Assembly: GCF_029360725.1 (NCBI RefSeq)
Contig: NZ_JARKMY010000001.1
Coordinates: 1,364,001-1,428,000, forward strand
Source of the DNA: Chryseolinea sp. H1M3-3
GTDB taxonomy: Bacteria > Bacteroidota > Bacteroidia > Cytophagales > Cyclobacteriaceae
Direction: 5' to 3'
DNA: 64,000 nucleotides
A program made the translations under genes and the position numbers. Shown piece by piece: positions 1 through 64,000 of this stretch; within the stretch, counting starts at the first letter, position 1; each line of letters begins with the position of its first letter. Under the pieces are notes generated by a model. The model saw only the letters and a list, made by a program, of their open reading frames with translations, did no database searches and was not told the DNA's origin.

Positions 1-198
1 GGCCTGGGCGAAAAACAGCAGGCCATTCAGAAACTTTCTGCCATGGCTCAAAAAATTGAAAAGTCTTTTGTGCCCAATCCATTCTTTGACGAAGTATTAG
101 CCACAGAAAGAGACAATTCATACAAATACGATGGCATGACCGTTATGGGAAAGGCACAGCCACCGAAATTAAAAAATCAGCAATTGAAACTTTTTTAA
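1..198 (+). CDS. 3' end of an unidentified protein with a C-terminal clamp-binding-like motif
   Basis: This is the last 65 codons of a gene that starts outside the window; reading frame 1 is open from the first base to TAA at 196-198. The visible part is charged, has no membrane segment, and I do not recognise its family. The extreme C-terminus reads QQLKLF, which resembles the QL[SD]LF-type peptide that binds the DNA sliding clamp in polymerases and repair proteins. That makes a DNA repair or replication protein possible, but a six-residue match can be chance. The gene upstream is needed to decide. Confidence 0.6.
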   Translation, partial: GLGEKQQAIQKLSAMAQKIEKSFVPNPFFDEVLATERDNSYKYDGMTVMGKAQPPKLKNQQLKLF

Positions 199-222
199 TT
201 TTCACCAGACCGCGGCATGTGG

Positions 223-939
223 TCAGTATTTGGTGCTGAACAAAACATTAACTTTCGTGTAGTATACCGTTGTAATCCCTTCAAAGCCAGAATCCGTCCC
301 TACCAACAGCCATAGTTCGCCGTCATTATTACTCTGTGCAATATACGGTTGTGACGAGGGAGACGCATTACTTCTTGATATCAAGGTATACTCTGAGGTA
401 GAGGATGGTATCGCGATATCGCCAAGAACAATGGCGTTAACTCCTGGCATACTTTGATTGCCTTTATCTACATTCAGCACATAACGATTATCTTCAATCA
501 TTTTTTTTGGCTCAATTTGACTTGCGCCTGCCTTTATATAGACACTCTCACCAGGTGAACCTCCAGCACCAACGGATCCATAAGGTGTGTTTGAAGCTAA
601 CTCTACTTCAAAGACCAGATTGTAAGACGTATTCGGCATCAACCCTGTGATTTTCTTTTTTATGAACATAAATAGATCATCGCTGTGGTTATTGCCAGAA
701 AGCATTATTGATTTACGAAAACCTAGATTTGGAGGTAAATGAGTATATGCAACTTGTAATTCATAGAAAGAGGAATCGGTTGGTAGCGCGGGCAAATCCG
801 CGAAGTCAGCTTCCCATCCACTTTGCGAATGATTGAAATCGAATGAAATTGAAAAAACGGCAATTTCCGGATGGTTATCAGGAAATGAACAGCTGCTCAA
901 AAAAATCAAGCCAATGAACAAAAGAGTTCTGCAACACAT
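223..939 (-). CDS. Secreted lipoprotein of unknown function
   Basis: A 238-residue protein with an N-terminal hydrophobic segment ending in SSC (Cys at about residue 16), a good lipobox, so it is probably lipid-anchored in the envelope. The mature part is rich in beta-type sequence: FDF near residue 33, a GNNHSDDLFMFIKKK stretch near 83-97, a Gly-rich VGAGGSPGE segment near 123-131, and GELWLLVGTDSGFEG near the end. The pattern resembles single-domain, carbohydrate-module-like lipoproteins that are common in Bacteroidota, but no enzyme motif is visible. It converges on the truncated gene at the window start, with 24 bases between them. Confidence 0.7.
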   Translation of the reverse strand: MCCRTLLFIGLIFLSSCSFPDNHPEIAVFSISFDFNHSQSGWEADFADLPALPTDSSFYELQVAYTHLPPNLGFRKSIMLSGNNHSDDLFMFIKKKITGLMPNTSYNLVFEVELASNTPYGSVGAGGSPGESVYIKAGASQIEPKKMIEDNRYVLNVDKGNQSMPGVNAIVLGDIAIPSSTSEYTLISRSNASPSSQPYIAQSNNDGELWLLVGTDSGFEGITTVYYTKVNVLFSTKY

Positions 940-1067
940 AGTGCCAATGCAATTTTCAACATTTTAGACACGAATGCTTCAGCGAAAGTTGGAACTTGAT
1001 CCCGTTTTTGTAAACGCCGACATTATAAAATGCAACGTCGAAAAATATATTTAAGGTACATACGTCT

Positions 1068-3488
1068 TTGAAAACGGAACCTCTTACTATTTCTTTCGTT
1101 GACTCCTTTAAACAAATACAGATGGACGTTTTTACTCATAATAAGTTTCCCTTTCCTTCCACTCTTAACCTCCGGTTACTTCTTGAGTACTGGGAGAAAA
1201 GCATCGTGCAGGAAAATGTGCCCGGGTTTGCTCAAGGTCTTTTGCAGGCGATCAAGAATGCGCCTGAATTGAGGGAGCCCATTCATGACCTGTCGGTGCT
1301 TGAGAAGCATCGAAGTTTAATCAATTTTTTACTGACGGCGGTTATTCCATCTGCTAATCAGGAAACAGAAATTTCGGCGGCAATCTTTCCTTTTCAATTT
1401 ACTGCATTATACAGCACACAGGCATTTAAAAAAACACTGGATTTAAATGATGTCGAAAATTGTGTCAGAACCAATCTGCCGAACAACAGGATGATTTTAG
1501 GCAAAACTGTTAAGGCATGTTTGATGATTCTCGAGAAATTCTACGGAGTAAAAGTCGGTTTGGAAAAACCAGTACATTTTACGGTACGCAATCCTCAAAC
1601 AGGACTTGACAAAGTTTATCGCGTTGAAAATAACCATCAGTTTTGTGAAATAATTGCAAAAGGGAAAATAAATCCGATTGAAAAACACGTCATTAAATTT
1701 TTGACGGAGAAGATGTATGACCTCGATCTTTGGATGCAATACATCAAACCTGAAGACTTCGAGTTTCAAGGATTTATGGTTATGCGACTTGTGGACGTAA
1801 CTGAACAAGAAATGTTGTCGTCCATAAAATATGACCTGTTGAAAAAAAATGCAGTTGAAGAGCAAGAAAGTTTTAACACCATTCAGCATAAACTGCGCTC
1901 ACTCTTTGGCATTCAGGAAATTAAACTGGGGCTTGCATATTGCGATACAGCCAATAATCTAATCGTTACTAATTCAGCTTCGGATGGGTGGAGAAGCCTG
2001 ATTGAGCAAACGGTAAACAGTACGCCTTGTAATGACTTCACAGGTTCAGTTTATGAAAGAAGCTGGACTGAAAAGCGTTACATCACAGTAGAAAACTTAG
2101 AGGAGTATCCGTTTCGCTCAAAGATCGAAGAAGCATTGTTGAGCAATGGCATTAAGAATGTTTTGCTCGCCCCATTAATTGATGGTGAAGAAACTATTGG
2201 GATGCTGGAACTTGCAACACCCACTCCGGGCCGATTGGATGCTATCAGTGCACATAAGGTGGAAAATGTTTTGCCCATGTTTACGGCGGCGGTGAAACGG
2301 GTAAAAGAAGAAATGGCGACTGAAGTAAGAGCGATTATTCAAGAAGAATGTACCGCAATTCATCCTAGTGTTCAGTGGCGCTTTTTTGAAGCTGGCATGA
2401 ATCTATTGAATAAAAGAAGGTTGGATGCAAAAGCTTTAATGGAGGAAATTGTCTTCAAAGATGTTTATCCGCTATATGGCATGTCGGATGTACGCAATTC
2501 CTCTATTGAACGAAACTCAGCAATTCAAAAAGATCTACAGCAAAATTTAAAGTTAGCAAAGGGACTTCTTCAAGAGATTTATGATAGCAAAAAATTTCCT
2601 TTAGTGGAGGAAGTGATTTTCAAAACAGATGACCAGCTCAAGAAAATTAATCGCGGACTTGCGTCGGGTGACGAAAGCAATGTGTTGGATTTCTTAAAAA
2701 CGGAAATCAATCCCCTAATCGAACAGTTTGAGGACGATGACATGTTGAAAATACTAATTGACAATTATCGGCAACATCTGGATCCGCAGTTTGGTGTGGT
2801 TTACAAAAGAAGAAAGTCTTTTGAAAAAAGTCTGGCAATGATTAATCAGACAATAGCTACGCACCTTGATGAAGCAGAATCGGAAGCGCAAAAAATGTTT
2901 CCGCACTATTTCGAAAAATATAAAACCGATGGGGTCGAATTCACATTGTACATAGGAAGTTCATTGGTGAGACAGCAAACATTCGATGCTTTCCATCTTC
3001 GAAATTTTCACCTTTGGCAATTGCTGACAATGATTGGCATCCATCAAAAAATCCAGGCGTTAAAACCAACATTGGCAAACGACTTAGATATTACACAATT
3101 AATTTTGGTACATGATCAGCCGATTTCAATCCGTTTTAGGCCCGACGAAAAACAATTTGATGTCGATGGTGCTTATGACATTAGGTATGAGATTGTAAAA
3201 AAGAGGATTGATAAGGCTTACATCAAAAATACAGGAGAACGTTTGACACAACCTGGTAAAATAGCCATTGTTTATAATCAGAGTAAAGTTGAAGAAGAAT
3301 ACAAACGCTACTTCAGGTATTTGGTCGGTAAGAAATTAGTTACTGGCAAACTAGAAACACTTGAGTTGGAAGAGTTGCCTGGAGCAAATGGACTCAGGGC
3401 TTTAAGGATGCAAATTGGGACTGATTCAAATGTGTCGAGCCAGGAAAACTTGTTGAAGGACGTTCAAGATGTTCTGGCCCTTCAATAA
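1068..3488 (+). CDS. Large GAF-domain protein
   Basis: An 806-residue cytoplasmic protein with no signal peptide or membrane segment. Residues about 275-410 have the pattern of a GAF domain (LGLAYCDTANNLIV, then LLAPLIDGEETIGMLELATP), a small-molecule or signal-sensing fold. The flanks are mostly helical and charged, and I see no histidine kinase, GGDEF or phosphatase motif, so the output is unknown. The listed start is TTG at 1068, with AAGG at 1053-1056 upstream; the first ATG in frame is at codon 20. Long GAF proteins of this shape seem to be a Bacteroidota type, but this is from memory. It stands alone, 41 bases before a small lipoprotein gene. Confidence 0.75.
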   Translation: MKTEPLTISFVDSFKQIQMDVFTHNKFPFPSTLNLRLLLEYWEKSIVQENVPGFAQGLLQAIKNAPELREPIHDLSVLEKHRSLINFLLTAVIPSANQETEISAAIFPFQFTALYSTQAFKKTLDLNDVENCVRTNLPNNRMILGKTVKACLMILEKFYGVKVGLEKPVHFTVRNPQTGLDKVYRVENNHQFCEIIAKGKINPIEKHVIKFLTEKMYDLDLWMQYIKPEDFEFQGFMVMRLVDVTEQEMLSSIKYDLLKKNAVEEQESFNTIQHKLRSLFGIQEIKLGLAYCDTANNLIVTNSASDGWRSLIEQTVNSTPCNDFTGSVYERSWTEKRYITVENLEEYPFRSKIEEALLSNGIKNVLLAPLIDGEETIGMLELATPTPGRLDAISAHKVENVLPMFTAAVKRVKEEMATEVRAIIQEECTAIHPSVQWRFFEAGMNLLNKRRLDAKALMEEIVFKDVYPLYGMSDVRNSSIERNSAIQKDLQQNLKLAKGLLQEIYDSKKFPLVEEVIFKTDDQLKKINRGLASGDESNVLDFLKTEINPLIEQFEDDDMLKILIDNYRQHLDPQFGVVYKRRKSFEKSLAMINQTIATHLDEAESEAQKMFPHYFEKYKTDGVEFTLYIGSSLVRQQTFDAFHLRNFHLWQLLTMIGIHQKIQALKPTLANDLDITQLILVHDQPISIRFRPDEKQFDVDGAYDIRYEIVKKRIDKAYIKNTGERLTQPGKIAIVYNQSKVEEEYKRYFRYLVGKKLVTGKLETLELEELPGANGLRALRMQIGTDSNVSSQENLLKDVQDVLALQ

Positions 3489-3529
3489 CATGAGTCATAA
3501 GATTCCCTATCTTAGCTGTACAAGCGCTT

Positions 3530-4054
3530 ATGTACAAGCTATTCATTACCATTCTGGCCTCACTGTTGATTTGCTGTAAGGAGGTTTCGTACAAAGAACC
3601 ACAGCCTAAGGGCAGGTCCGCGCTTTCGGAAATACCCGCCGAGCTACGCGGCAACTATTTGATTATGGAGGAAGACGGCACAAGTAAGGACACGCTCATT
3701 GTCACAAGAACAGGATACCATGTAACAAATGACTCTACCAGAGCTGAACTGGGAGATAGTTTAGTTTTAAAAAGATATAAGGGCTACTATTTTTTTAACG
3801 ACAACCACAAACCTGAATGGCTTTTGAGAATTGTTAAAAAAGAAAAGAATGGAAACCTGTCGTACATGTTGATGGATCGCGGTGACAAAAGTTTTAATGA
3901 TTTTCTTTTCAAACTGAATAAGGAAATTGAGATTGATTCCTTTGAAGTAAATAATGAAAAACTCTATCAAATTGATCCATCTCCTAAACAATTGGTTGGG
4001 CTTATTAGGAAAGGATACTTCAAAAAAACCATTACACTTCAAAAGTTAAAGTGA
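3530..4054 (+). CDS. Small lipoprotein, function unknown
   Basis: A 174-residue protein. The N-terminus is a short signal peptide with a Cys-Cys pair (LLICC) at residues 15-16, fitting a lipobox, so the mature protein is probably anchored to a membrane. The rest contains two beta-rich stretches and many Lys, Asp and Tyr residues, without a recognised catalytic motif. It follows the GAF-protein gene after 41 bases and might be co-transcribed with it. I do not recognise the family. Confidence 0.65.
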   Translation: MYKLFITILASLLICCKEVSYKEPQPKGRSALSEIPAELRGNYLIMEEDGTSKDTLIVTRTGYHVTNDSTRAELGDSLVLKRYKGYYFFNDNHKPEWLLRIVKKEKNGNLSYMLMDRGDKSFNDFLFKLNKEIEIDSFEVNNEKLYQIDPSPKQLVGLIRKGYFKKTITLQKLK

Positions 4055-4139
4055 TGCCGAAATTCCCCTGTTAAACTAGGCGGGATTTTTAGTGGCGCCT
4101 TGTTCAAAAAATTTCTGACGCAGTCTTTGGAATAAAGTT

Positions 4140-4826
4140 CTATTCGTTAGCGATGAATGGCGACGTCTGCTGATGTAATTGGATTGCTTTACGAGAAAGA
4201 ACAAAACCTATTATTAAAGATACTACCGCCCCAGTCCAGATACCTGGAACATATGAAATGAACAAGAAGTAATCATAAGAACCATGAAAAATGGCCGCGC
4301 TAAGCAACGCAATGAGACTAAAATAAAATACACGACGGTGTGTAAATTTCGCTTTTCCAAGAAAGAAGCCCATTAAGATGGCGAAGGTAGCATGTGCCGG
4401 GACTGCCGTAAACATACGCATGATTCCGGTAGCCACACCGTATTGATATACGTACAATACATTTTCTAAGGTTGCGAACCCCATACTCACCATAACTGCG
4501 TATACAATGCCATCAAACGGTTCATTAAAATTCTTATTATAAAAAAGAATAAATCGAACAAAGAAGAATTTGCTGAACTCTTCGACTAGGGCGACTTTAA
4601 AAAACGCATTCCAAAATTGATGAACCACGTCATCTTCTTTTATTAAAATTAAAGCGTTAACCGGCCAACTAATAAATAATGTAAGTAAAGTACTCAGTCC
4701 GCCGTAAAGAAAGCTGATCATCAACAAGCTGAGAGGTTCGCGTTCATGCTTATCCTTCAAATAGATGTATAGCATTATGGCTGCGCCAGGAGCAAGGGCT
4801 AATGCAAATAAACTAAGAGCATCCAT
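4140..4826 (-). CDS. PrsW-family intramembrane metalloprotease
   Basis: A polytopic membrane protein of 228 residues with about seven hydrophobic segments. It carries the PrsW/CAAX-protease-like signature set: VEEFSKF (the paired glutamates) in one helix, DGIVYAVMVSMGFATLEN in the next, AVPAHA, and HGSYDYF near the end. The Glu and His residues are the expected metal and catalytic positions. In Bacillus PrsW starts regulated proteolysis of an anti-sigma factor; the substrate here is unknown and no anti-sigma gene is next to it. I chose the ATG at 4826 over a TTG seven codons upstream because it begins directly at the first membrane helix. Confidence 0.85.
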   Translation of the reverse strand: MDALSLFALALAPGAAIMLYIYLKDKHEREPLSLLMISFLYGGLSTLLTLFISWPVNALILIKEDDVVHQFWNAFFKVALVEEFSKFFFVRFILFYNKNFNEPFDGIVYAVMVSMGFATLENVLYVYQYGVATGIMRMFTAVPAHATFAILMGFFLGKAKFTHRRVFYFSLIALLSAAIFHGSYDYFLFISYVPGIWTGAVVSLIIGFVLSRKAIQLHQQTSPFIANE

Positions 4827-4882
4827 GAAGACAATTTGACGACTCAAGGTAGTGGATAATCGTCAGCTTCCGAAAGCATGTA

Positions 4883-5422
4883 CTACTCAATTACATTCTC
4901 AATTTCATCCATTTTATCCTCGCTGTATTTGCCCAGCGTAGCATGAACTATTTTGCCGGCGGGGTCCAAAACAAAGAAATAGGGCACATCTTTTTTGTCA
5001 AATTCAAGCGACTCTTTATAGGTCTTTAACTCCCCTTTATAAAAAAGGACATATGGCAATAACTGCGGATCAATATTTTTTAATGCTTTGCGTTTGGCGG
5101 TTCCCGTAGCTGCTGCGTTGATACCGGTAAACATGGGGATAAAATACACATTAACATCGTAGCCAAAACCAGACATAAGGCCTTTTGTCTTTTGAATGTA
5201 TTTTTCAAACACAGGCTGAAACCACGAATTTAAATCATCTTCTGATTTTTTTGAATAAGCTAATCCGAGCAATGTGTATTTGCCTTTCGTATCCTGTGGC
5301 AGATTGATTTTCTTATCTTCTACGGTTTCTGCCTCCATGACTGGAAACATCTTTCCAGTCACCTGAGCCGTTGTACTCAACGACAAAAAAATTCCAAATG
5401 TCAACACCATTAGTTTTTTCAT
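4883..5422 (-). CDS. Secreted thioredoxin-fold protein without the CXXC active site
   Basis: A 179-residue protein with a typical signal peptide (cleavage near TTAQ-V, about residue 19). The mature domain has the order of a thioredoxin/peroxiredoxin-like fold: KYTLLGLAYSKK where a redox protein would have its CXXC, PYVLFYKG, then VPYFFVLDPAGKIVHATLGKYSE near the C-terminus with the usual Pro-Tyr loop. The mature part contains no cysteine, so it cannot act as a disulfide oxidoreductase. It may be a chaperone-like or assembly factor. It lies 56 bases upstream of the PrsW-like gene on the same strand. Confidence 0.7.
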   Translation of the reverse strand: MKKLMVLTFGIFLSLSTTAQVTGKMFPVMEAETVEDKKINLPQDTKGKYTLLGLAYSKKSEDDLNSWFQPVFEKYIQKTKGLMSGFGYDVNVYFIPMFTGINAAATGTAKRKALKNIDPQLLPYVLFYKGELKTYKESLEFDKKDVPYFFVLDPAGKIVHATLGKYSEDKMDEIENVIE

Positions 5423-5561
5423 AACCCTTCACGTTTATGCTCCAAGTTACGAAAACGATGCCAGAAAGGGGCCGAACTGTATGTGTGGTTAATGATTCAG
5501 AAGTTATAAAGCCGTGGCAATAGTTGAACTGCATTTTATACCTTTAACCATTCTGATTATC

Positions 5562-6290
5562 ATGAAACCCAAAGATCATTATGACAATCATTTGGGAAAT
5601 TTTTATTCCTGGATGGTGGGTAATTTCGAGGAGAAGCAAAAAGAACAGGAGAATTTTTTTGCTGAACAGTCCTTAGCGGTCAAGAACTATAAAATTGCTT
5701 TTGATCTAGGCGCTGGTCATGGCCTGCAAAGCATTTCTCTGGCCCATCTAGGCTATGACGTTCGAGCCGTAGATTTCAGTAAGCAGCTTTTGGATGAGCT
5801 GAATATCCGAAAGGAACATTTAAACATTAAGACGATCAATGATGATATTCTCAGCTTTTTAAAGCGAACTTCTGAAAAAGCTGAACTTATTGTATGCATG
5901 GGCGATACGCTAACGCATCTTGAAAGTATCGGTGCGCTTGCTGATCTGGTGACAGAAATATCAAAACATTTGGAGCCGGATGGCCACGTGATTTTGTCGT
6001 TTCGTGATTTAACACAGGCGCTTATAGATGAACAAAGATTTATCTTAGTTCAAAGTGATGATTCTAAAATTCTGACTTGCTTTCTTGAATATTTTCCTGA
6101 CTATGTAATGGTTCATGATGTTTTGCATGAAAGACAAAACGGGAAATGGACTCAAAAAGTAAGCGCTTATCCTAAGCTTCGTGTAAATCAAGATATGATT
6201 TCAAAAATGCTTCAGGAAAATAATATTGAATTTGTCAAATCAGAAGTAATTCACAGAATGATTTATCTGACTGGCAAACGAATCTCATGA
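5562..6290 (+). CDS. Class I SAM-dependent methyltransferase
   Basis: A 242-residue soluble enzyme. The glycine-rich SAM-binding loop reads FDLGAGHGLQS at about residues 48-58, followed by the acidic VRAVDFS end of strand 2 and a VCMGDTLTHL segment at motif IV. This is the Rossmann-like methyltransferase fold; the substrate cannot be read from the sequence. The open frame extends 16 codons upstream to an ATG at 5514, but that extension lacks family character, so the ATG at 5562 (Met-Lys-Pro-Lys-Asp) is preferred. It is divergent from the thioredoxin-fold gene and converges on a nitroreductase gene. Confidence 0.85.
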   Translation: MKPKDHYDNHLGNFYSWMVGNFEEKQKEQENFFAEQSLAVKNYKIAFDLGAGHGLQSISLAHLGYDVRAVDFSKQLLDELNIRKEHLNIKTINDDILSFLKRTSEKAELIVCMGDTLTHLESIGALADLVTEISKHLEPDGHVILSFRDLTQALIDEQRFILVQSDDSKILTCFLEYFPDYVMVHDVLHERQNGKWTQKVSAYPKLRVNQDMISKMLQENNIEFVKSEVIHRMIYLTGKRIS

Positions 6291-6305
6291 CCCACAACGG
6301 CATGG

Positions 6306-6896
6306 TTACTTATCTATCCACCTTATCTTTTCTTCAATTGGTTTTCGTTTTCCGTGTGGCATATCTCGATTCGGCATGCCGATGTTAAAAAATCCAAGCA
6401 GTTTATCGTCAGGCCCGAGTCCAAGAAATTCCTTCGCGTCTTCAAAGTATGTAACACCACCAGTACTTAAATAGGCACCCACACCGTATGCCGTTGCCGT
6501 CAGGTACATATTTTGAATGGCGCAAAAAACCGCGCCGATCTCTTCAATCTCAGGTACTGATTTTTTTGGATCGCGCTTCATTCCGACAGCAATTATATGC
6601 GAAGATTGCATCGGCTTGGTGAGAAGATTTTGGTACCGATCTTCCTTAAAACTATTATCATTAGAAGTAACCTTTTTATACACTTCAGCTTGAAATTGAG
6701 CCAATCGTAATAAGCCATCGCCCGTAAAGACAACAAATCTCCATGGCTCAGTTAACTTATGAGTAGGCGCCCAATTGGCGTTTTTTAGCATTTGATTGAC
6801 AATAGCATCGCTAACCCGCTCGCCAGTATATTGTTGTTGATAAACAGACCGGCGCCGCTCGATTACCTCATTAAGCCATTCAGGATTAAAGTTCAT
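6306..6896 (-). CDS. Nitroreductase-family flavoprotein (YdjA-like)
   Basis: A 196-residue protein with the features of the FMN-dependent nitroreductase family: an Arg-Arg-Ser (ERRRSVYQQQY) segment near residue 13 for phosphate binding, NANWAPTHKLTEPWRFVVF near 39-57, a central IGAVFCAIQNMYLTATAYGVGAYLSTGG segment, and LLGFFNIGMP near the end. Length and motifs fit the short YdjA-like subgroup. Expected activity is NAD(P)H-dependent reduction of an unknown electrophile, as a homodimer in the cytoplasm. It is a single gene with no functional neighbour. Confidence 0.85.
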   Translation of the reverse strand: MNFNPEWLNEVIERRRSVYQQQYTGERVSDAIVNQMLKNANWAPTHKLTEPWRFVVFTGDGLLRLAQFQAEVYKKVTSNDNSFKEDRYQNLLTKPMQSSHIIAVGMKRDPKKSVPEIEEIGAVFCAIQNMYLTATAYGVGAYLSTGGVTYFEDAKEFLGLGPDDKLLGFFNIGMPNRDMPHGKRKPIEEKIRWIDK

Positions 6897-6940
6897 TATC
6901 TTTGTTTTTTGGGTAAATTTACTATTATCATTTTTTAATT

Positions 6941-7684
6941 ATGAAAACGTCCCTCCTCTTAATAGCGGTCATAGCCTTGCTTATTTCCTCTTGTGCTCCA
7001 GTATATGTTCCGAATGCCAGAAATGCGCCATTATTTACAAAGGCGGGCGAATTTCAAGGGTCCATTCAGTTTGGTAATGGAATAGATGCGCAAGGTGCGA
7101 TTGCTGTCACCAATCATATTGGGTTGATGGGGAATTTCTCTTATGCCGATAACAAAAGTCCTGATCCGGATGATATAGACGATTATCACCGTCATAAGTT
7201 TTTTGAGGGAGGTATTGGATATTTTGAAAATGAAGGCAAGTGGTGTTATGAAATTTTTGCGGGATATGGAAGAGGCGAGGGATCAAGTTATGACACCTAT
7301 GATTTTTGGAATAATAATACAGGAGATCCTGTTAGAGCCACCGGTAAATTTGAACGATATTTTATCCAGCCGGCGTTTGGATTGAATAAAAAGGTAATGC
7401 ACGTCGCCTTCGTTCCTCGAATCGCTTTGGTTGACTTTAACGAGTTTAGCAGTGATGATGCAATTTCACCTTATATCGCTGATGATGATCCGAAGTTATT
7501 TATAGAACCCGCAGTTGTTGGAAAAGTAAACCTCATGAACAATCATATGTTCTTTACTTTTCAGGCAGGGTTTTCTATACCTGTAACGAAAACTTACTAT
7601 GAATACCGCCCGTTTTATGTTTCAACGGGAATTGGTTTCAGAATTGGCGGACTGAAAAAAGAATCTTCCGAGACTACGAATTAA
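6941..7684 (+). CDS. Lipoprotein with outer-membrane beta-barrel-like domain
   Basis: A 247-residue protein with a clear lipoprotein signal (ISSC, Cys at residue 18). The mature part alternates aromatic and polar residues in short strands (GSIQFGNG, GAIAVTNHIGLMGNFSYA, FEGGIGYFE, YEIFAGYGRG, YFIQPAFGL) and ends FYVSTGIGFRIGG, a pattern of small outer-membrane-type barrels in Bacteroidota. A lipobox on such a barrel is seen in this phylum. The function is unknown. It converges on the amidohydrolase gene with only two bases between stop codons. Confidence 0.7.
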   Translation: MKTSLLLIAVIALLISSCAPVYVPNARNAPLFTKAGEFQGSIQFGNGIDAQGAIAVTNHIGLMGNFSYADNKSPDPDDIDDYHRHKFFEGGIGYFENEGKWCYEIFAGYGRGEGSSYDTYDFWNNNTGDPVRATGKFERYFIQPAFGLNKKVMHVAFVPRIALVDFNEFSSDDAISPYIADDDPKLFIEPAVVGKVNLMNNHMFFTFQAGFSIPVTKTYYEYRPFYVSTGIGFRIGGLKKESSETTN

Positions 7685-7686
7685 TC

Positions 7687-8793
7687 TTACTTAGGAAACT
7701 GACTCGCGTCAATGTTTGGAATCACCTTCAAAGCGTTTTTGTAGTAAATCTTTTTCAAAACATCGTCTGGCAGATCTAAGCCGTACATGCGCCAAAAGGC
7801 ATGGTAGCGCTTGTGGTAAGGAAAGTATTCATCGGCTGTTTCAAGCACCCGAAAATACGTTTGATATTCCTCCGGCACCCATGAATCTTTGCCAAACATA
7901 ACACGGTCCTGATATTTAGTTAAAAATTCGCGAGCCGCCCTTGGTTGTCTTCCCAACTCAGCAATTACAGCACCTATTTCAGTGTACATATTTGGAAACT
8001 GATTCATCAACTCGCCCAGCTTTTTCAAATCACTTCCATACCAACCCAAGTGCGCATTGATAAATTTTGTCTTGGGGTGTTTCTTAAAAATATTGTGCTG
8101 TTCAGCAATGATGGTCTCCCATGATACAGGGTCGTTATCATGTCTTCTGCCCGGGTGGGTTTTCAACTCAAGCCATCGTTCATTATTCTTATCAATAGGT
8201 TGCCAAAACTGCTTTGGATCTGCTGCGTGTATCAACACCGGTATGCCGAGCTGGCCGCATTTTTCCCAGATCGGATCAATGCGGGGATCATCAATGCGGA
8301 TGCGGTCTCCTTTGCTGTCTTTATTGAACATCCCCAGACTTTTATAAATCTTTAGTCCATTTGCACCTTTTTTTACATCGTCCTCCAATTGCTTGACCAT
8401 CCTGCTTTGCCATTCCGGATCGTCGATGCCGCCAAAGTCAACATTCGTAAAAATGATAAAACGTTTGGGAAAGGATTTTTTTACATTCTCCAATGACTTC
8501 TCAAGGTGATCCGTGCTGCCTCTTCCTCTTCCGCTAAGATTGACCATCACGGCCATATTGAGCTTGTCCATTTGAGCGACCAAATCACTCAGGTTTTGGG
8601 AAGTCATTCCAAACTGATGATTATGAACATCGATAAAAGGGAACTTCGCCCGGGTAACATGATGCTCGGGCACAACCAATGTTGAAGGCGGATCATAATC
8701 TTCAAAATCCATCTTCATATCCAGGGGCTTTTCCTGACCGCAAGCATAGATCATGCTCAAGCAAAACGAAGAGGCAAACAATAATCTTTTCAT
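7687..8793 (-). CDS. Amidohydrolase-family (TIM-barrel) lipoprotein
   Basis: A 368-residue enzyme with a lipobox-like signal (IYAC, Cys about residue 18). It shows the metal-dependent amidohydrolase-2 pattern: FIDVHNHQFG (the strand 1 metal-binding His pair, about residue 55), GLKIYKSLG, IPVLIHAADP (His on strand 5), FINAHLGWYG (His on strand 6) and RVMFGKDSW (Asp on strand 8). These are the expected metal ligands, so it is probably active. The family includes hydrolases and decarboxylases acting on carboxylic or aromatic substrates; the substrate is unknown. The lipid anchor puts it outside the cytoplasm. Confidence 0.8.
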   Translation of the reverse strand: MKRLLFASSFCLSMIYACGQEKPLDMKMDFEDYDPPSTLVVPEHHVTRAKFPFIDVHNHQFGMTSQNLSDLVAQMDKLNMAVMVNLSGRGRGSTDHLEKSLENVKKSFPKRFIIFTNVDFGGIDDPEWQSRMVKQLEDDVKKGANGLKIYKSLGMFNKDSKGDRIRIDDPRIDPIWEKCGQLGIPVLIHAADPKQFWQPIDKNNERWLELKTHPGRRHDNDPVSWETIIAEQHNIFKKHPKTKFINAHLGWYGSDLKKLGELMNQFPNMYTEIGAVIAELGRQPRAAREFLTKYQDRVMFGKDSWVPEEYQTYFRVLETADEYFPYHKRYHAFWRMYGLDLPDDVLKKIYYKNALKVIPNIDASQFPK

Positions 8794-9064
8794 AACTGTA
8801 AATATCTTTGAAGATACTTTGAATTATAGAACTGGAATCTAAAATTTTCTGAGTGGAGCATAAGAGTCTTTAAATGGTTAGACTCGCTATTGTTTTTACA
8901 CTAGTCTTTTCGCAGCAAGACAATTGATGGGATAGCCACGTTAATATTATTTATAACTTAGCTTAGAATTTGCACATACAATGAATCGATATAATAGGCA
9001 TGCAGTTGCCTAAATAATTAATATTTAACGGGTCGACTCCAATACACAACAAGTTTGTAAATCC

Positions 9065-10171
9065 ATGAAAAAACTCTCTATTCTATTATGGCTTTTAAGC
9101 ATTGGCCTTGCATATGCTCAGGATCCACAATTAGATGCGGCAAAAGCGAAGATTGAATCAAAAAAATTTGAAGACGCAAAAGCTGACTTAAAAAAAATCA
9201 TTGATGCTTCCCCGAAGAATAAACATGCTTATAACTTACGTGGCTTGGCACGTGCCGGGTTAAACGACTTCTATGGAGCGATTGGCGATTTTAATGTAGC
9301 CCTTGAAATAGACTCTACATTTGCCGATCCTTGGAATAGTAGAGGTGAAGCGAAAATGGCACTTGGAGACGACGAAGGGGCGATATCGGATTTTAACAAA
9401 GCAATCAAATTCAATCCCAAATTTACGAATGCCTATACCAACCGTGGACTGGCAAAATACAACTTGGAAGATCTGCAAGGCGCTTACTTCGATTTTTCTA
9501 AAGCCCTGGAGCTTGGACCCGTCGATGCTGATAAATATTTTAACCGGGGCGTGACCAAAGCAGAGCTCGGTGAATTTATCAGTGCGATCGACGACTATTC
9601 CAAAGCTATTGAACTTGAAAAAAAAGATGCAAGTCTGTACAACTATCGTGGCGTGGCTCAATATAACGTGGGCAATCTTGATCTTGCCATTACAGATTAT
9701 AACGAGGCGATAAAACTTGAACCTAAGGATCCTCAGATTTATGAAAACAGGGCGCTGGCAAAGGGTGCGAAAGAAGATTTTAAAGGGGCCTTGGAAGATT
9801 ACGATAAAGCAATCGAGTTAAATCCTGAAGAACCCGAAACCTATAACTTGCGCGGTGTAACAAAATATAATCTTGGCGATCAGACGGGCGCTATTGCCGA
9901 TTACACGAAGGCCATAGAATTAGATGCTTTGAATCCGGTGTATTTTGATAATAGAGCATTGAGTAAAACCGAGAAACAAGACTATGCCGGTGCGATCGAA
10001 GATTATTCTTCTTCGATCGAATTATACCCAACGGATCCAGAAACTTATTTTCAACGCGCGATGGTGAAGTTAAGCATGAACAATAAATATGATGCGTGCC
10101 TTGACTTTAAAAAAGCAGAAGAACTTGGGTCAGCCGAGGCCAAAGCAGAAATCAAAAAAAATTGTAAATAA
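9065..10171 (+). CDS. Secreted tetratricopeptide-repeat protein
   Basis: A 368-residue protein with a signal peptide cleaved near AYAQ (residue 19) and then about ten tandem TPR units of 34 residues covering almost the whole length. Repeats carry the usual pattern, for example Asn-Arg-Gly-x-Ala-Lys and GAIxDYxKAIELxP. TPR superhelices bind peptides or partner proteins, so it is probably a periplasmic scaffold. The 271 bases upstream (8794-9064) hold no gene I can support, only AT-rich sequence with TAGAATTTGC, a one-base-off match to the Bacteroidota -7 element. Confidence 0.85.
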   Translation: MKKLSILLWLLSIGLAYAQDPQLDAAKAKIESKKFEDAKADLKKIIDASPKNKHAYNLRGLARAGLNDFYGAIGDFNVALEIDSTFADPWNSRGEAKMALGDDEGAISDFNKAIKFNPKFTNAYTNRGLAKYNLEDLQGAYFDFSKALELGPVDADKYFNRGVTKAELGEFISAIDDYSKAIELEKKDASLYNYRGVAQYNVGNLDLAITDYNEAIKLEPKDPQIYENRALAKGAKEDFKGALEDYDKAIELNPEEPETYNLRGVTKYNLGDQTGAIADYTKAIELDALNPVYFDNRALSKTEKQDYAGAIEDYSSSIELYPTDPETYFQRAMVKLSMNNKYDACLDFKKAEELGSAEAKAEIKKNCK

Positions 10172-10296
10172 ATATTCCCCCCACCGATTTGTTTCCGAAA
10201 ATGATTTTACAAGAGTGTTTATTTGATTGGTTCAAATAAAGTATATTTTTAAGACTATAATTATTTTATACCCTGATCTACCTTCAATTTTCTTAT

Positions 10297-12828
10297 ATGA
10301 AGAAAGCTTCCTTCATTTTCATTTTTCTTTGCTGTATACATTTGTCCAATGCTCAGAAGCTCCTTTCTCCTAAAGAGTTTTTAGGATATGAACTTGGAGA
10401 CAGATTTACACCACATCATAGGGTGATGGCTTATTTCAAACATGTAGCTGAAGTAATGCCAAACGTGGATCTGAGACAATATGGAGAGACATATGAACAC
10501 AGACCGTTGGTATATGCGGTGGTAACTTCTGTCGAGAATTTCAAAGACCTTGAACAAATTCGAACTAATAATTTAAGAAGGAGTGGATTGATGGAGGGAA
10601 CTGCCACCGCAGACCCACGCGTGCTTGTGTGGTTGAGTTACAATGTTCACGGTAACGAAGCGAGCTCCTTGGAAGCCTCTATGCTAACGTTATTTGATCT
10701 GGCAAATGCTAACAATACAAAAACTCAGGAGTGGTTGAAAAATACCGTTGTCATTCTCGATCCGTGCATTAACCCCGACGGACGGGACCGTTATGCAAAT
10801 TTCTATAATCAATATTTAAATAATCCCCCAAATAGCGATAAAGATGCGAAAGAACATCATGAGCCGTGGCCCGGCGGCCGAGCAAATCATTACTTGTTTG
10901 ACTTGAATAGAGACTGGGCGTGGGGTACTCAAATAGAAACACAACAACGTTTAAAGGTTTACAATGAATGGATGCCACATGTTCATGTTGATTTCCATGA
11001 ACAAAGTTATAACAGCCCCTACTACTTTGCGCCCGCAGCGGAGCCGTATCATGAAGTAATATCGCCCTGGCAACGTGAATTTCAGAACATCATCGGGAAA
11101 AACAATGCAAAATATTTTGATGAGCAAGGATGGTTATATTTTACGAAAGAATTTTTTGACCTTTTTTATCCAAGTTATGGTGACACATACCCCATGTATA
11201 GCGGCGCTATCGGCATGACCTATGAGCAAGGTGGTGGAGGTTCTGGAGGCTTAAGCATTACAACAAAAGAGGGTGACCCTTTAACACTTAAAGATCGCCT
11301 TACACATCATTACACTTCCGGACTTGCAACCATAGAAGTTACATCCGGAAATGCAGGGCGGGTGATCAAAGAATTTGAACAGTACTTCAAAGACAACCTT
11401 AGTAACCCACGCACACCTTACAAAGCCTACGTTATCAAAGCTGATAACAATCCGGATAAGTTAACACAGTTAACCCGGTGGATGGATCTTCACCTTATAA
11501 AATATGGACAACCGACAGCAGGAAAATCGCTGCGTGGCTTTGACTATCAAAATCAGGCAACAAGTAATTTCAGTCTTACAACGGATGATCTGGTGATTAA
11601 TGTGTATCAACCGAAATCACGTTTTATCACAACCGTATTTGAACCCCAATCGAAATTGGCAGATTCCGTTACTTACGACATTACAGCGTGGAATCTAATG
11701 TATGCCTACAATCTGAAAGCGTATGCTGTTAACGAACGGATTCCGGTAAAAAATTTCCAGGCAAAAGACCTTCTGCACGCGGCTTCGGTTGACAAACCAT
11801 ACGCTTATATTTTCAAATATCAGAGTTTACAGGATGTCGCTTTTATGGCTGAGTTAATGAAGCTGGGGATAAAAGTGCGGGCTGCGGAAAAATCGTTTTC
11901 AATCAATGGTGATAGTTTCGAACCAGGATCTCTCATTATTACACGAAGAAATAACGAAAATGTAAATGAATTTGACAAAAGCATTAGAGATTTAGCAAAG
12001 GGAATGAACAGAAAAGTTTTTACCTCTCCAACCGGATTTGCCAGCAAAGGCAAAGATGTTGGCGCTGAAGATGTGAAATATTTAAAGGCCCCAAAAGTGG
12101 CCATGCTGTTCGGTGAAGAAACTTCGTCCCTGTCTGCAGGAGAAGTTTGGCATTTTTTTGAAACCCAAATCAAGTATCCGATCACTCAAATAGGTACTGA
12201 CTACTTCGAAGAGATTGAATTAAGTAAATACGATGTGTTAATTGTTCCCGAAGGTCGTTATAAAGTTATCGATGAGAGCCAGCTAGAGAGGATTGCAAAT
12301 TGGGTGAGCAAAGGGGGCAAACTGATTATCATAGCGAATGGTTTAAATGCGTTTGCTGAAAAAAAGGGCTTTAATTTAAAAAAGTATATCACGGAGGTGG
12401 AAAAGAATGAGGCTGAACGTAAAGAAAAATTAGCTAAGGAAAAGGAATTGTTGACACGCTATGCAGACGCAGAACGCAAGGAGATCTCAAATGTCATCTC
12501 TGGGGCCATTTATAAAATCTCATTGGACACATCACATCCCCTGGCTTTCGGTGTTGGAGACACATATTATACGTTGAAGACAAATGAGCTGCGTTTCGCC
12601 TATTTGGAAGCCGGCTGGAATGTTGGTGTTATCAAAGGCATCGCCAAACCGGTACAAGGTTTTGCCGGAAAACACATCAACAAAAAAATGGATGACAGCC
12701 TTGTATTTGGTGTGGAGGAAAAAGGTGATGGCACTATTATTTACCTGGTCGACAATCCACTCTTTCGAAGTTTTTGGGAGAATGGTAAAATGATTTTTTC
12801 GAATGCTGTATTTATGGCCGGACAATAA
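10297..12828 (+). CDS. Secreted M14-family zinc carboxypeptidase-like protein
   Basis: An 843-residue protein with a signal peptide (SNAQ, cleavage about residue 19). The N-terminal half is a carboxypeptidase A-type domain: zinc ligands His118 and Glu121 in NVHGNEAS, NPDGRDRY at about 159-166 (the Arg that contacts substrate), and DFHEQ at about 232-236 for the third zinc ligand. The C-terminal half contains a glutamine-amidotransferase-like sheet pattern (VAMLFGEETSSLSAGEVW, then YDVLIVPEG), as in several large Bacteroidota M14 proteins. It probably degrades peptides outside the cytoplasm. It follows the TPR gene after 125 bases. Confidence 0.85.
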   Translation: MKKASFIFIFLCCIHLSNAQKLLSPKEFLGYELGDRFTPHHRVMAYFKHVAEVMPNVDLRQYGETYEHRPLVYAVVTSVENFKDLEQIRTNNLRRSGLMEGTATADPRVLVWLSYNVHGNEASSLEASMLTLFDLANANNTKTQEWLKNTVVILDPCINPDGRDRYANFYNQYLNNPPNSDKDAKEHHEPWPGGRANHYLFDLNRDWAWGTQIETQQRLKVYNEWMPHVHVDFHEQSYNSPYYFAPAAEPYHEVISPWQREFQNIIGKNNAKYFDEQGWLYFTKEFFDLFYPSYGDTYPMYSGAIGMTYEQGGGGSGGLSITTKEGDPLTLKDRLTHHYTSGLATIEVTSGNAGRVIKEFEQYFKDNLSNPRTPYKAYVIKADNNPDKLTQLTRWMDLHLIKYGQPTAGKSLRGFDYQNQATSNFSLTTDDLVINVYQPKSRFITTVFEPQSKLADSVTYDITAWNLMYAYNLKAYAVNERIPVKNFQAKDLLHAASVDKPYAYIFKYQSLQDVAFMAELMKLGIKVRAAEKSFSINGDSFEPGSLIITRRNNENVNEFDKSIRDLAKGMNRKVFTSPTGFASKGKDVGAEDVKYLKAPKVAMLFGEETSSLSAGEVWHFFETQIKYPITQIGTDYFEEIELSKYDVLIVPEGRYKVIDESQLERIANWVSKGGKLIIIANGLNAFAEKKGFNLKKYITEVEKNEAERKEKLAKEKELLTRYADAERKEISNVISGAIYKISLDTSHPLAFGVGDTYYTLKTNELRFAYLEAGWNVGVIKGIAKPVQGFAGKHINKKMDDSLVFGVEEKGDGTIIYLVDNPLFRSFWENGKMIFSNAVFMAGQ

Positions 12829-12869
12829 CAATTGTTCGAGCTTATGAGGAGGAAGGTGGCAAATCATAA

Positions 12870-13622
12870 TCATAATAAATTCTCATCGCCATAATTGTCC
12901 GTGACTTCCTCAAGATAGAAATAACGGACGTTGATGTTTATTATCGTCTTATAAGGAATAGTGATGTATCTGCCAGGTATATCATAGTATCGGTTTTCCA
13001 CCAGATCATCCTGTAAAAGTCTCCGCTTCGCATCTTTTAATACAATGTTTTCCAGACCGCCTTCGTCCGACAAGGTAAAATGAATCAACTCCCCAATGTA
13101 AATCATTTGTTGATTGCCCACAGTTGTTAATGCATTCACCAGTTTAAAACTGACTTCCTCCGGATGGTCTGGCACTTCTGGAAAGTCCAGGAATTCGCCA
13201 CTCAGTAAATAATGCCAATCGTTGGTAAACCTGAATAATTTAAACTTGCGATCAAACTTGAGTAACCGGATTGCTTTGCGGCTGGCATGACCTGCAAAAA
13301 AAGATACGGTCATGACGAATGTGCAGTATAGAAGGTATGATACGAAGATATCTCCATAGCCAGCATTAGTTTGTTGAAGCAACGCTGCGCTTAGTACGGT
13401 TTTTAAATCAAACTCAAAATAGAAAACAGATGAAGCGGCGAGTAATAGGAAGTACGACAGAATATGCATGATGATGGACGGAAACAGCGCCCAGAACACT
13501 TCATCTAATATACCTGAGAATTTAAGTTTTCTGGAAAAAACAGAAGAAAGGTAAGCCCGCTTAAATGTTATCCCGGGAAGAATGAATAGGAAAAGGAAGA
13601 GAGTAGATACTGCTAACGCCAC
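12870..13622 (-). CDS. Membrane protein of unknown function
   Basis: A 250-residue protein with three to four hydrophobic segments in the first 130 residues, then a cytoplasmic-looking domain with FTNDWHYLLSGEFLDF near 135 and a beta-rich C-terminus (GELIHFTLSDEGGLENIVL, ITIPYKTIININVRYFYLEE). The start is GTG at 13622. The Trp-His-Tyr-Leu-Leu motif after the membrane part resembles uncharacterised membrane proteins of the DUF6338 type, but I cannot confirm that. A 53-residue gene lies 16 bases upstream on the same strand and may be co-transcribed. Confidence 0.6.
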   Translation of the reverse strand: MALAVSTLFLFLFILPGITFKRAYLSSVFSRKLKFSGILDEVFWALFPSIIMHILSYFLLLAASSVFYFEFDLKTVLSAALLQQTNAGYGDIFVSYLLYCTFVMTVSFFAGHASRKAIRLLKFDRKFKLFRFTNDWHYLLSGEFLDFPEVPDHPEEVSFKLVNALTTVGNQQMIYIGELIHFTLSDEGGLENIVLKDAKRRLLQDDLVENRYYDIPGRYITIPYKTIININVRYFYLEEVTDNYGDENLL

Positions 13623-13638
13623 AATTCGTTCTTCTGGT

Positions 13639-13800
13639 TTAGCCCAGTTCTCTTACGAAATATACTTTTTCGCCCAGCCTGAAAGTTTTTCCCTCTCCAT
13701 CAATTTCTTTGTTGATGTCGATTAACTTATAAACAAGCTCGCGGCTCTTCTTTACTTTATTGGATATCCAATGTTGCTTACTATCAGATTTCGATTTCAT
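13639..13800 (-). CDS. Small basic protein of unknown function
   Basis: A 53-residue reading frame, Lys-rich (KSKSDSKQHW near the start, KVKKSRELVYKLI in the middle), with a C-terminal beta-type stretch FRLGEKVYFVREL. I chose the ATG at 13800 rather than one 12 codons upstream because the upstream part is hydrophobic and unlike the rest. It is 16 bases before the membrane-protein gene, which suggests a two-gene unit. No family is recognised and the coding call is tentative. Confidence 0.45.
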   Translation of the reverse strand: MKSKSDSKQHWISNKVKKSRELVYKLIDINKEIDGEGKTFRLGEKVYFVRELG

Positions 13801-13897
13801 AGCAATGATCTCATGAAGCTTAACGCAAATTATCATAAAAAAGTGACAAATCCTCCAACTTCATTTGGTTTAAGCACCTATCACTATATGCTTTCAA

Positions 13898-14374
13898 TCA
13901 CTTTATCCTCTCTTTTATAATTCTCCAGACGAGTTCGGGCTCAAATCCCTTTTGAATAATGTATGCCGCGAGCTTGTCGCGTTTGATAAAAGGATTTTCC
14001 TCAGCGATTTGTTTCGTTTTTTTCTCGATTAAAGTTTCAACTGTTTTGATGTAGTCGGATTCATCAATTTCTTTGAGACCTGAAGCAATGCAGTTTTTTG
14101 TTAGCCCCTTGCCCTCTAACGCTTGAATGATCTTTAATCTTCCCCAACTCTTTAGTCTAAACTTTCCACCGGCAAATGCTTTTGCAAATCGCTCCTCATT
14201 CAAGTAGCCTTCTGTAATGAGATGGGAGATCATTTCATCCACCTCATAAGACGGAAGCCCGAAGTCATATAGTTTGCTTTTTACTTCCTGGTGGGAGCGT
14301 TCCTGATATGCACAATAATGATAAATCTTCTTTTTTGCTTCTAACGGGCTAAGCTTTTTATAGGGCTGTTGCAC
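13898..14374 (-). CDS. recX: Regulatory protein RecX
   Basis: A 158-residue, all-helical protein matching RecX, the modulator that binds RecA filaments and limits recombinase activity. It has the three-helix repeats of the family: HYCAYQERSHQEVKSKL near 18-34, LITEGYLNEERFAKAFAGGKFRLKSWGRLKI near 52-82 (the conserved YLNEERFA and Trp-Gly), and a third repeat ending FEPELVWRIIKE. The start codon is GTG at 14374. recA is not in the window. The neighbours are unrelated small genes. Confidence 0.92.
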   Translation of the reverse strand: MQQPYKKLSPLEAKKKIYHYCAYQERSHQEVKSKLYDFGLPSYEVDEMISHLITEGYLNEERFAKAFAGGKFRLKSWGRLKIIQALEGKGLTKNCIASGLKEIDESDYIKTVETLIEKKTKQIAEENPFIKRDKLAAYIIQKGFEPELVWRIIKERIK

Positions 14375-14436
14375 AACGTAAAATTAAGGGTTGATATCAT
14401 TTGCGGATGAGTCTTGCCGTTTGTTTAAAAAAAGCC

Positions 14437-14928
14437 TCACTTCTGCTCTTTCACAAGTCCCTTATTCCGTAGGATGCTGGCAATAAATTTCCGCTCGTTT
14501 TCAGTGTTGAAAATTTTGAATGGCCAGTAAATTAATTGTGCTTTGTTTACAAACAACACGAAATGATCCTTGCCTATTGAAGCACTTTTAATTTGGTCCC
14601 ATTTTAAAGGCATCCCTTCACGGGGATTGAGCTTCATCAGAATTTGCTGACTGCTGATTTCATATGAAAATTTTTCAAACAGCATTTTTCCTTGCTCTAG
14701 TTGAGTGACACCATAAAATTGGATCCACCAAAACAATAAATACAATCCGAATGCGATGACAGCACCGATGAACCACCAAATGGAATCAGCTCCAGGGATA
14801 AAATAACCAAGACAAATAACCAGCGCACCTAGAACTGCAATCCAACCTTGCTTTTTCATAATAGTTTTGAATGCAGTATTAATATAGGTCTTCTTATCCA
14901 GTTTGTAATTTTTAGTTTTAACAATCAT
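14437..14928 (-). CDS. YcxB-like membrane protein
   Basis: A 163-residue protein with two adjacent hydrophobic helices (residues about 29-46 and 50-68) followed by a soluble domain with the order FSYEISSQQILMKL, PLKWDQIKSASIGKDHFVLFVNKAQLIYWPFKIF. This two-helix plus PH-like domain layout is that of YcxB-like proteins, whose role is not known. It lies 30 bases downstream of nadC on the same strand, so it may share its transcript. Confidence 0.6.
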   Translation of the reverse strand: MIVKTKNYKLDKKTYINTAFKTIMKKQGWIAVLGALVICLGYFIPGADSIWWFIGAVIAFGLYLLFWWIQFYGVTQLEQGKMLFEKFSYEISSQQILMKLNPREGMPLKWDQIKSASIGKDHFVLFVNKAQLIYWPFKIFNTENERKFIASILRNKGLVKEQK

Positions 14929-14958
14929 ATAATTTCGATTCTCTTTTCTGCTTACTTC

Positions 14959-15816
14959 TTAAAATGCTTTCAAACTTAAATCAAGGCTTTTTATACTATG
15001 GGTTAGGGCACCTACTGAGATGAAATCGACGCCGCATTCAGCTACCCCTCTAATAGTTTCTTCCGTAACATTTCCGCTCGCCTCGGTTTGATACTTTCCA
15101 CCGATCAGCTTCACTGCACTTTTCATTGTTCCAAAATCCATATTATCCAGCATAATAATATCAACGCCGCCTATTCTAAGAACTTCTTCAACTTCTTTAA
15201 GGGATCGTGTTTCGATTTCAATTTTCAAATGCTTATTTCTGGCGCGAAGATAATCTTTTGTTCGAATGATTGCGGGTTCAATGCCGCCCGCCATATCAAT
15301 ATGGTTGTCTTTTAACATAATCATATCAAACAGTCCTATTCGGTGATTATATCCTCCGCCCAGTAAAACGGCCCATTTTTCAAAAAGTCGGAAGTTTGGG
15401 GTTGTTTTACGCGTATCTAAAAGTTTAGCAGACGTACCCCTTATCAAAGAATTGAGATGATGCGTCTTTGTAGCAATAGCGCTCATCCGCTGCATACAGT
15501 TAAGCACCAACCGTTCGGTGGTTAAAATAGATTGGGCTGAACCTTCCACTGTAAAGGCGATGTCCCCTTTTTTTATGGAAGCGCCGTCACATAGATTCAG
15601 GCTGATGCTGAGGGCTGGGTCAAAAGTCTTAAAAATCTGTTCGGCTAATTCCACTCCTGCAAGTATCCCATCATCCTTGACCAAAAGTTTGGCTCTTTTG
15701 GTGACATTGGAAGAAATGGCTGCAAGGGTAGAGTGATCGCCATCGCCAATATCTTCCTTTAAAGCCGAATGAATAAACTGTTGGAGAAGCGCTGGAGTTA
15801 AATAGGATGGCCGCAT
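14959..15816 (-). CDS. nadC: Nicotinate-nucleotide pyrophosphorylase (quinolinate phosphoribosyltransferase)
   Basis: A 285-residue enzyme of NAD biosynthesis that converts quinolinate and PRPP to nicotinate mononucleotide with release of CO2. The family pattern is complete: EDIGDGDHST near 18-27, LNCMQRMSAIATKTHHL near 105-121, LLDTRKTTPNFR near 132-143, GGGYNHRIGLFDMIMLKDNH near 153-172, IEIETRSL, DIIMLDNMDF and EASGNVTEETI near the end. The Arg, Lys and His of these motifs bind quinolinate and the phosphates. nadA and nadB are not in the window. A DUF4783 gene lies 57 bases upstream on the same strand. Confidence 0.95.
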   Translation of the reverse strand: MRPSYLTPALLQQFIHSALKEDIGDGDHSTLAAISSNVTKRAKLLVKDDGILAGVELAEQIFKTFDPALSISLNLCDGASIKKGDIAFTVEGSAQSILTTERLVLNCMQRMSAIATKTHHLNSLIRGTSAKLLDTRKTTPNFRLFEKWAVLLGGGYNHRIGLFDMIMLKDNHIDMAGGIEPAIIRTKDYLRARNKHLKIEIETRSLKEVEEVLRIGGVDIIMLDNMDFGTMKSAVKLIGGKYQTEASGNVTEETIRGVAECGVDFISVGALTHSIKSLDLSLKAF

Positions 15817-15873
15817 CGCGTAAAAATATAATGCGGATTTCGAGAATCTTTCAGCGGCCTAAAAAATTTATCG

Positions 15874-16275
15874 TCATTCCTTAGCAAAGGATATTTCGTG
15901 TACAAGTTGTTGGTTGTTTATAACCTTGATTTTCATGAACACTCGATAAGTTTCGCTTCCACTTTTAAATTGACCAATAGCGAAAGGCTGACCGCCCTTC
16001 GATGATCCCTGGTGAATGATGCTAAATTCTGAGGGCGGATGTTGCTTAAAAAAGTCGCGAAAAACGAACTCCGCCTGGGCTTTGCTGTAAGATTGCACGC
16101 TACCGTCAAGGGTAACATCAACCGTTTGATTTAAATATTTCGTGAGCTCTTTGGCGCTACCAGCCTTGATCGTTTCTTTAACTTGATCAATTACGTCGCT
16201 TTGTGCGAAGGTTGAAAAACTGTGAATACTGATACATAAAAAAACGAACGCTGATAGAAATCTTCTCATTTTCAT
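15874..16275 (-). CDS. Secreted DUF4783 protein (NTF2-like)
   Basis: A 133-residue protein with a signal peptide (STFAQ, cleavage about residue 24). The mature domain reads like the NTF2-like DUF4783 fold: VIDQVKETIKAGSAKELTKYL, VDVTLDG, YSKAQAEFVFRDFFKQHPPSEFSIIHQGSSKGG, then a MKIKVINNQQLVHEISF C-terminal strand. The function is unknown. It sits just upstream of nadC on the same strand. Two possible ATG starts are two codons apart. Confidence 0.8.
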   Translation of the reverse strand: MKMRRFLSAFVFLCISIHSFSTFAQSDVIDQVKETIKAGSAKELTKYLNQTVDVTLDGSVQSYSKAQAEFVFRDFFKQHPPSEFSIIHQGSSKGGQPFAIGQFKSGSETYRVFMKIKVINNQQLVHEISFAKE

Positions 16276-16401
16276 GGTGTATTAGTTTGCTAAAACTATG
16301 CCATTATCGAAAGATAACAAATTAAGTGATCCTGCATGTCTTATTTGGAATCGTTTGGCCCTCCCTGACCTTCAACTGACTTATATTCCTTTAATCCTCA
16401 T

Positions 16402-16409
16402 TATATTTG
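16402..16409 (+). promoter_or_regulatory. Possible -7 element upstream of gpmI
   Basis: TATATTTG is an exact TANNTTTG match, the -7 element of Bacteroidota promoters. No good TTTG/TTGG -33 partner lies 19-20 bases upstream, and the distance to the gpmI start is about 100 bases, so this is tentative. Confidence 0.3.
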
Positions 16410-16512
16410 CGCGCTTTTGAATGCATAAAGTAAGTTTATGAACAGAAACACCCAACCCCAGGAATATTGCATGCTTTGGCGTTTTTCCTTTTAATGAATT
16501 ATAACAACATAT

Positions 16513-18039
16513 ATGAATAAGAAAGTCCTACTAATGATACTCGACGGTTGGGGAATTGCAACCAACAAAGCAGTATCTGCAATTGATCAAGCTAAAACCC
16601 CTTTTGTTAGTTCTTTATACACCCAGTACCCACATAGTAAACTCGAAGCTTCCGGCCTAGCCGTGGGATTGCCATTAGGGCAGATGGGTAACTCGGAAGT
16701 AGGCCATATGAATATCGGTGCAGGGAGGGTAGTTTACCAGGACTTAGTCCGGATTAACAAAGCTGTTGACGAAAAGGAATTGGATAGTAACCGGGTTTTG
16801 CTTGACGCATTTGCGTATGCCAAAGCAAACAACAAAAGCATACATTTTATGGGGCTGCTGTCCGATGGGGGCGTGCACTCTCACATCAATCATTTAAAAG
16901 GCCTCATTACTATAGCTCATAACAATAGAATAAAAAATCTTTTTATTCATGCATTCACCGATGGGAGAGACACCGATCCGAAGGGTGGAATTGACTATCT
17001 GAAAGATTTAATGAATCACCTTGAAAAAACGACCGGAAAGTTGGCCACCGTTATCGGGCGTTACTTTGCAATGGACCGGGATAAAAGGTGGGAGCGCGTT
17101 AAACTCGCATACGATCTGTTGGTTCGCGGAGTGGGTGAAAAGACAACTGATCCCATAAAGACCGTTCAATTCTCATATGATAATGGTATTACAGACGAAT
17201 TTATTAAACCCGTGGTAGTGGTTGATCAACTTCAAGAACCTGTTGGTACCATAAAAGAAGGAGATGTTGTGTTATGTTTCAATTTTCGAACGGACCGAGG
17301 AAGAGAAATCACAGAAGTACTTACGCAGCAGGATTTTCCTGAGTATGGAATGAAGAAATTGCTGCTCTACTACCTTACGCTCACCAATTATGATGATTCG
17401 TTTAACAATGTGAAAGTACTTTTCGATAAAGACAATCTGGAGAATACTTTAGGAGAGGTTGTTTCGAAAGCCGGAAAGAAGCAAATCAGAATCGCAGAGA
17501 CCGAAAAGTATCCCCATGTCACTTTCTTTTTCTCCGGTGGAAGAGAAGAGCCTTTTGTTGGTGAATCGCGAATACTCTGCCCTTCTCCAAAGGTCGCGAC
17601 GTACGATTTGGCGCCTGAAATGAGTGCTAACGAGATAAAGGATAAAATCATTGTCGAGTTGGACAAAAAGGAACCAGATTTTATCTGTTTAAATTTTGCT
17701 AATCCGGATATGGTGGGGCACACTGGAGTTTTTGCTGCCGCCGTAAAAGCTTGTGAAACTGTAGATTCGTGTGCAGCGCAGGTGACCGCAGCGGCGCTAA
17801 GAAATGGTTATTCCACCATTATTATAGCCGACCACGGAAACGCGGACATGATGATCAATGAAGATGGATCACCTAACACCGCGCATACTACTAACCTGGT
17901 ACCTTGTATACTTGTTGATGACAGCTATAAAGGACAATTAAAGAATGGCAAATTAGGAGACTTGGCGCCAACAATTTTAACGCTCATGGGTATTCCAATT
18001 CCTGAGCGAATGACTGGAAATGTGCTTGTTGAAAAATAA
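16513..18039 (+). CDS. gpmI: 2,3-bisphosphoglycerate-independent phosphoglycerate mutase
   Basis: A 508-residue glycolytic enzyme interconverting 3- and 2-phosphoglycerate through a phosphoserine. It has the metal-binding N-terminal DGWGI, the catalytic serine in MGNSEVGHMNIGAGR near residue 62, DGRDTDPK near 152, RYFAMDRDKRW near 186-196, FFSGGREEPF near 340, and the C-terminal metal site IADHGNADMM with NTAHTTNLVP. Length is normal for the manganese-dependent family. It begins a rightward group: the next gene starts 26 bases after its stop. Confidence 0.95.
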   Translation: MNKKVLLMILDGWGIATNKAVSAIDQAKTPFVSSLYTQYPHSKLEASGLAVGLPLGQMGNSEVGHMNIGAGRVVYQDLVRINKAVDEKELDSNRVLLDAFAYAKANNKSIHFMGLLSDGGVHSHINHLKGLITIAHNNRIKNLFIHAFTDGRDTDPKGGIDYLKDLMNHLEKTTGKLATVIGRYFAMDRDKRWERVKLAYDLLVRGVGEKTTDPIKTVQFSYDNGITDEFIKPVVVVDQLQEPVGTIKEGDVVLCFNFRTDRGREITEVLTQQDFPEYGMKKLLLYYLTLTNYDDSFNNVKVLFDKDNLENTLGEVVSKAGKKQIRIAETEKYPHVTFFFSGGREEPFVGESRILCPSPKVATYDLAPEMSANEIKDKIIVELDKKEPDFICLNFANPDMVGHTGVFAAAVKACETVDSCAAQVTAAALRNGYSTIIIADHGNADMMINEDGSPNTAHTTNLVPCILVDDSYKGQLKNGKLGDLAPTILTLMGIPIPERMTGNVLVEK

Positions 18040-18064
18040 TTACCTATTCTTGAAACACCTTCAA

Positions 18065-18682
18065 ATGGGTATGGGAAGATTACGGTTTAGAATGTTTTTT
18101 ACTTTGACAGGGATTTTCATATCAACGATCTTGTTAGTGTCATGTTCTGCGGAGAAGAAACCACAAATCGCTGGGCTTCTTAATATCGATAGTATTCTGC
18201 AGGCGCACATTCGTTATTTGATTCGCGAGCGTGCAACAATTCATAAAAAGGCAGTTTTGAACGGTGTGGAACAACTTACCACGGTAACACCTAAAGATTC
18301 TGCTGACTGGAATGAGGAACTTGCAATATTTTTTGAGCTCAGTGCTATAAATAAGCCAAGTAGCAAAGGGACTTATATGGTTGACGAGTCCGCTGATAAC
18401 AAAAGCAATTTGACCGTGAAGTCGTTTGTTACAACGGAAGACCTACCCGTTAAATATTTGAAAGTTTACTATTATAAATCCATATCCGAGATCCGTAAAA
18501 TTGAAGCCCAATATCGCGAGGCAAACGCATTGTATTCGAGCACACGTTTTTTAATAATGGAATTCGAAAACGTTTATGGCAAACCACTACTAACATCTTA
18601 TTCTATAACAGGCGGTCAGAAAATGTTTTTGGACGATTCGGTTGAATACAATATTGCAGCTCGTGTCTCTTTAAAAAAATAA
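18065..18682 (+). CDS. Lipoprotein of unknown function
   Basis: A 205-residue protein with a lipoprotein signal (ILLVSC; Cys about residue 27 from the chosen start). The mature part is charged, with AHIRYLIRERATIHKKAVLNG near 45-65 and a beta-rich C-terminal half. No motif is recognised. The frame is open 15 codons further upstream, into the gpmI stop region, but the ATG at 18065 begins just before the signal peptide and is preferred. It is three bases upstream of the ABC transporter gene, so the two are almost certainly co-transcribed and translationally linked. Confidence 0.7.
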   Translation: MGMGRLRFRMFFTLTGIFISTILLVSCSAEKKPQIAGLLNIDSILQAHIRYLIRERATIHKKAVLNGVEQLTTVTPKDSADWNEELAIFFELSAINKPSSKGTYMVDESADNKSNLTVKSFVTTEDLPVKYLKVYYYKSISEIRKIEAQYREANALYSSTRFLIMEFENVYGKPLLTSYSITGGQKMFLDDSVEYNIAARVSLKK

Positions 18683-18685
18683 CAA

Positions 18686-20476
18686 ATGGCCAAGCGGAAG
18701 ACCAGTGAAGAATTGAAGGAAGAAGAGAAGAGGTCTCTCAACGCTAAAAATTTCAAACAACTTTTAGGCATTTTTAAATTTACATTGCCATATAAAGGTT
18801 GGTTTATTGTAGGCTTCGTCTGCCTGATTTTATCAAGCGCCACCATTCTTGCCTTTCCTTATTTGGCAGGAAAACTCCTCGATATTGCCGAAGGCAAAAC
18901 AGTGCCATATTTCGATTCAATAAATCAAATAGCTTTAACACTGATATTGATTTTGTTTGTTCAGGGAATTTTCTCGTTTATTCGTGTATATACATTTTCT
19001 ATCGTGAGCGAGCGATCGCTGGCCGATGTGCGCAAATCGGTATACCAAAAAATAGTGTGGTTACCATTAAGTTTTTTTGATAACAGGAGGGTAGGTGAGT
19101 TGATGAGTCGCATAACCGCCGATGTTGGCACCCTTACCGATATGTTTTCTTTTACACTTGCAGAACTATTGCGACAGTTTCTAACACTTATTCTTGGTAC
19201 GGTAATCATTTTTGTTCTAGCCCCGAAGTTAACAGGTTTCATGCTTCTGACATTTCCAGTTTTAGTTATCCTTGCCTTGCTGTTTGGGAAATTTATCAGA
19301 AAGCTTTCAAAGAAAACGCAAGACAAACTAGCAGAAGCAAATGTGGTTGTGGAGGAATCTTTGCAATCCATTTCGGTAGTAAAGGCATTTACAAATGAGA
19401 ATTTTGAAATCAACCGCTATACCAACACCCTTAAAGAAGTTGTAAACGTTGCTATCCACACAGCTCGTTTCCGCGGCCTTTTTATTTCATTTATAATTTT
19501 TGTGTTGTTTGGGGGAATAGTAGCCGTAGGGTGGTACGGAGCTTTCCTTGTACAGTCGAAAGAGATAACCGTAGGTGAATTATTCTCTTTTGTTATCTAT
19601 ACATCCTTCATCGGAGGTTCAATCGCCGGCCTTGGAGATATCTATACGCAACTTCAACGCTCTATAGGAGCGTCAGAACGTCTTCTTGAAATTTTAAAAG
19701 AAAACGACGAACAAGAAACAGAGGTAACGCCCTTTAAGCTTCAAGGTACAATTGAATTTGATCACGTGTCATTTTCGTATCCTACGCGAAAGGATTTTGA
19801 GGTTCTGAAAGATTTGAATTTTAAAATTGAACCTGGCGAGAAGGTGGCATTAGTTGGTCAAAGTGGATCAGGAAAATCGACCATCATAAATTTATTGCTC
19901 CGTTTTTATCCAGTCGAGCGAGGACTCGTAAAAGTGGATCAGACCGTTATAAACGTCTATAACCTGACAGGTTACAGAAAGAATCTGGGGATCGTGCCCC
20001 AGGAGGTAATGCTTTTTGGCGGAACCATACGTGAAAACATTGCATATGGGAAACCGAATGCCACTATTGAAGAAGTCCGCGATGCAGCCCGGCAAGCAAA
20101 TGCGTTGGAGTTCATAGAGAGTTTTCCGGAGCGCTTTGATACAAGAGTAGGCGAACGTGGTGTAAAACTTTCCGGTGGTCAACGCCAGCGAATTGCCATT
20201 GCCCGGGCCATTCTCAAAAATCCTTCTATCCTCATTTTAGATGAAGCTACAAGTTCCCTGGATGCCCAGTCGGAAGTCTTGGTACAACAGGCATTGGAGA
20301 AATTAATGGAGGGTAGAACAACTATTGTAATTGCACATCGACTTAGTACAATTAAAAAAGTAGATCGCATTTTTGTGATTCAGGAAGGAAGGCTTGCCGA
20401 AATGGGGACGCATCTGGAACTCAGTGCGTTAAATAATGGTATTTATCGTAACTTGCTTACGTTGCAATTGCAGTAA
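18686..20476 (+). CDS. ABC exporter, MsbA/multidrug type (fused membrane and ATPase domains)
   Basis: A 596-residue half-transporter. Residues about 35-320 hold six membrane helices of the type I exporter domain. Residues about 355-590 hold the ATPase: Walker A GQSGSGKST near 393, Q-loop VPQEVMLF, signature LSGGQRQRIAIARA near 495, Walker B ILILDEATSSLD and the switch His in IAHRLSTI. It should act as a homodimer exporting a lipid or hydrophobic compound; the substrate cannot be told from sequence. The gene sits between a lipoprotein and a Fur-family regulator in one direction. Confidence 0.9.
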   Translation: MAKRKTSEELKEEEKRSLNAKNFKQLLGIFKFTLPYKGWFIVGFVCLILSSATILAFPYLAGKLLDIAEGKTVPYFDSINQIALTLILILFVQGIFSFIRVYTFSIVSERSLADVRKSVYQKIVWLPLSFFDNRRVGELMSRITADVGTLTDMFSFTLAELLRQFLTLILGTVIIFVLAPKLTGFMLLTFPVLVILALLFGKFIRKLSKKTQDKLAEANVVVEESLQSISVVKAFTNENFEINRYTNTLKEVVNVAIHTARFRGLFISFIIFVLFGGIVAVGWYGAFLVQSKEITVGELFSFVIYTSFIGGSIAGLGDIYTQLQRSIGASERLLEILKENDEQETEVTPFKLQGTIEFDHVSFSYPTRKDFEVLKDLNFKIEPGEKVALVGQSGSGKSTIINLLLRFYPVERGLVKVDQTVINVYNLTGYRKNLGIVPQEVMLFGGTIRENIAYGKPNATIEEVRDAARQANALEFIESFPERFDTRVGERGVKLSGGQRQRIAIARAILKNPSILILDEATSSLDAQSEVLVQQALEKLMEGRTTIVIAHRLSTIKKVDRIFVIQEGRLAEMGTHLELSALNNGIYRNLLTLQLQ

Positions 20477-20494
20477 CGTGAAAAATAGTTGAAA

Positions 20495-20917
20495 ATGGAT
20501 AGTATGAGTGCTGTAACAGGAACTTTATTAAGAGATTTTAAACTACGGTCGACGCCAAACAGGGAGGAGATATTGCATCTTTTTCTATTAAAGAAGTATG
20601 CCTTATCACATGGGGATATTGAGAAAGAGATTGATAATTCACTTGACCGTGTTACGGTATACCGCACGTTGAAGACTTTTTTGGATAAGGGGCTTATTCA
20701 TAAGGTACTGGATGATGAGGGAAGTTTAAAATACGCACTTTGTAAGGAGGCGTGCAGTGTGGCGGAACACCACCACGACCATGTTCACTTTAAGTGCACT
20801 AAATGTGGCCAGACAAGTTGCCTGAATGTTAATGTCCCGACAATAAAGTTGCCAAAGGGTTATGAAGCAAACGAAGTCAATTTATTAATTCAGGGAGTTT
20901 GTGAACATTGCAATTGA
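20495..20917 (+). CDS. Fur-family transcriptional regulator
   Basis: A 140-residue metal-dependent repressor. The N-terminal winged helix includes LRSTPNREEILHLFLLKKYALSHGDIE and the recognition helix region SLDRVTVYRTLKTFLDKGLIHKV. The C-terminal half carries the metal sites: a His-rich EHHHDHVHF near 88, CTKCGQ near 98-103 and CEHC at the end, the structural zinc pair. The His cluster and the two Cys pairs are as in Fur and Zur; which metal it senses cannot be decided. The ATG at 20495 is preferred over a TTG two codons upstream. It follows the ABC exporter by 18 bases. Confidence 0.85.
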   Translation: MDSMSAVTGTLLRDFKLRSTPNREEILHLFLLKKYALSHGDIEKEIDNSLDRVTVYRTLKTFLDKGLIHKVLDDEGSLKYALCKEACSVAEHHHDHVHFKCTKCGQTSCLNVNVPTIKLPKGYEANEVNLLIQGVCEHCN

Positions 20918-21090
20918 GTGATTTTTTAGCGGAAGGTTTCTTTTAAAAGGGCCCCTATGGATTTAAATCGACGTGGCAAGTTTTTGGGTTTAAAATATAT
21001 TCGTAGTTTTGAAATCCACTAACTCCGAGTATTGAATTTTTTAATGTTTTTAGGCTTGAATAACCGCAAATAATCTCCTTGCTCCCATTG

Positions 21091-22065
21091 GTGAACATAC
21101 TTTTATTTTCCCTTTTCAGAAATAGTGAAAGGGAGACTATTCTTTTTGGAATTTTTGCTTTTATCATTCTTCTATTTCTGGTTCTGGATTTGGGCATATT
21201 TAATAAGCGTGCTCATAAAATTTCCACCAAATCAGCGCTATACCAATCCATCTTTTGGGTTTCAATATCTACGTTATTTGGCTTCTTTATTTATAAATAC
21301 GATGAAAGTGGGGCCAACGGGGCCGTGGAATACTTTTCAGCATATCTAACTGAATATGCGCTTTCGGTGGATAACATTTTCGTCATTCTGCTTATACTAA
21401 AATATTTTCAGGTTAAAGAGGAGTACTATCACAAAACGCTTTTTTGGGGTATCCTGGGGGCCATCGTGTTTCGTGGCATTTTCATTTTTGTTGGCGGATA
21501 CTTAATACATCAATTTCACGGGCTTTTATACATATTCGGAGTTTTCCTCATTTATTCTGGTATTCGAATATATTTCGAAGATGGCGACCAGAAAATTGAG
21601 CCTGAGAAAAATCCCATCATGCGTTTATGCCGCAAGTACTTGCCAATCACAAAAGATGACCATGGTGGAAGTTTTGTTGTAAGACATGAAGGTAAACTTA
21701 TGTTCACCCCACTTTTTCTGGTGATTGTTCTTATTGAAACTACCGACCTGCTTTTCGCAGTTGATTCTATTCCGGCGGCTTTTGCAATTACTCAGAACGA
21801 ATTTCTTGTTTATACTTCAAATATTTTCGCAGTGATGGGGCTCCGTGCCATGTTTTTCTTATTGGCTGGGATCATCGATAAGTTTTACTTATTGCAAAAG
21901 GGATTGTCTATCATCCTTTTCTTTATCGGCGCAAAGATGTTACTGGAAATATTTGACATTCAAGTAGGCGTCTATACTTCCTTTTCAGTCATCATCGCTA
22001 CCCTTACATTATCGATTATACTTTCGGTGGTTGTTCCCCGGAAAAATAATCAAACTGAAATCTAG
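21091..22065 (+). CDS. TerC-family integral membrane protein
   Basis: A membrane protein of about 324 residues with eight or nine hydrophobic segments. It has the TerC/Alx pattern: LVLDLGIFNKRAHKIS near the N-terminus, EYALSVDNIFVILLI near 95, FRGIFIFVGGYLI, the long loop after YSGIRIYF, ETTDLLFAVDSIPAAFAIT near 219-237 and FAVMGLRAMFFLLAGI. The paired acidic membrane motifs are thought to bind metal; relatives act in tellurite resistance and manganese export. The start is uncertain: GTG at 21091 is used, TTG at 21079 is possible. No manganese riboswitch is visible in the 173 bases upstream. Confidence 0.88.
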   Translation: MNILLFSLFRNSERETILFGIFAFIILLFLVLDLGIFNKRAHKISTKSALYQSIFWVSISTLFGFFIYKYDESGANGAVEYFSAYLTEYALSVDNIFVILLILKYFQVKEEYYHKTLFWGILGAIVFRGIFIFVGGYLIHQFHGLLYIFGVFLIYSGIRIYFEDGDQKIEPEKNPIMRLCRKYLPITKDDHGGSFVVRHEGKLMFTPLFLVIVLIETTDLLFAVDSIPAAFAITQNEFLVYTSNIFAVMGLRAMFFLLAGIIDKFYLLQKGLSIILFFIGAKMLLEIFDIQVGVYTSFSVIIATLTLSIILSVVVPRKNNQTEI

Positions 22066-23352
22066 CTATTCTTTTATTCCTTCAGCGAATAAATTCTGAG
22101 GCAGTATCTTTAACAATATTGGCAGTGTAAGAAATTGCTGTGGCAGTGCCAGAATGCCAAAGGTAGGGATAGATTTTAGTACAAGGATAAGCTGCTGTCT
22201 CACTTTCTCTTTTTCTTCAAGCGTAAGCTCGTTAGAACTTGCTTTTTTCATCAGCAAGACAGCCTCCTCATTCTCCTGAATTTTTTTCAAGAGCCTGGTT
22301 TTATTTTTTTCAGCAAGTTTGTTTACACGTTTGATAAACTGTTCACTTACCTGTTGATAGTCCTGTTTGTCTTGTAAATATTCCAACTCGCCCCAGTGCT
22401 CCAGCATAAATCCCTCGATAGAAATCATGCTATTTTCCAAATCGTCATCAGAGAAGCCTAAATAATGACAGAATTGTTTCAAGAAATCCAACTCTATTTG
22501 TTCAACTTTTTTGTCAGCCCAAATTGTGAGAATTGCCACTTCAAGAAAAAATCGTTTTAGGATCCATGAATTTTCGGAAGGTAGATTGATGTCTTCAATT
22601 GAAAAGCCCTCTTCAAAAATTTTTAATGCCTCCTTGCGTCGCTCAGAATTCAGGTCCGTGCTTTCGACAAAATATTCGTATAACCTTCGCTCTTCCATAG
22701 CCACCTCTTTGTTAGCATGCGATGCGGCTGCTATTACTTTTACAACGGAGAATCGCAATTCCTCCCGCTCATAACGAAAAAAATCTGCGACGATGCGATC
22801 GGCATTGGTGTGAATCCACTGACCAAAAATAAAAACGTCAAGAAACAACAAGCTATTGTGAAAGAAATAGATCCAGAAGTTTCCGCCGAAATTACTGGCA
22901 TGTTCTATTCTCTTATCTAACACTTTTTCCGCAAGCTCAATGGGAGACTTTTTCCGACCAAAAATAGTTTTTGTTGAGGTTGCCAGTTCAGGGAAAATGT
23001 TGTTATAAAAGTTTCCAATGTTTTCTATCGTTTTGGCGATAGCATTGGTTAGATCCTCCTCAGTATTTAAAGGCTTATCATAAAAGAGAAGCGAACTACT
23101 GATGAGACTTTCGGTAAGAAGAATTTTAAGTTTTTCTTTTTCATCCCAATGGTCAATGTCAGGAATGCCCATCGACGCTACCGATTGCCCATACATTAAT
23201 CCGGTCGGTTGTAACACGCGATATAATGTGTATTCGGGATGTGATGCTCTTCGAATCTCCGGACTCGAAAGATTCATTAGGGCACTCTTACGTAAATCGA
23301 GATATTCTTTGAACCAACCTTTATCGCTAGGTCTCATAAACCGGTATTCCAA
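22066..23352 (-). CDS. LETM1-related protein with a TerB-like domain
   Basis: A 428-residue protein. Residues about 197-320 look like a TerB-type helical domain in two parts (VVKVIAAASHANKEVAMEER and VAILTIWADKKVEQIELDFL, both with the acidic D/E after a short helix). The last 55 residues (375-424) match the LETM1 core: ELTLEEKEKVRQQ, LKSIPTFGILALP, FLTLPILLKILPQNLF. It resembles proteins named 'LETM1-related biofilm-associated' in Bacteroidota; the biochemical role is unknown. LETM1 in mitochondria exchanges cations. Its TAG stop directly abuts the TAG of terC on the other strand. Confidence 0.75.
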   Translation of the reverse strand: MEYRFMRPSDKGWFKEYLDLRKSALMNLSSPEIRRASHPEYTLYRVLQPTGLMYGQSVASMGIPDIDHWDEKEKLKILLTESLISSSLLFYDKPLNTEEDLTNAIAKTIENIGNFYNNIFPELATSTKTIFGRKKSPIELAEKVLDKRIEHASNFGGNFWIYFFHNSLLFLDVFIFGQWIHTNADRIVADFFRYEREELRFSVVKVIAAASHANKEVAMEERRLYEYFVESTDLNSERRKEALKIFEEGFSIEDINLPSENSWILKRFFLEVAILTIWADKKVEQIELDFLKQFCHYLGFSDDDLENSMISIEGFMLEHWGELEYLQDKQDYQQVSEQFIKRVNKLAEKNKTRLLKKIQENEEAVLLMKKASSNELTLEEKEKVRQQLILVLKSIPTFGILALPQQFLTLPILLKILPQNLFAEGIKE

Positions 23353-23392
23353 AATTCAAATTACTGATTTTATGTTAAATCAGAACTTTTTT

Positions 23393-23905
23393 TTATAAAC
23401 CGCTTTTCCAACCTTCCGATTCAATTTTTTTTGCTGCAGATTCAACTTTTAACTTTAGCGATTCTTTGAATTCGTCGAGGCGAAGCGAGACTTCTTTATT
23501 GGATGTGCCTATGATCTGCGCCGCTAAAATGCCGGCATTACGTGCGCCATCCAATGCTACTGTTGCCACCGGCACCCCTGCAGGCATTTGCAGAATTGAT
23601 AACATCGAATCCCAGCCATCAATAGAGTTAGACGATTTAACCGGCACACCAATTACCGGTAGACTTGTTAGGGATGCTACCATGCCGGGCAAGTGGGCAG
23701 CCCCGCCTGCTCCGGCGATAATGACCAATAGTCCGCGCGAACGCGCATTGTTGGCGTATTCCACCATTCGTTCCGGTGTGCGATGCGCTGATACAATTGT
23801 GAGTTCATATGAGATATCCAGTTCATCCAATATTTCGGCCGCCTCTTTCATGATTCTTAAATCAGACTGGCTACCCATTATGATACCTATTACTGGTTTG
23901 CTCAT
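23393..23905 (-). CDS. purE: 5-(carboxyamino)imidazole ribonucleotide mutase, PurE
   Basis: A 170-residue class I PurE that moves the carboxyl group of N5-CAIR to give CAIR in purine synthesis. Diagnostic segments: [13 protein letters not shown] near 6-18, [10 protein letters not shown] near 39-48 with the catalytic His, [12 protein letters not shown] near 66-77, [11 protein letters not shown] and [15 protein letters not shown]. Length is normal. The start codon overlaps the purK stop by four bases (ATGA), so the two are translationally coupled. Confidence 0.96.
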
Positions 23906-25062
23906 GCAATTACTTTTAAGGTTTGCTTCACAAAATTTGCTTTCTCCTTGAGACGGTCAACATCAACATCAACAATGGTTACATGTCCCATCTTCCGAAA
24001 GGGCTTGGTAATGCGTTTACCATAAAGATGAACATGTACGCCCGCAAGTTTTAAAACGTCATCTATCCCTTCATACCGTGCCTCCCCTTCGAAGCCAGGC
24101 TCGCCTAATAAATTTACCATGGCGCTCGGCAATAATAAATTTGTATCTCCCAAGGGTAGATTCAAAATTGCGCGAAGATGTTGCTCATACTGAGAGGTGC
24201 TGTTTGCCTCTATTGTTTGATGTCCACTATTATGAGGCCGTGGAGCGATTTCATTGACAAGTACTTTCCCGTCGCGTGTTACAAACATTTCCACAGCCAA
24301 TATACCAATCAAACTAAGTTTTTTAATTATCGTTTTTGCGATGTTGTCAGCCTCCTGTAAAATTTCTTCTGAAAGATCGGCCGGAGCAAAAAGATACTCC
24401 ACCAAATTTTGTACAGGATGAAAAGCCATTTCCACCGCGGGGAAAGTTTTTATTTCACCGCGCTCATTACACGCCACAATTACTGCGATCTCTTTTTCAA
24501 ATGGTATTAGTTTTTCGAGGAGCCCTGGAGCGTCAAAAGCTTTTTGTAAATCATTCTCATTGAAGATAATCTGCACGCCTCTCCCATCGTATCCTTCACG
24601 ACCTAGCTTATTGACTGCCGGAAAAAAGGAGGTTTTACTTTTTACTTCCTCAGCGTTATCGACTAAACAAAATTCCGCAGTTGGAATATTATTCTTTTGA
24701 TAGAAAAGCTTTTGTGTTCTTTTATCCTGAATCAATTCAATAATCTCTGGCTGAGGGTATACTTTCTTGCCTTGCTTTGCCAAGGCCTTGAGTGCAGCTG
24801 TATTTACATTTTCAATTTCAATGGTAATGATATCACACGAAGCGCCAAACTTCATCACGGTATCATAATCGGTAAGTCTGCCATGATGAAATTCCGCAAG
24901 TGTGGCACATGGCGCATGTTTATCCGGATCAAGGACGGCAAATGGAATATTGAAGTCTATTCCTGATTGTATAAGCATTCGGCCAAGTTGGCCACCACCT
25001 AAAATACCTAACTTATTGTTTCTGCCAAAGTCGTGTATCAAGCTTAGAATTTTAGCTTGCAA
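23902..25062 (-). CDS. purK: 5-(carboxyamino)imidazole ribonucleotide synthase, PurK
   Basis: A 386-residue ATP-grasp ligase that carboxylates AIR with bicarbonate and ATP to N5-CAIR, the substrate of PurE encoded just downstream. It has the N-terminal [13 protein letters not shown] near 18-30, the ATP-grasp motifs [14 protein letters not shown] near 153-166, [15 protein letters not shown] near 178-192, [25 protein letters not shown] near 262-286 (metal ligands) and NLLG near the C-terminal domain. It overlaps purE by four bases and follows the HEAT/cyclophilin gene by 21 bases. Confidence 0.95.
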
Positions 25063-25083
25063 TTTAGTTGTTGTGAGCGAATA

Positions 25084-26997
25084 TCAATGGGCAGACAGGT
25101 TGATAATCTCTACGGAAGTTATACGATCGCCTACTTCAATTTTATGAACAACGTCCATTCCGATTAGTACTTCAGCAAATAGGGAATATCTGCCTTCCAA
25201 ATGTGGCGTTGGTGAATGGGTAATAAACCATTGCGTGCCTTCCGTATCTTTTCCGGCAGAAGCCATCCCAATTGAGCCAGTCTTATACTGGTGGGGAAAA
25301 AATTCTGATCGTATTGAATACGCTTCGCTACCCCATCCATCTCCGCGGGGACAGCCACCCTGTACAACGAAGTTAGGAACCACGCGATGAAAGAATTTGC
25401 CATCATAATATTTTTCTAATGCGAGCTTCACAAAGTTTGTTACGGAACCAGGGGCTTCGTCCACCATCAATCGAATTAAGATTTCACCTTTTGAGGTTTT
25501 AATAATAGCCCGTTGATCCGAAGAAATATTTTTTGCTAAACTCCAATCTATGGGATGATTAAATTCATTTCGTACGGGCCTGTTTAATTTCCTTTTTTCA
25601 AAATACGCGATCGCGGTCTCGAGTGGCAGGATAGACTCAAAATCCTTAGGCAATGATAGTCGTGCCAGTGCATCTTTTAAGAAACTGATATCTTTTATCA
25701 CTGATTCGTACTTTAATGTTGAATCTGCAAGGGCATCCGCTACAATTCCGATTACAGCGGCATCGCCATCGGCAATCGCCTCCTGATATATTTTAGAAAA
25801 CTCTGATTTTAAGGAGGTGTCAAAATTTTTTTTGTAATTCATGCTGACCAGACAAGTGGCTGCTGCCACTTTAATTACCGGCTCCGGCCTTTTCAATTGA
25901 TCCATCACAAACCTATAAGAACTTGTAGAATGTTGGAGGGCTGAGAGCAGCGAAGCGGATTTATATGAATTTGCAGATTGATTATAAACAGTTTTTATTT
26001 CTTCCGCCAATTCCTTGTCATCGGACACGGCAAGGGCTGCTTCGTACAAAATGGCTTGTATCCTCCAATTGTCATTTGTCCGTGCTATTTCGCTAACCTC
26101 GCGCCAGTATGGTTTTTGGATGGTGCTCCTAATGGCCTCTGCAGCGGCTATACCAACGTTAGAAACAGAACCCTGAGTAGCCTCGATAAGCACGGCTTTT
26201 GTATCATTCATGGGAAATTCCTGTAGCGCACGTAGCGCATTGACCCGTGCACGGTAGTCCGGATCACTTCTTGTGATCAACTCAAGAGCCCGTCGGGATG
26301 AGTCTGATTTTATTTTGCGCAAGCCAAGTATGGCAGCCATTCTTACTTCCGGCGAAGTGTCCATCTGAGCTGTCTCAATGATTATCTTCCTATGAGCGTC
26401 ATAATTCTCTGCGCCTCTTGCAAAATAATGAGCTGCACCCAAACGAGTATTTACATAGGGCGATTTTAATAGCTCACTTGATTTTCGATTTAATTCGTCA
26501 TCACTTTTTCCTCGCACTGCCATTCTATAGTATGACCACGCCAACGCACAGCTAATGATTGAATCGTCGGCGAGAAGATTCAACTGCCAATGCCGGGATA
26601 CTTTGCCGTATGCTTCAACAACTTCGACAAGCACAGATTTCATTTTTTCTGTTTGCGCTGCCGATAACAGGGCTTTTTCACTGGCTAAAGAAGGCGTTTG
26701 CCCAATTGCAAAAGCTGCAGCCTTTCTTGTAGCGCTGTCAGAATCGGTTGTTAATATAGAACTTAGAGATTCAACAAAGGAAGAATCTTGCAGTGATGCA
26801 AAAGCTAAGGCTGCATTTTTTCGATAGGACGGCTGTGGGTGACTTAGGTATTTCAGCAAGCTATCACCCAATCTTTTATCTTGAAAATCCGCAATCCTGA
26901 TCAACACAGGATCACTGAATTTATTTATTGGTTTCTCCGACTTCGTGCAACTTGAAAAAACCGCGAGGATGTAAAAATATAGAATGCTGTATCGCAT
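25084..26997 (-). CDS. HEAT-repeat lipoprotein fused to a cyclophilin-type peptidyl-prolyl isomerase
   Basis: A 637-residue protein with a lipobox (FSSC, Cys about residue 17). Residues about 30-470 consist of alternating helices in HEAT-like repeats (for example SPEVRMAAILGLRKI and DPDYRARVNALRALQEF). Residues about 490-637 are a complete cyclophilin domain: FFHRVVPNFVVQGG with the catalytic Arg and Gln, GMASAGKDTEGTQWFIT and LEGRYSLFAEV. The chosen ATG begins at the signal peptide; a longer frame begins seven codons earlier. It should be a surface- or periplasm-facing folding factor with a protein-binding scaffold. It lies between feoB and purK, with short gaps on both sides. Confidence 0.88.
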   Translation of the reverse strand: MRYSILYFYILAVFSSCTKSEKPINKFSDPVLIRIADFQDKRLGDSLLKYLSHPQPSYRKNAALAFASLQDSSFVESLSSILTTDSDSATRKAAAFAIGQTPSLASEKALLSAAQTEKMKSVLVEVVEAYGKVSRHWQLNLLADDSIISCALAWSYYRMAVRGKSDDELNRKSSELLKSPYVNTRLGAAHYFARGAENYDAHRKIIIETAQMDTSPEVRMAAILGLRKIKSDSSRRALELITRSDPDYRARVNALRALQEFPMNDTKAVLIEATQGSVSNVGIAAAEAIRSTIQKPYWREVSEIARTNDNWRIQAILYEAALAVSDDKELAEEIKTVYNQSANSYKSASLLSALQHSTSSYRFVMDQLKRPEPVIKVAAATCLVSMNYKKNFDTSLKSEFSKIYQEAIADGDAAVIGIVADALADSTLKYESVIKDISFLKDALARLSLPKDFESILPLETAIAYFEKRKLNRPVRNEFNHPIDWSLAKNISSDQRAIIKTSKGEILIRLMVDEAPGSVTNFVKLALEKYYDGKFFHRVVPNFVVQGGCPRGDGWGSEAYSIRSEFFPHQYKTGSIGMASAGKDTEGTQWFITHSPTPHLEGRYSLFAEVLIGMDVVHKIEVGDRITSVEIINLSAH

Positions 26998-27035
26998 AGC
27001 GTTAGCGTGGTCACGCATATGAAATTTAAATTAAA

Positions 27036-29153
27036 TCAGGACAAAAGCTGATACACAAATAAAGCTGATAGATACGCCAGCGCAGTCATATAAGTAAGTT
27101 GGATCAGGGGCCACTTCCAACCTTTAGTCTCGCGATAAACAATGGCTATCGTGCTCATGCATTGCATCGCGAAAGTATAAAATACCAATAGAGAAAATCC
27201 AACGGCTGGAGTAAAGCGAGCGCCACCCGTCTCCGGATTGATTTCAGCCTTCAGCCGTTCTTGTATGGTTTCTGCATCTGAGTCGCTAACGCTCCCAATA
27301 CTGTAAATAGTTGCCATCGTTCCAACAAACACTTCGCGAGCGGCGAACGATGTGATCAAAGCTATTCCGATTTTCCAATCATAACCCAGTGGTTTAATGA
27401 TCGGCTCAATGGCCTTGCCTATGATTCCTGCGTAAGAATGTTCTAGCTTATACGCAGCAATTCGATCAGCTAAACCTTCCTCTGTCAAGCGGATATTTTT
27501 CGATTCTTCCAGGACAACAGCCTCCGCTTTTTGGAAGGAATCTCCGGGGCCATAACTCGCGAGCACCCATAAGATGATCGAAATGGCGAGGATGATTTTA
27601 CCAGCTTCAAATACAAAGGCTTTGGTTTTCTCTACGATGGTGTATCCTACATTCGACCATTTAGGGATGCGGTATGTGGGAAGCTCCATGATTAAAAAGC
27701 TACGTTCTTTCACGCGTATTAAAAGCTTCATGATCCAGGCTGATCCAATCGCCGCTAAAAATCCGAGCAAGTATAATCCCATAAGGGCAAGACCCTGAAG
27801 ATTAAAAAAACCTAATGCTTTTTGATTTGGCACAATTAAGGCTATGAGAATAGTAAAGACCGGCAAGCGCGCCGAGCAGCTCATTAACGGAGTAACCATG
27901 ATTGTTATGGTTCGCTCTTTCCAGTTATCTATGGTGCGGGTTGCCATGATTGCAGGGATGGCACAAGCAACACCCGACATCAGGGGTACCACGCTTTTTC
28001 CATTTAACCCGAACTTCCTCATCACTTTATCCATCATGAAGACAACGCGCGCCATGTATCCCGATTCTTCGAGTATAGAAATGAATGCAAACAAAATTGC
28101 TATCTGGGGAATGAAAATCATTATGCCGCCAATACCCGGTACAATTCCTTCTGCTAATAAGCTGGTCAGGGGCCCCGCAGGTAATACAGAAATTAAGTAG
28201 CTGCTTAATTCAGCGAAGACACTATCGATGAGATCCATTGGCAGTTCTGCCCAAGCAAAGATGGATTGAAAAATAAGAAAGAGAACCGAAAAGAAAATTA
28301 CATAGCCCCAGACCTTGTGAAGCAATATGCGGTCTAATCTGGTAGAATTTTTTTTCCAGCTGTGGTCGGAAGCATTTAGCGTGACTTCATTTAGCAAATC
28401 CTGTATGTAGCTGTACCGTTGAATCGTTTCAGCGCCCTGGAACTTACCGGGGAAAAATTCATACTTTGCCCTAATGTCTTCAACAACTTGTTGCTTTTCT
28501 TTGGTTAGAAACCTCAGTGACTTCGGCTGTTCAAGAAATTGGTAAGCCTCATAATCATTATCGACTTTTAAAAGCGCGCGTAGTTCTTTAACTGGCTTCT
28601 CCACCTCTTTCCATACAGCATTTATGTGGTTTGCAGGAGGACCTTGAGGTTTACTCATTATTTTTTTAAGCTCATCCAGGCCTATGCCATTACGGGCATT
28701 GATGGGTACGACGGGGATCCCTAGTTTTTTGGAGAGCGCATTTAAATCATAACTGATCCCTGCTTTCGCGGCCAGATCCATCATGTTCAGCGCAAGTATG
28801 GTCGGGAGTCCAATGTCAATGATCTGGCTAAGCAAGAGAAAGCCTCGCTTTACATTCGTCGCATCGATGATTACCAATACTTTGTCTGGCGTAGTGGGAG
28901 AATGATGATTTAACAAAACGTCGGCAACGATTTGTTCGTCCAGGCTTCTGGGATAAATGCTATAGGTACCGGGCAAATCAATTATTTCAGCCGCGGTATC
29001 GTCTGGCAAAACACAGTATCCTGATTTTTTTTCTACCGTAACGCCAGGGAAATTTCCGATCTTTTGATTGAGTCCAGTGAGATAATTAAATAAGGAGGAT
29101 TTCCCTGAGTTGGGATTTCCCACCAATGCAATCTTAAGCTTCCTGGAACTCAC
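27036..29153 (-). CDS. feoB: Ferrous iron transport protein B
   Basis: A 705-residue Fe(II) transporter. The N-terminal G domain has G1 GNPNSGKS at residues 12-19, G3 IDLPGTYS near 59 and G4 LNMMDLA near 120. Two gate-type membrane repeats follow, with GESGYMAR-like LEESGYMARVVFMMDK near 365 and SCSARLPVFTILIALIVP near 430, and FAAREVFVGTMATIYSIG near 610. It imports ferrous iron across the inner membrane, powered or gated by GTP. feoA lies two bases upstream on the same strand. Confidence 0.96.
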   Translation of the reverse strand: MSSRKLKIALVGNPNSGKSSLFNYLTGLNQKIGNFPGVTVEKKSGYCVLPDDTAAEIIDLPGTYSIYPRSLDEQIVADVLLNHHSPTTPDKVLVIIDATNVKRGFLLLSQIIDIGLPTILALNMMDLAAKAGISYDLNALSKKLGIPVVPINARNGIGLDELKKIMSKPQGPPANHINAVWKEVEKPVKELRALLKVDNDYEAYQFLEQPKSLRFLTKEKQQVVEDIRAKYEFFPGKFQGAETIQRYSYIQDLLNEVTLNASDHSWKKNSTRLDRILLHKVWGYVIFFSVLFLIFQSIFAWAELPMDLIDSVFAELSSYLISVLPAGPLTSLLAEGIVPGIGGIMIFIPQIAILFAFISILEESGYMARVVFMMDKVMRKFGLNGKSVVPLMSGVACAIPAIMATRTIDNWKERTITIMVTPLMSCSARLPVFTILIALIVPNQKALGFFNLQGLALMGLYLLGFLAAIGSAWIMKLLIRVKERSFLIMELPTYRIPKWSNVGYTIVEKTKAFVFEAGKIILAISIILWVLASYGPGDSFQKAEAVVLEESKNIRLTEEGLADRIAAYKLEHSYAGIIGKAIEPIIKPLGYDWKIGIALITSFAAREVFVGTMATIYSIGSVSDSDAETIQERLKAEINPETGGARFTPAVGFSLLVFYTFAMQCMSTIAIVYRETKGWKWPLIQLTYMTALAYLSALFVYQLLS

Positions 29154-29155
29154 CG

Positions 29156-29389
29156 TTAATTTATAATTGAAATCGTGGAGGCTTCTTCTAGCCGAAGTGA
29201 AAGTTCATATCCGGACACACTGATGCAAATTGGGTCGCCGAAAGCGGCTGTAAAATTAAATCGGACTGGGGCGCCTGGCAAGCAACCCATTTCCATGAGC
29301 TTCACGGAAAGTTGTTCGTCAGTAAAGCCAGAAATGATGGCAACTTCTCCCGGGCGCATCTCTGCCACGTTTTTAATATACCCTGACAT
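29156..29389 (-). CDS. feoA: Ferrous iron transport protein A
   Basis: A 77-residue SH3-like domain protein that works with FeoB. The typical pattern is visible: GEVAIISGF near 14-22, LSVKLMEMGCLPGAPVRFNF near 28-47, DPICISVSGYELSLRLEEASTISI at the end. It is the first gene of the leftward group feoA-feoB-HEAT/cyclophilin-purKE and has a good promoter just upstream. No convincing Fur box was found by eye. Confidence 0.93.
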   Translation of the reverse strand: MSGYIKNVAEMRPGEVAIISGFTDEQLSVKLMEMGCLPGAPVRFNFTAAFGDPICISVSGYELSLRLEEASTISIIN

Positions 29390-29414
29390 TTATTTAGATT
29401 AATTTTAAACAAGG

Positions 29415-29445
29415 CAAATATAAAAGTGGTTCCTATGCTATCCAA
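29415..29445 (-). promoter_or_regulatory. Promoter of feoAB
   Basis: On the minus strand TTGG (29445-29442) is followed after 19 bases by TATATTTG (29422-29415), a full match to the Bacteroidota promoter form. Transcription would start near 29408, about 20 bases before the feoA ATG. Confidence 0.6.
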
Positions 29446-29495
29446 TCAAATAATTAGTTTTGAATAATCTCGTAGAAAATCTTTTCAAGCCACAG

Positions 29496-29651
29496 ATGAA
29501 GAAAAAAGAGAAATCTGAAAGGTCTAAATCACCGAATAAAAAGGTGGTTAAGGTTGAACCGCCGCCCACAACCCAGGAGCCAGACAGCAATTCAATGGAT
29601 TTTGGGGGCATTCCGAACCGTGATTTAAAAAAAAATATGGGCTGTAGCTAA
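29496..29651 (+). CDS. Small Lys/Pro-rich protein
   Basis: A 51-residue frame (63 if the upstream TTG at 29460 is used). It is basic at the N-terminus (Lys-rich first 20 residues), has a Pro-Pro-Pro segment in the middle and ends FGGIPNRDLKKNMGCS. The C-terminal pattern Gly-Gly-(Ile/Leu)-Pro-x-Arg-Asp-Leu-Lys-Lys-Asn-x-Gly-Cys is one I believe recurs in small Bacteroidota proteins, which is why it is kept as a real gene. It converges on murF-alr with two bases between stops, and is divergent from feoA. Function unknown. Confidence 0.6.
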   Translation: MKKKEKSERSKSPNKKVVKVEPPPTTQEPDSNSMDFGGIPNRDLKKNMGCS

Positions 29652-29653
29652 TG

Positions 29654-32092
29654 TTATATGCCGTCTGAGATGAAAATCCGCTTTACCCGCTCACTAACCT
29701 GGGTTAAGATTTCGTAAGGTATGGTCTTCAACTTCTCTGCCATTACTTGAATCGGTAAATCATCTCCGAAGATGATAACTTCGTCTCCTTCCTGGGCATC
29801 GGTGTCGGTAATGTCGACCATCGTCATGTCCATGCAGACATTTCCCATCACTTTTGCACGGCGCCCGCCAATCAAAACTTCTCCCACTCCGCGGCTAAGA
29901 CCCCGACTAAAACCATCCGCATATCCAATGGCAATGGTTGCAATTTTTAAATCCCTGTCCGCAACACCTTTTCGCCCGTAGCCTATGCTCTCGCCCTTCG
30001 GAACACGCTTAATTTGTGAAATAACAGTCTTTAGGGTTGCCACAGGTTTTAGATCCGTAAAATTTTCCTGCGTGGGGTCTACCCCATAAAGTCCTATACC
30101 TAATCTTACCAGATCGAATTGAAGATGCGGTAACCTCAAGATTCCCGGAGAATTCAATATATGATATAATGGTTTGTAAGAAAGTGAGGCCGAGATGTAA
30201 TCAGCGCACTCTTTAAACAAAGCTGCCTGACGATTGGAAAATTCATCATGATTATGCTCATCGGCCCCGGCCAAGTGACTAAAAATCGAGGCGACTCGAA
30301 TATTAGGATGGGCTTTTAACAATTGAGTGACGTCCGGAAGATCCTGCTTTTCAAATCCCAGGCGGTGCATGCCTGTATCTAGCTTTAAGTGAATGGAGCA
30401 TGATCTCTCTTTCAGGTATTGAATGAGCGCGTGAAAGATTTTGAAATTAAAGATTTCGGGCTCAAGATTATAACCGGTCAGCGAATCAAAACTATCTTCT
30501 GAAGGATTCATTACCATGATTGGCACCGTAATATTATTCTTTCGCAAATCAACACCCTCATCAACATAAGCTACCCCTAAGTAATCCACTTTATGATATT
30601 GGAGGATATTGGCAACCTCTGGGCTACCGCTTCCATAGGCAAATGCCTTTACCATTACCATTATTTTGGTTTCAGGCTTTAATCGGGCTTTAAAGAAATT
30701 AAGATTATGAACCAAAGCGCCTAAATCGATCTCCAATACCGTACCATGGACTTTGCGCTGTAAGCGCTTGGCGATATTTTCAAAAGCAAAAGTGCGGGCG
30801 CCTTTTATCAGCACTATTTCCTCGGAGATAGAGGACAGGTTAAAATGATTTAAGAATTCGCCTGTGGAATTATAGAAGATTGAATTAGGCGGAAAGAGTG
30901 CTCGATGGTTTGTCAACACCGGACCTATTCCAATGAAATTTTGTACGGGATATTTTTCTAAAAGAGTTAGTATTTGACGGACCAATGCTCCGTCTGATAA
31001 TCCAGATTCCAAAATATCCGAGAGAATCAACCGCTTCCTGCTTTTCTGATTTTGATGCATCAAAAATTGCAGGCTTAATTCCAATCCACCCAGGTCATTG
31101 TTATAAGTGTCGTCGATAATGTAGGATTGATTGATACCCTCCTTCATCTCCATTCTCATGGGAACTGATTGTAAGCTATTAATTGCTCGCTGAATTTTTT
31201 TGAAATTGAAACCCAGATATAACATCAGCGTCACACAATGCAGGCAATTCTCGATGGAAGCCTTATCAAAGAACGGTAACCGAAGCATATGATTTTGGCC
31301 CGATTGAGTGATATAACAGGTGCTCCCCTGGATGGATACACTAACATCAGCCTCATTTTCAATAGCCCATGAAAAAGTCTTCAACTTGTTTTGCTCAACA
31401 GCTTTTCTAACCTCGAAATGATCTGAACAATAAATCAGAACATCTGAATTTTTAAAGAGCTTAAGTTTTTCTTGGATTTTTTGTTCCTGGTTTGGAAAGC
31501 CTTCATCATGAGCTGAACCAATGTTGGTGAGAATTCCAATAGTAGGTTGAATCACGTTTTCCAGATTGTCCATTTCACCTGGTTTGGAAATGCCAGCCTC
31601 AAATATTCCCAACTGATGATGAGATTTCATTTGCCACACCGACAACGGAACGCCTACCTGCGAATTGTAGCTGCCCGGGTTTTTCACAACGACTTGATCT
31701 TTTGAAAGAACCTGAAAGAGCCATTCCTTGATAATTGTTTTTGCATTGCTTCCGGTAATTCCAATAACTGGATAGGAAAACTGTTTTCTGTGGAACGCTG
31801 CGATTTTCTGAAGCGCGTCAACGGCAGATGGTACTATTAAAATATTTGCTTCGGGGAAATCGGCCAAGTGTAATGTTGGTTGCTCGACTACAAATTGCCG
31901 CAGCCCTGCCCTATACAATTCCCTCAGAAATGCGTGACCGTCGTGCCGCTCGCCCTTGATTGCAAAAAAAAGAGATCCAGGTCCTGCCGAGGCTTTTCGG
32001 CTATCAATAAAAATGGATTCAATAGGACCGTCTGTATTACGTTGGAGATTCTTACCTCCAGTTATTGCCTCCAGTTGTGAGAAGTAAATCAT
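29654..32092 (-). CDS. Bifunctional MurF (UDP-MurNAc-tripeptide:D-Ala-D-Ala ligase) / alanine racemase
   Basis: An 812-residue fusion joining two steps of peptidoglycan precursor synthesis, an arrangement typical of Bacteroidota. Residues 1-445 are a Mur ligase: the ATP loop near 108-115 reads ITGSNAKT, then FEAGISKPGEM, NIGSAHDEGF and IIDDTYNNDLGGL. Residues about 448-812 are a fold-type III PLP alanine racemase: VMVKAFAYGSG near 479 with the PLP lysine, HLKLDTGMHRLGF, SHLAGADEH, and the second-base region RLGIGLYGVDP. The P-loop has Ala where Gly is usual. csaA ends two bases upstream on the same strand. Confidence 0.93.
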   Translation of the reverse strand: MIYFSQLEAITGGKNLQRNTDGPIESIFIDSRKASAGPGSLFFAIKGERHDGHAFLRELYRAGLRQFVVEQPTLHLADFPEANILIVPSAVDALQKIAAFHRKQFSYPVIGITGSNAKTIIKEWLFQVLSKDQVVVKNPGSYNSQVGVPLSVWQMKSHHQLGIFEAGISKPGEMDNLENVIQPTIGILTNIGSAHDEGFPNQEQKIQEKLKLFKNSDVLIYCSDHFEVRKAVEQNKLKTFSWAIENEADVSVSIQGSTCYITQSGQNHMLRLPFFDKASIENCLHCVTLMLYLGFNFKKIQRAINSLQSVPMRMEMKEGINQSYIIDDTYNNDLGGLELSLQFLMHQNQKSRKRLILSDILESGLSDGALVRQILTLLEKYPVQNFIGIGPVLTNHRALFPPNSIFYNSTGEFLNHFNLSSISEEIVLIKGARTFAFENIAKRLQRKVHGTVLEIDLGALVHNLNFFKARLKPETKIMVMVKAFAYGSGSPEVANILQYHKVDYLGVAYVDEGVDLRKNNITVPIMVMNPSEDSFDSLTGYNLEPEIFNFKIFHALIQYLKERSCSIHLKLDTGMHRLGFEKQDLPDVTQLLKAHPNIRVASIFSHLAGADEHNHDEFSNRQAALFKECADYISASLSYKPLYHILNSPGILRLPHLQFDLVRLGIGLYGVDPTQENFTDLKPVATLKTVISQIKRVPKGESIGYGRKGVADRDLKIATIAIGYADGFSRGLSRGVGEVLIGGRRAKVMGNVCMDMTMVDITDTDAQEGDEVIIFGDDLPIQVMAEKLKTIPYEILTQVSERVKRIFISDGI

Positions 32093-32094
32093 AA

Positions 32095-32448
32095 CTAAAA
32101 AAGTCTCGCTCCGTTCGGAACGGTTTTATCAATACTGCACAATACAACATTACCGTTTTCATCCGGGAATCCTGTTACTAAAACTTCGGAAACAAAATTG
32201 GCGATTTGCCGTGGTTCAAAGTTTGCTACACAAACCACTTGTCTTCCCACCAGGTTTTCAGGTCGATAGTGGACGGTCAATTGAGCGCTGGATTTTCTAA
32301 TTCCAATTGGACCTAAATCAATCCATAATCTATATGCAGGTTTCTTGGCCTCTGGAAATGCTTCAGCGCGTACGATTGTACCTGCTCTAAAATCCACTTT
32401 TTCAAAATCCGTATATTTTATAGTGCCTGGAATCGGTTTTCTGTCCAT
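32095..32448 (-). CDS. csaA: CsaA-type tRNA-binding-domain protein
   Basis: A 117-residue OB-fold protein of the EMAP/CsaA family. It shows [27 protein letters not shown] near 20-46, RKSSAQLT near 50-57, [30 protein letters not shown] near 63-92, and NGARLF at the end. Relatives bind tRNA or act as export chaperones. The open frame reaches 27 codons upstream, but the ATG at 32448 fits the family length. It is two bases upstream of murF-alr, so they probably share a transcript. Confidence 0.88.
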
Positions 32449-32591
32449 AAAAAACTTGAAAAGGTCTAAAAAATTGGGCGTTTGGGCAAAAATCAATATG
32501 TTGGTGTGATTAAGAAAGTAGTAATGCAAGTTTAATTTTGTACTTTTCAGATGCGAAGAATAAAATTGGGCCGTTTAAAACCATTCTTAAG

Positions 32592-32960
32592 ATGAGGATT
32601 AATTTTCGGAGTGTCCTTTTTGCCTTCTTATTAAGTATTGTAACCCCTTGCGGGTTTATTCTTGTTAAAGCGCAAGATGCAAGCTTTCCCGGCACAGAAG
32701 TGGATGATTTGGGTGTCGACAAGGAGAGTGAGAAGATGATGTACAGTCCGGGGGAATTAGACCCTGCGTTTAGAAAAGCCCAAACATCTTCAACTATCAA
32801 AGATTCGGTTACTTTAAAAGTACCCAGGCCTACAAAAGTACAGACTCCCGACTCGAAAACTCCTGTTAAGCGGCCATCCGAGGAAGATGATTCTATACTA
32901 TCCTTTAACTTTCTCTACTACATTTTTCAAAAATATAAAATGCAGGATATTGTAGACTGA
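32592..32960 (+). CDS. Secreted protein of unknown function
   Basis: A 122-residue protein with an N-terminal signal peptide (hydrophobic residues 8-25, likely cut after LVKAQ). The mature part is polar, rich in Pro, Lys, Thr and Asp (KVPRPTKVQTPDSKTPVKRP), and ends with an aromatic segment FNFLYYIFQKYKMQDIV. It is probably mostly disordered with a short C-terminal helix. The ATG at 32592 is chosen because it opens the signal peptide; the frame extends 18 codons upstream. It converges on the HisA-like gene. Confidence 0.6.
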   Translation: MRINFRSVLFAFLLSIVTPCGFILVKAQDASFPGTEVDDLGVDKESEKMMYSPGELDPAFRKAQTSSTIKDSVTLKVPRPTKVQTPDSKTPVKRPSEEDDSILSFNFLYYIFQKYKMQDIVD

Positions 32961-32969
32961 TTCAGTTCT

Positions 32970-33713
32970 TCACGCCTGTTTTCTTACAAGAAATTGCTCA
33001 AGCTCTTTTAAGTTCAATACGCCTTCATAATATGCTTTGCCGAAAATAACGGCAAATATTCCCATATCATTTAGCTTCTTTATATCATCCACACCGCGGA
33101 CTCCGCCGCTGGCCAATACACTGATCTCAGGGAAAGCCGTCAGAATTTCTTGATAGAAGTCGAAAGCAGGTCCTTCAAGAACACCATCTCTCGATACATC
33201 TGTCGATTTTACATATTTTAATCCTCTAGAGTAAAAATATTCAAGATGTTCAAACAGGGTAAGTTTGGTTTTTTGACGCCATCCTCTGTATAACAGTTCC
33301 TTTGTTTTAATATCAACAACGTCCGCGCCTAAAGTCATTTTTTCGCGACCATAAGACACAATCCATGAGGCAAAAAGTTCTGGGTCTGTCACCGCGATAC
33401 TGGCAGCAGTTATATATGCAGCGCCAAACTCATAGGCCTTGCTGATGTCTCCATCTGTTGAGATACCCCCGGTGAAATCGATTTTTAGGTTAGTGTGGCC
33501 AGCGATCGCCTCCAATACATGCCAGTTAACCGGTCTTCCTTTCTCAGCGCCATCAAGGTCTACCAAGTGGACTACATCGATGCCATGATCCTCAAAACGA
33601 CGGGCAAGATCCAAAGGATTTTCATCATAAGACTTTTCACTTGAGGGGTCGCCCTTGCGCATTTTAATCACTTTGCCTTTTCGTATGGCGATTGAAGGAA
33701 TTACTTGAATCAT
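32970..33713 (-). CDS. HisA-like TIM-barrel protein lacking the N-terminal catalytic aspartate
   Basis: A 247-residue (beta/alpha)8 protein closely resembling HisA, the ProFAR isomerase of histidine synthesis. Shared segments include VVHLVDLDGAEKGRPVNW, IDFTGGISTDGDI, KMTLGADVV, YVKSTDVSRDGVLEGPAFDFY, VLASGGVRGVDDI and FGKAYYEG. HisA normally begins with IPAID, the Asp being the general base; here the segment reads IPSIA, with GCC (Ala) at residue 9. The second catalytic Asp (LGADV) and the phosphate-binding loops remain. The gene stands outside any his operon. It is probably a paralog with another reaction, or inactive. Confidence 0.8.
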   Translation of the reverse strand: MIQVIPSIAIRKGKVIKMRKGDPSSEKSYDENPLDLARRFEDHGIDVVHLVDLDGAEKGRPVNWHVLEAIAGHTNLKIDFTGGISTDGDISKAYEFGAAYITAASIAVTDPELFASWIVSYGREKMTLGADVVDIKTKELLYRGWRQKTKLTLFEHLEYFYSRGLKYVKSTDVSRDGVLEGPAFDFYQEILTAFPEISVLASGGVRGVDDIKKLNDMGIFAVIFGKAYYEGVLNLKELEQFLVRKQA

Positions 33714-33843
33714 TTCCGATAAATAAAGTCGATTTTGAACTTTAGCGAAGTTACAACGAAATATGAATAAATCGTGCTATACATTTTTTGGCTAGCCGAT
33801 GCCAATGGAAGAATTAACTTATTTTAGTAGGAGATTACTCCCC

Positions 33844-35430
33844 ATGAAAAAACTTATTTGCTTTTTGTTTACGCTTCAAGCGTTTTCCACGGTCGTCAGC
33901 GGTCAAGCGAAAACAAGGCGGTTGCCGGGTATCATAAACCACCCGTCCTTCAACAATTATGCGCCCTACATAAGTCACGATGGTAATGCCCTATTGTTTG
34001 TTTCTGACAGCGGTGAAGATGGCGCACTCACGGTTTCCTACACCTCTCGGGAAACCGATTGGTCAGAACCAGTCGAGCTTCCGAAAAATGTAAATCATCG
34101 ATTAGTCTACCTTAAAGGTTTTGCGCTTAGCGCGGATGGTAAAAAATTGTTTTTTACTTCTACAAAATCTCCAATAGTGGGTGGATATGATATCATGAGC
34201 AGTGATCTTAAAGGAAAAGTCTGGTCTGAGCCGCAGAATCTGATGCTTCCCATTAACACAAAAACTAACGAAGGATGCCCTTCAATAACGGCCGATGGAA
34301 ACACCCTTTATTTTATGCGCTGTGATAAGATGGATCAACAAACCGCGGGTGGCTGCAAAATTTTTCGTAGTGATAAAAAATCCAATGGACAATGGGAAGA
34401 ACCTAAAGAATTACCGTCTATCATAAACACAGGGAATTCTCAAACACCTCGTATTATGGCTGACAGTGAAACCTTAATTTTTTCTTCAGATAAGATGCCA
34501 TCCTCGAAGGGTGGTATGGATCTGTTTATCACAAGGCTAAGCGACGGTAAATGGTCAGAGCCAGTTCCCTTGAATTTTGTGAACTCAGAGCAGGACGATC
34601 AATTTGTTAGCGTTGCTGCACTGGGTCGGTATCTTATCAAGGAAGCGCCGGGCCCTAGAAAAAACAGCGAACTGGTTGAGTTTCTTATTCCGGATGAATT
34701 GCGTCCAAAAGGAATGATGAAGGTTGAAGGAAGAGTTACAGCAGCTAATAATGATCCAGTACCGGCTTATATTACACTCACAGACCTATCAAAAGGTAAA
34801 AGAGTGTATAGTGGTCGTCCTGCGGCTGACGGATCTTTTTTCGTTTATATTCAAGAAGGTTCTAAATATGAAATGTCGTTCGACCCGGAGCAAAGTAAGC
34901 TGGGTTACTTTGCTAAACAGTTCGATCTCACTACAGAAAAAATACCTCAACGCGAAAGAGTAAACGTGGTATTGAAAGAACCAACTCCCGGTGATGAGTT
35001 GTTATTGGACATGATACAGTTTAAACCGTTTAGCAGCAACCTCGAACCGACCTCTGAAACTGAAATGAAAAGACTGATTAGGTTTATTAAAGCAAATTCT
35101 CAGCTTAATTTTGAAATACAGGTCACATTAAATGGCTTACAACAGGACTCTATTCAGTCCTCACCTGACTTAACTGAGTTGGCACTCGATTCTATACCTA
35201 CTCAAATAGACGAAATAGATTCACTCGGTCAAGTTTATAAGCGTGATACAATTATTGTTAAAAAGAGATTTCATAATGATCGAACGTTAGCACAGGCTAA
35301 TGCTATTAAAGCTTATTTGATACGCGCTGGTCTAAATCCGGACGACTTGAAAGTTTCTACGAATGCTGCCCCTGCGGTCTTACCAGAAAATAGAAAATTG
35401 ATTGTTAAAGCTGTAGCAAGGTCGAAATAG
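33844..35430 (+). CDS. PD40 (WD40-like) beta-propeller protein with degenerate OmpA-like C-terminus
   Basis: A 528-residue secreted protein (signal peptide ending STVVSGQ). Residues about 30-285 hold PD40 blades: HDGNALLFVSD, ADGKKLFFTS, ADGNTLYFMRCDKM, ADSETLIFSSDKM. A short carboxypeptidase-regulatory-like segment (MMKVEGRVTAANNDPVPAYI) follows. The C-terminal 150 residues resemble OmpA/MotB (IQFKPFSSNLEPTSETEMKRLIRFIKANS, then ANAIKAYLIRAGLNPDDLKV) but carry a Ser/Asp-rich insertion and lack the classic NxxLSxxRA. Bacteroidota proteins of this layout are often linked to the type IX secretion/gliding apparatus; that is inference here. Confidence 0.8.
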   Translation: MKKLICFLFTLQAFSTVVSGQAKTRRLPGIINHPSFNNYAPYISHDGNALLFVSDSGEDGALTVSYTSRETDWSEPVELPKNVNHRLVYLKGFALSADGKKLFFTSTKSPIVGGYDIMSSDLKGKVWSEPQNLMLPINTKTNEGCPSITADGNTLYFMRCDKMDQQTAGGCKIFRSDKKSNGQWEEPKELPSIINTGNSQTPRIMADSETLIFSSDKMPSSKGGMDLFITRLSDGKWSEPVPLNFVNSEQDDQFVSVAALGRYLIKEAPGPRKNSELVEFLIPDELRPKGMMKVEGRVTAANNDPVPAYITLTDLSKGKRVYSGRPAADGSFFVYIQEGSKYEMSFDPEQSKLGYFAKQFDLTTEKIPQRERVNVVLKEPTPGDELLLDMIQFKPFSSNLEPTSETEMKRLIRFIKANSQLNFEIQVTLNGLQQDSIQSSPDLTELALDSIPTQIDEIDSLGQVYKRDTIIVKKRFHNDRTLAQANAIKAYLIRAGLNPDDLKVSTNAAPAVLPENRKLIVKAVARSK

Positions 35431-35985
35431 TTAATAGGAAAACGGAACGGCCACAAGCGTCTTATCCCACATAAAAACCATTTCAGCATCTTCTCCTACT
35501 TTTTCAAATGAAATGGTGAATTGTTCAAAAACCCGTTGCTGCTGCACCGCATGAACATCTATGACGAGTGCATCTTTATCAGGATCACGATTGGCCTCTC
35601 CATCCGACCCAATACCCCATTGGCCGTGTTCTGAATTAAAGATCACCTGCCAGGTCTCCTCTCCTGGTATCGTCCATAAAGAATACTTGCCTTTTTTCAA
35701 AGTCCGGCCTTCAATCAAAAGATCTTTGCTTGTTTGAAATGTAGTGGCTTCGTTGGCTCCCGTTCGCCAGACTTTGCCATAGGGAACTAAACTCCCGAAG
35801 ATTTCCCGTCCCTTTTTAAAGGGGCGGTTATAGAACACTTTAATGGTTACATCGTCAGCATTGAACATCACTTCCTCCTCCGGACTAAAGGATTTGTCAT
35901 GTTGCTTTACAAAAAAATTCGCCACAAACCCTAAAATGATCAAAAGCGCAACGGCCACGCCAGCTACAATTATAAATTTTTTCAT
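35431..35985 (-). CDS. DUF2911 protein with N-terminal membrane anchor
   Basis: A 184-residue protein with one N-terminal hydrophobic helix (residues about 4-26) and a single DUF2911 domain outside: VTIKVFYNRPFKKGREIFGSLVPYGKVWRTGANEATTF near 46-83, then LKKGKYSLWTIPGEETWQVIFN near 96-117. The Tyr/Arg-rich pattern is typical of this Bacteroidota family, whose function is unknown. The helix has no cleavable motif, so it is probably membrane-anchored. Its stop codon abuts that of the PD40 gene. Confidence 0.85.
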   Translation of the reverse strand: MKKFIIVAGVAVALLIILGFVANFFVKQHDKSFSPEEEVMFNADDVTIKVFYNRPFKKGREIFGSLVPYGKVWRTGANEATTFQTSKDLLIEGRTLKKGKYSLWTIPGEETWQVIFNSEHGQWGIGSDGEANRDPDKDALVIDVHAVQQQRVFEQFTISFEKVGEDAEMVFMWDKTLVAVPFSY

Positions 35986-36073
35986 GGTCCCTGCTATAGT
36001 TGGGCTTTTAAAACGAAGGTTAACAAGCTAAAAACAATTTTCGAATGTTTAGTTAAAATTAATGAGAATGGCC

Positions 36074-36081
36074 TATTTTTG
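36074..36081 (+). promoter_or_regulatory. Possible -7 element of the 40-residue gene
   Basis: TATTTTTG matches TANNTTTG and lies 20 bases before the ATG at 36102. A -33 partner is poor (TTTA at 36048-36051). Confidence 0.35.
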
Positions 36082-36101
36082 AGGGTCAAAAAAATAAGAT
36101 T

Positions 36102-36224
36102 ATGGACTTTGCATCTTGGTGGCCTTTTTTTGTTGTAATCGCACTTTTTATTCTTGCCATAGTTTCTCCATGGATATTTCCCAATGACATGGTTAGTAAA
36201 AACAAACACGACAATAAATTCTGA
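36102..36224 (+). CDS. Small single-span membrane protein (40 residues)
   Basis: This frame is too short for most gene finders. It encodes Met-Asp-Phe-Ala-Ser-Trp-Trp-Pro-Phe followed by a continuous hydrophobic stretch (residues 9-27) with aromatic residues at both ends, then a polar basic tail (KNKHDNKF). This is a good single-helix membrane topology. A TANNTTTG element lies just upstream and a perfect 8-bp hairpin covers its stop codon, which supports an independent small gene. Function unknown. Confidence 0.5.
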   Translation: MDFASWWPFFVVIALFILAIVSPWIFPNDMVSKNKHDNKF

Positions 36225-36244
36225 TTTTACAAGCTGGTAAAATC
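36223..36244 (+). terminator. Hairpin over the stop codon of the small membrane protein
   Basis: GATTTTAC and GTAAAATC form a perfect 8-bp stem around a six-base loop (AAGCTG). No T-tract follows, so it may protect the 3' end or be a weak terminator. The 254 bases up to the next gene hold nothing else I can support. Confidence 0.4.
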
Positions 36245-36478
36245 CTCAAGTCTGGAAGTCGTAATTTCATGATTCAGGTCAGCTTCTTGCTTATTACTGT
36301 GCTATATTTACGTAAGGAGCGGCAGGTAACGTTGCACTGATCGTGAATTAATCAGCAGTATTTTCCAATTTACCCTTTTGGATTATTGATAATTTACCTT
36401 GATTAGCTGTAATCGGGTGGACTGGGAGATAAGCAATACGCTTCATTATTTTTTACTTGAAACATGTTCATTTGAACT

Positions 36479-37711
36479 ATGGTCTGGAGAAGCCTGGTAT
36501 TTGGAATATTTTTTTTAGCTGCAACTAATCTTCAGAGCCAAAATCTGGGTTTTTCCCTGAACGACGGAAAGAGGAAAGTTCAGATTCCCATTGAAGTATA
36601 CAACAACCTGGTGGTTATTCCGGTCGTGCTAAATGATGCACTACCATTAAAATTTATTTTAGACACCGGCGTGAGAACCACCATACTCACTCAAAAGACA
36701 TTTTCAGATATTCTCAATCTCACTTATACGCGTAAATATACAATCTCTGGCCCGGGAGAGACCAAGCTTGTCGATGCATATGTAACTAATAACGTATCGA
36801 TCGATTTACCCGGAGTAAGCGGCCGCGGCCATGCTATGCTGGTATTAGCCGAAGATTATCTTGAATTGCGCAATTATTTGGGCACTGATGTTCATGGAAT
36901 TTTGGGATATGAGTTGTTCAGCCGTTTTATTATTGAAATTGATTATCAAAAGAAACTGCTTACACTCATGACTCCCGATCGATTTCACAAGGGGAGCAAA
37001 TTCCAGGCTATCCCCATGGTTATTCAGGATACGAAACCCTACATCATGGTGCCGCTGGTCTTACACGATGGCACAACCATGGAAGCAAAACTTTTAATGG
37101 ACTCTGGCGCGAGCCATGGGTTGATGCTTGAACCCGCGTCTGATCCACGCATTAAAGTGCCGGAGCTTACCGTTAGTAGTTTACTTGGAAGAGGATTGGG
37201 CGGAGAAATCCATGGCAAAGTGGGCAGAATTAAATCATTCAAACTGGGAACCCACAAATTGGAGCATGTGGTTGCCAACTTTCCGGATCCTAACAGCTAT
37301 ACAGATAGCTTGAAGACCGGTAATATATTTCGAAACGGCGCCATCGGTGGAGAGATCATGAGTCGATTCACTATTATTTTCAACTTTCCAAAGGAAAAAG
37401 TTTATGTCAAGAAAAATTCTGCCTTTAAAAAAGAGTTTTATTACAACCTCAGCGGTATAACAGTCAAGGCCAAGGGATCGGCATTAAACATTTTTGAAGT
37501 GACCGAAGTTCGCGAGAAATCGGCCTCTCAACGTGGCGGAATTTTGCCTGGCGATCAAATATTAAGCGTAAACGGCATTGCCTCTAAAAATCTGGATTTA
37601 AACAGCGTAAATGGTTTGTTTAACAGCAAGCCAGGTAAAAAAATAAAAATTGAGATTTCCCGCCAAGGCGAAAAAATGAAAAAAGAAATTCTTCTTCAAG
37701 ACCAGATTTAA
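36479..37711 (+). CDS. Two-lobed retropepsin-like aspartic protease with PDZ domain
   Basis: A 410-residue secreted protein (signal peptide about residues 1-20). It has two Asp-Ser/Thr-Gly motifs in one chain: FILDTGVRTTIL (Asp62) and LLMDSGASHGLM (Asp208), each followed by the hydrophobic Gly segments of a pepsin-type lobe (GILGYELFSRF near 140; GAIGGEIMSRF near 287). A PDZ domain covers about 330-405 (GSALNIFEVTEVREKSASQRGGILPGDQILSVNGI). So one chain could form the whole active site that retropepsins make as dimers. Its stop abuts the receiver gene's stop. Confidence 0.85.
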   Translation: MVWRSLVFGIFFLAATNLQSQNLGFSLNDGKRKVQIPIEVYNNLVVIPVVLNDALPLKFILDTGVRTTILTQKTFSDILNLTYTRKYTISGPGETKLVDAYVTNNVSIDLPGVSGRGHAMLVLAEDYLELRNYLGTDVHGILGYELFSRFIIEIDYQKKLLTLMTPDRFHKGSKFQAIPMVIQDTKPYIMVPLVLHDGTTMEAKLLMDSGASHGLMLEPASDPRIKVPELTVSSLLGRGLGGEIHGKVGRIKSFKLGTHKLEHVVANFPDPNSYTDSLKTGNIFRNGAIGGEIMSRFTIIFNFPKEKVYVKKNSAFKKEFYYNLSGITVKAKGSALNIFEVTEVREKSASQRGGILPGDQILSVNGIASKNLDLNSVNGLFNSKPGKKIKIEISRQGEKMKKEILLQDQI

Positions 37712-38173
37712 TCAATGCGCAAGCAGCAATTCTGTTTTCCTTTTTTGGTGAATCATATGAAGATAGAGCTGTGTCTTACGGAATCTCAAGGAATTTTTTA
37801 CGGTGCTACACAAAGCATCAGCTGAAAGGTTTTGTTTTAATAAGTAATCCAAAATACTAGATGCTCCAAAGGACTCACTGTAGTTGGAGCTTTTAAGAAC
37901 GGTGATTGGAACATCTTTTGTTTTTCGGTTGCTTGACAATTGTTTGATTGTCTCTTGCAATTCTATGCGGCCAATATTATCGTCGATAAAAATAAAATTA
38001 GGATTGAAGCGAACCAACCGTTCGAGAATGGTTCTCAAATCAAATGCAATTTCTGTGATAAATTTTTGGGTGCGTACTTGTTTGAGTTTCTCTAAAACAC
38101 TTCCCAACTCCATGGGATTGTTTCCAATTAACAAAACATTTAGTGGATCGGGATTTTCTAAGATAGGTTTCAT
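37712..38173 (-). CDS. Stand-alone degenerate receiver-domain protein
   Basis: A 153-residue protein with the alternating pattern of a response-regulator receiver and no output domain. Strand 1 ends LLIGNNP (residues 14-20), where active receivers have two acidic residues for magnesium; here they are Asn-Asn. The phospho-acceptor region FIFIDDN (Asp64 or Asp65), the TVLKSS segment and DYLLKQ (Lys) are kept. It may therefore phosphorylate poorly or act as a pseudo-receiver. The ATG at 38173 is preferred over a start 36 codons upstream. It diverges from the FAD oxidoreductase gene of the polyketide locus. Confidence 0.7.
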   Translation of the reverse strand: MKPILENPDPLNVLLIGNNPMELGSVLEKLKQVRTQKFITEIAFDLRTILERLVRFNPNFIFIDDNIGRIELQETIKQLSSNRKTKDVPITVLKSSNYSESFGASSILDYLLKQNLSADALCSTVKNSLRFRKTQLYLHMIHQKRKTELLLAH

Positions 38174-38303
38174 AAGCCAACAGTAGTTTAACAGGGTATC
38201 AACGTAAAAGGTTACCCCGCAAGATGTGTTCCGATTGAAATTTTGTTTGCAAGGGGCATTTATTATCTTAAAGTTTCTCATTTATAGAATCAGAATACCA
38301 TTC

Positions 38304-39416
38304 TTGAAAAATGTAATTATAATCGGAGGGGGCATTTCTGGATTGTTAACCGCAATCCAACTTACAAGTGCGCTAATTCCTACGATTGTAATTGAAAAAA
38401 AAAATTACCCGTTTCACCGGGTCTGTGGAGAATATATTTCAAATGAAACAGTGCCGTTTCTTAGATCACTCGATCTATTTCCAGAAAATCTCAACCCTCC
38501 CTTTATTCGGCGGTTTCAATTGTCTTCTATGAATGGAAAGAACCAAATCCTTCCTCTCGATCTCGGAGGATTTGGAATTAGTCGCTATACATTTGATAAT
38601 TTGTTATACGAGCGCGCTAAAATGTTAGGAGCTACTTTTCTATTAAATGAGGAAGTTGAAAAATGTTCTTTCGACCATGAAAGGTTTAAGCTAACAACGA
38701 CATCAACACAATTGGAAGCAGACGTAGTTGTAGGCGCTTTTGGCAAGCGCTCTAAAATGGATATGCATCTTCAAAGAAATTTTATTAACAAAAGATCTCC
38801 CTATGTCGGCGTTAAATATCATATTAAGACTGATCATTCCAACGATCTCATCGCTCTTCATAATTTTAAAGGAGGGTACTGTGGCATTAGTAATGTAGAA
38901 GGGGATAAGACAAATCTATGCTACCTGACTCACCGCGACAACATCCGACAACATAAAAGCATCCGGGAAATGGAAGAAGCGATTATGTTCAAGAATCCTT
39001 TGCTAAAAAGTATTTTCAAAAACTCACAATTTCTTTTTAATAAGCCTGAAACGATCAATGAAATTTCTTTTGAAACCAAATTGCCCGTTGAAAATCATAT
39101 TTTAATGACCGGAGACGCTGCTGGTATGATCACCCCACTCTGTGGTAATGGAATGGCAATGGCAATGCATTCATCTAAAATCTTAAGTGAACTAATCATC
39201 GACGAGTTCGCGAAAACAAATTTCAACAGGGAGATACTGGAAAAAAAATACGTTATGAAGTGGAATGCACTTTTCAGAAGACGACTTTGGTTCGGGAGAC
39301 AAGTACAAAAACTATTCGGAAATGAATGGGCCTCTAACCTCACCGTTAACCTTGCTATAAATGTACGTCCGCTTGCTCAGTTGATTATTAAAGGCACGCA
39401 CGGGAAACCGTTCTAA
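38304..39416 (+). CDS. FAD-dependent oxidoreductase of the geranylgeranyl-reductase/UbiH type (polyketide locus)
   Basis: A 370-residue flavoprotein. It opens with the dinucleotide-binding motif IIIGGGISGLL, then VIEKKNYPFHRVCGEYIS near 30-47 (the Arg-Val-Cys-Gly-Glu-Tyr pattern of the geranylgeranyl-reductase group), VVVGAFGKRS near 140, and LMTGDAAGMITPLCGNGMAMAMHSS near 267-290, which binds the FAD ribityl chain. It could hydroxylate or oxidise an aromatic ring, or reduce a prenyl chain. The start is uncertain: TTG at 38304 begins right at the FAD motif; a GTG at 38226 would add 26 residues. It is the first gene of the locus with UbiA, type III PKS and methyltransferase. Confidence 0.8.
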   Translation: MKNVIIIGGGISGLLTAIQLTSALIPTIVIEKKNYPFHRVCGEYISNETVPFLRSLDLFPENLNPPFIRRFQLSSMNGKNQILPLDLGGFGISRYTFDNLLYERAKMLGATFLLNEEVEKCSFDHERFKLTTTSTQLEADVVVGAFGKRSKMDMHLQRNFINKRSPYVGVKYHIKTDHSNDLIALHNFKGGYCGISNVEGDKTNLCYLTHRDNIRQHKSIREMEEAIMFKNPLLKSIFKNSQFLFNKPETINEISFETKLPVENHILMTGDAAGMITPLCGNGMAMAMHSSKILSELIIDEFAKTNFNREILEKKYVMKWNALFRRRLWFGRQVQKLFGNEWASNLTVNLAINVRPLAQLIIKGTHGKPF

Positions 39417-39443
39417 AGAACTCCTTGTCTAAAGAACTCCTTG
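39412..39443 (+). repeat. 16-base tandem duplication at the stop codon of the oxidoreductase gene
   Basis: TCTAAAGAACTCCTTG occurs twice head to tail, at 39412-39427 and 39428-39443. The first copy contains the TAA stop. It looks like a recent small duplication. Confidence 0.85.
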
Positions 39444-39572
39444 GTTGTTGATTATACTCTACACCAAAGGCCAAAAAATTTTCATTCATAAATAAATAAT
39501 CGGCCTTCTTTTACAGAAAAGTCAACTAGAAGCTCAGGTACATTTTTTGTCATGCTTGAACTAAAAAACACT

Positions 39573-39827
39573 ATGGCAAAATATTCAAAAACCGCACAAA
39601 AAAAAGTGAAGAAAGCTATGCACGAAAAGAAGCGTGGCACATTGAAAAGTGGGAGAAGTGGAAAAAAGGTTACGAGCCGAAAACAGGCGATAGCTATTGG
39701 CCTATCGGAAGCTCGGAAAAGGGGAGCAAAAGTTCCCAAAAAAGCTGCGAAGAAAGCCGGTAGAAAAGCTGCAAAGAAGTCGCCAAAGAAAACGGGAAGA
39801 AAAACCGCTAAAAAGAGAAGCCGGTAA
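39573..39827 (+). CDS. Lysine-rich DUF6496 protein (histone H1-like tail)
   Basis: An 84-residue, very basic protein. Residues 1-55 read as a DUF6496 domain: MAKYSKTAQKKVKKAMHEKK, LKSGRSGKKVTSRKQAIAIG, LSEARKRGAKVPKK. The C-terminal 30 residues are Lys-Ala-rich repeats (KKAAKKAGRKAAKKSPKK), like histone H1 tails and bacterial nucleoid proteins. It probably binds DNA. The ATG at 39573 is preferred over one seven codons upstream. It stands between the oxidoreductase and UbiA genes and need not belong to their pathway. Confidence 0.85.
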   Translation: MAKYSKTAQKKVKKAMHEKKRGTLKSGRSGKKVTSRKQAIAIGLSEARKRGAKVPKKAAKKAGRKAAKKSPKKTGRKTAKKRSR

Positions 39828-39832
39828 TCTTG

Positions 39833-40726
39833 TTATTGAAAGGCTTGCAAAATATGAGTCGAGTCAAGGAATAAATAAAGAAAGAAGATGTTTAAGCAAG
39901 TCGCTGAAATAAAGTTTAGCCACATTGTATGTCTATAGTCGGCTTTTGTTTCATCACGGAATACAAGGAAGAACCAAATGAAAAAATAAACGATAACGGG
40001 AAAGAGCGCAGCAAAAAAAACCACGACATATTTCACTGAAAAAAAGGTAAAGAAGTAGAGGACAAACCCTACAGTAACGATTGAAAAAGTAGCACCAACA
40101 AAATAGAATGTACCACGAATCCCCAGGCTTCTGCTGAGGGTTAAGTCGCCACGCTTCTCATCTTCATCATGTTGATAAATTTGAGTCATGGGGTAGTTCG
40201 CCCAAAGCATAACAGTGGACAGGATTCCCGGAACTAGAACGGTCGGCTTAAACACATTTTCTATTTCGTAGTTATTAATGCCAATGTAACACATCATGAA
40301 TGTAAATAAACCTTGAAATAGCCCCGCTACAATCCAACTGGTGATAGGATATTTTTTTAGCCTGATGGCTGGATGGCTGTATGCTTTGGAGACAAGACCA
40401 TAAACAAAAAGCATCAAGGCAAATGTGATATTCACGTAAATAATTGCCAGCCCAATGGCCAAAAGGTCAAAGAGTAAGGACAAATAATACAATCCCTTAT
40501 TCACAGGAGGAGGATTTTGTAACCCCCCAATGCTTTTCTCATCTTTATCAAAATAACTGTTGTATCCATTGCTCGCGGGATAAAGGAAAATATGAACGAT
40601 GATGAACGTCCATAGCAATTGTTTGGTACTGATGTTAGGGGAGATGGCCAGACTAAAAAGAAAGACAGGAAGTAAAAAATAGGAAAAGGGAATGCGTAAA
40701 TGAAGCCATGAAGAGGAAGAAAACAT
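39833..40726 (-). CDS. UbiA-family prenyltransferase (polyketide locus)
   Basis: A 297-residue integral membrane protein with eight or nine hydrophobic helices. The first Asp-rich site is SNGYNSYFDKDEKS near residues 52-65 (Asn-x3-Asp-x-Asp), and the second, YQHDEDEKRGD, is near residue 190. These bind the magnesium-diphosphate of an isoprenoid donor. The protein should attach a prenyl chain to an aromatic acceptor in the membrane, as in quinone synthesis. It is divergent from the type III PKS gene, with 73 bases between, so the two probably share a regulatory region. Confidence 0.88.
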   Translation of the reverse strand: MFSSSSWLHLRIPFSYFLLPVFLFSLAISPNISTKQLLWTFIIVHIFLYPASNGYNSYFDKDEKSIGGLQNPPPVNKGLYYLSLLFDLLAIGLAIIYVNITFALMLFVYGLVSKAYSHPAIRLKKYPITSWIVAGLFQGLFTFMMCYIGINNYEIENVFKPTVLVPGILSTVMLWANYPMTQIYQHDEDEKRGDLTLSRSLGIRGTFYFVGATFSIVTVGFVLYFFTFFSVKYVVVFFAALFPVIVYFFIWFFLVFRDETKADYRHTMWLNFISATCLNIFFLYLFLDSTHILQAFQ

Positions 40727-40799
40727 GTTGCGAAATTTATGACAGCAGCCGTTGAACCGCTTTCCCTAAATTATGGTTTTTTGACTTATATTGAAATTA

Positions 40800-41903
40800 A
40801 TGAGTTTTATCACTGCTATAGGGATTGCCAATCCTCCTAATAGATTTAGCCAAACCGAGATTGCCAACTTTATGGTAAAGGCAATGCAATTAAATCAAAA
40901 TGAAAGCCGACTCCTTCAGACCATATTTAAGGCCAGTGGAATAGATTACAGGCATTCTGTTTTAGAAGACTATGGCAAGGATAAGGATTTCAAATTCTAT
41001 TCGAATGCTGCGGACTTTGAACCTTTTCCAACAACGGAGATGCGGCTATCTGTTTTCCGTAAACACGTTGTCGATTTAAGTGCGCACGCAATAGATAACA
41101 TGTTACAATCAGTGCCTTCTTTTAATGTCCAACAGGTCACACATCTAATTGTTGTTTGTTGCACGGGCATGTATGCACCAGGCTTGGATATCGATCTGGT
41201 TAAAAGATATAATCTGGCTCCTTCGGTTCACCGCACGGGAATAAATTTCATGGGATGTTATGCTGCATTCAATGCCATTAAGGTAGCTGACGCATTTTGT
41301 CACCAAGATGAGCACGCAAAAGTTCTCATTGTCTGCACTGAACTTTGCAGCTTACATTTTCAGAAGAAACCCACGGAGGATAATTTACTGGCAAATGCGT
41401 TATTCGCTGATGGATCTGCTGCGATTCTCATCGAGTCCAGAACTCAACAGGCAGTTAGGCTTAAGCCGGAAAGTTTTCACAGTTCGCTAATGGCAAGCAG
41501 CGAACAAGACATGGCATGGACCATTGGCGATCTTGGGTTTGAAATGAAGCTATCAACGTATGTCCCTTCAATTATAAAAAATGGAATCGCAGAACTCACC
41601 GACACGCTTCTGACTAAAATCTCCAAAAAAATTTCTGACATTCAGTACTTCGCGATTCATCCTGGCGGAAAGAGAATTCTGGAAAATATCGAAGTTGCGC
41701 TGGGGATTGCACCTGAAAAAAATTTACCGGCATATTGTGTATTAAGGAATTATGGAAACATGTCGTCGCCTACAATTCTTTTTGTGCTTCATACCATTTG
41801 GAAACAAATTCAGGAGAAAGATCAAAACCAACACATATTAAGTTTTGCTTTTGGTCCAGGGCTAACGTTAGAAAGTATGGTTTTGAAAATAGAGATGAAC
41901 TAA
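40800..41903 (+). CDS. Type III polyketide synthase (chalcone-synthase-like)
   Basis: A 367-residue ketosynthase homodimer-type enzyme. The catalytic triad is complete: Cys153 in INFMGCYAAFN, His287 in FAIHPGGKRI and Asn320 in RNYGNMSSPT. Other family marks are VVCCTGMYAPGLD near 118-130 and LFADGSAAILIE near 201-212. It should extend a starter acyl-CoA with malonyl units and cyclise to a resorcinol, phloroglucinol, pyrone or naphthalene-type ring. The ATG at 40800 is chosen over a TTG three codons upstream. Its TAA stop shares a base with the ATG of the methyltransferase gene. Confidence 0.93.
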   Translation: MSFITAIGIANPPNRFSQTEIANFMVKAMQLNQNESRLLQTIFKASGIDYRHSVLEDYGKDKDFKFYSNAADFEPFPTTEMRLSVFRKHVVDLSAHAIDNMLQSVPSFNVQQVTHLIVVCCTGMYAPGLDIDLVKRYNLAPSVHRTGINFMGCYAAFNAIKVADAFCHQDEHAKVLIVCTELCSLHFQKKPTEDNLLANALFADGSAAILIESRTQQAVRLKPESFHSSLMASSEQDMAWTIGDLGFEMKLSTYVPSIIKNGIAELTDTLLTKISKKISDIQYFAIHPGGKRILENIEVALGIAPEKNLPAYCVLRNYGNMSSPTILFVLHTIWKQIQEKDQNQHILSFAFGPGLTLESMVLKIEMN

Positions 41904-42619
41904 TGCCAGACTTAACCAAAAGATCAAGCGAGCTTGAGATTATGGATGACCTCACCTGCGAGGGTGAAACGCTGAATCAGACCCTCCGTGAACTCGAGTT
42001 TATCAATAAGTGGCTCGGCGGAAATCAAATAACCATTAACGCAATCTCAGAGTTGCTAGAATCTCACCCTCGGGATGCCCGGCCAATAACTATTGTAGAT
42101 CTTGGATGTGGAGGTGGTGAGATGCTAAGAGTAATCGATACGTGGGCAAAAAAAAATAGTCGGAGATTTAATCTTATTGGGGTCGATGCCAATCCTTACA
42201 TTATTGGCTTTGCAAAAAAAAATCTGAAGGATCTTTCACATTTGCAATTTGTAGCCATGGATATTTTCAGTGAGGAATTTAGCAACCAAAGATATGATAT
42301 CGTCATCGGCACACTGTTTTATCACCATTTTTCAGATGCACAGCTAATAGGTTTTTTCAAGCAACTAAGAAATCAAGTTAACCTTGGTTTTATCATTAAT
42401 GATATCCATCGCCACTGGCTTGCTTATCATTCAATTAAAATGCTTACGCATTTTTTCTCGAAGTCTTCCATGGTCAAGTATGACGCTCCGCTTTCTGTTA
42501 GAAGAGCGTTTAAAAAGGATGATTTAATAAAAATATTATCGGAAGCAAAGATCGATGAATTCAAAATCAATTGGAGATGGGCCTTCCGTTGGCAGGTTAT
42601 TGCGAAGATATCTGGTTAA
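41903..42619 (+). CDS. SAM-dependent methyltransferase coupled to the type III PKS
   Basis: A 238-residue class I methyltransferase. It has the SAM loop ITIVDLGCGGGEMLR near 62-76, LIGVDANPYIIG near 91-102, FVAMDIFSEEF and DIVIGTLFYHHF near motif IV. The ATG at 41903 overlaps the PKS stop (TAATG), so translation is coupled and the enzyme very likely methylates the polyketide or the derived quinol. A longer frame exists upstream inside the PKS gene and is rejected because it only reads the overlapping gene out of frame. Confidence 0.88.
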   Translation: MPDLTKRSSELEIMDDLTCEGETLNQTLRELEFINKWLGGNQITINAISELLESHPRDARPITIVDLGCGGGEMLRVIDTWAKKNSRRFNLIGVDANPYIIGFAKKNLKDLSHLQFVAMDIFSEEFSNQRYDIVIGTLFYHHFSDAQLIGFFKQLRNQVNLGFIINDIHRHWLAYHSIKMLTHFFSKSSMVKYDAPLSVRRAFKKDDLIKILSEAKIDEFKINWRWAFRWQVIAKISG

Positions 42620-42697
42620 TGGCTAGAACGAGATTTTCCGTTTAACTTTCTCTGGCACAATTTTCGTACTTTAACGTCCACAAATCATGCTTTTAAT

Positions 42698-43261
42698 ATG
42701 AAGACTTCAAACGCTTTTGTTGTCGTTTTAATTACGGTATTCATTGCAAGTTGCTCTCCTGGTCCCATGGGGAAAAAAGTTAAGGAACCTTTTCGTGGAA
42801 ATGCTTATGAATCCAATAATAGATTCTTTCGGGGAACAGGTAAAGGAGTTAGCGCTCAGGATAACATTGCTCGCGGGAAGGCAGATATAGAAGCAAAGGC
42901 ACAACTTGCAGGCCAGGTAAATACAACCATGAAGCAAGTTGCTGATCAATACCTTGGTCAGGCAGAAAACGAAAAAGGTGCTGATGTTGCAGACAAGTTT
43001 CAGAGTTTAGTTCGGCAGGTAATGAATACGAACTTAGCCGATCTGCGAAAAATCGGTGAAGAAAAGTACTATAATGAAAAGTCCAACGAGTATACAGTCT
43101 TCATTGCTTATGAAATTAAAAAGAATGCCATGTTGCGCTTTATGAAAAAGCAAGCTAAAGTTGATAGATCCATTGACGAGCGGCAACGAGAAGTAATTGA
43201 AAAAATAATTGACGAAGAGTTAAAGAAAGCAGACGAAGCCGATCAAGACTCAGAGCGTTAA
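42698..43261 (+). CDS. LPP20-like lipoprotein
   Basis: A 187-residue lipoprotein (FIASC, Cys about residue 19). The mature part contains the LPP20-type pattern of FFRGTGKGVSAQDNIARGKADIEAKAQLAGQV near 43-74 and a beta strand EYTVFIAYEIKKNAMLRFMK near 130-150, then a charged C-terminal helix. Relatives occur in the envelope of many Gram-negatives without a defined role. It is followed by a strong terminator, so it forms the end of its transcript. Confidence 0.8.
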   Translation: MKTSNAFVVVLITVFIASCSPGPMGKKVKEPFRGNAYESNNRFFRGTGKGVSAQDNIARGKADIEAKAQLAGQVNTTMKQVADQYLGQAENEKGADVADKFQSLVRQVMNTNLADLRKIGEEKYYNEKSNEYTVFIAYEIKKNAMLRFMKKQAKVDRSIDERQREVIEKIIDEELKKADEADQDSER

Positions 43262-43287
43262 TAAAAAATACTTTACAGGTTGAATTG

Positions 43288-43326
43288 GACCTGTTGGGTT
43301 TAGTGCCTGACAGGTCTTTTTCTTTT
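43288..43326 (+). terminator. Rho-independent terminator after the LPP20-like gene
   Basis: GACCTGT (43288-43294) pairs perfectly with ACAGGTC (43310-43316), followed by TTTTTCTTTT. The 15-base loop is long, so the strength is moderate. Confidence 0.7.
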
Positions 43327-43396
43327 GATTACAAATCACGATCGTAAGTCAATTATAAATTATTGGTTATAAATTGCACTGGAATGACATGAGATT

Positions 43397-44347
43397 ATGA
43401 TCCGGGTTTACACAACTATTCATGGGAAACTTATTCAATACAAGAATATTTCATTTGATGAAATTAGAAACATCAATAATATTATTTGGATTGATTTACA
43501 GTCACCTTCGCCCGAAGAAAAGGAGTTTGTAGAAAAGAATTATAAGATAGAATTTTTTACATCACTCGAACTTCAGGAGATTGAGAGTAGTTCACGGTTT
43601 CTGGAAACGGAGGAAACTATCGAAATAAACCTAGGGGTTGTATCCAGTGAAAACGAATTCGCCGTTCAAAACACTACTTTTATTTTAAAGGGTAATACGC
43701 TTTTTACATATCGCCAAGGAGATCTTAAAATCTTTGCTGAAGCGGTGCGTAAACTTAAGTCTGCGTCGTCGGAGATGAAAGAACATGGTTTGGATGTCTT
43801 TCTCTCTATCTTGGAAACGCATATCGACAGCGATGCTGATTTAATTGAAAGCATTAATCGGAAAGTAAATTTAATCAGCAAAGAAATGATCGCACAACGA
43901 TCGCTAAAAGAAGATTTGCTCCTGGGCATTGCGCAGTTACAAGAGAACGTGATGTTGCTGCATGAAACAACCACGGAAAAACAACGCGTAGTCAGTTCAT
44001 TAATTCGCATTCCTGAATTTAACAAAATTGAAAATGAACGCTTGAAGATTATTATGAAGGACATCGCGTCATTACTTCAGCATTCTCAGTTCAGCTCTGA
44101 ACGGCTAGAGTACATGCAAAACACTTTTCTCGGTTTGGTGAATATTGAACAAAATCAGGTAATCAAAATTTTCACAGTCGTTACGGTCGTGTTTATGCCG
44201 CCAACCCTGATCGCCAGTATTTACGGTATGAATTTTAAATTTATGCCCGAGTTACAGTGGATGGGCGGATATCCTTTTGCCATTGGCTTAATGGTGTTTT
44301 CTTCGATGATTTTTTTATGGTATTTCAAAAGAAAGAAATGGTTATAA
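43397..44347 (+). CDS. corA: CorA-family magnesium/cobalt transporter
   Basis: A 316-residue protein. A long soluble N-terminal part (IWIDLQSPSPEEKEFVE near 35) is rich in acidic residues and coiled-coil helices. Two membrane helices are at the C-terminus, with the signature Tyr-Gly-Met-Asn (ASIYGMNFKFMPEL) between them. This is the selectivity loop of CorA channels, which form pentamers and import Mg2+. It lies between the LPP20-like gene and a deoxynucleoside kinase on the same strand. Confidence 0.93.
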   Translation: MIRVYTTIHGKLIQYKNISFDEIRNINNIIWIDLQSPSPEEKEFVEKNYKIEFFTSLELQEIESSSRFLETEETIEINLGVVSSENEFAVQNTTFILKGNTLFTYRQGDLKIFAEAVRKLKSASSEMKEHGLDVFLSILETHIDSDADLIESINRKVNLISKEMIAQRSLKEDLLLGIAQLQENVMLLHETTTEKQRVVSSLIRIPEFNKIENERLKIIMKDIASLLQHSQFSSERLEYMQNTFLGLVNIEQNQVIKIFTVVTVVFMPPTLIASIYGMNFKFMPELQWMGGYPFAIGLMVFSSMIFLWYFKRKKWL

Positions 44348-44385
44348 AAATCTGTTGAGGAGAGATTGCCTAAATTTTTGTATTG

Positions 44386-45015
44386 ATGAATCAACTTAAG
44401 CATATCGCCATCTGCGGCAACATAGGTTCGGGAAAAACGACATTGACGGAGAAACTTGCCAGGCATTATGGATGGAATCCACTTTATGAGTCTGTTGATA
44501 CAAACCCCTATTTGCGCGACTTCTATCAGGATATGACTAAATGGGCCTTCCACGTTCAAATTTACTTCCTGAACAGCCGCTTCCGTCAAGTGAATGAAAT
44601 TCACGGCAACGATAAGCCTACCATACAAGATAGGACCATCTACGAAGACGCCTATATTTTTGCGGCGAACCTGCATCAAAGTGGACATATTTCAGATCGC
44701 GACTATAAAAGCTATCTGGATATTTTTCAGTCAATGATAACGTTTGTGAAACCGCCCGATTTGTTAATCTATTTAAAAGCCGGAATTCCGAAATTGGTAA
44801 GACAAATCGAAAAGAGAGGCCGGGATTTTGAGTATTCCATTCGACTGGATTATCTACGTCAGCTGAATAAACATTATGAAAACTGGATTGGGAGCTATAG
44901 TGATGGAAGGCTTTTAACAATTGATGTTGACCATCTCGATTTTGTTGAGAACATCGATGATTTTGGATTTATTGTGAACAAGGTGGATTTGGAACTGAAC
45001 AACCTTTTTAGTTAG
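44386..45015 (+). CDS. Deoxynucleoside kinase
   Basis: A 209-residue P-loop kinase. Residues 6-18 read HIAICGNIGSGKT (P-loop GNIGSGKT), followed by YESVDTNPYLRDFYQD, the QDRTIYEDAYIFA segment (Asp-Arg-Thr, substrate-binding ERS/DRS-like motif near 80-92), and LIYLKAG, with LID-type RQIEKRGRDFE near 143. It phosphorylates deoxynucleosides with ATP for salvage; the base specificity (dAdo/dGuo or dCyd) cannot be read. The ATG at 44386 is preferred to TTG at 44383. Confidence 0.92.
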   Translation: MNQLKHIAICGNIGSGKTTLTEKLARHYGWNPLYESVDTNPYLRDFYQDMTKWAFHVQIYFLNSRFRQVNEIHGNDKPTIQDRTIYEDAYIFAANLHQSGHISDRDYKSYLDIFQSMITFVKPPDLLIYLKAGIPKLVRQIEKRGRDFEYSIRLDYLRQLNKHYENWIGSYSDGRLLTIDVDHLDFVENIDDFGFIVNKVDLELNNLFS

Positions 45016-45022
45016 AACCAAG

Positions 45023-45931
45023 CTACTTTTTGGTAATCATTAAAATGCCAACTAATATCAATCCTGTTCCTATTAATTGCATGGCGTGAATAGGTTCCTG
45101 CAGGAAAAAATAAGCTTGGACAATAGTGGAGACGGGGCCTACGCTCCCAATGATAGCTGCATTGCCGGAGCCTACCCTTTTAATACCATTAGCAATTAAA
45201 TACGAAGGAATAACGGTACTAATAATTGACATCAGAAAGCTATAGACATAGACTTCTCTATCCATGGTTAAAAGCGAATTCTCATTCGATATAAAGAAAT
45301 GCAGGACCACCGCTAAAGCTGCAAAGCTCATAGCATAACTATTAAATTTAGCAGCCCCAATAGCTGGTATTAACTGGCCGCTTCCGACAATATAAATCGC
45401 ATAAGTGATCGCACAGATGAAAATCAATAAACTTCCGATAAAAAATTTTTCAGATTGCTCATCCAGCTTTATCTCTCCCCAAAATGCTATGAACAACCCA
45501 ATATATGTGGTCAAAAGAGCAAGCCATTGCAACCGCCGGATTTTAACCTTGAAAATACCAACAGACATAAGCAACACCATTGTAGGGTAGGTGAATAATA
45601 TCAATCGTTCAATGCCGGCAGTGACATAGCGCAAGCCTATGAAGTCCAACAAACTGCTCACATAATACCCTACACAACCAATGACAGCTACGGCAAGCCA
45701 TTGCTTCCAGGTAAAGGGTATGTTGTCACTTTTAGATGAAGACCACCATGCAGAAATGATAAAGAAAGGCAAGGAAAAGATCATACGTAAGGCAAGCAAT
45801 GTGACGGGGTCTACGGTTGTTTCCTTGTAAGCCAGCTTAACGATTATGGCCTTTGTTGAAAAGCAGATTGCACCCAACAAGCAGATTGCCACACCCCCGA
45901 TAAAATAACTGTAAGATTTCTTTTCAGCCAT
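45023..45931 (-). CDS. EamA/DMT-family transporter
   Basis: A 302-residue protein with ten predicted membrane helices in two EamA repeats. The first begins LGAICFSTKAIIVKLAY; the second begins IYIVGSGQLIPAIG and ends with SVGPVSTIVQAYFFLQEPIHAMQLIGTGLILVG, a typical EamA end. It is a drug/metabolite-type carrier in the inner membrane; the substrate is unknown. It converges on the kinase gene with seven bases between stops. Confidence 0.9.
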   Translation of the reverse strand: MAEKKSYSYFIGGVAICLLGAICFSTKAIIVKLAYKETTVDPVTLLALRMIFSLPFFIISAWWSSSKSDNIPFTWKQWLAVAVIGCVGYYVSSLLDFIGLRYVTAGIERLILFTYPTMVLLMSVGIFKVKIRRLQWLALLTTYIGLFIAFWGEIKLDEQSEKFFIGSLLIFICAITYAIYIVGSGQLIPAIGAAKFNSYAMSFAALAVVLHFFISNENSLLTMDREVYVYSFLMSIISTVIPSYLIANGIKRVGSGNAAIIGSVGPVSTIVQAYFFLQEPIHAMQLIGTGLILVGILMITKK

Positions 45932-45960
45932 GAATGGGTGTGTACGTTGGGAGGAGAAGC

Positions 45961-46173
45961 TTAGTTTTTTAGTTTGTTGTAAAAATAAAGCAGAAGAGAA
46001 AGTACAATGCTAATGAGGATGCTAGTGGCCAAAGGAAAGTAAAATTTAAAATTTTCTCTTTCAATCGAGATATCGCCGGGTAGTTTCCCTAAAAATGGAA
46101 TCTTTGGAACATACATTATTAAAAGCCCCGCAAGGATACTGACAATTCCAACGATAATCAGCAATTTGCCCAT
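45961..46173 (-). CDS. DUF2905 small membrane protein
   Basis: A 70-residue protein with two membrane helices (residues 4-24 and 48-65) and the typical DUF2905 linker LGKLPGDISIERENFKFYFPLATSILISI. The family is common in bacteria without a known function. It is 29 bases upstream of the DMT-transporter gene on the same strand. Confidence 0.9.
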   Translation of the reverse strand: MGKLLIIVGIVSILAGLLIMYVPKIPFLGKLPGDISIERENFKFYFPLATSILISIVLSLLLYFYNKLKN

Positions 46174-46217
46174 GTTCGTTTTTTCTTTCGAAATTTAATG
46201 GAATAACACTTTTGTTA

Positions 46218-46928
46218 ATGAACATCGGAAAGCTATTTCTTGTCCCTAATATAATTTCAGATAATACCCATTTACAAGTTATCCCCCCGCATGTTTTTCA
46301 CGCATTAACATCGACACAACACTTCTTGGCCGAGGATATCCGGACAGCCAGAAGATTCCTAAGCAGCTTAAAAATTTATGAGAAAATAGAGGAATTGGAA
46401 TTTCAAGTGCTTGATAAAGATTCAAAATATGAAAATCTGCGAGCACTGTTTGGTCCCCTTTTCAAGGGGGCCAATATGGGCATAATTTCGGAGGCAGGAT
46501 GCCCGGGAGTAGCCGACCCTGGCGCACTGGCCGTAAAATTTGCTCATGAAAACGATATTCAGGTAGTTCCCTTGGTCGGCCCTTCATCAATATTGTTGGC
46601 ATTAATGGCCTCAGGTCTAAACGGTCAACGATTTGCTTTTCACGGATATTTACCAATTGAACCGAAGGATTGCGCAAGGGCTATTCATGATTTAGAGAAG
46701 GAATCGCTTCAAAAAAATCAAACACAAATCATTATTGAGACGCCCTATCGAAATAATCATCTGAAGGAGTTGTTAATGAAGCATCTTAAGAATGATACGC
46801 TGCTTTCCATTGCTCAGGATGTAACTGGCCAACAAGAAAGCATAAGAACGTATCCCATTAAAAAATGGAAAACCATTAGCATAAATATGCCTAAAATACC
46901 GGCAGTCTTCATGTTCTTATCTTTTTAA
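46218..46928 (+). CDS. RsmI-like tetrapyrrole-methylase-family methyltransferase
   Basis: A 236-residue SAM-dependent enzyme. It carries the family motifs GIISEAGCPGVADPGA near 92-107, VVPLVGPSSILLALMASGLNG near 119-139, and FAFHGYLP near 142-149, as in RsmI (2'-O-methylation of 16S rRNA C1402). The N-terminus MNIGKLFLVPNIIS is different from the typical RsmI start (GxLxLVxTPIGN), so it is probably the Bacteroidota paralog of RsmI with unknown target. The ATG at 46218 is chosen over TTG at 46212. Confidence 0.85.
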   Translation: MNIGKLFLVPNIISDNTHLQVIPPHVFHALTSTQHFLAEDIRTARRFLSSLKIYEKIEELEFQVLDKDSKYENLRALFGPLFKGANMGIISEAGCPGVADPGALAVKFAHENDIQVVPLVGPSSILLALMASGLNGQRFAFHGYLPIEPKDCARAIHDLEKESLQKNQTQIIIETPYRNNHLKELLMKHLKNDTLLSIAQDVTGQQESIRTYPIKKWKTISINMPKIPAVFMFLSF

Positions 46929-46953
46929 TTTTTCTTTACTTGCCTCCATCTTT

Positions 46954-46983
46954 TTTGGTTTTAACTAAATCGATCTAAATTTG
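46954..46983 (+). promoter_or_regulatory. Promoter of metK
   Basis: TTTG (46954-46957) and TAAATTTG (46976-46983) are separated by 18 bases, close to the Bacteroidota form. The metK start is 52 bases further on. No SAM riboswitch is recognised in the leader. Confidence 0.5.
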
Positions 46984-47035
46984 GGCCGTCCATTTTTTAA
47001 GTTATCATTACAAAATAAAAATTAGAAAAATCCTT

Positions 47036-48292
47036 ATGCCGTATTTATTCACCTCGGAGTCCGTTTCAGAAGGACATCCCGACAAAGTTGCCGACCAGAT
47101 CTCAGATGCGCTGATCGATTATTTTTTAGCTTATGACCCTAACTCTAAAGTAGCTTGTGAGACATTGGTTACAACAGGACAGGTGGTATTGGCAGGCGAA
47201 GTAAAATCCGAAGCCTACTTAGACGTGCAGGATATTGCGCGCGAAGTAATTCGTAAAATTGGATACACCAAAAGTGAATATATGTTCGAGGCTGACTCGT
47301 GCGGTATTCTTTCCGCAATTCATGAGCAATCGCCTGACATTAATCAAGGGGTAGAAAGAAAGAAGAAGGAAGATCAAGGCGCTGGTGACCAAGGTATGAT
47401 GTTTGGTTATGCAACCAACGAGACTGACAATCTTATGCCACTTCCGCTTGAGTTGGCCCACCTGTTGCTTCGCGAACTTTCACAAATCAGAAAGGAAGGA
47501 AAGACAATGACTTACCTTCGGCCTGACGCAAAATCCCAAGTAACGATTGAATACAGTGATGATAACAAACCTCAACGCATTGATACGATTGTAATCTCAA
47601 CACAACATGATGACTTTGCAAAGGATGGCGCCATGTTGGGGAAAATTAAGGAAGACGTAATTAATATTGTTGTACCGCGTATCAAAAAGAAACTTCCTAA
47701 GCGCGTTCAAAAGCTCTTCGGTAGTGACATTAAATATCACGTGAACCCTACTGGTAAATTTGTTATAGGAGGACCGCATGGTGATACTGGATTGACCGGC
47801 CGAAAAATTATTGTAGACACATATGGAGGTAAAGGAGCCCATGGCGGAGGAGCATTTTCAGGCAAAGATCCTTCGAAGGTAGATCGATCAGCTGCTTATG
47901 CTACTCGTCATATTGCAAAAAATCTTGTCGCTGCAGGCGTATGCGATGAAGTCCTTGTTCAAGTAGCGTATGCAATCGGTGTAGCGCAACCTGTAGGTTT
48001 ATATGTGAACACATATGGAAGCTCGAAGGTTAGTGTGAACGATGGGGAAATTGCAAAACGCGTTGCTAAAATTTTTGATATGCGCCCATATTTTATAGAA
48101 GAACGCTTCAACTTAAGAACCCCGATTTATGCTGAGACTGCAGCGTACGGTCATATGGGGCGTGAATCAAAAGTGGTTGAGAAGATCTTTAATAAAGGGA
48201 AGAAGAATGAAAAGAAATTGAAAGTGGAACTATTTCCTTGGGAGAAACTTGACTACATCGACGAAGTAAGGAAAGCTTTTAAAATCAGCTAG
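47036..48292 (+). CDS. metK: S-adenosylmethionine synthetase
   Basis: A 418-residue enzyme making SAM from methionine and ATP. The family segments are all present: [25 protein letters not shown] at the start, [23 protein letters not shown] near 116-127 (catalytic loop), [24 protein letters not shown] near 242-265 and [22 protein letters not shown]-like residues near 269-290. Length is slightly above the usual 385-400 because of a basic insertion near the C-terminus ([13 protein letters not shown]). It is the supplier of methyl donor for the several methyltransferases in the window, and stands alone between a promoter and a perfect terminator. Confidence 0.97.
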
Positions 48293-48309
48293 CATATTCA
48301 ACTAAGAAT

Positions 48310-48350
48310 GTATAATAAAGAAGGGCTCACTGAGCCCTTCTTTATTATAC
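48310..48350. terminator. Bidirectional terminator between metK and hpf
   Basis: Two 20-base arms (48310-48329 and 48331-48350) are perfect reverse complements around one central base. The GC-rich inner part (GGGCTCA/TGAGCCC) is flanked by A/T-rich arms that give a T-rich end on both strands, so it can stop transcription from both convergent genes. Confidence 0.85.
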
Positions 48351-48366
48351 AGCCATAATTGGATCA

Positions 48367-48666
48367 TTAGGTTCTGTTGTTCACTTTGTTCTTAAATTTT
48401 TTTAACTGCATACGCAAAGCGTCGGCTGCAAGATCGGTCGCAGCTTCAAATGATTTTGCTTTTTCTATCGCAAAAAGTTGATTCCCCGGAACACGTACTT
48501 TTATTTCTACTGTTTTATTTTCGATACCTTCATTATTTAGGCGCAGGAATACTTCGCCATCCACCATTCGATCATAAAATGTTTCTAGCTTGTCAAGCTT
48601 CTTTTGAATGAATGAGATTAACTTACTGTCAGCATCAAAATGAATGGAGTGAACTTGTAACTTCAT
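48367..48666 (-). CDS. hpf: Ribosome hibernation-promoting factor (HPF/RaiA family)
   Basis: A 99-residue protein with the short HPF fold: KLQVHSIHFDADSKLISFIQKKLDKLETFYDRM near the start, VEIKVRVPGNQLFAIEKAKSFEAATDLAADALRMQLKKFKNK at the end. It binds the 30S decoding site and inactivates ribosomes in stationary phase. The order rpsU, xer-type recombinase, hpf on one strand is a common arrangement in Bacteroidota. It ends at the metK-hpf terminator. Confidence 0.92.
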   Translation of the reverse strand: MKLQVHSIHFDADSKLISFIQKKLDKLETFYDRMVDGEVFLRLNNEGIENKTVEIKVRVPGNQLFAIEKAKSFEAATDLAADALRMQLKKFKNKVNNRT

Positions 48667-48765
48667 AATTGTAAAAATTTAAGTTAAATAAAAAACTTGC
48701 GTGTTGCTGGTATGCATTTCGCTCTTAAGTAGTCATCTTATCATGCGGTATAGTTTTTAATTTTC

Positions 48766-49641
48766 TTATGCTTTAGGGTGAGCTTGGTCAAAAACCTTTT
48801 TTAATTTTTCGATAGAGTTATGCGTATACACTTGTGTAGCGGCCAAACTGGTATGTCCTAATAAATCTTTTACTGCATTTATCTCCGCGCCTTTGTTCAA
48901 AAGATGCGTTGCATATGTATGACGCAAAACATGTGGACTTTGTTTCTCACAAGAGGTATTCTTGAGATAAGCATTAATGCTTCTATAAATCAACATGGGG
49001 TAACATGGCTCTCCTTTATCGGTGACAAAAAAATATCCATGCCCTTTTGTCTCGATGTCGCGGTTCCTAACGGTTATATAATCCCTGATCTTAGGAATAA
49101 TACTTTTCGGAAATGGAATTAGTCTCTCTTTGTTGCGCTTACCAATAACTTTAATGGTCTGATTCCCTAAGTCAATATAGCTATCTTTTAAGGTTATCAA
49201 TTCGGAAAGGCGAATACCTGTGGCATAGAATAATTCCAACACTAATTTTTCCCGTATGCTGTTAAAGCTTCCATCGGAAAAGGATTGATCCAACAAACCT
49301 ATTATTTCCGATTCTTTTACAAAGCTGGGGAGCTTCTTCTGTGTTTTAAGCACCTTAATTTTAAGCATCGGATCTTTGCTAATAAATTCTTGGCGCAAAA
49401 GGAATTTGTAAAAAGATCGCAGGCAAGCAATCTTCCGGTTTATTGTACGCGGTTCCACGCCTGTTTCCACAAGGCTGATCATCCATGAACGAATGACACC
49501 ATAATCCGCAGCCTCTGGTTTGGATTCCGAATATGTAAGGAGAAAATCTGAAAATTGTTTGAGATCGGTTTGGTAAGCCAACAAAGTGTGGCGACTCAGG
49601 CGTTTTTCGTATTCAATATATTTTAAAAACGAATCTGTCAT
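48766..49641 (-). CDS. xerC: Tyrosine recombinase XerC/XerD
   Basis: A 291-residue chromosome-dimer-resolution recombinase. All catalytic residues are visible: Arg in YATGIRLSELI near 150, Lys in KVIGKRNKERLIP near 175, His-x2-Arg in HVLRHTYATHLLN near 245, His in LLGHTSLAATQVYTH with the Tyr nucleophile near 280. The N-terminal core-binding domain has YEKRLSRHTLLAYQTDLKQF. Whether it is XerC or XerD cannot be settled without comparison; the rpsU-hpf setting is that of XerC. The ATG at 49641 is preferred over an upstream extension of seven codons. Confidence 0.92.
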   Translation of the reverse strand: MTDSFLKYIEYEKRLSRHTLLAYQTDLKQFSDFLLTYSESKPEAADYGVIRSWMISLVETGVEPRTINRKIACLRSFYKFLLRQEFISKDPMLKIKVLKTQKKLPSFVKESEIIGLLDQSFSDGSFNSIREKLVLELFYATGIRLSELITLKDSYIDLGNQTIKVIGKRNKERLIPFPKSIIPKIRDYITVRNRDIETKGHGYFFVTDKGEPCYPMLIYRSINAYLKNTSCEKQSPHVLRHTYATHLLNKGAEINAVKDLLGHTSLAATQVYTHNSIEKLKKVFDQAHPKA

Positions 49642-49678
49642 GCTACTACACAAACCATTCAATCTGTAATAGCAATGT

Positions 49679-49716
49679 AAAAAAATAATCCCCTTTAAGA
49701 AAGCCTTAAAGGGGAT
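49679..49716 (-). terminator. Rho-independent terminator of rpsU
   Basis: ATCCCCTTTAAG (49688-49699) pairs perfectly over 12 bases with CTTAAAGGGGAT (49705-49716), around a five-base loop. Reading leftward it is followed by TTATTTTTTT. It lies between rpsU and the recombinase gene, separating them or lowering read-through. Confidence 0.85.
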
Positions 49717-49728
49717 ATGTTTATAACA

Positions 49729-49755
49729 TGTGGATAATTTGAAAGTCTATCCACA
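49729..49755. other. Pair of inverted DnaA-box-like sequences
   Basis: TGTGGATAA at 49729-49737 is the reverse complement of the consensus DnaA box TTATCCACA, and CTATCCACA at 49747-49755 differs from it by one base. The two are inverted (8 of 8 matched arms, 11-base spacer), so they could also be a plain hairpin downstream of rpsU. No further boxes or clear unwinding region lie in this 139-base gap. Confidence 0.4.
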
Positions 49756-49780
49756 ATTTGATTTCTTGTCTACGACGCAA

Positions 49781-49978
49781 TTAGGAATTGCTTTCCTTTA
49801 GCTTTTGCTGTTCACGATACGCCGCGCGAATGATCTGACTTCTGCGGGTAATGGATGGCTTTTCAAAAGATGTACGAGCGCGAAGTTCTTTAAGAACACC
49901 GGTCTTCTCGAATTTCTTTTTGAAACGCTTTAAAGCTTTGTCAATGGATTCGTTTTCTTTTACGTTTACAATTAACAT
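49781..49978 (-). CDS. rpsU: 30S ribosomal protein bS21
   Basis: A 65-residue basic protein with the normal S21 form: VKENESIDKALKRFKKKFEKTGVLKELRAR near 6-35 and FEKPSITRRSQIIRAA in the middle. In Bacteroidota bS21 is linked to control of translation initiation because the phylum rarely uses Shine-Dalgarno pairing. It is the first gene of a leftward group with the recombinase and hpf genes, with its own promoter and a strong terminator. Confidence 0.96.
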   Translation of the reverse strand: MLIVNVKENESIDKALKRFKKKFEKTGVLKELRARTSFEKPSITRRSQIIRAAYREQQKLKESNS

Positions 49979-49997
49979 TATTTAATATTTAGGGGTG

Positions 49998-50029
49998 CAA
50001 ATATACGTGGAAACTGCCGAATAATCCAA
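49998..50029 (-). promoter_or_regulatory. Promoter of rpsU
   Basis: On the minus strand TTGG (50029-50026) is followed after 20 bases by TATATTTG (50005-49998). This matches the Bacteroidota promoter and gives a leader of about 15 bases before the rpsU ATG. Confidence 0.6.
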
Positions 50030-50033
50030 GCCT

Positions 50034-51176
50034 CTACTTTAAAATTGCTCGTGAGATGACGATTTTTTGAATCTCAGAAGTCCCCTCGCCTATGGTACAA
50101 AGTTTTGCATCCCGAAAATATTTTTCCGCAGGGAAATCTTTGGTATAACCGTAGCCTCCAAATATTTGTACACCTTCATTAGATACTTCCACAGCGACTT
50201 CTGAAGCATACAATTTCGCCATGGCAGATTCCTTTTTCACCTCATAACCTTTGTTTTTAAGTTCTCCCGCACGGAATGTAAGTAATCTTGCGGCTTCAAT
50301 TTTAGTCGCCATGTCCGCCAACTTGAAAGCGATTCCCTGAAATTTTGAAATTGGTTGGTTAAATTGATGACGTTCCTTAGAATATTCAAGCGCGGCTTCA
50401 TAAGCGCCAATGGCAATTCCCAAGCTTAATGAAGCAATGGAGATGCGACCACCTTCCAACACTTTCATAGCTTGAATAAAGCCATCACCTGGATTACCAA
50501 GCATTTGAGACTTATGAATTCGGCAGTCATTAAAAATTAATTCAGCCGTTTCAGAAGCGCGCATGCCCAATTTGTTCTCCTTTTTCCCGGACGTAAATCC
50601 AGCGGTATCTTTCTCTATAATAAAAGCAGACATGCCCTTGGAATCACCAATTTCGCCTGTCCTGACAATTACTACTGCTACATGCCCAGATTTTCCGTGA
50701 GTGATGAAATTTTTTGCTCCATTAATCACGTAGTAATCGCCGTCTTTTACAGCAACAGATTTCATGTTGGCTGAATCCGATCCGGTATTGGGCTCTGTCA
50801 ATCCCCACGCACCAATCCATTCACCAGTTGCTAGCGCTGGCAGATATTTTTGCTTTTGCGATTCATTTCCAAAGAGTAATATGTGATTTGTACAAAGGGA
50901 ATTATGTGCCGCCATGGACAACCCAATCGAGCCATCAATTTTAGAGATCTCAATTAAGGCGGTTATATACTCTAAATATCCAAAGCCGGAGCCGTTATAT
51001 TTTTCAGGTACCAATATACCCATCAATCCCAGCTTACCCATTTTGTGAAAAAGTTGAATGGGGAATTCTTGCGATTCGTCCCATTGCATAGTGTACGGAC
51101 GCATTTCCTTCCGGCCAAAATCTGTAATGGATTGGGCTATCAATCTCTGGTTCTCTGTTTCTGTAAACGATAACAT
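50034..51176 (-). CDS. Acyl-CoA dehydrogenase
   Basis: A 380-residue flavoprotein that oxidises acyl-CoA to enoyl-CoA. Family marks: WGLTEPNTGSDSANM near 130-144, INGAKNFITHGKSGH near 158, the LGMRASETAELIFNDCRI segment near 212-229, and FGGYGYTKDFPAEKYFRDAKLCTIGEGTSEIQKIVISR at the end with the catalytic Glu expected in the Gly-Glu-Gly-Thr-Ser-Glu region. Length is typical of the short-chain or butyryl type. The ATG at 51176 is preferred over a start 18 codons upstream. No other fatty acid oxidation gene is near. Confidence 0.93.
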   Translation of the reverse strand: MLSFTETENQRLIAQSITDFGRKEMRPYTMQWDESQEFPIQLFHKMGKLGLMGILVPEKYNGSGFGYLEYITALIEISKIDGSIGLSMAAHNSLCTNHILLFGNESQKQKYLPALATGEWIGAWGLTEPNTGSDSANMKSVAVKDGDYYVINGAKNFITHGKSGHVAVVIVRTGEIGDSKGMSAFIIEKDTAGFTSGKKENKLGMRASETAELIFNDCRIHKSQMLGNPGDGFIQAMKVLEGGRISIASLSLGIAIGAYEAALEYSKERHQFNQPISKFQGIAFKLADMATKIEAARLLTFRAGELKNKGYEVKKESAMAKLYASEVAVEVSNEGVQIFGGYGYTKDFPAEKYFRDAKLCTIGEGTSEIQKIVISRAILK

Positions 51177-51278
51177 GGATATTGGATAAGTTACAAGCCG
51201 CAAAATTAAGCGGAAAAAACGAACTAACAAACGAGTGTTAGCAGCACGAACATCTCAACGGTTGCCGTCGGCGGTCAG

Positions 51279-51307
51279 TTTGCGGTTACAATAAAAGTTA
51301 TAATTTG
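51279..51307 (+). promoter_or_regulatory. Possible promoter of the nucleotide-sugar operon
   Basis: TTTG (51279-51282) is followed after 16 bases by TATAATTTG, which has one extra base compared with TANNTTTG. It lies 22 bases before the ugd ATG. Confidence 0.3.
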
Positions 51308-51328
51308 GCGGTTCTTTAAATTTAAACC

Positions 51329-52642
51329 ATGAAAATCGCAGTTATTGGAACAGGGTATGTTGGACTTGTTACGGGGACTTGTTTTGCCGAGACCGGAAAT
51401 ACCGTCACTTGTGTCGACATAGACGAGGCAAAAATCAAAAAACTCCAGGAAGGTGTCATTACCATCTACGAGCCGGGCTTGGAGCAATTATTTGAAAGAA
51501 ATATCAAACAACAACGACTTTTTTTCACGACAAATCTTGAAGAAGGAATTAAGGGCGCAAAAATTATTTTCCTGGCTTTGCCCACGCCTCCAGGTGAAGA
51601 TGGATCTGCCGACTTAAAATACATTCTTAAAGTTGCTGAAGATGTAGGTCCGCTTTTGAAAGATTACACCGTTTTAGTAGATAAAAGCACTGTTCCAGTT
51701 GGCACTACCGAAAAGGTAAAAGCTAAGATCGCTTCTCGCGCCAAAGTAGATTTTGATGTTGTATCTAATCCTGAATTTTTGCGGGAAGGTGTGGCTGTAG
51801 AGGATTTTATGAAGCCTGATCGCGTGGTTATTGGAACGAATTCTCCGAAAGCACGAAAGGTTATGGAATCCCTTTATGCGCCGTTTGTGCGGCAAGGCAA
51901 TCCTATTATTTTCATGGACGATCGATCGGCCGAGTTAACTAAATATGCAGCAAATTCATTTTTGGCGACGAAGATTACTTTCATGAACGAAATTGCCAAC
52001 TTATGCGAGCTATTGGGAGCTGATGTAGATTCCGTTAGAAAAGGTGTCGGAACTGATAGCCGTATTGGAAAAAGATTTTTGTTTCCGGGAATCGGATATG
52101 GAGGTAGCTGTTTTCCGAAGGACGTTCAGGCTTTAGCAAAATCGTCACAGGATGCAAAATATGATTTTAAGATCCTAAATGCTGTAATGGAGGTAAATAA
52201 TGCGCAGAAAACGCGGCTGATTCCGCGCATAAAAGAATATTTCAAAGGAAATTTGGCAGGGAAAACAATTGCGATTTGGGGTTTAGCATTTAAGCCTCAT
52301 ACCGATGATATCCGGGAAGCTCCGTCACTTTATAATATCGAAGCACTTTTAAATGAGGGTGCAAAATTAAAGGTTCACGATCCCGAAGGCATGGAGAATG
52401 TGAAAAAAGTGATCGGAGACAAAGTACTGTATTGTGAAACACCCTACGAGGCTGCCGAAAATGCTGACGCGATTTTTATTGCTACAGAATGGCCGGAATT
52501 CAGAACGCCAGATTTTGAAAAACTTTCTAGCATTCTCAAGAACAAAGTAATTTTTGATGGTAGAAACGTATATGATTTAACAAATATGAAAGAATTAGGC
52601 TTTTCTTATTTCAGCATTGGAAGGGAGGTAGTAAATGGCTAA
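51329..52642 (+). CDS. ugd: UDP-glucose 6-dehydrogenase
   Basis: A 437-residue NAD-dependent enzyme oxidising UDP-glucose to UDP-glucuronate. It starts with the NAD motif [16 protein letters not shown], has [15 protein letters not shown] near 90, [11 protein letters not shown] near 122 and the catalytic Cys in [15 protein letters not shown] near 257-271, then [15 protein letters not shown] near 325-339. It is the first gene of an operon for nucleotide sugars: the uxs gene overlaps its end by eight bases and uses its product. Confidence 0.95.
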
Positions 52643-53624
52643 CCAACGCGTCCTTATCACCGGTGGAGCCGGCTTCCTCGGTTCACATCTTTGCGACAGG
52701 TTTATCAAAGAAGGTTTCCATGTAATTGCAATGGATAATTTGATTACTGGCGACCTTCGTAACATTGAGCACTTGTTTAAGCACCCCGAATTTGAATTCT
52801 ATCATCAGGATGTTTCTACCTATGTTCATATCCCAGGCGAACTGCACTACATCCTCCACTTTGCATCGCCAGCCAGCCCTATCGATTACCTCAAAATTCC
52901 GATACAAACGCTTAAAGTAAGCTCCTTAGGCACGCATAATTTATTAGGACTAGCACGTGCAAAAAAAGCAAGAATATTAGTTGCTTCAACGTCCGAAGTA
53001 TATGGTGATCCATTGGTTCATCCGCAAGTGGAGGAATATTATGGTAACGTAAACCCTATTGGCCCACGCGGAGTATATGATGAAGCTAAACGCTTCCAGG
53101 AAGCTATAACAATGGCTTACCACACGTTCCATAATTTGGAAACCCGCATCGTAAGAATATTTAACACTTACGGTCCTCGCATGCGTCTCAATGATGGTCG
53201 TGTTTTGCCTGCATTTATTGGCCAAGCTTTAAGGGGCGAAGACCTGACAGTTTTTGGCGATGGAACACAGACCCGTTCTTTTTGTTATGTCGATGATGAA
53301 GTCGAGGGGATTTACCGATTGCTGATGTCAGACTACCACTTGCCGATGAATATTGGTAATCCGAATGAGATAACCATTGGAGATTTTGCCGAGGAAATTG
53401 TGAAACTAACGGGGACAACACAAAAAGTGGTATATAAGCCATTGCCTCAGGACGATCCCAAACAACGTCAGCCTAATATAGATAAAGCGAGAAAAATCTT
53501 GGGGTGGGAGCCAAAAGTTTCGAGGTCTGAAGGTTTGAAAATCACTTATGAATACTTCAAATCACTTCCAAAAGAAGTCCTCTATCAACGCGATCACAAA
53601 AATTTCGAAAAGTATATACGCTAA
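52635..53624 (+). CDS. UDP-glucuronate decarboxylase (UDP-xylose synthase)
   Basis: A 329-residue SDR enzyme (extended type). It has the NAD motif [27 protein letters not shown] near 75-85, [14 protein letters not shown] near 117-130 and the catalytic GVYDEAKRF near 145-153 with Tyr-x3-Lys, then IFNTYGPRM. These residues, in particular the SPASP and YGDP segments, mark the UXS group, which turns UDP-glucuronate into UDP-xylose or the 4-keto pentose. It overlaps ugd, whose product it uses. Confidence 0.92.
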
Positions 53625-53633
53625 CCCTTACTG

Positions 53634-54692
53634 ATGTCAAAACGAAATATTTTAATTACAGGTGGTGCAGGTTTTATTGGATCACATGTGGTTCGGTTAT
53701 TTGTCAACAAGTATCCCACATATACAATTGTTAACCTCGATAAGTTAACATATGCCGGTAACCTGGAAAACCTGAGAGACATTGAAAAGAAACCCAATTA
53801 CCTTTTTGAAAAGGGTGATATATTGGATGTGGAATTTTTATTCGACACGTTTAAGAAATATGAATTTGATGGAGTGATTCACCTCGCGGCAGAATCCCAT
53901 GTCGATAGGTCACTTCACAACCCCAATGAATTTGCTGCTACCAATATCATTGGCACCTTGAATTTGTTGCGTGTAGCTCAAACGTCATGGCACGAAAATT
54001 ACCAGGATAAACTATTCTATCACATTTCGACGGATGAGGTATATGGGTCCGCAGAGCATGGAGAATTTTTTACAGAGACTACTCCGATAGATCCAAAGTC
54101 ACCGTATTCTGCCTCCAAGGCTAGCAGCGACCATTTTGTCAGCGCATTTAACAACAGCTATGGTTTACCAACAGTCATTAGCAGGTGTTCCAATAACTAT
54201 GGGCCTTATCACTTTCCGGAAAAACTAATTCCTCTATTGATTAACAATATCCTTAATAACAAGCCTCTACCAGTTTATGGAAAAGGTGAAAACATCCGGG
54301 ATTGGTTATATGTTGAAGATCACGCGCGGGCAATTGATACAATATTTCACAAAGGGAAGAGAGGAGAAGTGTACAACATCGGAGGCAACAACGAATGGAA
54401 AAACATTGATCTCATTCATTTCCTTTGTCATTTAATGGATAAAAAACTTGGTAAAGACGAGGGAACTTGCGCAAAGCTAATCACCTACGTTAAAGACCGT
54501 GCCGGACATGATTTACGATACGCAATCGACCCTTCGAAACTGATAGGCGAAACCGGATGGAGACCGGAAGTTACATTTGAGGTAGGAATCGAAAAGACCA
54601 TCGACTGGTTTTTGGCCAATCAAGAATGGCTGAGAAACGTTACCTCGGGAGCTTACCTGCAGTATTACTCTGCAATGTATCAAGGCCGATAA
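53634..54692 (+). CDS. rfbB: dTDP-glucose 4,6-dehydratase
   Basis: A 352-residue extended SDR enzyme making dTDP-4-keto-6-deoxyglucose. It carries ITGGAGFIGSHVV, VIHLAAESHVDRS near 82-94, HISTDEVYGS near 128-137 (Thr-Asp-Glu), SPYSASKASSDHF near 158-170 with the Tyr-x3-Lys, and the SNNYGPYHFPEKLIPL segment typical of RmlB. It starts nine bases after the UXS gene and 22 bases before rfbA. rfbC and rfbD, needed for dTDP-rhamnose, are not in the window. Confidence 0.95.
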   Translation: MSKRNILITGGAGFIGSHVVRLFVNKYPTYTIVNLDKLTYAGNLENLRDIEKKPNYLFEKGDILDVEFLFDTFKKYEFDGVIHLAAESHVDRSLHNPNEFAATNIIGTLNLLRVAQTSWHENYQDKLFYHISTDEVYGSAEHGEFFTETTPIDPKSPYSASKASSDHFVSAFNNSYGLPTVISRCSNNYGPYHFPEKLIPLLINNILNNKPLPVYGKGENIRDWLYVEDHARAIDTIFHKGKRGEVYNIGGNNEWKNIDLIHFLCHLMDKKLGKDEGTCAKLITYVKDRAGHDLRYAIDPSKLIGETGWRPEVTFEVGIEKTIDWFLANQEWLRNVTSGAYLQYYSAMYQGR

Positions 54693-54714
54693 TGCTTGCG
54701 ATTAAATATCTACT

Positions 54715-55578
54715 ATGAAAGGAATTATTCTTGCCGGCGGCTCGGGCACCCGCCTTTATCCATTGACATTGGCGGTGAGCAAGCAACTCATGCCTTTGTA
54801 TGATAAACCTATGATCTATTATCCGTTATCAGTCTTAATGATGGCGGGCATTCGCGATATCTTGATCATTTCCACTCCGCATGATATGCCCATGTTTCAA
54901 AAATTGTTGGGGGATGGTAAGAGCCTTGGCTGCTCTTTTTCGTATGCCATTCAACCGAAACCTGAAGGACTAGCGCAGGCATTTATTATTGGCGAGGAAT
55001 TCATCGGCAGTGAAAAAGTAGCGTTGATTCTTGGGGACAATATTTTCCATGGGTCCGGACTTCAAAAGCTGTTGTCAAATATTGATCCGGATGGAGGGGT
55101 GGTATTTGCTTACCATGTGCTGGATCCGGAGCGCTATGGTGTTGTAGAATTTGATGAAAATAAGAAGGTAATTTCGATTGAAGAGAAGCCGGAACATCCG
55201 AAATCAAATTACGCGGTACCGGGGCTATATTTTTATGATAACGAAGTCATTTCCATTGCAAAAAATCTCAAGCCCAGTGCCCGTGGTGAGCTGGAAATAA
55301 CGTCTGTGAATAACGAGTATTTAAAGCGAGGAAAATTAACTGTTGCGACAATGAGCCGGGGAACGGCTTGGTTAGACACCGGAACTTTTGATTCCCTGAT
55401 GGAAGCTGCGAACTTTGTTCAGGTCATTGAGCACCGTCAAGGATTAAAAATTGGATGTATTGAAGAAGTCGCCTACCGAAAAGGTTTTATTGCTAAGGAT
55501 CAATTGCTTGAACTGGCAAAACCGCTGGAGAAAAGTGGTTATGGAGTATACCTAAAGAACCTTCCGAAGTATATTTAA
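54715..55578 (+). CDS. rfbA: Glucose-1-phosphate thymidylyltransferase
   Basis: A 287-residue nucleotidyltransferase that makes dTDP-glucose from glucose-1-phosphate and dTTP. It shows [16 protein letters not shown] near 3-18, [18 protein letters not shown] near 23-40, [10 protein letters not shown] near 105-114, [20 protein letters not shown] near 160-180 and [12 protein letters not shown] near 217-228. It supplies RfbB, encoded just upstream, and is the last gene of the nucleotide-sugar group before the rimP promoter. Confidence 0.96.
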
Positions 55579-55609
55579 AGGCATAGCTTTAAGAAATATT
55601 ACGCTTGCT

Positions 55610-55641
55610 TTTGATGGAAAGGTAAAAAACATTTACTTTTG
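55610..55641 (+). promoter_or_regulatory. Promoter of the rimP-nusA-infB operon
   Basis: TTTG (55610-55613) and TACTTTTG (55634-55641) are 20 bases apart, a full Bacteroidota consensus. Transcription would start near 55648, leaving a leader of about 58 bases. Confidence 0.6.
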
Positions 55642-55666
55642 CAAAAGTTTCTGAATACTCTTTGCA

Positions 55667-55689
55667 GGGGGCGGCAAGTCCCCTTTTTT
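55667..55689 (+). promoter_or_regulatory. Leader hairpin with T-run ahead of rimP
   Basis: GGGG (55668-55671) can pair with CCCC (55680-55683) around eight bases, followed by TTTTTT. It lies between promoter and start codon and looks like an attenuator; the stem is short. Confidence 0.45.
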
Positions 55690-55706
55690 GTTTATAGAGC
55701 TTTTAA

Positions 55707-56171
55707 ATGGAATTTATTGAAGAACTCAAGAAGATAATTACAGGTAAATTAACTGATCCCAGTCAGTTTCTAGTTGATGTAATTGCCAAAGGCCAAAAAA
55801 GTTCTAAAAAGGTTCTTATTGTAATAGACGGCGATAAAGGGGTAACGATAGACGATTGTGCTAATCTAAGTCGTGAACTTTCAAAAGCGTTTGACGATGC
55901 GCAGTTATTTGACGATAGCTATATGCTGGAAGTCTCAACACCTGGCTTGGATCACCCCTTAAAATTACAGCGACAATACAACAAGAACATTGGCCGACGA
56001 GTAAAGGTGGCTACGCAACAGGGGTCTGTAGAAGGGAAACTGGTTGATGTAGGTGAGGAAAAAATTACGATAGAACAAGAGATAGGAACCGGCAAGCACA
56101 CGGAAATTAAAAAAGTAGAAATTTTATTTTCAGAGATCGATAAAACATTTGTGTTAGTTAGTTTCAAATAG
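55707..56171 (+). CDS. rimP: Ribosome maturation factor RimP
   Basis: A 154-residue protein with the family marks VIAKGQKSSKKVLIVIDGDKGVTIDDCANLSRELS near 24-58, YMLEVSTPGLDHPL near 72-85 (the conserved EVSSPGLxRPL-like segment) and KNIGRRVKVATQQGSVEGKLVDV near 90-113, then a C-terminal SH3-like domain. It aids late steps of 30S assembly. It is the first gene of the rimP-nusA-infB operon; nusA follows after three bases. Confidence 0.93.
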   Translation: MEFIEELKKIITGKLTDPSQFLVDVIAKGQKSSKKVLIVIDGDKGVTIDDCANLSRELSKAFDDAQLFDDSYMLEVSTPGLDHPLKLQRQYNKNIGRRVKVATQQGSVEGKLVDVGEEKITIEQEIGTGKHTEIKKVEILFSEIDKTFVLVSFK

Positions 56172-56174
56172 ATT

Positions 56175-57425
56175 ATGACCATGGATGCACATGAATTAAT
56201 TCAGTCATTTGCTGAATTCGCAAAACAGAAAAATATTGACCGGCCGACGATGATTCGGATACTGGAAGACGTTTTTCGCAACATGATTAAGAAAAAATTT
56301 GGATCAGATGAGAAGTTTGACATCATCGTGAATTCGGATAAAGGTGATTTAGAAATTTATCGCTTTCGCGAAATTGTGGATGATGATTCGGAAGACATTT
56401 GGGATTTTGATAAAATCAGTTTGTCCGAAGCTCATAAAATCGAACCCGACTTTGAAGTTGGCGAAGAAGTTTCCGAACAAATTTTTATTGATGATTTCGG
56501 TCGTCGTGCCGTGACAACTGCTAGGCAAACGCTCATTCAAAAAGTAAAGGATCTTGAAAAGGATATTTTATTTCAGAAGTATAAGGATATAGTTGGTGAA
56601 ATAATTTCCGGTGAAGTATATCAGGTTTTAAGCCGCGAGGTTTTATTAACCGACGCGGAAGGTAATGAAGTTTCCATTCCCAGAAATGAGCAGATTCCAA
56701 AGGATAGGTATAGAAAAGGTGAAACTGTTCGGGCCATTGTTCATAAGGTTGAAATGGTGAATGGCAATCCTAAAATTATCTTATCACGGACATCGCCGGT
56801 CTTCCTGGAAAGACTCTTTGAACAGGAAGTTCCTGAAGTTTATGATGGATTAATCACCATAAAGAAGGTAGTGCGTGAGCCAGGCGAGCGGGCCAAAGTA
56901 GCTGTTGAATCCTATGATGATCGAATCGATCCGGTAGGTGCTTGCGTTGGAATGAAGGGCTCAAGGATACACGCAATAGTTAGAGAGCTGCAGAATGAGA
57001 ATATCGATGTTATTAATTATACAGAGAACCTCGAACTTTACATCCAGCGGGCATTGAGCCCAGCGAAGATCGGATCTATAAAAATAGATAAGGATAACGG
57101 CAGGGTTTCAGTTTATCTTAAACCTGATCAGGTATCACTCGCCATCGGAAAAGGTGGATTAAATATCAAATTGGCTAGTCGTCTGGTTGGATACGAAATC
57201 GACGTATTCCGTGAATTGGCAGAGGGTCAAACAGAGGAAGATGTAGACTTGAGTGAATTTTCTGACGAAATTGAAGGTTGGGTAATCGATGAGCTTAATA
57301 GAATTGGTTTGGATACAGCCAAGAGTGTATTAGCCTTGTCAAAAGAAGAACTGGTCAGAAGAACTGATCTGGAAGAAGAAACAATTGATGGCGTTTTAAA
57401 TATTTTGAAGAAGGAATTTGAATAA
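56175..57425 (+). CDS. nusA: Transcription elongation/termination factor NusA
   Basis: A 416-residue protein. The N-terminal domain binds RNA polymerase (LIQSFAEFAKQKNIDRPTMIRILEDVFRNMIKKKFG). An S1 domain (about 130-200) contains LLTDAEGNEVSIPRNEQIPKDRYRKGE. Two KH domains follow (about 230-345) with CVGMKGSRIHAIVRELQNENIDVI and LAIGKGGLNIKLASRLVGYEIDV. A short acidic helix-hairpin tail ends the protein. It starts three bases after rimP and is the second gene of the operon. Confidence 0.96.
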   Translation: MTMDAHELIQSFAEFAKQKNIDRPTMIRILEDVFRNMIKKKFGSDEKFDIIVNSDKGDLEIYRFREIVDDDSEDIWDFDKISLSEAHKIEPDFEVGEEVSEQIFIDDFGRRAVTTARQTLIQKVKDLEKDILFQKYKDIVGEIISGEVYQVLSREVLLTDAEGNEVSIPRNEQIPKDRYRKGETVRAIVHKVEMVNGNPKIILSRTSPVFLERLFEQEVPEVYDGLITIKKVVREPGERAKVAVESYDDRIDPVGACVGMKGSRIHAIVRELQNENIDVINYTENLELYIQRALSPAKIGSIKIDKDNGRVSVYLKPDQVSLAIGKGGLNIKLASRLVGYEIDVFRELAEGQTEEDVDLSEFSDEIEGWVIDELNRIGLDTAKSVLALSKEELVRRTDLEEETIDGVLNILKKEFE

Positions 57426-57531
57426 AACCCTAATTGGCAGTTATAACGTAGCGGTAGTTATCGGCAAGTTATATTTTGGTTTATAGATCACTTTGGGTTT
57501 TATTGTTTTTAAAAAACAGGCATATTTGAGT

Positions 57532-60315
57532 ATGGCAGAAGAGAAATTGATCAGGTTAAGTCAGGCAGCGAGGAAGCTCAATGTGGGCCATAACACCATT
57601 TTAGACTTTTTGACAAAAAAAGGTTTTGAAGTGGAGAATAATCCCAACGCTAAGCTTACGCCTGAGCAAGTTGCACTTTTGTCAAAGGAGTTTGCTTCCT
57701 CAGCCACGGAAAAATTGGAAGCTTCAGGGCTTTCCATTGGGGTTAAACATGTTGACACGCATCTTGAGTCTGAAAAAGAGGTTACCAAGAAGAGAGTTGA
57801 AGACGAAGAAAGTAACATCATGATCAAAAATTTGGGATCAAAAGATCTCAAAGCTAAAGAAGAGTCAAAGTTTGAAAAGGTTGAGCGTGAAAAACCCAAA
57901 TTGGAAGGAATAAAAGTGCTGGGTAAGATTGAACTTGAAAAAAAGGCAGCCCCTGCACCAGCACCGAAAGAAGAGTTGGTTGTACCCGAACCACCGAAAG
58001 TCGAGAAAAAAGTTGTCGAACCCGTAGTTAGTGAGATAACAAAAAAGGAAGAAATAAAGGAAGTAAAAAAAGAGGACGTCAAAATTGAAACTCCTAAGGT
58101 TGAAACACCTCCCATTATTGAAAAACAACCAGAGCAGGAATTGATAAAAGCACGTGCAGATAAACTTCAAGGTTTGAAAGTTGTCGATAGAATCCAACTT
58201 CCCGTCGAAAAGGAAAAGAAGAAAGATGCTCCGGTAGCGTCCTCTGACCTACAAAAAGATAAAGCTAAAAGACCACGTAAAAGAATTACTTCTTTTGAAA
58301 ATCAGCAAGGACAACAGCCTCAGGGCCAACAGTCGGGTCCACCTAAAGGACCTCGGCCTCAACATCCGCAGCGGAGGGCGCCTCAACCGCCACGCGTCCA
58401 AAAAGCTGAACCTACAGAAAAAGAAATTCAGGATCAGATCAGGGCTACGCTTGCCAAGCTTAGCGGCGGCAGTAAGAAAGGTACAGGAGCAAAATACAGA
58501 AGAGAGAAACGTCAGGCAAACGTTGATGCGCAGGAGCAGCAATTGATTCAGGACCAGGAAGCATCTAAAACCCTAAAGGTAACGGAGTTCATTTCGGCAA
58601 ATGATTTGGCTTCAATGATGAACGTTTCAGTAAACGACGTAATCTCCACCTGCCTTAGCCTTGGAATGTTTGTTTCTATAAATCAGCGTCTCGATGCTGA
58701 AGCTATTACGGTCATCGCCGATGAATTCGGATATGGCATACAATTTACCAGTGCAGAAGAAGAGCTCGATATGGAAGAAGAGCTGGATGAAGAAGAAGAT
58801 TTACTTCCCAGAGCTCCTATCGTAACAATCATGGGCCACGTGGATCACGGAAAAACTTCCCTGTTGGATTACATCCGTAACACCAAGGTGACAGCATCTG
58901 AAGCAGGTGGAATTACTCAGCACGTTGGTGCTTATGATGTAATGACTAAAAGCGGGCACAAGATTGCCTTTTTGGACACACCAGGTCACGAAGCATTTAC
59001 TGCTATGCGTGCCCGCGGTGCGAAACTTACCGACATCGCTATTATCGTTGTAGCGGCTGATGATGATGTCATGCCTCAAACCAAGGAAGCAATTAACCAC
59101 GCTCAAGTAGCAGGGGTTCCTCTCGTTATTGCTATCAACAAAATTGACAAGCCCTCGGCAAATCCTGAAAAAGTTCGGGAATCGCTTTCAAAAATAAATA
59201 TTCTTGTAGAAGAGTGGGGTGGAAAATATCAAAGTCAGGAAATATCTGCGAAGACCGGACAAGGCATTGATAATTTGCTGGAAAAAGTATTGCTCGAGGC
59301 TGAGTTATTGAACCTCCGTGCTAATCCTAACCGGCATGCAACAGGTTCTGTTATTGAAGCTTCACTTGACAAGGGCCGTGGTTACGTTTCAACAATCATG
59401 GTGCAGAGCGGAACATTAAAAATCGGTGACATCTTATTAGCAGGCGCAAACTACGGTCGAGTGAAAGCCATGTTTGATGATACTGGAAAAAGGATCAACG
59501 AAGCTGGGCCGTCTACCCCAGTAGTTGTATTGGGGCTGGATGGTGCACCCCAAGCCGGTGAAAAGGTGATGGTGACCGATACAGATCGTGAAGCAAGGGA
59601 AATTGCTACCAAGCGAGGACAAATAATCAGAGAACAAAGCATACGGACAAAGAAGCACATTACGCTTGATGAGATCGGTAGACGTTTGGCCATTGGTAAC
59701 TTCAAGCAATTAAATGTCATTGTGAAAGGTGATGTGGATGGTTCTGTCGAAGCGTTGACGGATTCGCTGTTAAAGCTTTCTACGCCTGAAATTCAGGTTG
59801 CCATTATCCACAAAGGCGTCGGACAGATTTCTGAGTCTGATGTATTATTGGCTTCTGCGTCAGATGCCATTATCCTTGGCTTCCAAGTACGTCCATCAGG
59901 ACCAGCAAGACGCGTTGCCGAAAATGAAGAGATCGAGATTCGCCTGTATTCTATAATATACGATGCTATCAACGATGTGAAAGCCGCAATGGAAGGTATG
60001 CTTGCACCGGAGACTGAGGAAGTGATTGTGGGGAATGCCGAAGTTCGAGAGGTGTTTAAAATTTCTAAAATTGGAACAATTGCCGGCTGTATGGTTACGG
60101 ATGGATCCATCAAACGTAGTAATCCAATTCGTTTGATCCGCGACGGTATTGTAATTTATGCAGGTAAACTAGGCTCCTTAAAGCGCCACAAAGATGATGC
60201 TAGTGAAGTTAAAACTGGTTTCGATTGTGGTATTGGAATCGATGGCTTTAACGACATAAAAGAAGGTGATGTGATTGAAAGCTACGAGCAACGAGAAGTA
60301 AAGAGAACGTTGTAA
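57532..60315 (+). CDS. infB: Translation initiation factor IF-2
   Basis: A 927-residue GTPase that brings initiator tRNA to the ribosome. Residues 1-50 are an IF2N helix module ([21 protein letters not shown]), followed by a long Lys/Glu/Pro linker with a Gln/Pro-rich patch near 265-300, a second IF2N near 350-400, and the G domain from about 430 ([20 protein letters not shown]). The C-terminal domains end normally. The linker is low in complexity and creates long false frames on the other strand. The ATG at 57532 is used because the upstream extension is not conserved in type. A terminator follows. Confidence 0.97.
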
Positions 60316-60349
60316 AAGCACGAAATTCTTCAACATTATTTTATACCCT

Positions 60350-60385
60350 ATAGAGAATGCCTAAAAAGCGCATTCTCTATTTTTA
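60350..60385 (+). terminator. Terminator of the rimP-nusA-infB operon
   Basis: ATAGAGAATGC (60350-60360) pairs perfectly with GCATTCTCTAT (60370-60380) around a nine-base loop, followed by a T-run. It overlaps the last codons of the fucosidase remnant on the other strand. Confidence 0.8.
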
Positions 60386-60867
60386 TAACCCAAGCGTATT
60401 CGCAAGGTATATTGCCGGGAGAGAAAGTTGGTGGTTATTTTTAGGTTCTTTCCTTGTACGCTATATTTTATTTTCCCGCTGTATCCCAGCATTTTTACGG
60501 AGGATGTTTTGCCCACGCCTTTAATAAAAAAGTCTTGCTCCGGCCACTTTGTGCAAATAGCATACAGATCATTTCCTTTTTTCGTGAAGTATAAAGTGGT
60601 TTCGGCGGACAATGCGGATGCCTGGTCCCACGCTCGTGTGTTGTATATAGCCTCGCCGTTAACATTTAGCCAGCTGCCGATATCATAAAGCCGTTGTTGC
60701 ATAATTACAGGGATGCGGCAGTCAGCGGTGTGCCCGATGTTTAACAGCAAATTTCCGCCTCTGGTGACTTTGTCAATTAGAATATGAACCAGTTCTTTTG
60801 AACTGGAATAGTCTGCCAAGTTCTCGTTTCGATTGTAGCCGAAAGAACCGCCGATACCTCTGGAATT
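60361..60867 (-). pseudogene. C-terminal remnant of an alpha-L-fucosidase (GH29)
   Basis: The minus strand from 60867 to 60361 is an open frame whose sequence matches only the last third of a GH29 alpha-L-fucosidase: GIGGSFGYNRNENLADY, ELVHILIDKVTRGGNLLLNIG, GRIP-like CRIPVIMQQRLYDIGSWLNVNGEAIYNTRAW. The frame is closed by a TGA directly upstream of this part (60868-60870), and the catalytic N-terminal domain with its nucleophile Asp is gone. The last codons overlap the infB terminator. A frame from TTG at 60819 would give a 152-residue product, but that is not a functional enzyme. It is a decayed gene, or the scar of a deletion next to infB. Confidence 0.8.
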
Positions 60868-60935
60868 TCATACCGAAGATAACTTTTTTACGAGGAAGGG
60901 TTGATCCAACAAAGCGCATGCTCTGGCAAATCTTT

Positions 60936-60967
60936 TTAAAATAAAAAGCCCCACCATTTGGCGGGGC
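60936..60967 (-). terminator. Rho-independent terminator of lemA
   Basis: Reading leftward, GCCCCGCC (60967-60960) pairs with GGTGGGGC (60955-60948), one G-T pair, four-base loop, then TTTTTATTTT. It lies 35 bases after the lemA stop. Confidence 0.8.
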
Positions 60968-61001
60968 CCTCTCAAAGCAAGCAGAGAGTTAAGATAGTTT
61001 A

Positions 61002-61577
61002 TTAAAATTCTACTGTTGGTGCTTGTTCTGCGCCCTGGGCAGCTTCGAAATATCCTTTGGGCTCAAAGCCGGAAATTTTTGCGACAATTACGCCTGGAAA
61101 AGTTCGAACGGCAGAGTTATAAGTATTAACGACATCATTGAAGCGCTTTCGTTCGACTGCTATTCGGTTTTCTGTTCCTTCAAGTTGAGACTGAAGATCA
61201 AGAAAGTTTTGGTTAGCCTTAAGATCCGGGTACTTTTCTACAACAACCAACAATCTTGAAAGAGCAGACGTTACTCCTTCCTGAGCTTGCTGGAATTGCG
61301 CGAGCTTATCAGGAGTTAAGTTTGTGGGATCTATTTTAACAGAGGTAGCATTAGACCTTGCTTCAATCACCTTTGTTAAGGTTTCTTGTTCAAATTCAGC
61401 ATAGCCCTTTACCGTATTAACCAAGTTTGGAATCAAATCCATTCTGCGCTGGTATTGACTTTCAACAGTACCCCATTGGCTTTTAACGGCTTCTTCTTTA
61501 TTAACTAATCCATTATAAGAACCGAAAATCCAAAGCACGAGTATTACGATTGCTCCAATACCGATCCATTTTCCCAT
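61002..61577 (-). CDS. lemA: LemA family protein
   Basis: A 191-residue protein with one N-terminal membrane helix (residues about 3-22) and a long helical domain outside: YNGLVNKEEAVKSQWGTVESQYQRRMDLIPNLVNTVKGYAEFEQETL near 25-70 and LLVVVEKYPDLKANQNFLDLQSQLEGTENRIAVERKRFNDVVNTYN near 110-155. This is the LemA pattern. The function is poorly known, often linked to envelope integrity. It stands alone with its own terminator. Confidence 0.92.
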   Translation of the reverse strand: MGKWIGIGAIVILVLWIFGSYNGLVNKEEAVKSQWGTVESQYQRRMDLIPNLVNTVKGYAEFEQETLTKVIEARSNATSVKIDPTNLTPDKLAQFQQAQEGVTSALSRLLVVVEKYPDLKANQNFLDLQSQLEGTENRIAVERKRFNDVVNTYNSAVRTFPGVIVAKISGFEPKGYFEAAQGAEQAPTVEF

Positions 61578-61686
61578 AGTGTGTTTTATTTTATTGTATA
61601 AATCTAATTCAAAGTTTCTGAAGCCAAAAATATCTGCCAGAGGTATTAAGTGTTATTAAACGTAGGATACAGGTCAAGAGGTTCCG

Positions 61687-62754
61687 TTACACGCCTTCCA
61701 TCATGCGTTCGGCAGTATCGGCAATGCGAAGTTGTTCTACGAAACCATCCAAATCACCATTCATTATTGACGGAAGATTATGCTCCGTGTAACTTATTCT
61801 ATGATCGGTGACCCTACTTTGAGGATAATTATAGGTTCGGATCTTTTCAGATCGGTCGCCGGTGCGAACAATCGATTTTCTCGTAGCACCAATTTCAGAT
61901 TGCTGTTTCTCAAGTTCTATTTCGTAGAGCTTTGTTTTTAACATCTGCAGTGCACGTTCCCTATTGGCATGTTGGGATCGTTCAACCTGACAGGTAATGA
62001 CAATACCACTTGGCTTATGCGTAAGCTGAACTTTTGTTTCTACTTTATTAACATTCTGACCGCCGGCACCGCTTGATCGTGCGGTTTGATACTCTAAGTC
62101 TGCGGGGTTTATTTCGATGGCAACGTCCTCCACCTCTGGCATCACAACGACAGACGCGGCGGAAGTATGTACCCGCCCCATTTGCTCGGTAGCAGGTACG
62201 CGTTGTACACGATGCACTCCGGACTCAAACTTCAACAACCCATATGCCCCTTCACCGCTGACGCTGCAAATTACTTCTTTGTAGCCGCCGGCCGTTCCTT
62301 CGGTAACATCTAGAACGGACATTTTTAAGCCCCTCCGCTCACAAAAACGTTGATACATTCGCCAAAGATCGCCAGCAAAGATCGCAGCCTCATCTCCTCC
62401 TGTACCGGCCCGGATTTCAAGCATTACATTTTTGTCGTCATTAGGATCTTTCGGAATCAAAAGCTCCTTTAGATCGGATTCAATCTTTTCAATTTTGGGC
62501 TCAAGATCGTCAATTTCCATTTTAGCCATCTCCCGCATTTCTTCATCTTTTTCTTTCTGAAGCACTTCTTTCGCTTGTTGAAGATGGTTGCGTGCATCCC
62601 TGAACTGATTGTATTTATTCACAATCTTTTCAAGATCTTTATATTCCTTATTGAGTTGGGAGAACTTTTTCATATCCCTAACAGTCTCCGGCTGCATGAG
62701 CAGCTGACCAACTTCCTCAAATCGAAGCTTTAATTCTTCCAGTTTTTCGATCAT
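61687..62754 (-). CDS. prfA: Peptide chain release factor 1
   Basis: A 355-residue protein that ends translation at UAA and UAG. The codon-recognition element is [15 protein letters not shown] (Pro-Ala-Thr) near 183-197, and the GGQ loop is [15 protein letters not shown] near 224-238, with the conserved [15 protein letters not shown] near 254. Domain order and length are normal for RF1. A TAACTTTG element lies just upstream. It diverges from a lipoprotein gene, with a structured 175-base gap between. Confidence 0.97.
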
Positions 62755-62770
62755 ACTTAAAAACGACTTG

Positions 62771-62778
62771 CAAAGTTA
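62771..62778 (-). promoter_or_regulatory. Possible -7 element of prfA
   Basis: On the minus strand TAACTTTG matches TANNTTTG, 16 bases before the prfA ATG. No TTTG or TTGG -33 partner is seen at the right distance. Confidence 0.4.
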
Positions 62779-62809
62779 ATAAAAAGCTACGTCTTGAACG
62801 TTTATCATG

Positions 62810-62891
62810 CTCAACAAACACATGTCCTTGGAATTATTGCAACCTTGCAAGAACTTTCGGACATGAAAAACGATGTTGAGTCAACGCTCAA
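62810..62891. repeat. Nested inverted repeats between prfA and a lipoprotein gene
   Basis: CTCAACA (62810-62816) pairs with TGTTGAG (62874-62880); inside it CATGTCC (62821-62827) pairs with GGACATG (62859-62865); inside that are two TTGCAA palindromes (62837-62842 and 62845-62850). TTGAG (62876-62880) can instead pair with CTCAA (62887-62891). No T-run follows, so it is not a simple terminator. It may be an operator or a structured leader of the lipoprotein gene. Confidence 0.55.
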
Positions 62892-62929
62892 TGTCATGCC
62901 TCGAAACATAACTGTTCTCTAATCAACCC

Positions 62930-63433
62930 ATGAAAAAACTACTTTTTATACCCTTAATAATGGCAATGGCCTGTGGTGGATCACTCTCTGACGAGCAACG
63001 AAAGAAACTGCATGAAGGAATGGAAGAACAAAAAATCGTAAAAATCAGCGATGCGGAAATTGTAACGGCCTCTTTGGAAAGAGGAAGGACGATTTATAAG
63101 GCAATGGAAAAATTAAAATTTGATAGCCTAAAAATGGACTCCATTTCCAAGCGCTATCATGTAAAAATAAAATTGATTACACCTGGATCTTCCCAGGCCC
63201 TGGAAGTTGAACAGCAACTTATTGAAGCTTATGTGGTAGGCGCAGAAACTGGTTCAGTGCAAGACAACATCCAAAAACTGCACACAACAACGGATGCTAA
63301 AAATTATGATTCATTGATTTACACCAGACCAAAAGTTTTGCCCATGCCAGATGGTGCTGTAAAAGTGGAAGGGATTTGGAATATTTACTTACCGAAGAAG
63401 GATGTTATCCTTTCCATTGACAAAGATAAATGA
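62930..63433 (+). CDS. Lipoprotein of unknown function
   Basis: A 167-residue protein with a lipobox (AMAC, Cys at residue 15, then Gly-Gly-Ser). The mature part is helical at first (LSDEQRKKLHEGMEEQKIVKISDAEIVTASLERGRTIYKAMEKL) and then has a beta-rich C-terminal half ending VEGIWNIYLPKKDVILSI. No catalytic motif is visible. Its start is close to the nested repeats upstream, and its stop lies two bases from the stop of tag. Confidence 0.7.
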   Translation: MKKLLFIPLIMAMACGGSLSDEQRKKLHEGMEEQKIVKISDAEIVTASLERGRTIYKAMEKLKFDSLKMDSISKRYHVKIKLITPGSSQALEVEQQLIEAYVVGAETGSVQDNIQKLHTTTDAKNYDSLIYTRPKVLPMPDGAVKVEGIWNIYLPKKDVILSIDKDK

Positions 63434-63435
63434 TA

Positions 63436-64000
63436 TTATTCGGCCATCACTTTTTTGTATCTCCAGCAATCTATAAGGTGATCGTTCACTAGTCCGCACG
63501 CCTGCATGTGCGCGTAAATAACTGTACTGCCAACAAACTTAAATCCCCGCTTGATTAAATCTTTGCTAAGCGTATCAGACTCTTTCGAAGTCGCCGGAAT
63601 GTCTTTTAGCGTTTTCCATTTATTGATAATTGGTTTATGATTTACAAACGACCAGATGTATTTATCAAAACTTCCAAATTCCTTTTGAACTTCTAAAAAA
63701 CATTTCGCATTATTTACTGCCGAATGTACTTTAAGCCGGTTTCTGATGATGCCCGGATCTTGCAGGATTTTCTCTAGGCGAGCAGTGGTAAATCGACTTA
63801 CTTTGATCGGATCGAAATTAGCGAAGGCCTTTCTATATCCTTCTCGCTTCTTTAACACCGTTGACCAGCTCAACCCCGCTTGAGCTCCTTCCAAAATTAA
63901 GAACTCAAAATGCTTTTGATCTTGGTGGACAGGAACCCCCCACTCGGTGTCATGGTATTCGATGTATTGATCAAATTTTAAACACCAAGGGCAACGAATT
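63436..64000 (-). CDS. tag: DNA-3-methyladenine glycosylase I (5' end beyond the window)
   Basis: A 188-codon frame open to the window edge; only the first few codons are missing. It starts inside with RCPWC (first zinc ligand Cys), EYHDTEWG (ligand His and substrate pocket), LEGAQAGLSWSTVLKKREGYRKAF, and ends with GLVNDHLIDCWRYK, the C-terminal His and Cys zinc ligands. These are the marks of Tag, which removes 3-methyladenine from alkylated DNA. Confidence 0.95.
   Translation of the reverse strand, partial: IRCPWCLKFDQYIEYHDTEWGVPVHQDQKHFEFLILEGAQAGLSWSTVLKKREGYRKAFANFDPIKVSRFTTARLEKILQDPGIIRNRLKVHSAVNNAKCFLEVQKEFGSFDKYIWSFVNHKPIINKWKTLKDIPATSKESDTLSKDLIKRGFKFVGSTVIYAHMQACGLVNDHLIDCWRYKKVMAE

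Follow-up and report, generated by a model that had tools for sequence, protein, structure and literature searches.

Do four neighbouring genes of Chryseolinea sp. H1M3-3 form one pathway and, if so, what does it make? The first-pass annotation of the window (the whole 64,000-nucleotide stretch analysed) placed four enzyme genes within 4.3 kb, and all four are open frames there, with families matched by Pfam. The FAD-dependent oxidoreductase, probably an aromatic-ring monooxygenase, has a TTG start and occupies 38304..39416 on the forward strand (PF01494, 42 bits against a cut-off of 22). On the reverse strand at 39833..40726 lies a prenyltransferase that both profile (PF01040, 63.8 bits against 34.2) and fold place in the UbiA superfamily; its aspartate motifs are degenerate, and it belongs to a subfamily of its own. 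A type III polyketide synthase (PKS) follows at 40800..41903 on the forward strand (Chal_sti_synt_N/C, 85.5/88.1 bits against 27), divergent from UbiA across 73 bases (40727..40799) as had been claimed; this head-to-head order also occurs in relatives. The PKS stop overlaps the start of a class I SAM-dependent methyltransferase (41903..42619, forward; PF13649, 44.4 bits against 27) in the expected TAATG at 41901..41905 of the same strand. The nearest model of the methyltransferase is PRK06202, at 143.5 bits and below its cut-off of 243. Between the oxidoreductase and UbiA genes sits a DUF6496 gene (39552-39827) that the first-pass annotation did not describe.

The reading of the four genes as a single pathway is strongly supported, and we consider it probable, at roughly 60%, that they build a membrane-soluble prenylated phenolic lipid, namely a prenylated, methylated alkyl-hydroquinone or quinone. 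The genes, their families, their joint occurrence and the intact PKS triad are observed, whereas each reaction and its place in the sequence, the choice of starter, the length of the prenyl chain and the class of product are inferred. The PKS would extend an acyl starter, probably a fatty acyl group, with malonyl units and cyclise the chain to an alkylresorcinol-type ring. Hydroxylation by the flavoprotein would lead the ring to a hydroquinone, the methyltransferase would place a methyl group on oxygen or carbon, and UbiA, in the membrane, would join an isoprenyl chain to a ring oxygen or carbon. The predicted product is a prenylated, methylated alkyl-hydroquinone that could be oxidised to a quinone. 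Candidate roles include redox carrier, antioxidant, and membrane or signal lipid, none of which we infer with confidence.

Co-occurrence across the class argues for this single pathway. In a sample of 295 class genomes (E cut-offs of <= 1e-50 for the PKS, 1e-20 for UbiA, 1e-25 for the methyltransferase and 1e-50 for the flavoprotein), 54 carry the PKS; UbiA is present in 54/54 of these, the methyltransferase in 53/54 and the flavoprotein in 49/54. The association between PKS and UbiA gives a Fisher value of 7.6e-52, a statistic that ignores kinship, and UbiA lies within 5 kb of the PKS in 49 of the 54 genomes. Because every genome of this sample with this PKS also has this UbiA, the product probably matters to the bacteria that make it. 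The first-pass annotation had proposed looking for the same four families together in other Bacteroidota, and the neighbourhood is indeed conserved, with all four in 48/54 PKS-bearing class genomes. Named carriers are Chryseolinea serpens, Algoriphagus, Belliella, Marivirga and Fulvivirga kasyanovii. Absences in the class sample are soft, since no more than 6 to 9 candidates were scored in each genome. At the above cut-offs, the flavoprotein was not found in five of the PKS genomes (G547, which is 56% complete, G582, and the complete-looking G401, G474 and G579), and G034 was the only one of the 54 to yield no methyltransferase; in G582 the methyltransferase runs off a contig end. Conversely, 7/61 UbiA-bearing class genomes have no PKS match at 1e-50. 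G586 holds a PKS fragment at a contig end, adjoining UbiA, and G633, a draft of 61% completeness, gives a weak PKS match (7.3e-31), while the other five have weaker UbiA matches (E 1.3e-33 to 1.3e-61).

The pairing also extends to genomes in which the two genes are apart. Every genome checked in which UbiA and PKS are not linked still contains the two (five found by PKS, eight by UbiA and six from the tree). Among the best 80 loci of a search with UbiA, the PKS lies inside the fetched stretch in 72 and elsewhere in the genome for the other 8. In a phylum-wide sample, UbiA occurs in 47/296 genomes, all within the 83 that have the PKS. These include 26 distant, unlinked copies from one family, which carry little weight because that family nearly always has the PKS (85/92 genomes). 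In a quick, unrooted tree of the PKS, the UbiA-associated enzymes form one side of a branch (45/107 rows, SH-aLRT 94), and all 45 of its genomes have UbiA: 34 linked, 5 from the genome samples and 6/6 tested further. That the genes are kept together across Bacteroidota, with UbiA found even where unlinked, upholds this part of the earlier proposal of one prenylated-aromatic pathway.

A smaller core is found around the PKS where UbiA is not linked. The 107 loci of the phylum were picked by PKS, and ORF-based counts over them are lower bounds because in seven the PKS was missed in the ORF pick and recovered by tblastn. All four genes are present at at least 26/107 loci, and the flavoprotein and methyltransferase accompany the PKS without a linked UbiA at at least 52/107; the PKS loci without UbiA belong to another class of the phylum. 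On plasmids, 49 records matched the PKS, and the core of PKS, methyltransferase and flavoprotein is annotated in 4/4 loci opened, from four genera; tblastn at 1e-5 returned no plasmid-borne UbiA. This companionship of flavoprotein and methyltransferase with the PKS, even without a linked UbiA, ties both enzymes to the ring that the PKS makes. A second PKS lineage of Bacteroidia, represented by 15 weaker class matches, has the flavoprotein and methyltransferase adjacent in 8/15 and UbiA in 1/15. A FabF-like gene follows the PKS of this lineage in 7/7 loci looked at, which points to fatty-acyl-type starters for the flavoprotein–methyltransferase pair.

Could such a gene set nevertheless be a chance or operon-neighbour association with no shared pathway? 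Gene order does differ between groups of relatives, and at 10/107 PKS loci none of the other three genes appears nearby in the ORF list. Membership is kept despite the varied order, however, and none of the PKS-bearing genomes in the class sample lacks UbiA, unlinked cases included; the arrangement is far beyond chance, and a coincidental association is hardly credible. The function of the flavoprotein leaves more room for alternatives. It had been grouped with geranylgeranyl reductases and UbiH, and its best NCBIfam match is indeed the geranylgeranyl-reductase family TIGR02032, but at 94.2 bits it falls below the cut-off of 158.8, which weakens that grouping and excludes it as a curated member. 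Reduction of the prenyl chain in place of ring hydroxylation would suit the dihydrogeranyl group of the actinobacterial agq product described below. Against it stand the loci without a linked UbiA, both the 52/107 and the four annotated on plasmids, although this argument is weakened by one family in which 26 genomes have loci of this sort and yet hold a distant UbiA elsewhere. By Foldseek E-value, the geranylgeranyl reductase 3oz2 ranks only 36th, after halogenases and hydroxylases. A prenyl-chain reductase is distinctly unlikely, and the flavoprotein probably fits an aromatic monooxygenase better. A further idea is that the flavoprotein is a halogenase and the product a chlorinated or brominated prenylated phenol. 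Flavin-dependent halogenases are marked by a WxWxIP stretch; the flavoprotein instead has GYCGISN where CmlS has GWVWMIP, and its G191-Y192-C193-G194 is invariant in 37/37 sequences. Halogenation is very unlikely.

The starter of the PKS is the other point of contention. The catalytic triad Cys153/His287/Asn320 is intact, as previously described, being invariant in 17/17 sequences and in 100/100 aligned PKSs (an alignment that leaves out the 7 of 107 loci whose PKS is absent from the ORF list). Cys121 lies, judging from alignments, where THNS has its second active-site thiol. An alkylresorcinol synthase is defined by a long-chain acyl starter and aldol cyclisation to resorcinol, and for this class the residues near the starter pocket give a mixed picture: Cys183 corresponds to Cys205 of the long-chain enzyme PKS18, but Asn208 and Ala209 of PKS18 are replaced by His186 and, in most sequences, Phe187, so that the agreement with PKS18 is partial. 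With a small starter, the prenyl group would be the only long tail, and the product would truly resemble ubiquinone or plastoquinone, with a polyketide-derived ring. Several features lean this way: His186 and Phe187 are bulkier than their PKS18 counterparts; Trp240 aligns with CHS Gly256, where a bulky residue constricts the pocket of enzymes with small starters (PMC6274091); and acetyl-CoA is named as the polyketide-quinone starter in a figure legend (PMC9927152). The best curated NCBIfam match of the PKS is likewise DpgA, the 3,5-dihydroxyphenylacetyl-CoA synthase, but its score of 152.2 bits, with the cut-off at 425, excludes DpgA itself. The FabF-like neighbours in the second lineage and the long alkyl chains of the Planctomycetota, hierridin and srs products favour a fatty acyl starter, and we regard a small one as rather unlikely. 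Trp240 leaves resorcinol versus pyrone formation unsettled because the pyrone synthase PKS11 also carries Trp at this place. A readout of ring type from one residue (ArsB Trp281 / ArsC Gly284) was set aside for the same shared Trp, ArsB and ArsC being outside the alignments shown.

A described counterpart of the proposed alkyl-hydroquinone pathway is agqABCD of Actinoplanes missouriensis, for which the original work is reportedly that of Awakawa (2011) and whose prenyltransferase is said to be of UbiA type. This four-gene set likewise includes a type III PKS (AgqA) and makes alkyl-O-dihydrogeranyl-methoxyhydroquinones, a name that implies an alkylresorcinol which is prenylated, hydroxylated and methylated, the functions predicted for the window's four genes (PMC10896814, PMC7692728, PMC7093587). 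The agq cluster is from another phylum, and the likeness rests on the family content of the window, which has the agq-type clustering, and on the name of the agq product. A gene set of this kind is already known, and the earlier remark that no described product was known for this exact set is not supported, nor is calling the set undescribed. At the losA locus of Micromonospora endolithica, a type III PKS gene also adjoins UbiA and methyltransferase genes; unlike the window, it has an acyl-CoA dehydrogenase gene instead of the FAD oxidoreductase, and the products isolated are unprenylated alkylresorcinols (PMC7587189).

Trios of PKS, methyltransferase and oxidoreductase are clustered in other bacteria too, as in the window and its relatives, and the Streptomyces genes of this type are lettered srsABC. 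The cyanobacterial hidABC (hierridin) cluster and a Planctomycetota trio, likened here by gene content, combine a methyltransferase and an FAD oxidoreductase with a type III PKS that makes an alkylresorcinol; unlike the window, they are described without a prenyltransferase, except for a hierridin-like cluster of Raphidiopsis mediterranea, which has one (PMC8086630, PMC10896814). The srsABC/pkqABC sets of Streptomyces and Mycobacterium pair a type III PKS with a methyltransferase and an oxidoreductase to make phenolic lipids and polyketide quinones, in which the ring becomes a quinone (PMC9927152). As described, these trios yield long-chain alkylresorcinols or alkylquinones (PMC10896814, PMC8086630, PMC9927152). 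A PKS as the source of a quinone ring, suggested in the first-pass annotation, is thus a published idea; its prenyl part goes unmentioned in that account of polyketide quinones, where the prenyl step is unnamed and "prenyl" is absent from the wording (PMC9927152). A respiratory role has been demonstrated for polyketide quinones (PMC9927152) and would be a candidate role for the window's product.

The genome encodes five UbiA-family proteins, four of which pass the NCBIfam cut-offs of CyoE, MenA, EboC and a PRK12872 prenyltransferase. The window's UbiA fails curated membership in all four of these families, and BchG is its sole NCBIfam match at E <= 0.01 (15.4 bits, with a cut-off of 212.3). 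It is therefore not the menaquinone enzyme, a role for which the genome has a separate MenA. Canonical UbiA motifs are NDxxDxxxD and DxxxD, and both had been reported for this protein. Among 45 aligned sequences, N56, D60 and D62 are invariant, but the third aspartate of motif 1 is present in only 1/45 and motif 2 reads Q185-H-x-E-D189 in 45/45, with Gln for the first Asp, which contradicts that report. Such substitutions may reflect a different donor or a different activity. It is conceivable, if doubtful, that Bacteroidia make a second quinone beside menaquinone, prenylated and with a polyketide ring, through a UbiA subfamily whose metal-binding motif evolved separately to suit a polyketide acceptor, and that this quinone carries electrons or acts as an antioxidant in the membrane. 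Gram-negative bacteria would then have an equivalent of the polyketide quinones of actinobacteria. The literature matches listed include no Bacteroidota product for a PKS/UbiA cassette, in a search that most subscription journals lie outside. By eye, one of twelve neighbourhoods of unlinked UbiA genes has a methyltransferase next door, and two have a similar-sized neighbour without a Pfam match. In one family with unlinked UbiA, a thioredoxin-domain gene follows UbiA at the one locus checked.

The FAD flavoprotein (window 38304-39416, forward strand), UbiA prenyltransferase (39833-40726, reverse), type III polyketide synthase (PKS; 40800-41903, forward) and methyltransferase (41903-42619, forward) form a real, strongly conserved pathway. 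Co-occurrence in class genomes is a sharper test of a single pathway than locus maps. The first-pass annotation had proposed looking for the same four families together in other Bacteroidota, and all four are indeed found in 48 of the 54 genomes with a PKS (called at E <= 1e-50) in a class sample of 295. UbiA is encoded in 54/54 of these genomes, the methyltransferase in 53/54 and the flavoprotein in 49/54; UbiA lies <= 5 kb from the PKS in 49/54, and all four genes are close together in 38/54. In the rest of the sample, UbiA occurs alone in seven genomes, and both PKS and UbiA are absent from 234. The reverse search, with UbiA as query against the titled genome collection, returned at least 582 encoded relatives (among the 593 pattern matches listed). 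Among the best 80, the fetched stretch includes a PKS in 72 and all four genes in 59, while the remaining eight genomes all encode a PKS elsewhere. Among the bacteria that carry the PKS-UbiA pair are Chryseolinea serpens, Chryseotalea sanaruensis, Algoriphagus, Belliella, Marivirga, Roseivirga and Fulvivirga kasyanovii.

PKS relatives are present in 28/39 near relatives (E <= 1e-60) and in 83/296 genomes of a phylum sample (E <= 1e-40). The 107 loci behind these PKS matches were fetched. ORF clusters place UbiA in 34, the methyltransferase in 87, the flavoprotein in 81 and all four genes in 26 of these loci, and the PKS-methyltransferase-FAD trio without linked UbiA in 52; ORF counts here are lower bounds because the ORF pick misses some genes. 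The order FAD> <UbiA PKS> MT> is common within the window's family, UbiA> PKS> MT> FAD> is seen in other groups, and PKS> MT> FAD> with no linked UbiA is found in another class of the phylum. A quick, unrooted tree of the 107 PKSs has a branch (SH-aLRT 94) that separates the 45 UbiA-associated sequences from the rest: 34 have linked UbiA, five have UbiA known elsewhere in the genome, and the other six were checked after tree placement, with UbiA present in 6/6 genomes. The other 62 lack linked UbiA; 26 of their genomes, all of one family, encode a distant UbiA elsewhere.

Several minor features accompany these loci. A DUF6496 small protein gene (window 39552-39827) lies between FAD and UbiA; ORF maps of the other mapped loci place no ORF of that size and strand there. 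In loci of another class, PKS-MT-FAD is immediately preceded upstream by a gene for a MATE efflux transporter, a possible exporter of the product (L067:6560-7900, the only locus profiled for it); the ORF cluster of this gene is represented in 36/107 loci. One relative has, directly 3' of the PKS, a gene of the sigma-70 family with regions 2 and 4 (L033:7419-7934). Bacteroidota-type cassettes on two contigs titled Candidatus Anammoxibacter (L197, L207) probably reflect binning contamination, or else transfer.

The cassette is a variant of an already known cluster type. Published examples of the trio come from hierridin clusters and from Planctomycetota (PMC10896814, PMC8086630), and the polyketide quinones have it as well (PMC9927152). 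The agqABCD cluster, named in PMC10896814, PMC7692728 and PMC7093587, has a product that requires all four functions, and losA neighbors UbiA and methyltransferase genes (PMC7587189). For Bacteroidota, PMC12565237 records one type III PKS cluster for F. kasyanovii, with close MIBiG homologues given for two other clusters only, and PMC10734526 counts such clusters in Flavobacteriaceae. Passages of PMC13141999 and PMC8730385 hold nothing further on prenylation. The literature searched, partial in coverage, yielded no product of the cassette.

The closest PDB profile matches of the window PKS are Steely1 and PKS18. With pocket residues taken from PMC6274091, Cys183 aligns with PKS18 Cys205, whereas His186 and mostly Phe187 differ from PKS18 Asn208 and Ala209. 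Trp240, at the place of CHS Gly256 and THNS Tyr224, is invariant (100/100 aligned PKSs) and is likewise Trp in PKS11. The FAD-MT pair also accompanies a second lineage of type III PKSs from other Bacteroidia, arranged as FAD-MT-PKS and then a FabF-like gene. The seven loci of this lineage that were examined (L228-L233, L236) contain FabF-like (7/7), FabZ-like (6/7), phosphopantetheinyl-transferase-like (6/7) and SDR-like (4/7) genes, most called by eye on first residues, with profiles run on the L229 genes and the L230 SDR. The FabF-, FabZ- and phosphopantetheinyl-transferase-like genes are apparently a dedicated starter-chain set. These neighbors favor fatty-acyl starters for the FAD-MT chemistry, although a figure legend for the polyketide quinones gives acetyl-CoA instead (PMC9927152).

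Elsewhere, a UbiA that belongs to the same subfamily but is unlinked (L220:6939-7745) adjoins another methyltransferase gene, whose closest match is to phthiotriol methyltransferases, with a score below that cut-off. The window's genome also encodes an EboC-type UbiA protein (L214; G000:C2:422387-423010), above the curated cut-off. Several UbiA matches among G610, G585, G515, G600, G579, G547, G633, G474 and G433 cross in-frame stop codons, possibly through frameshifts, decay or alignment beyond the gene end. Within the window, a single 812-aa ORF (29654-32092) looks, by eye, like a MurF-alanine racemase fusion.
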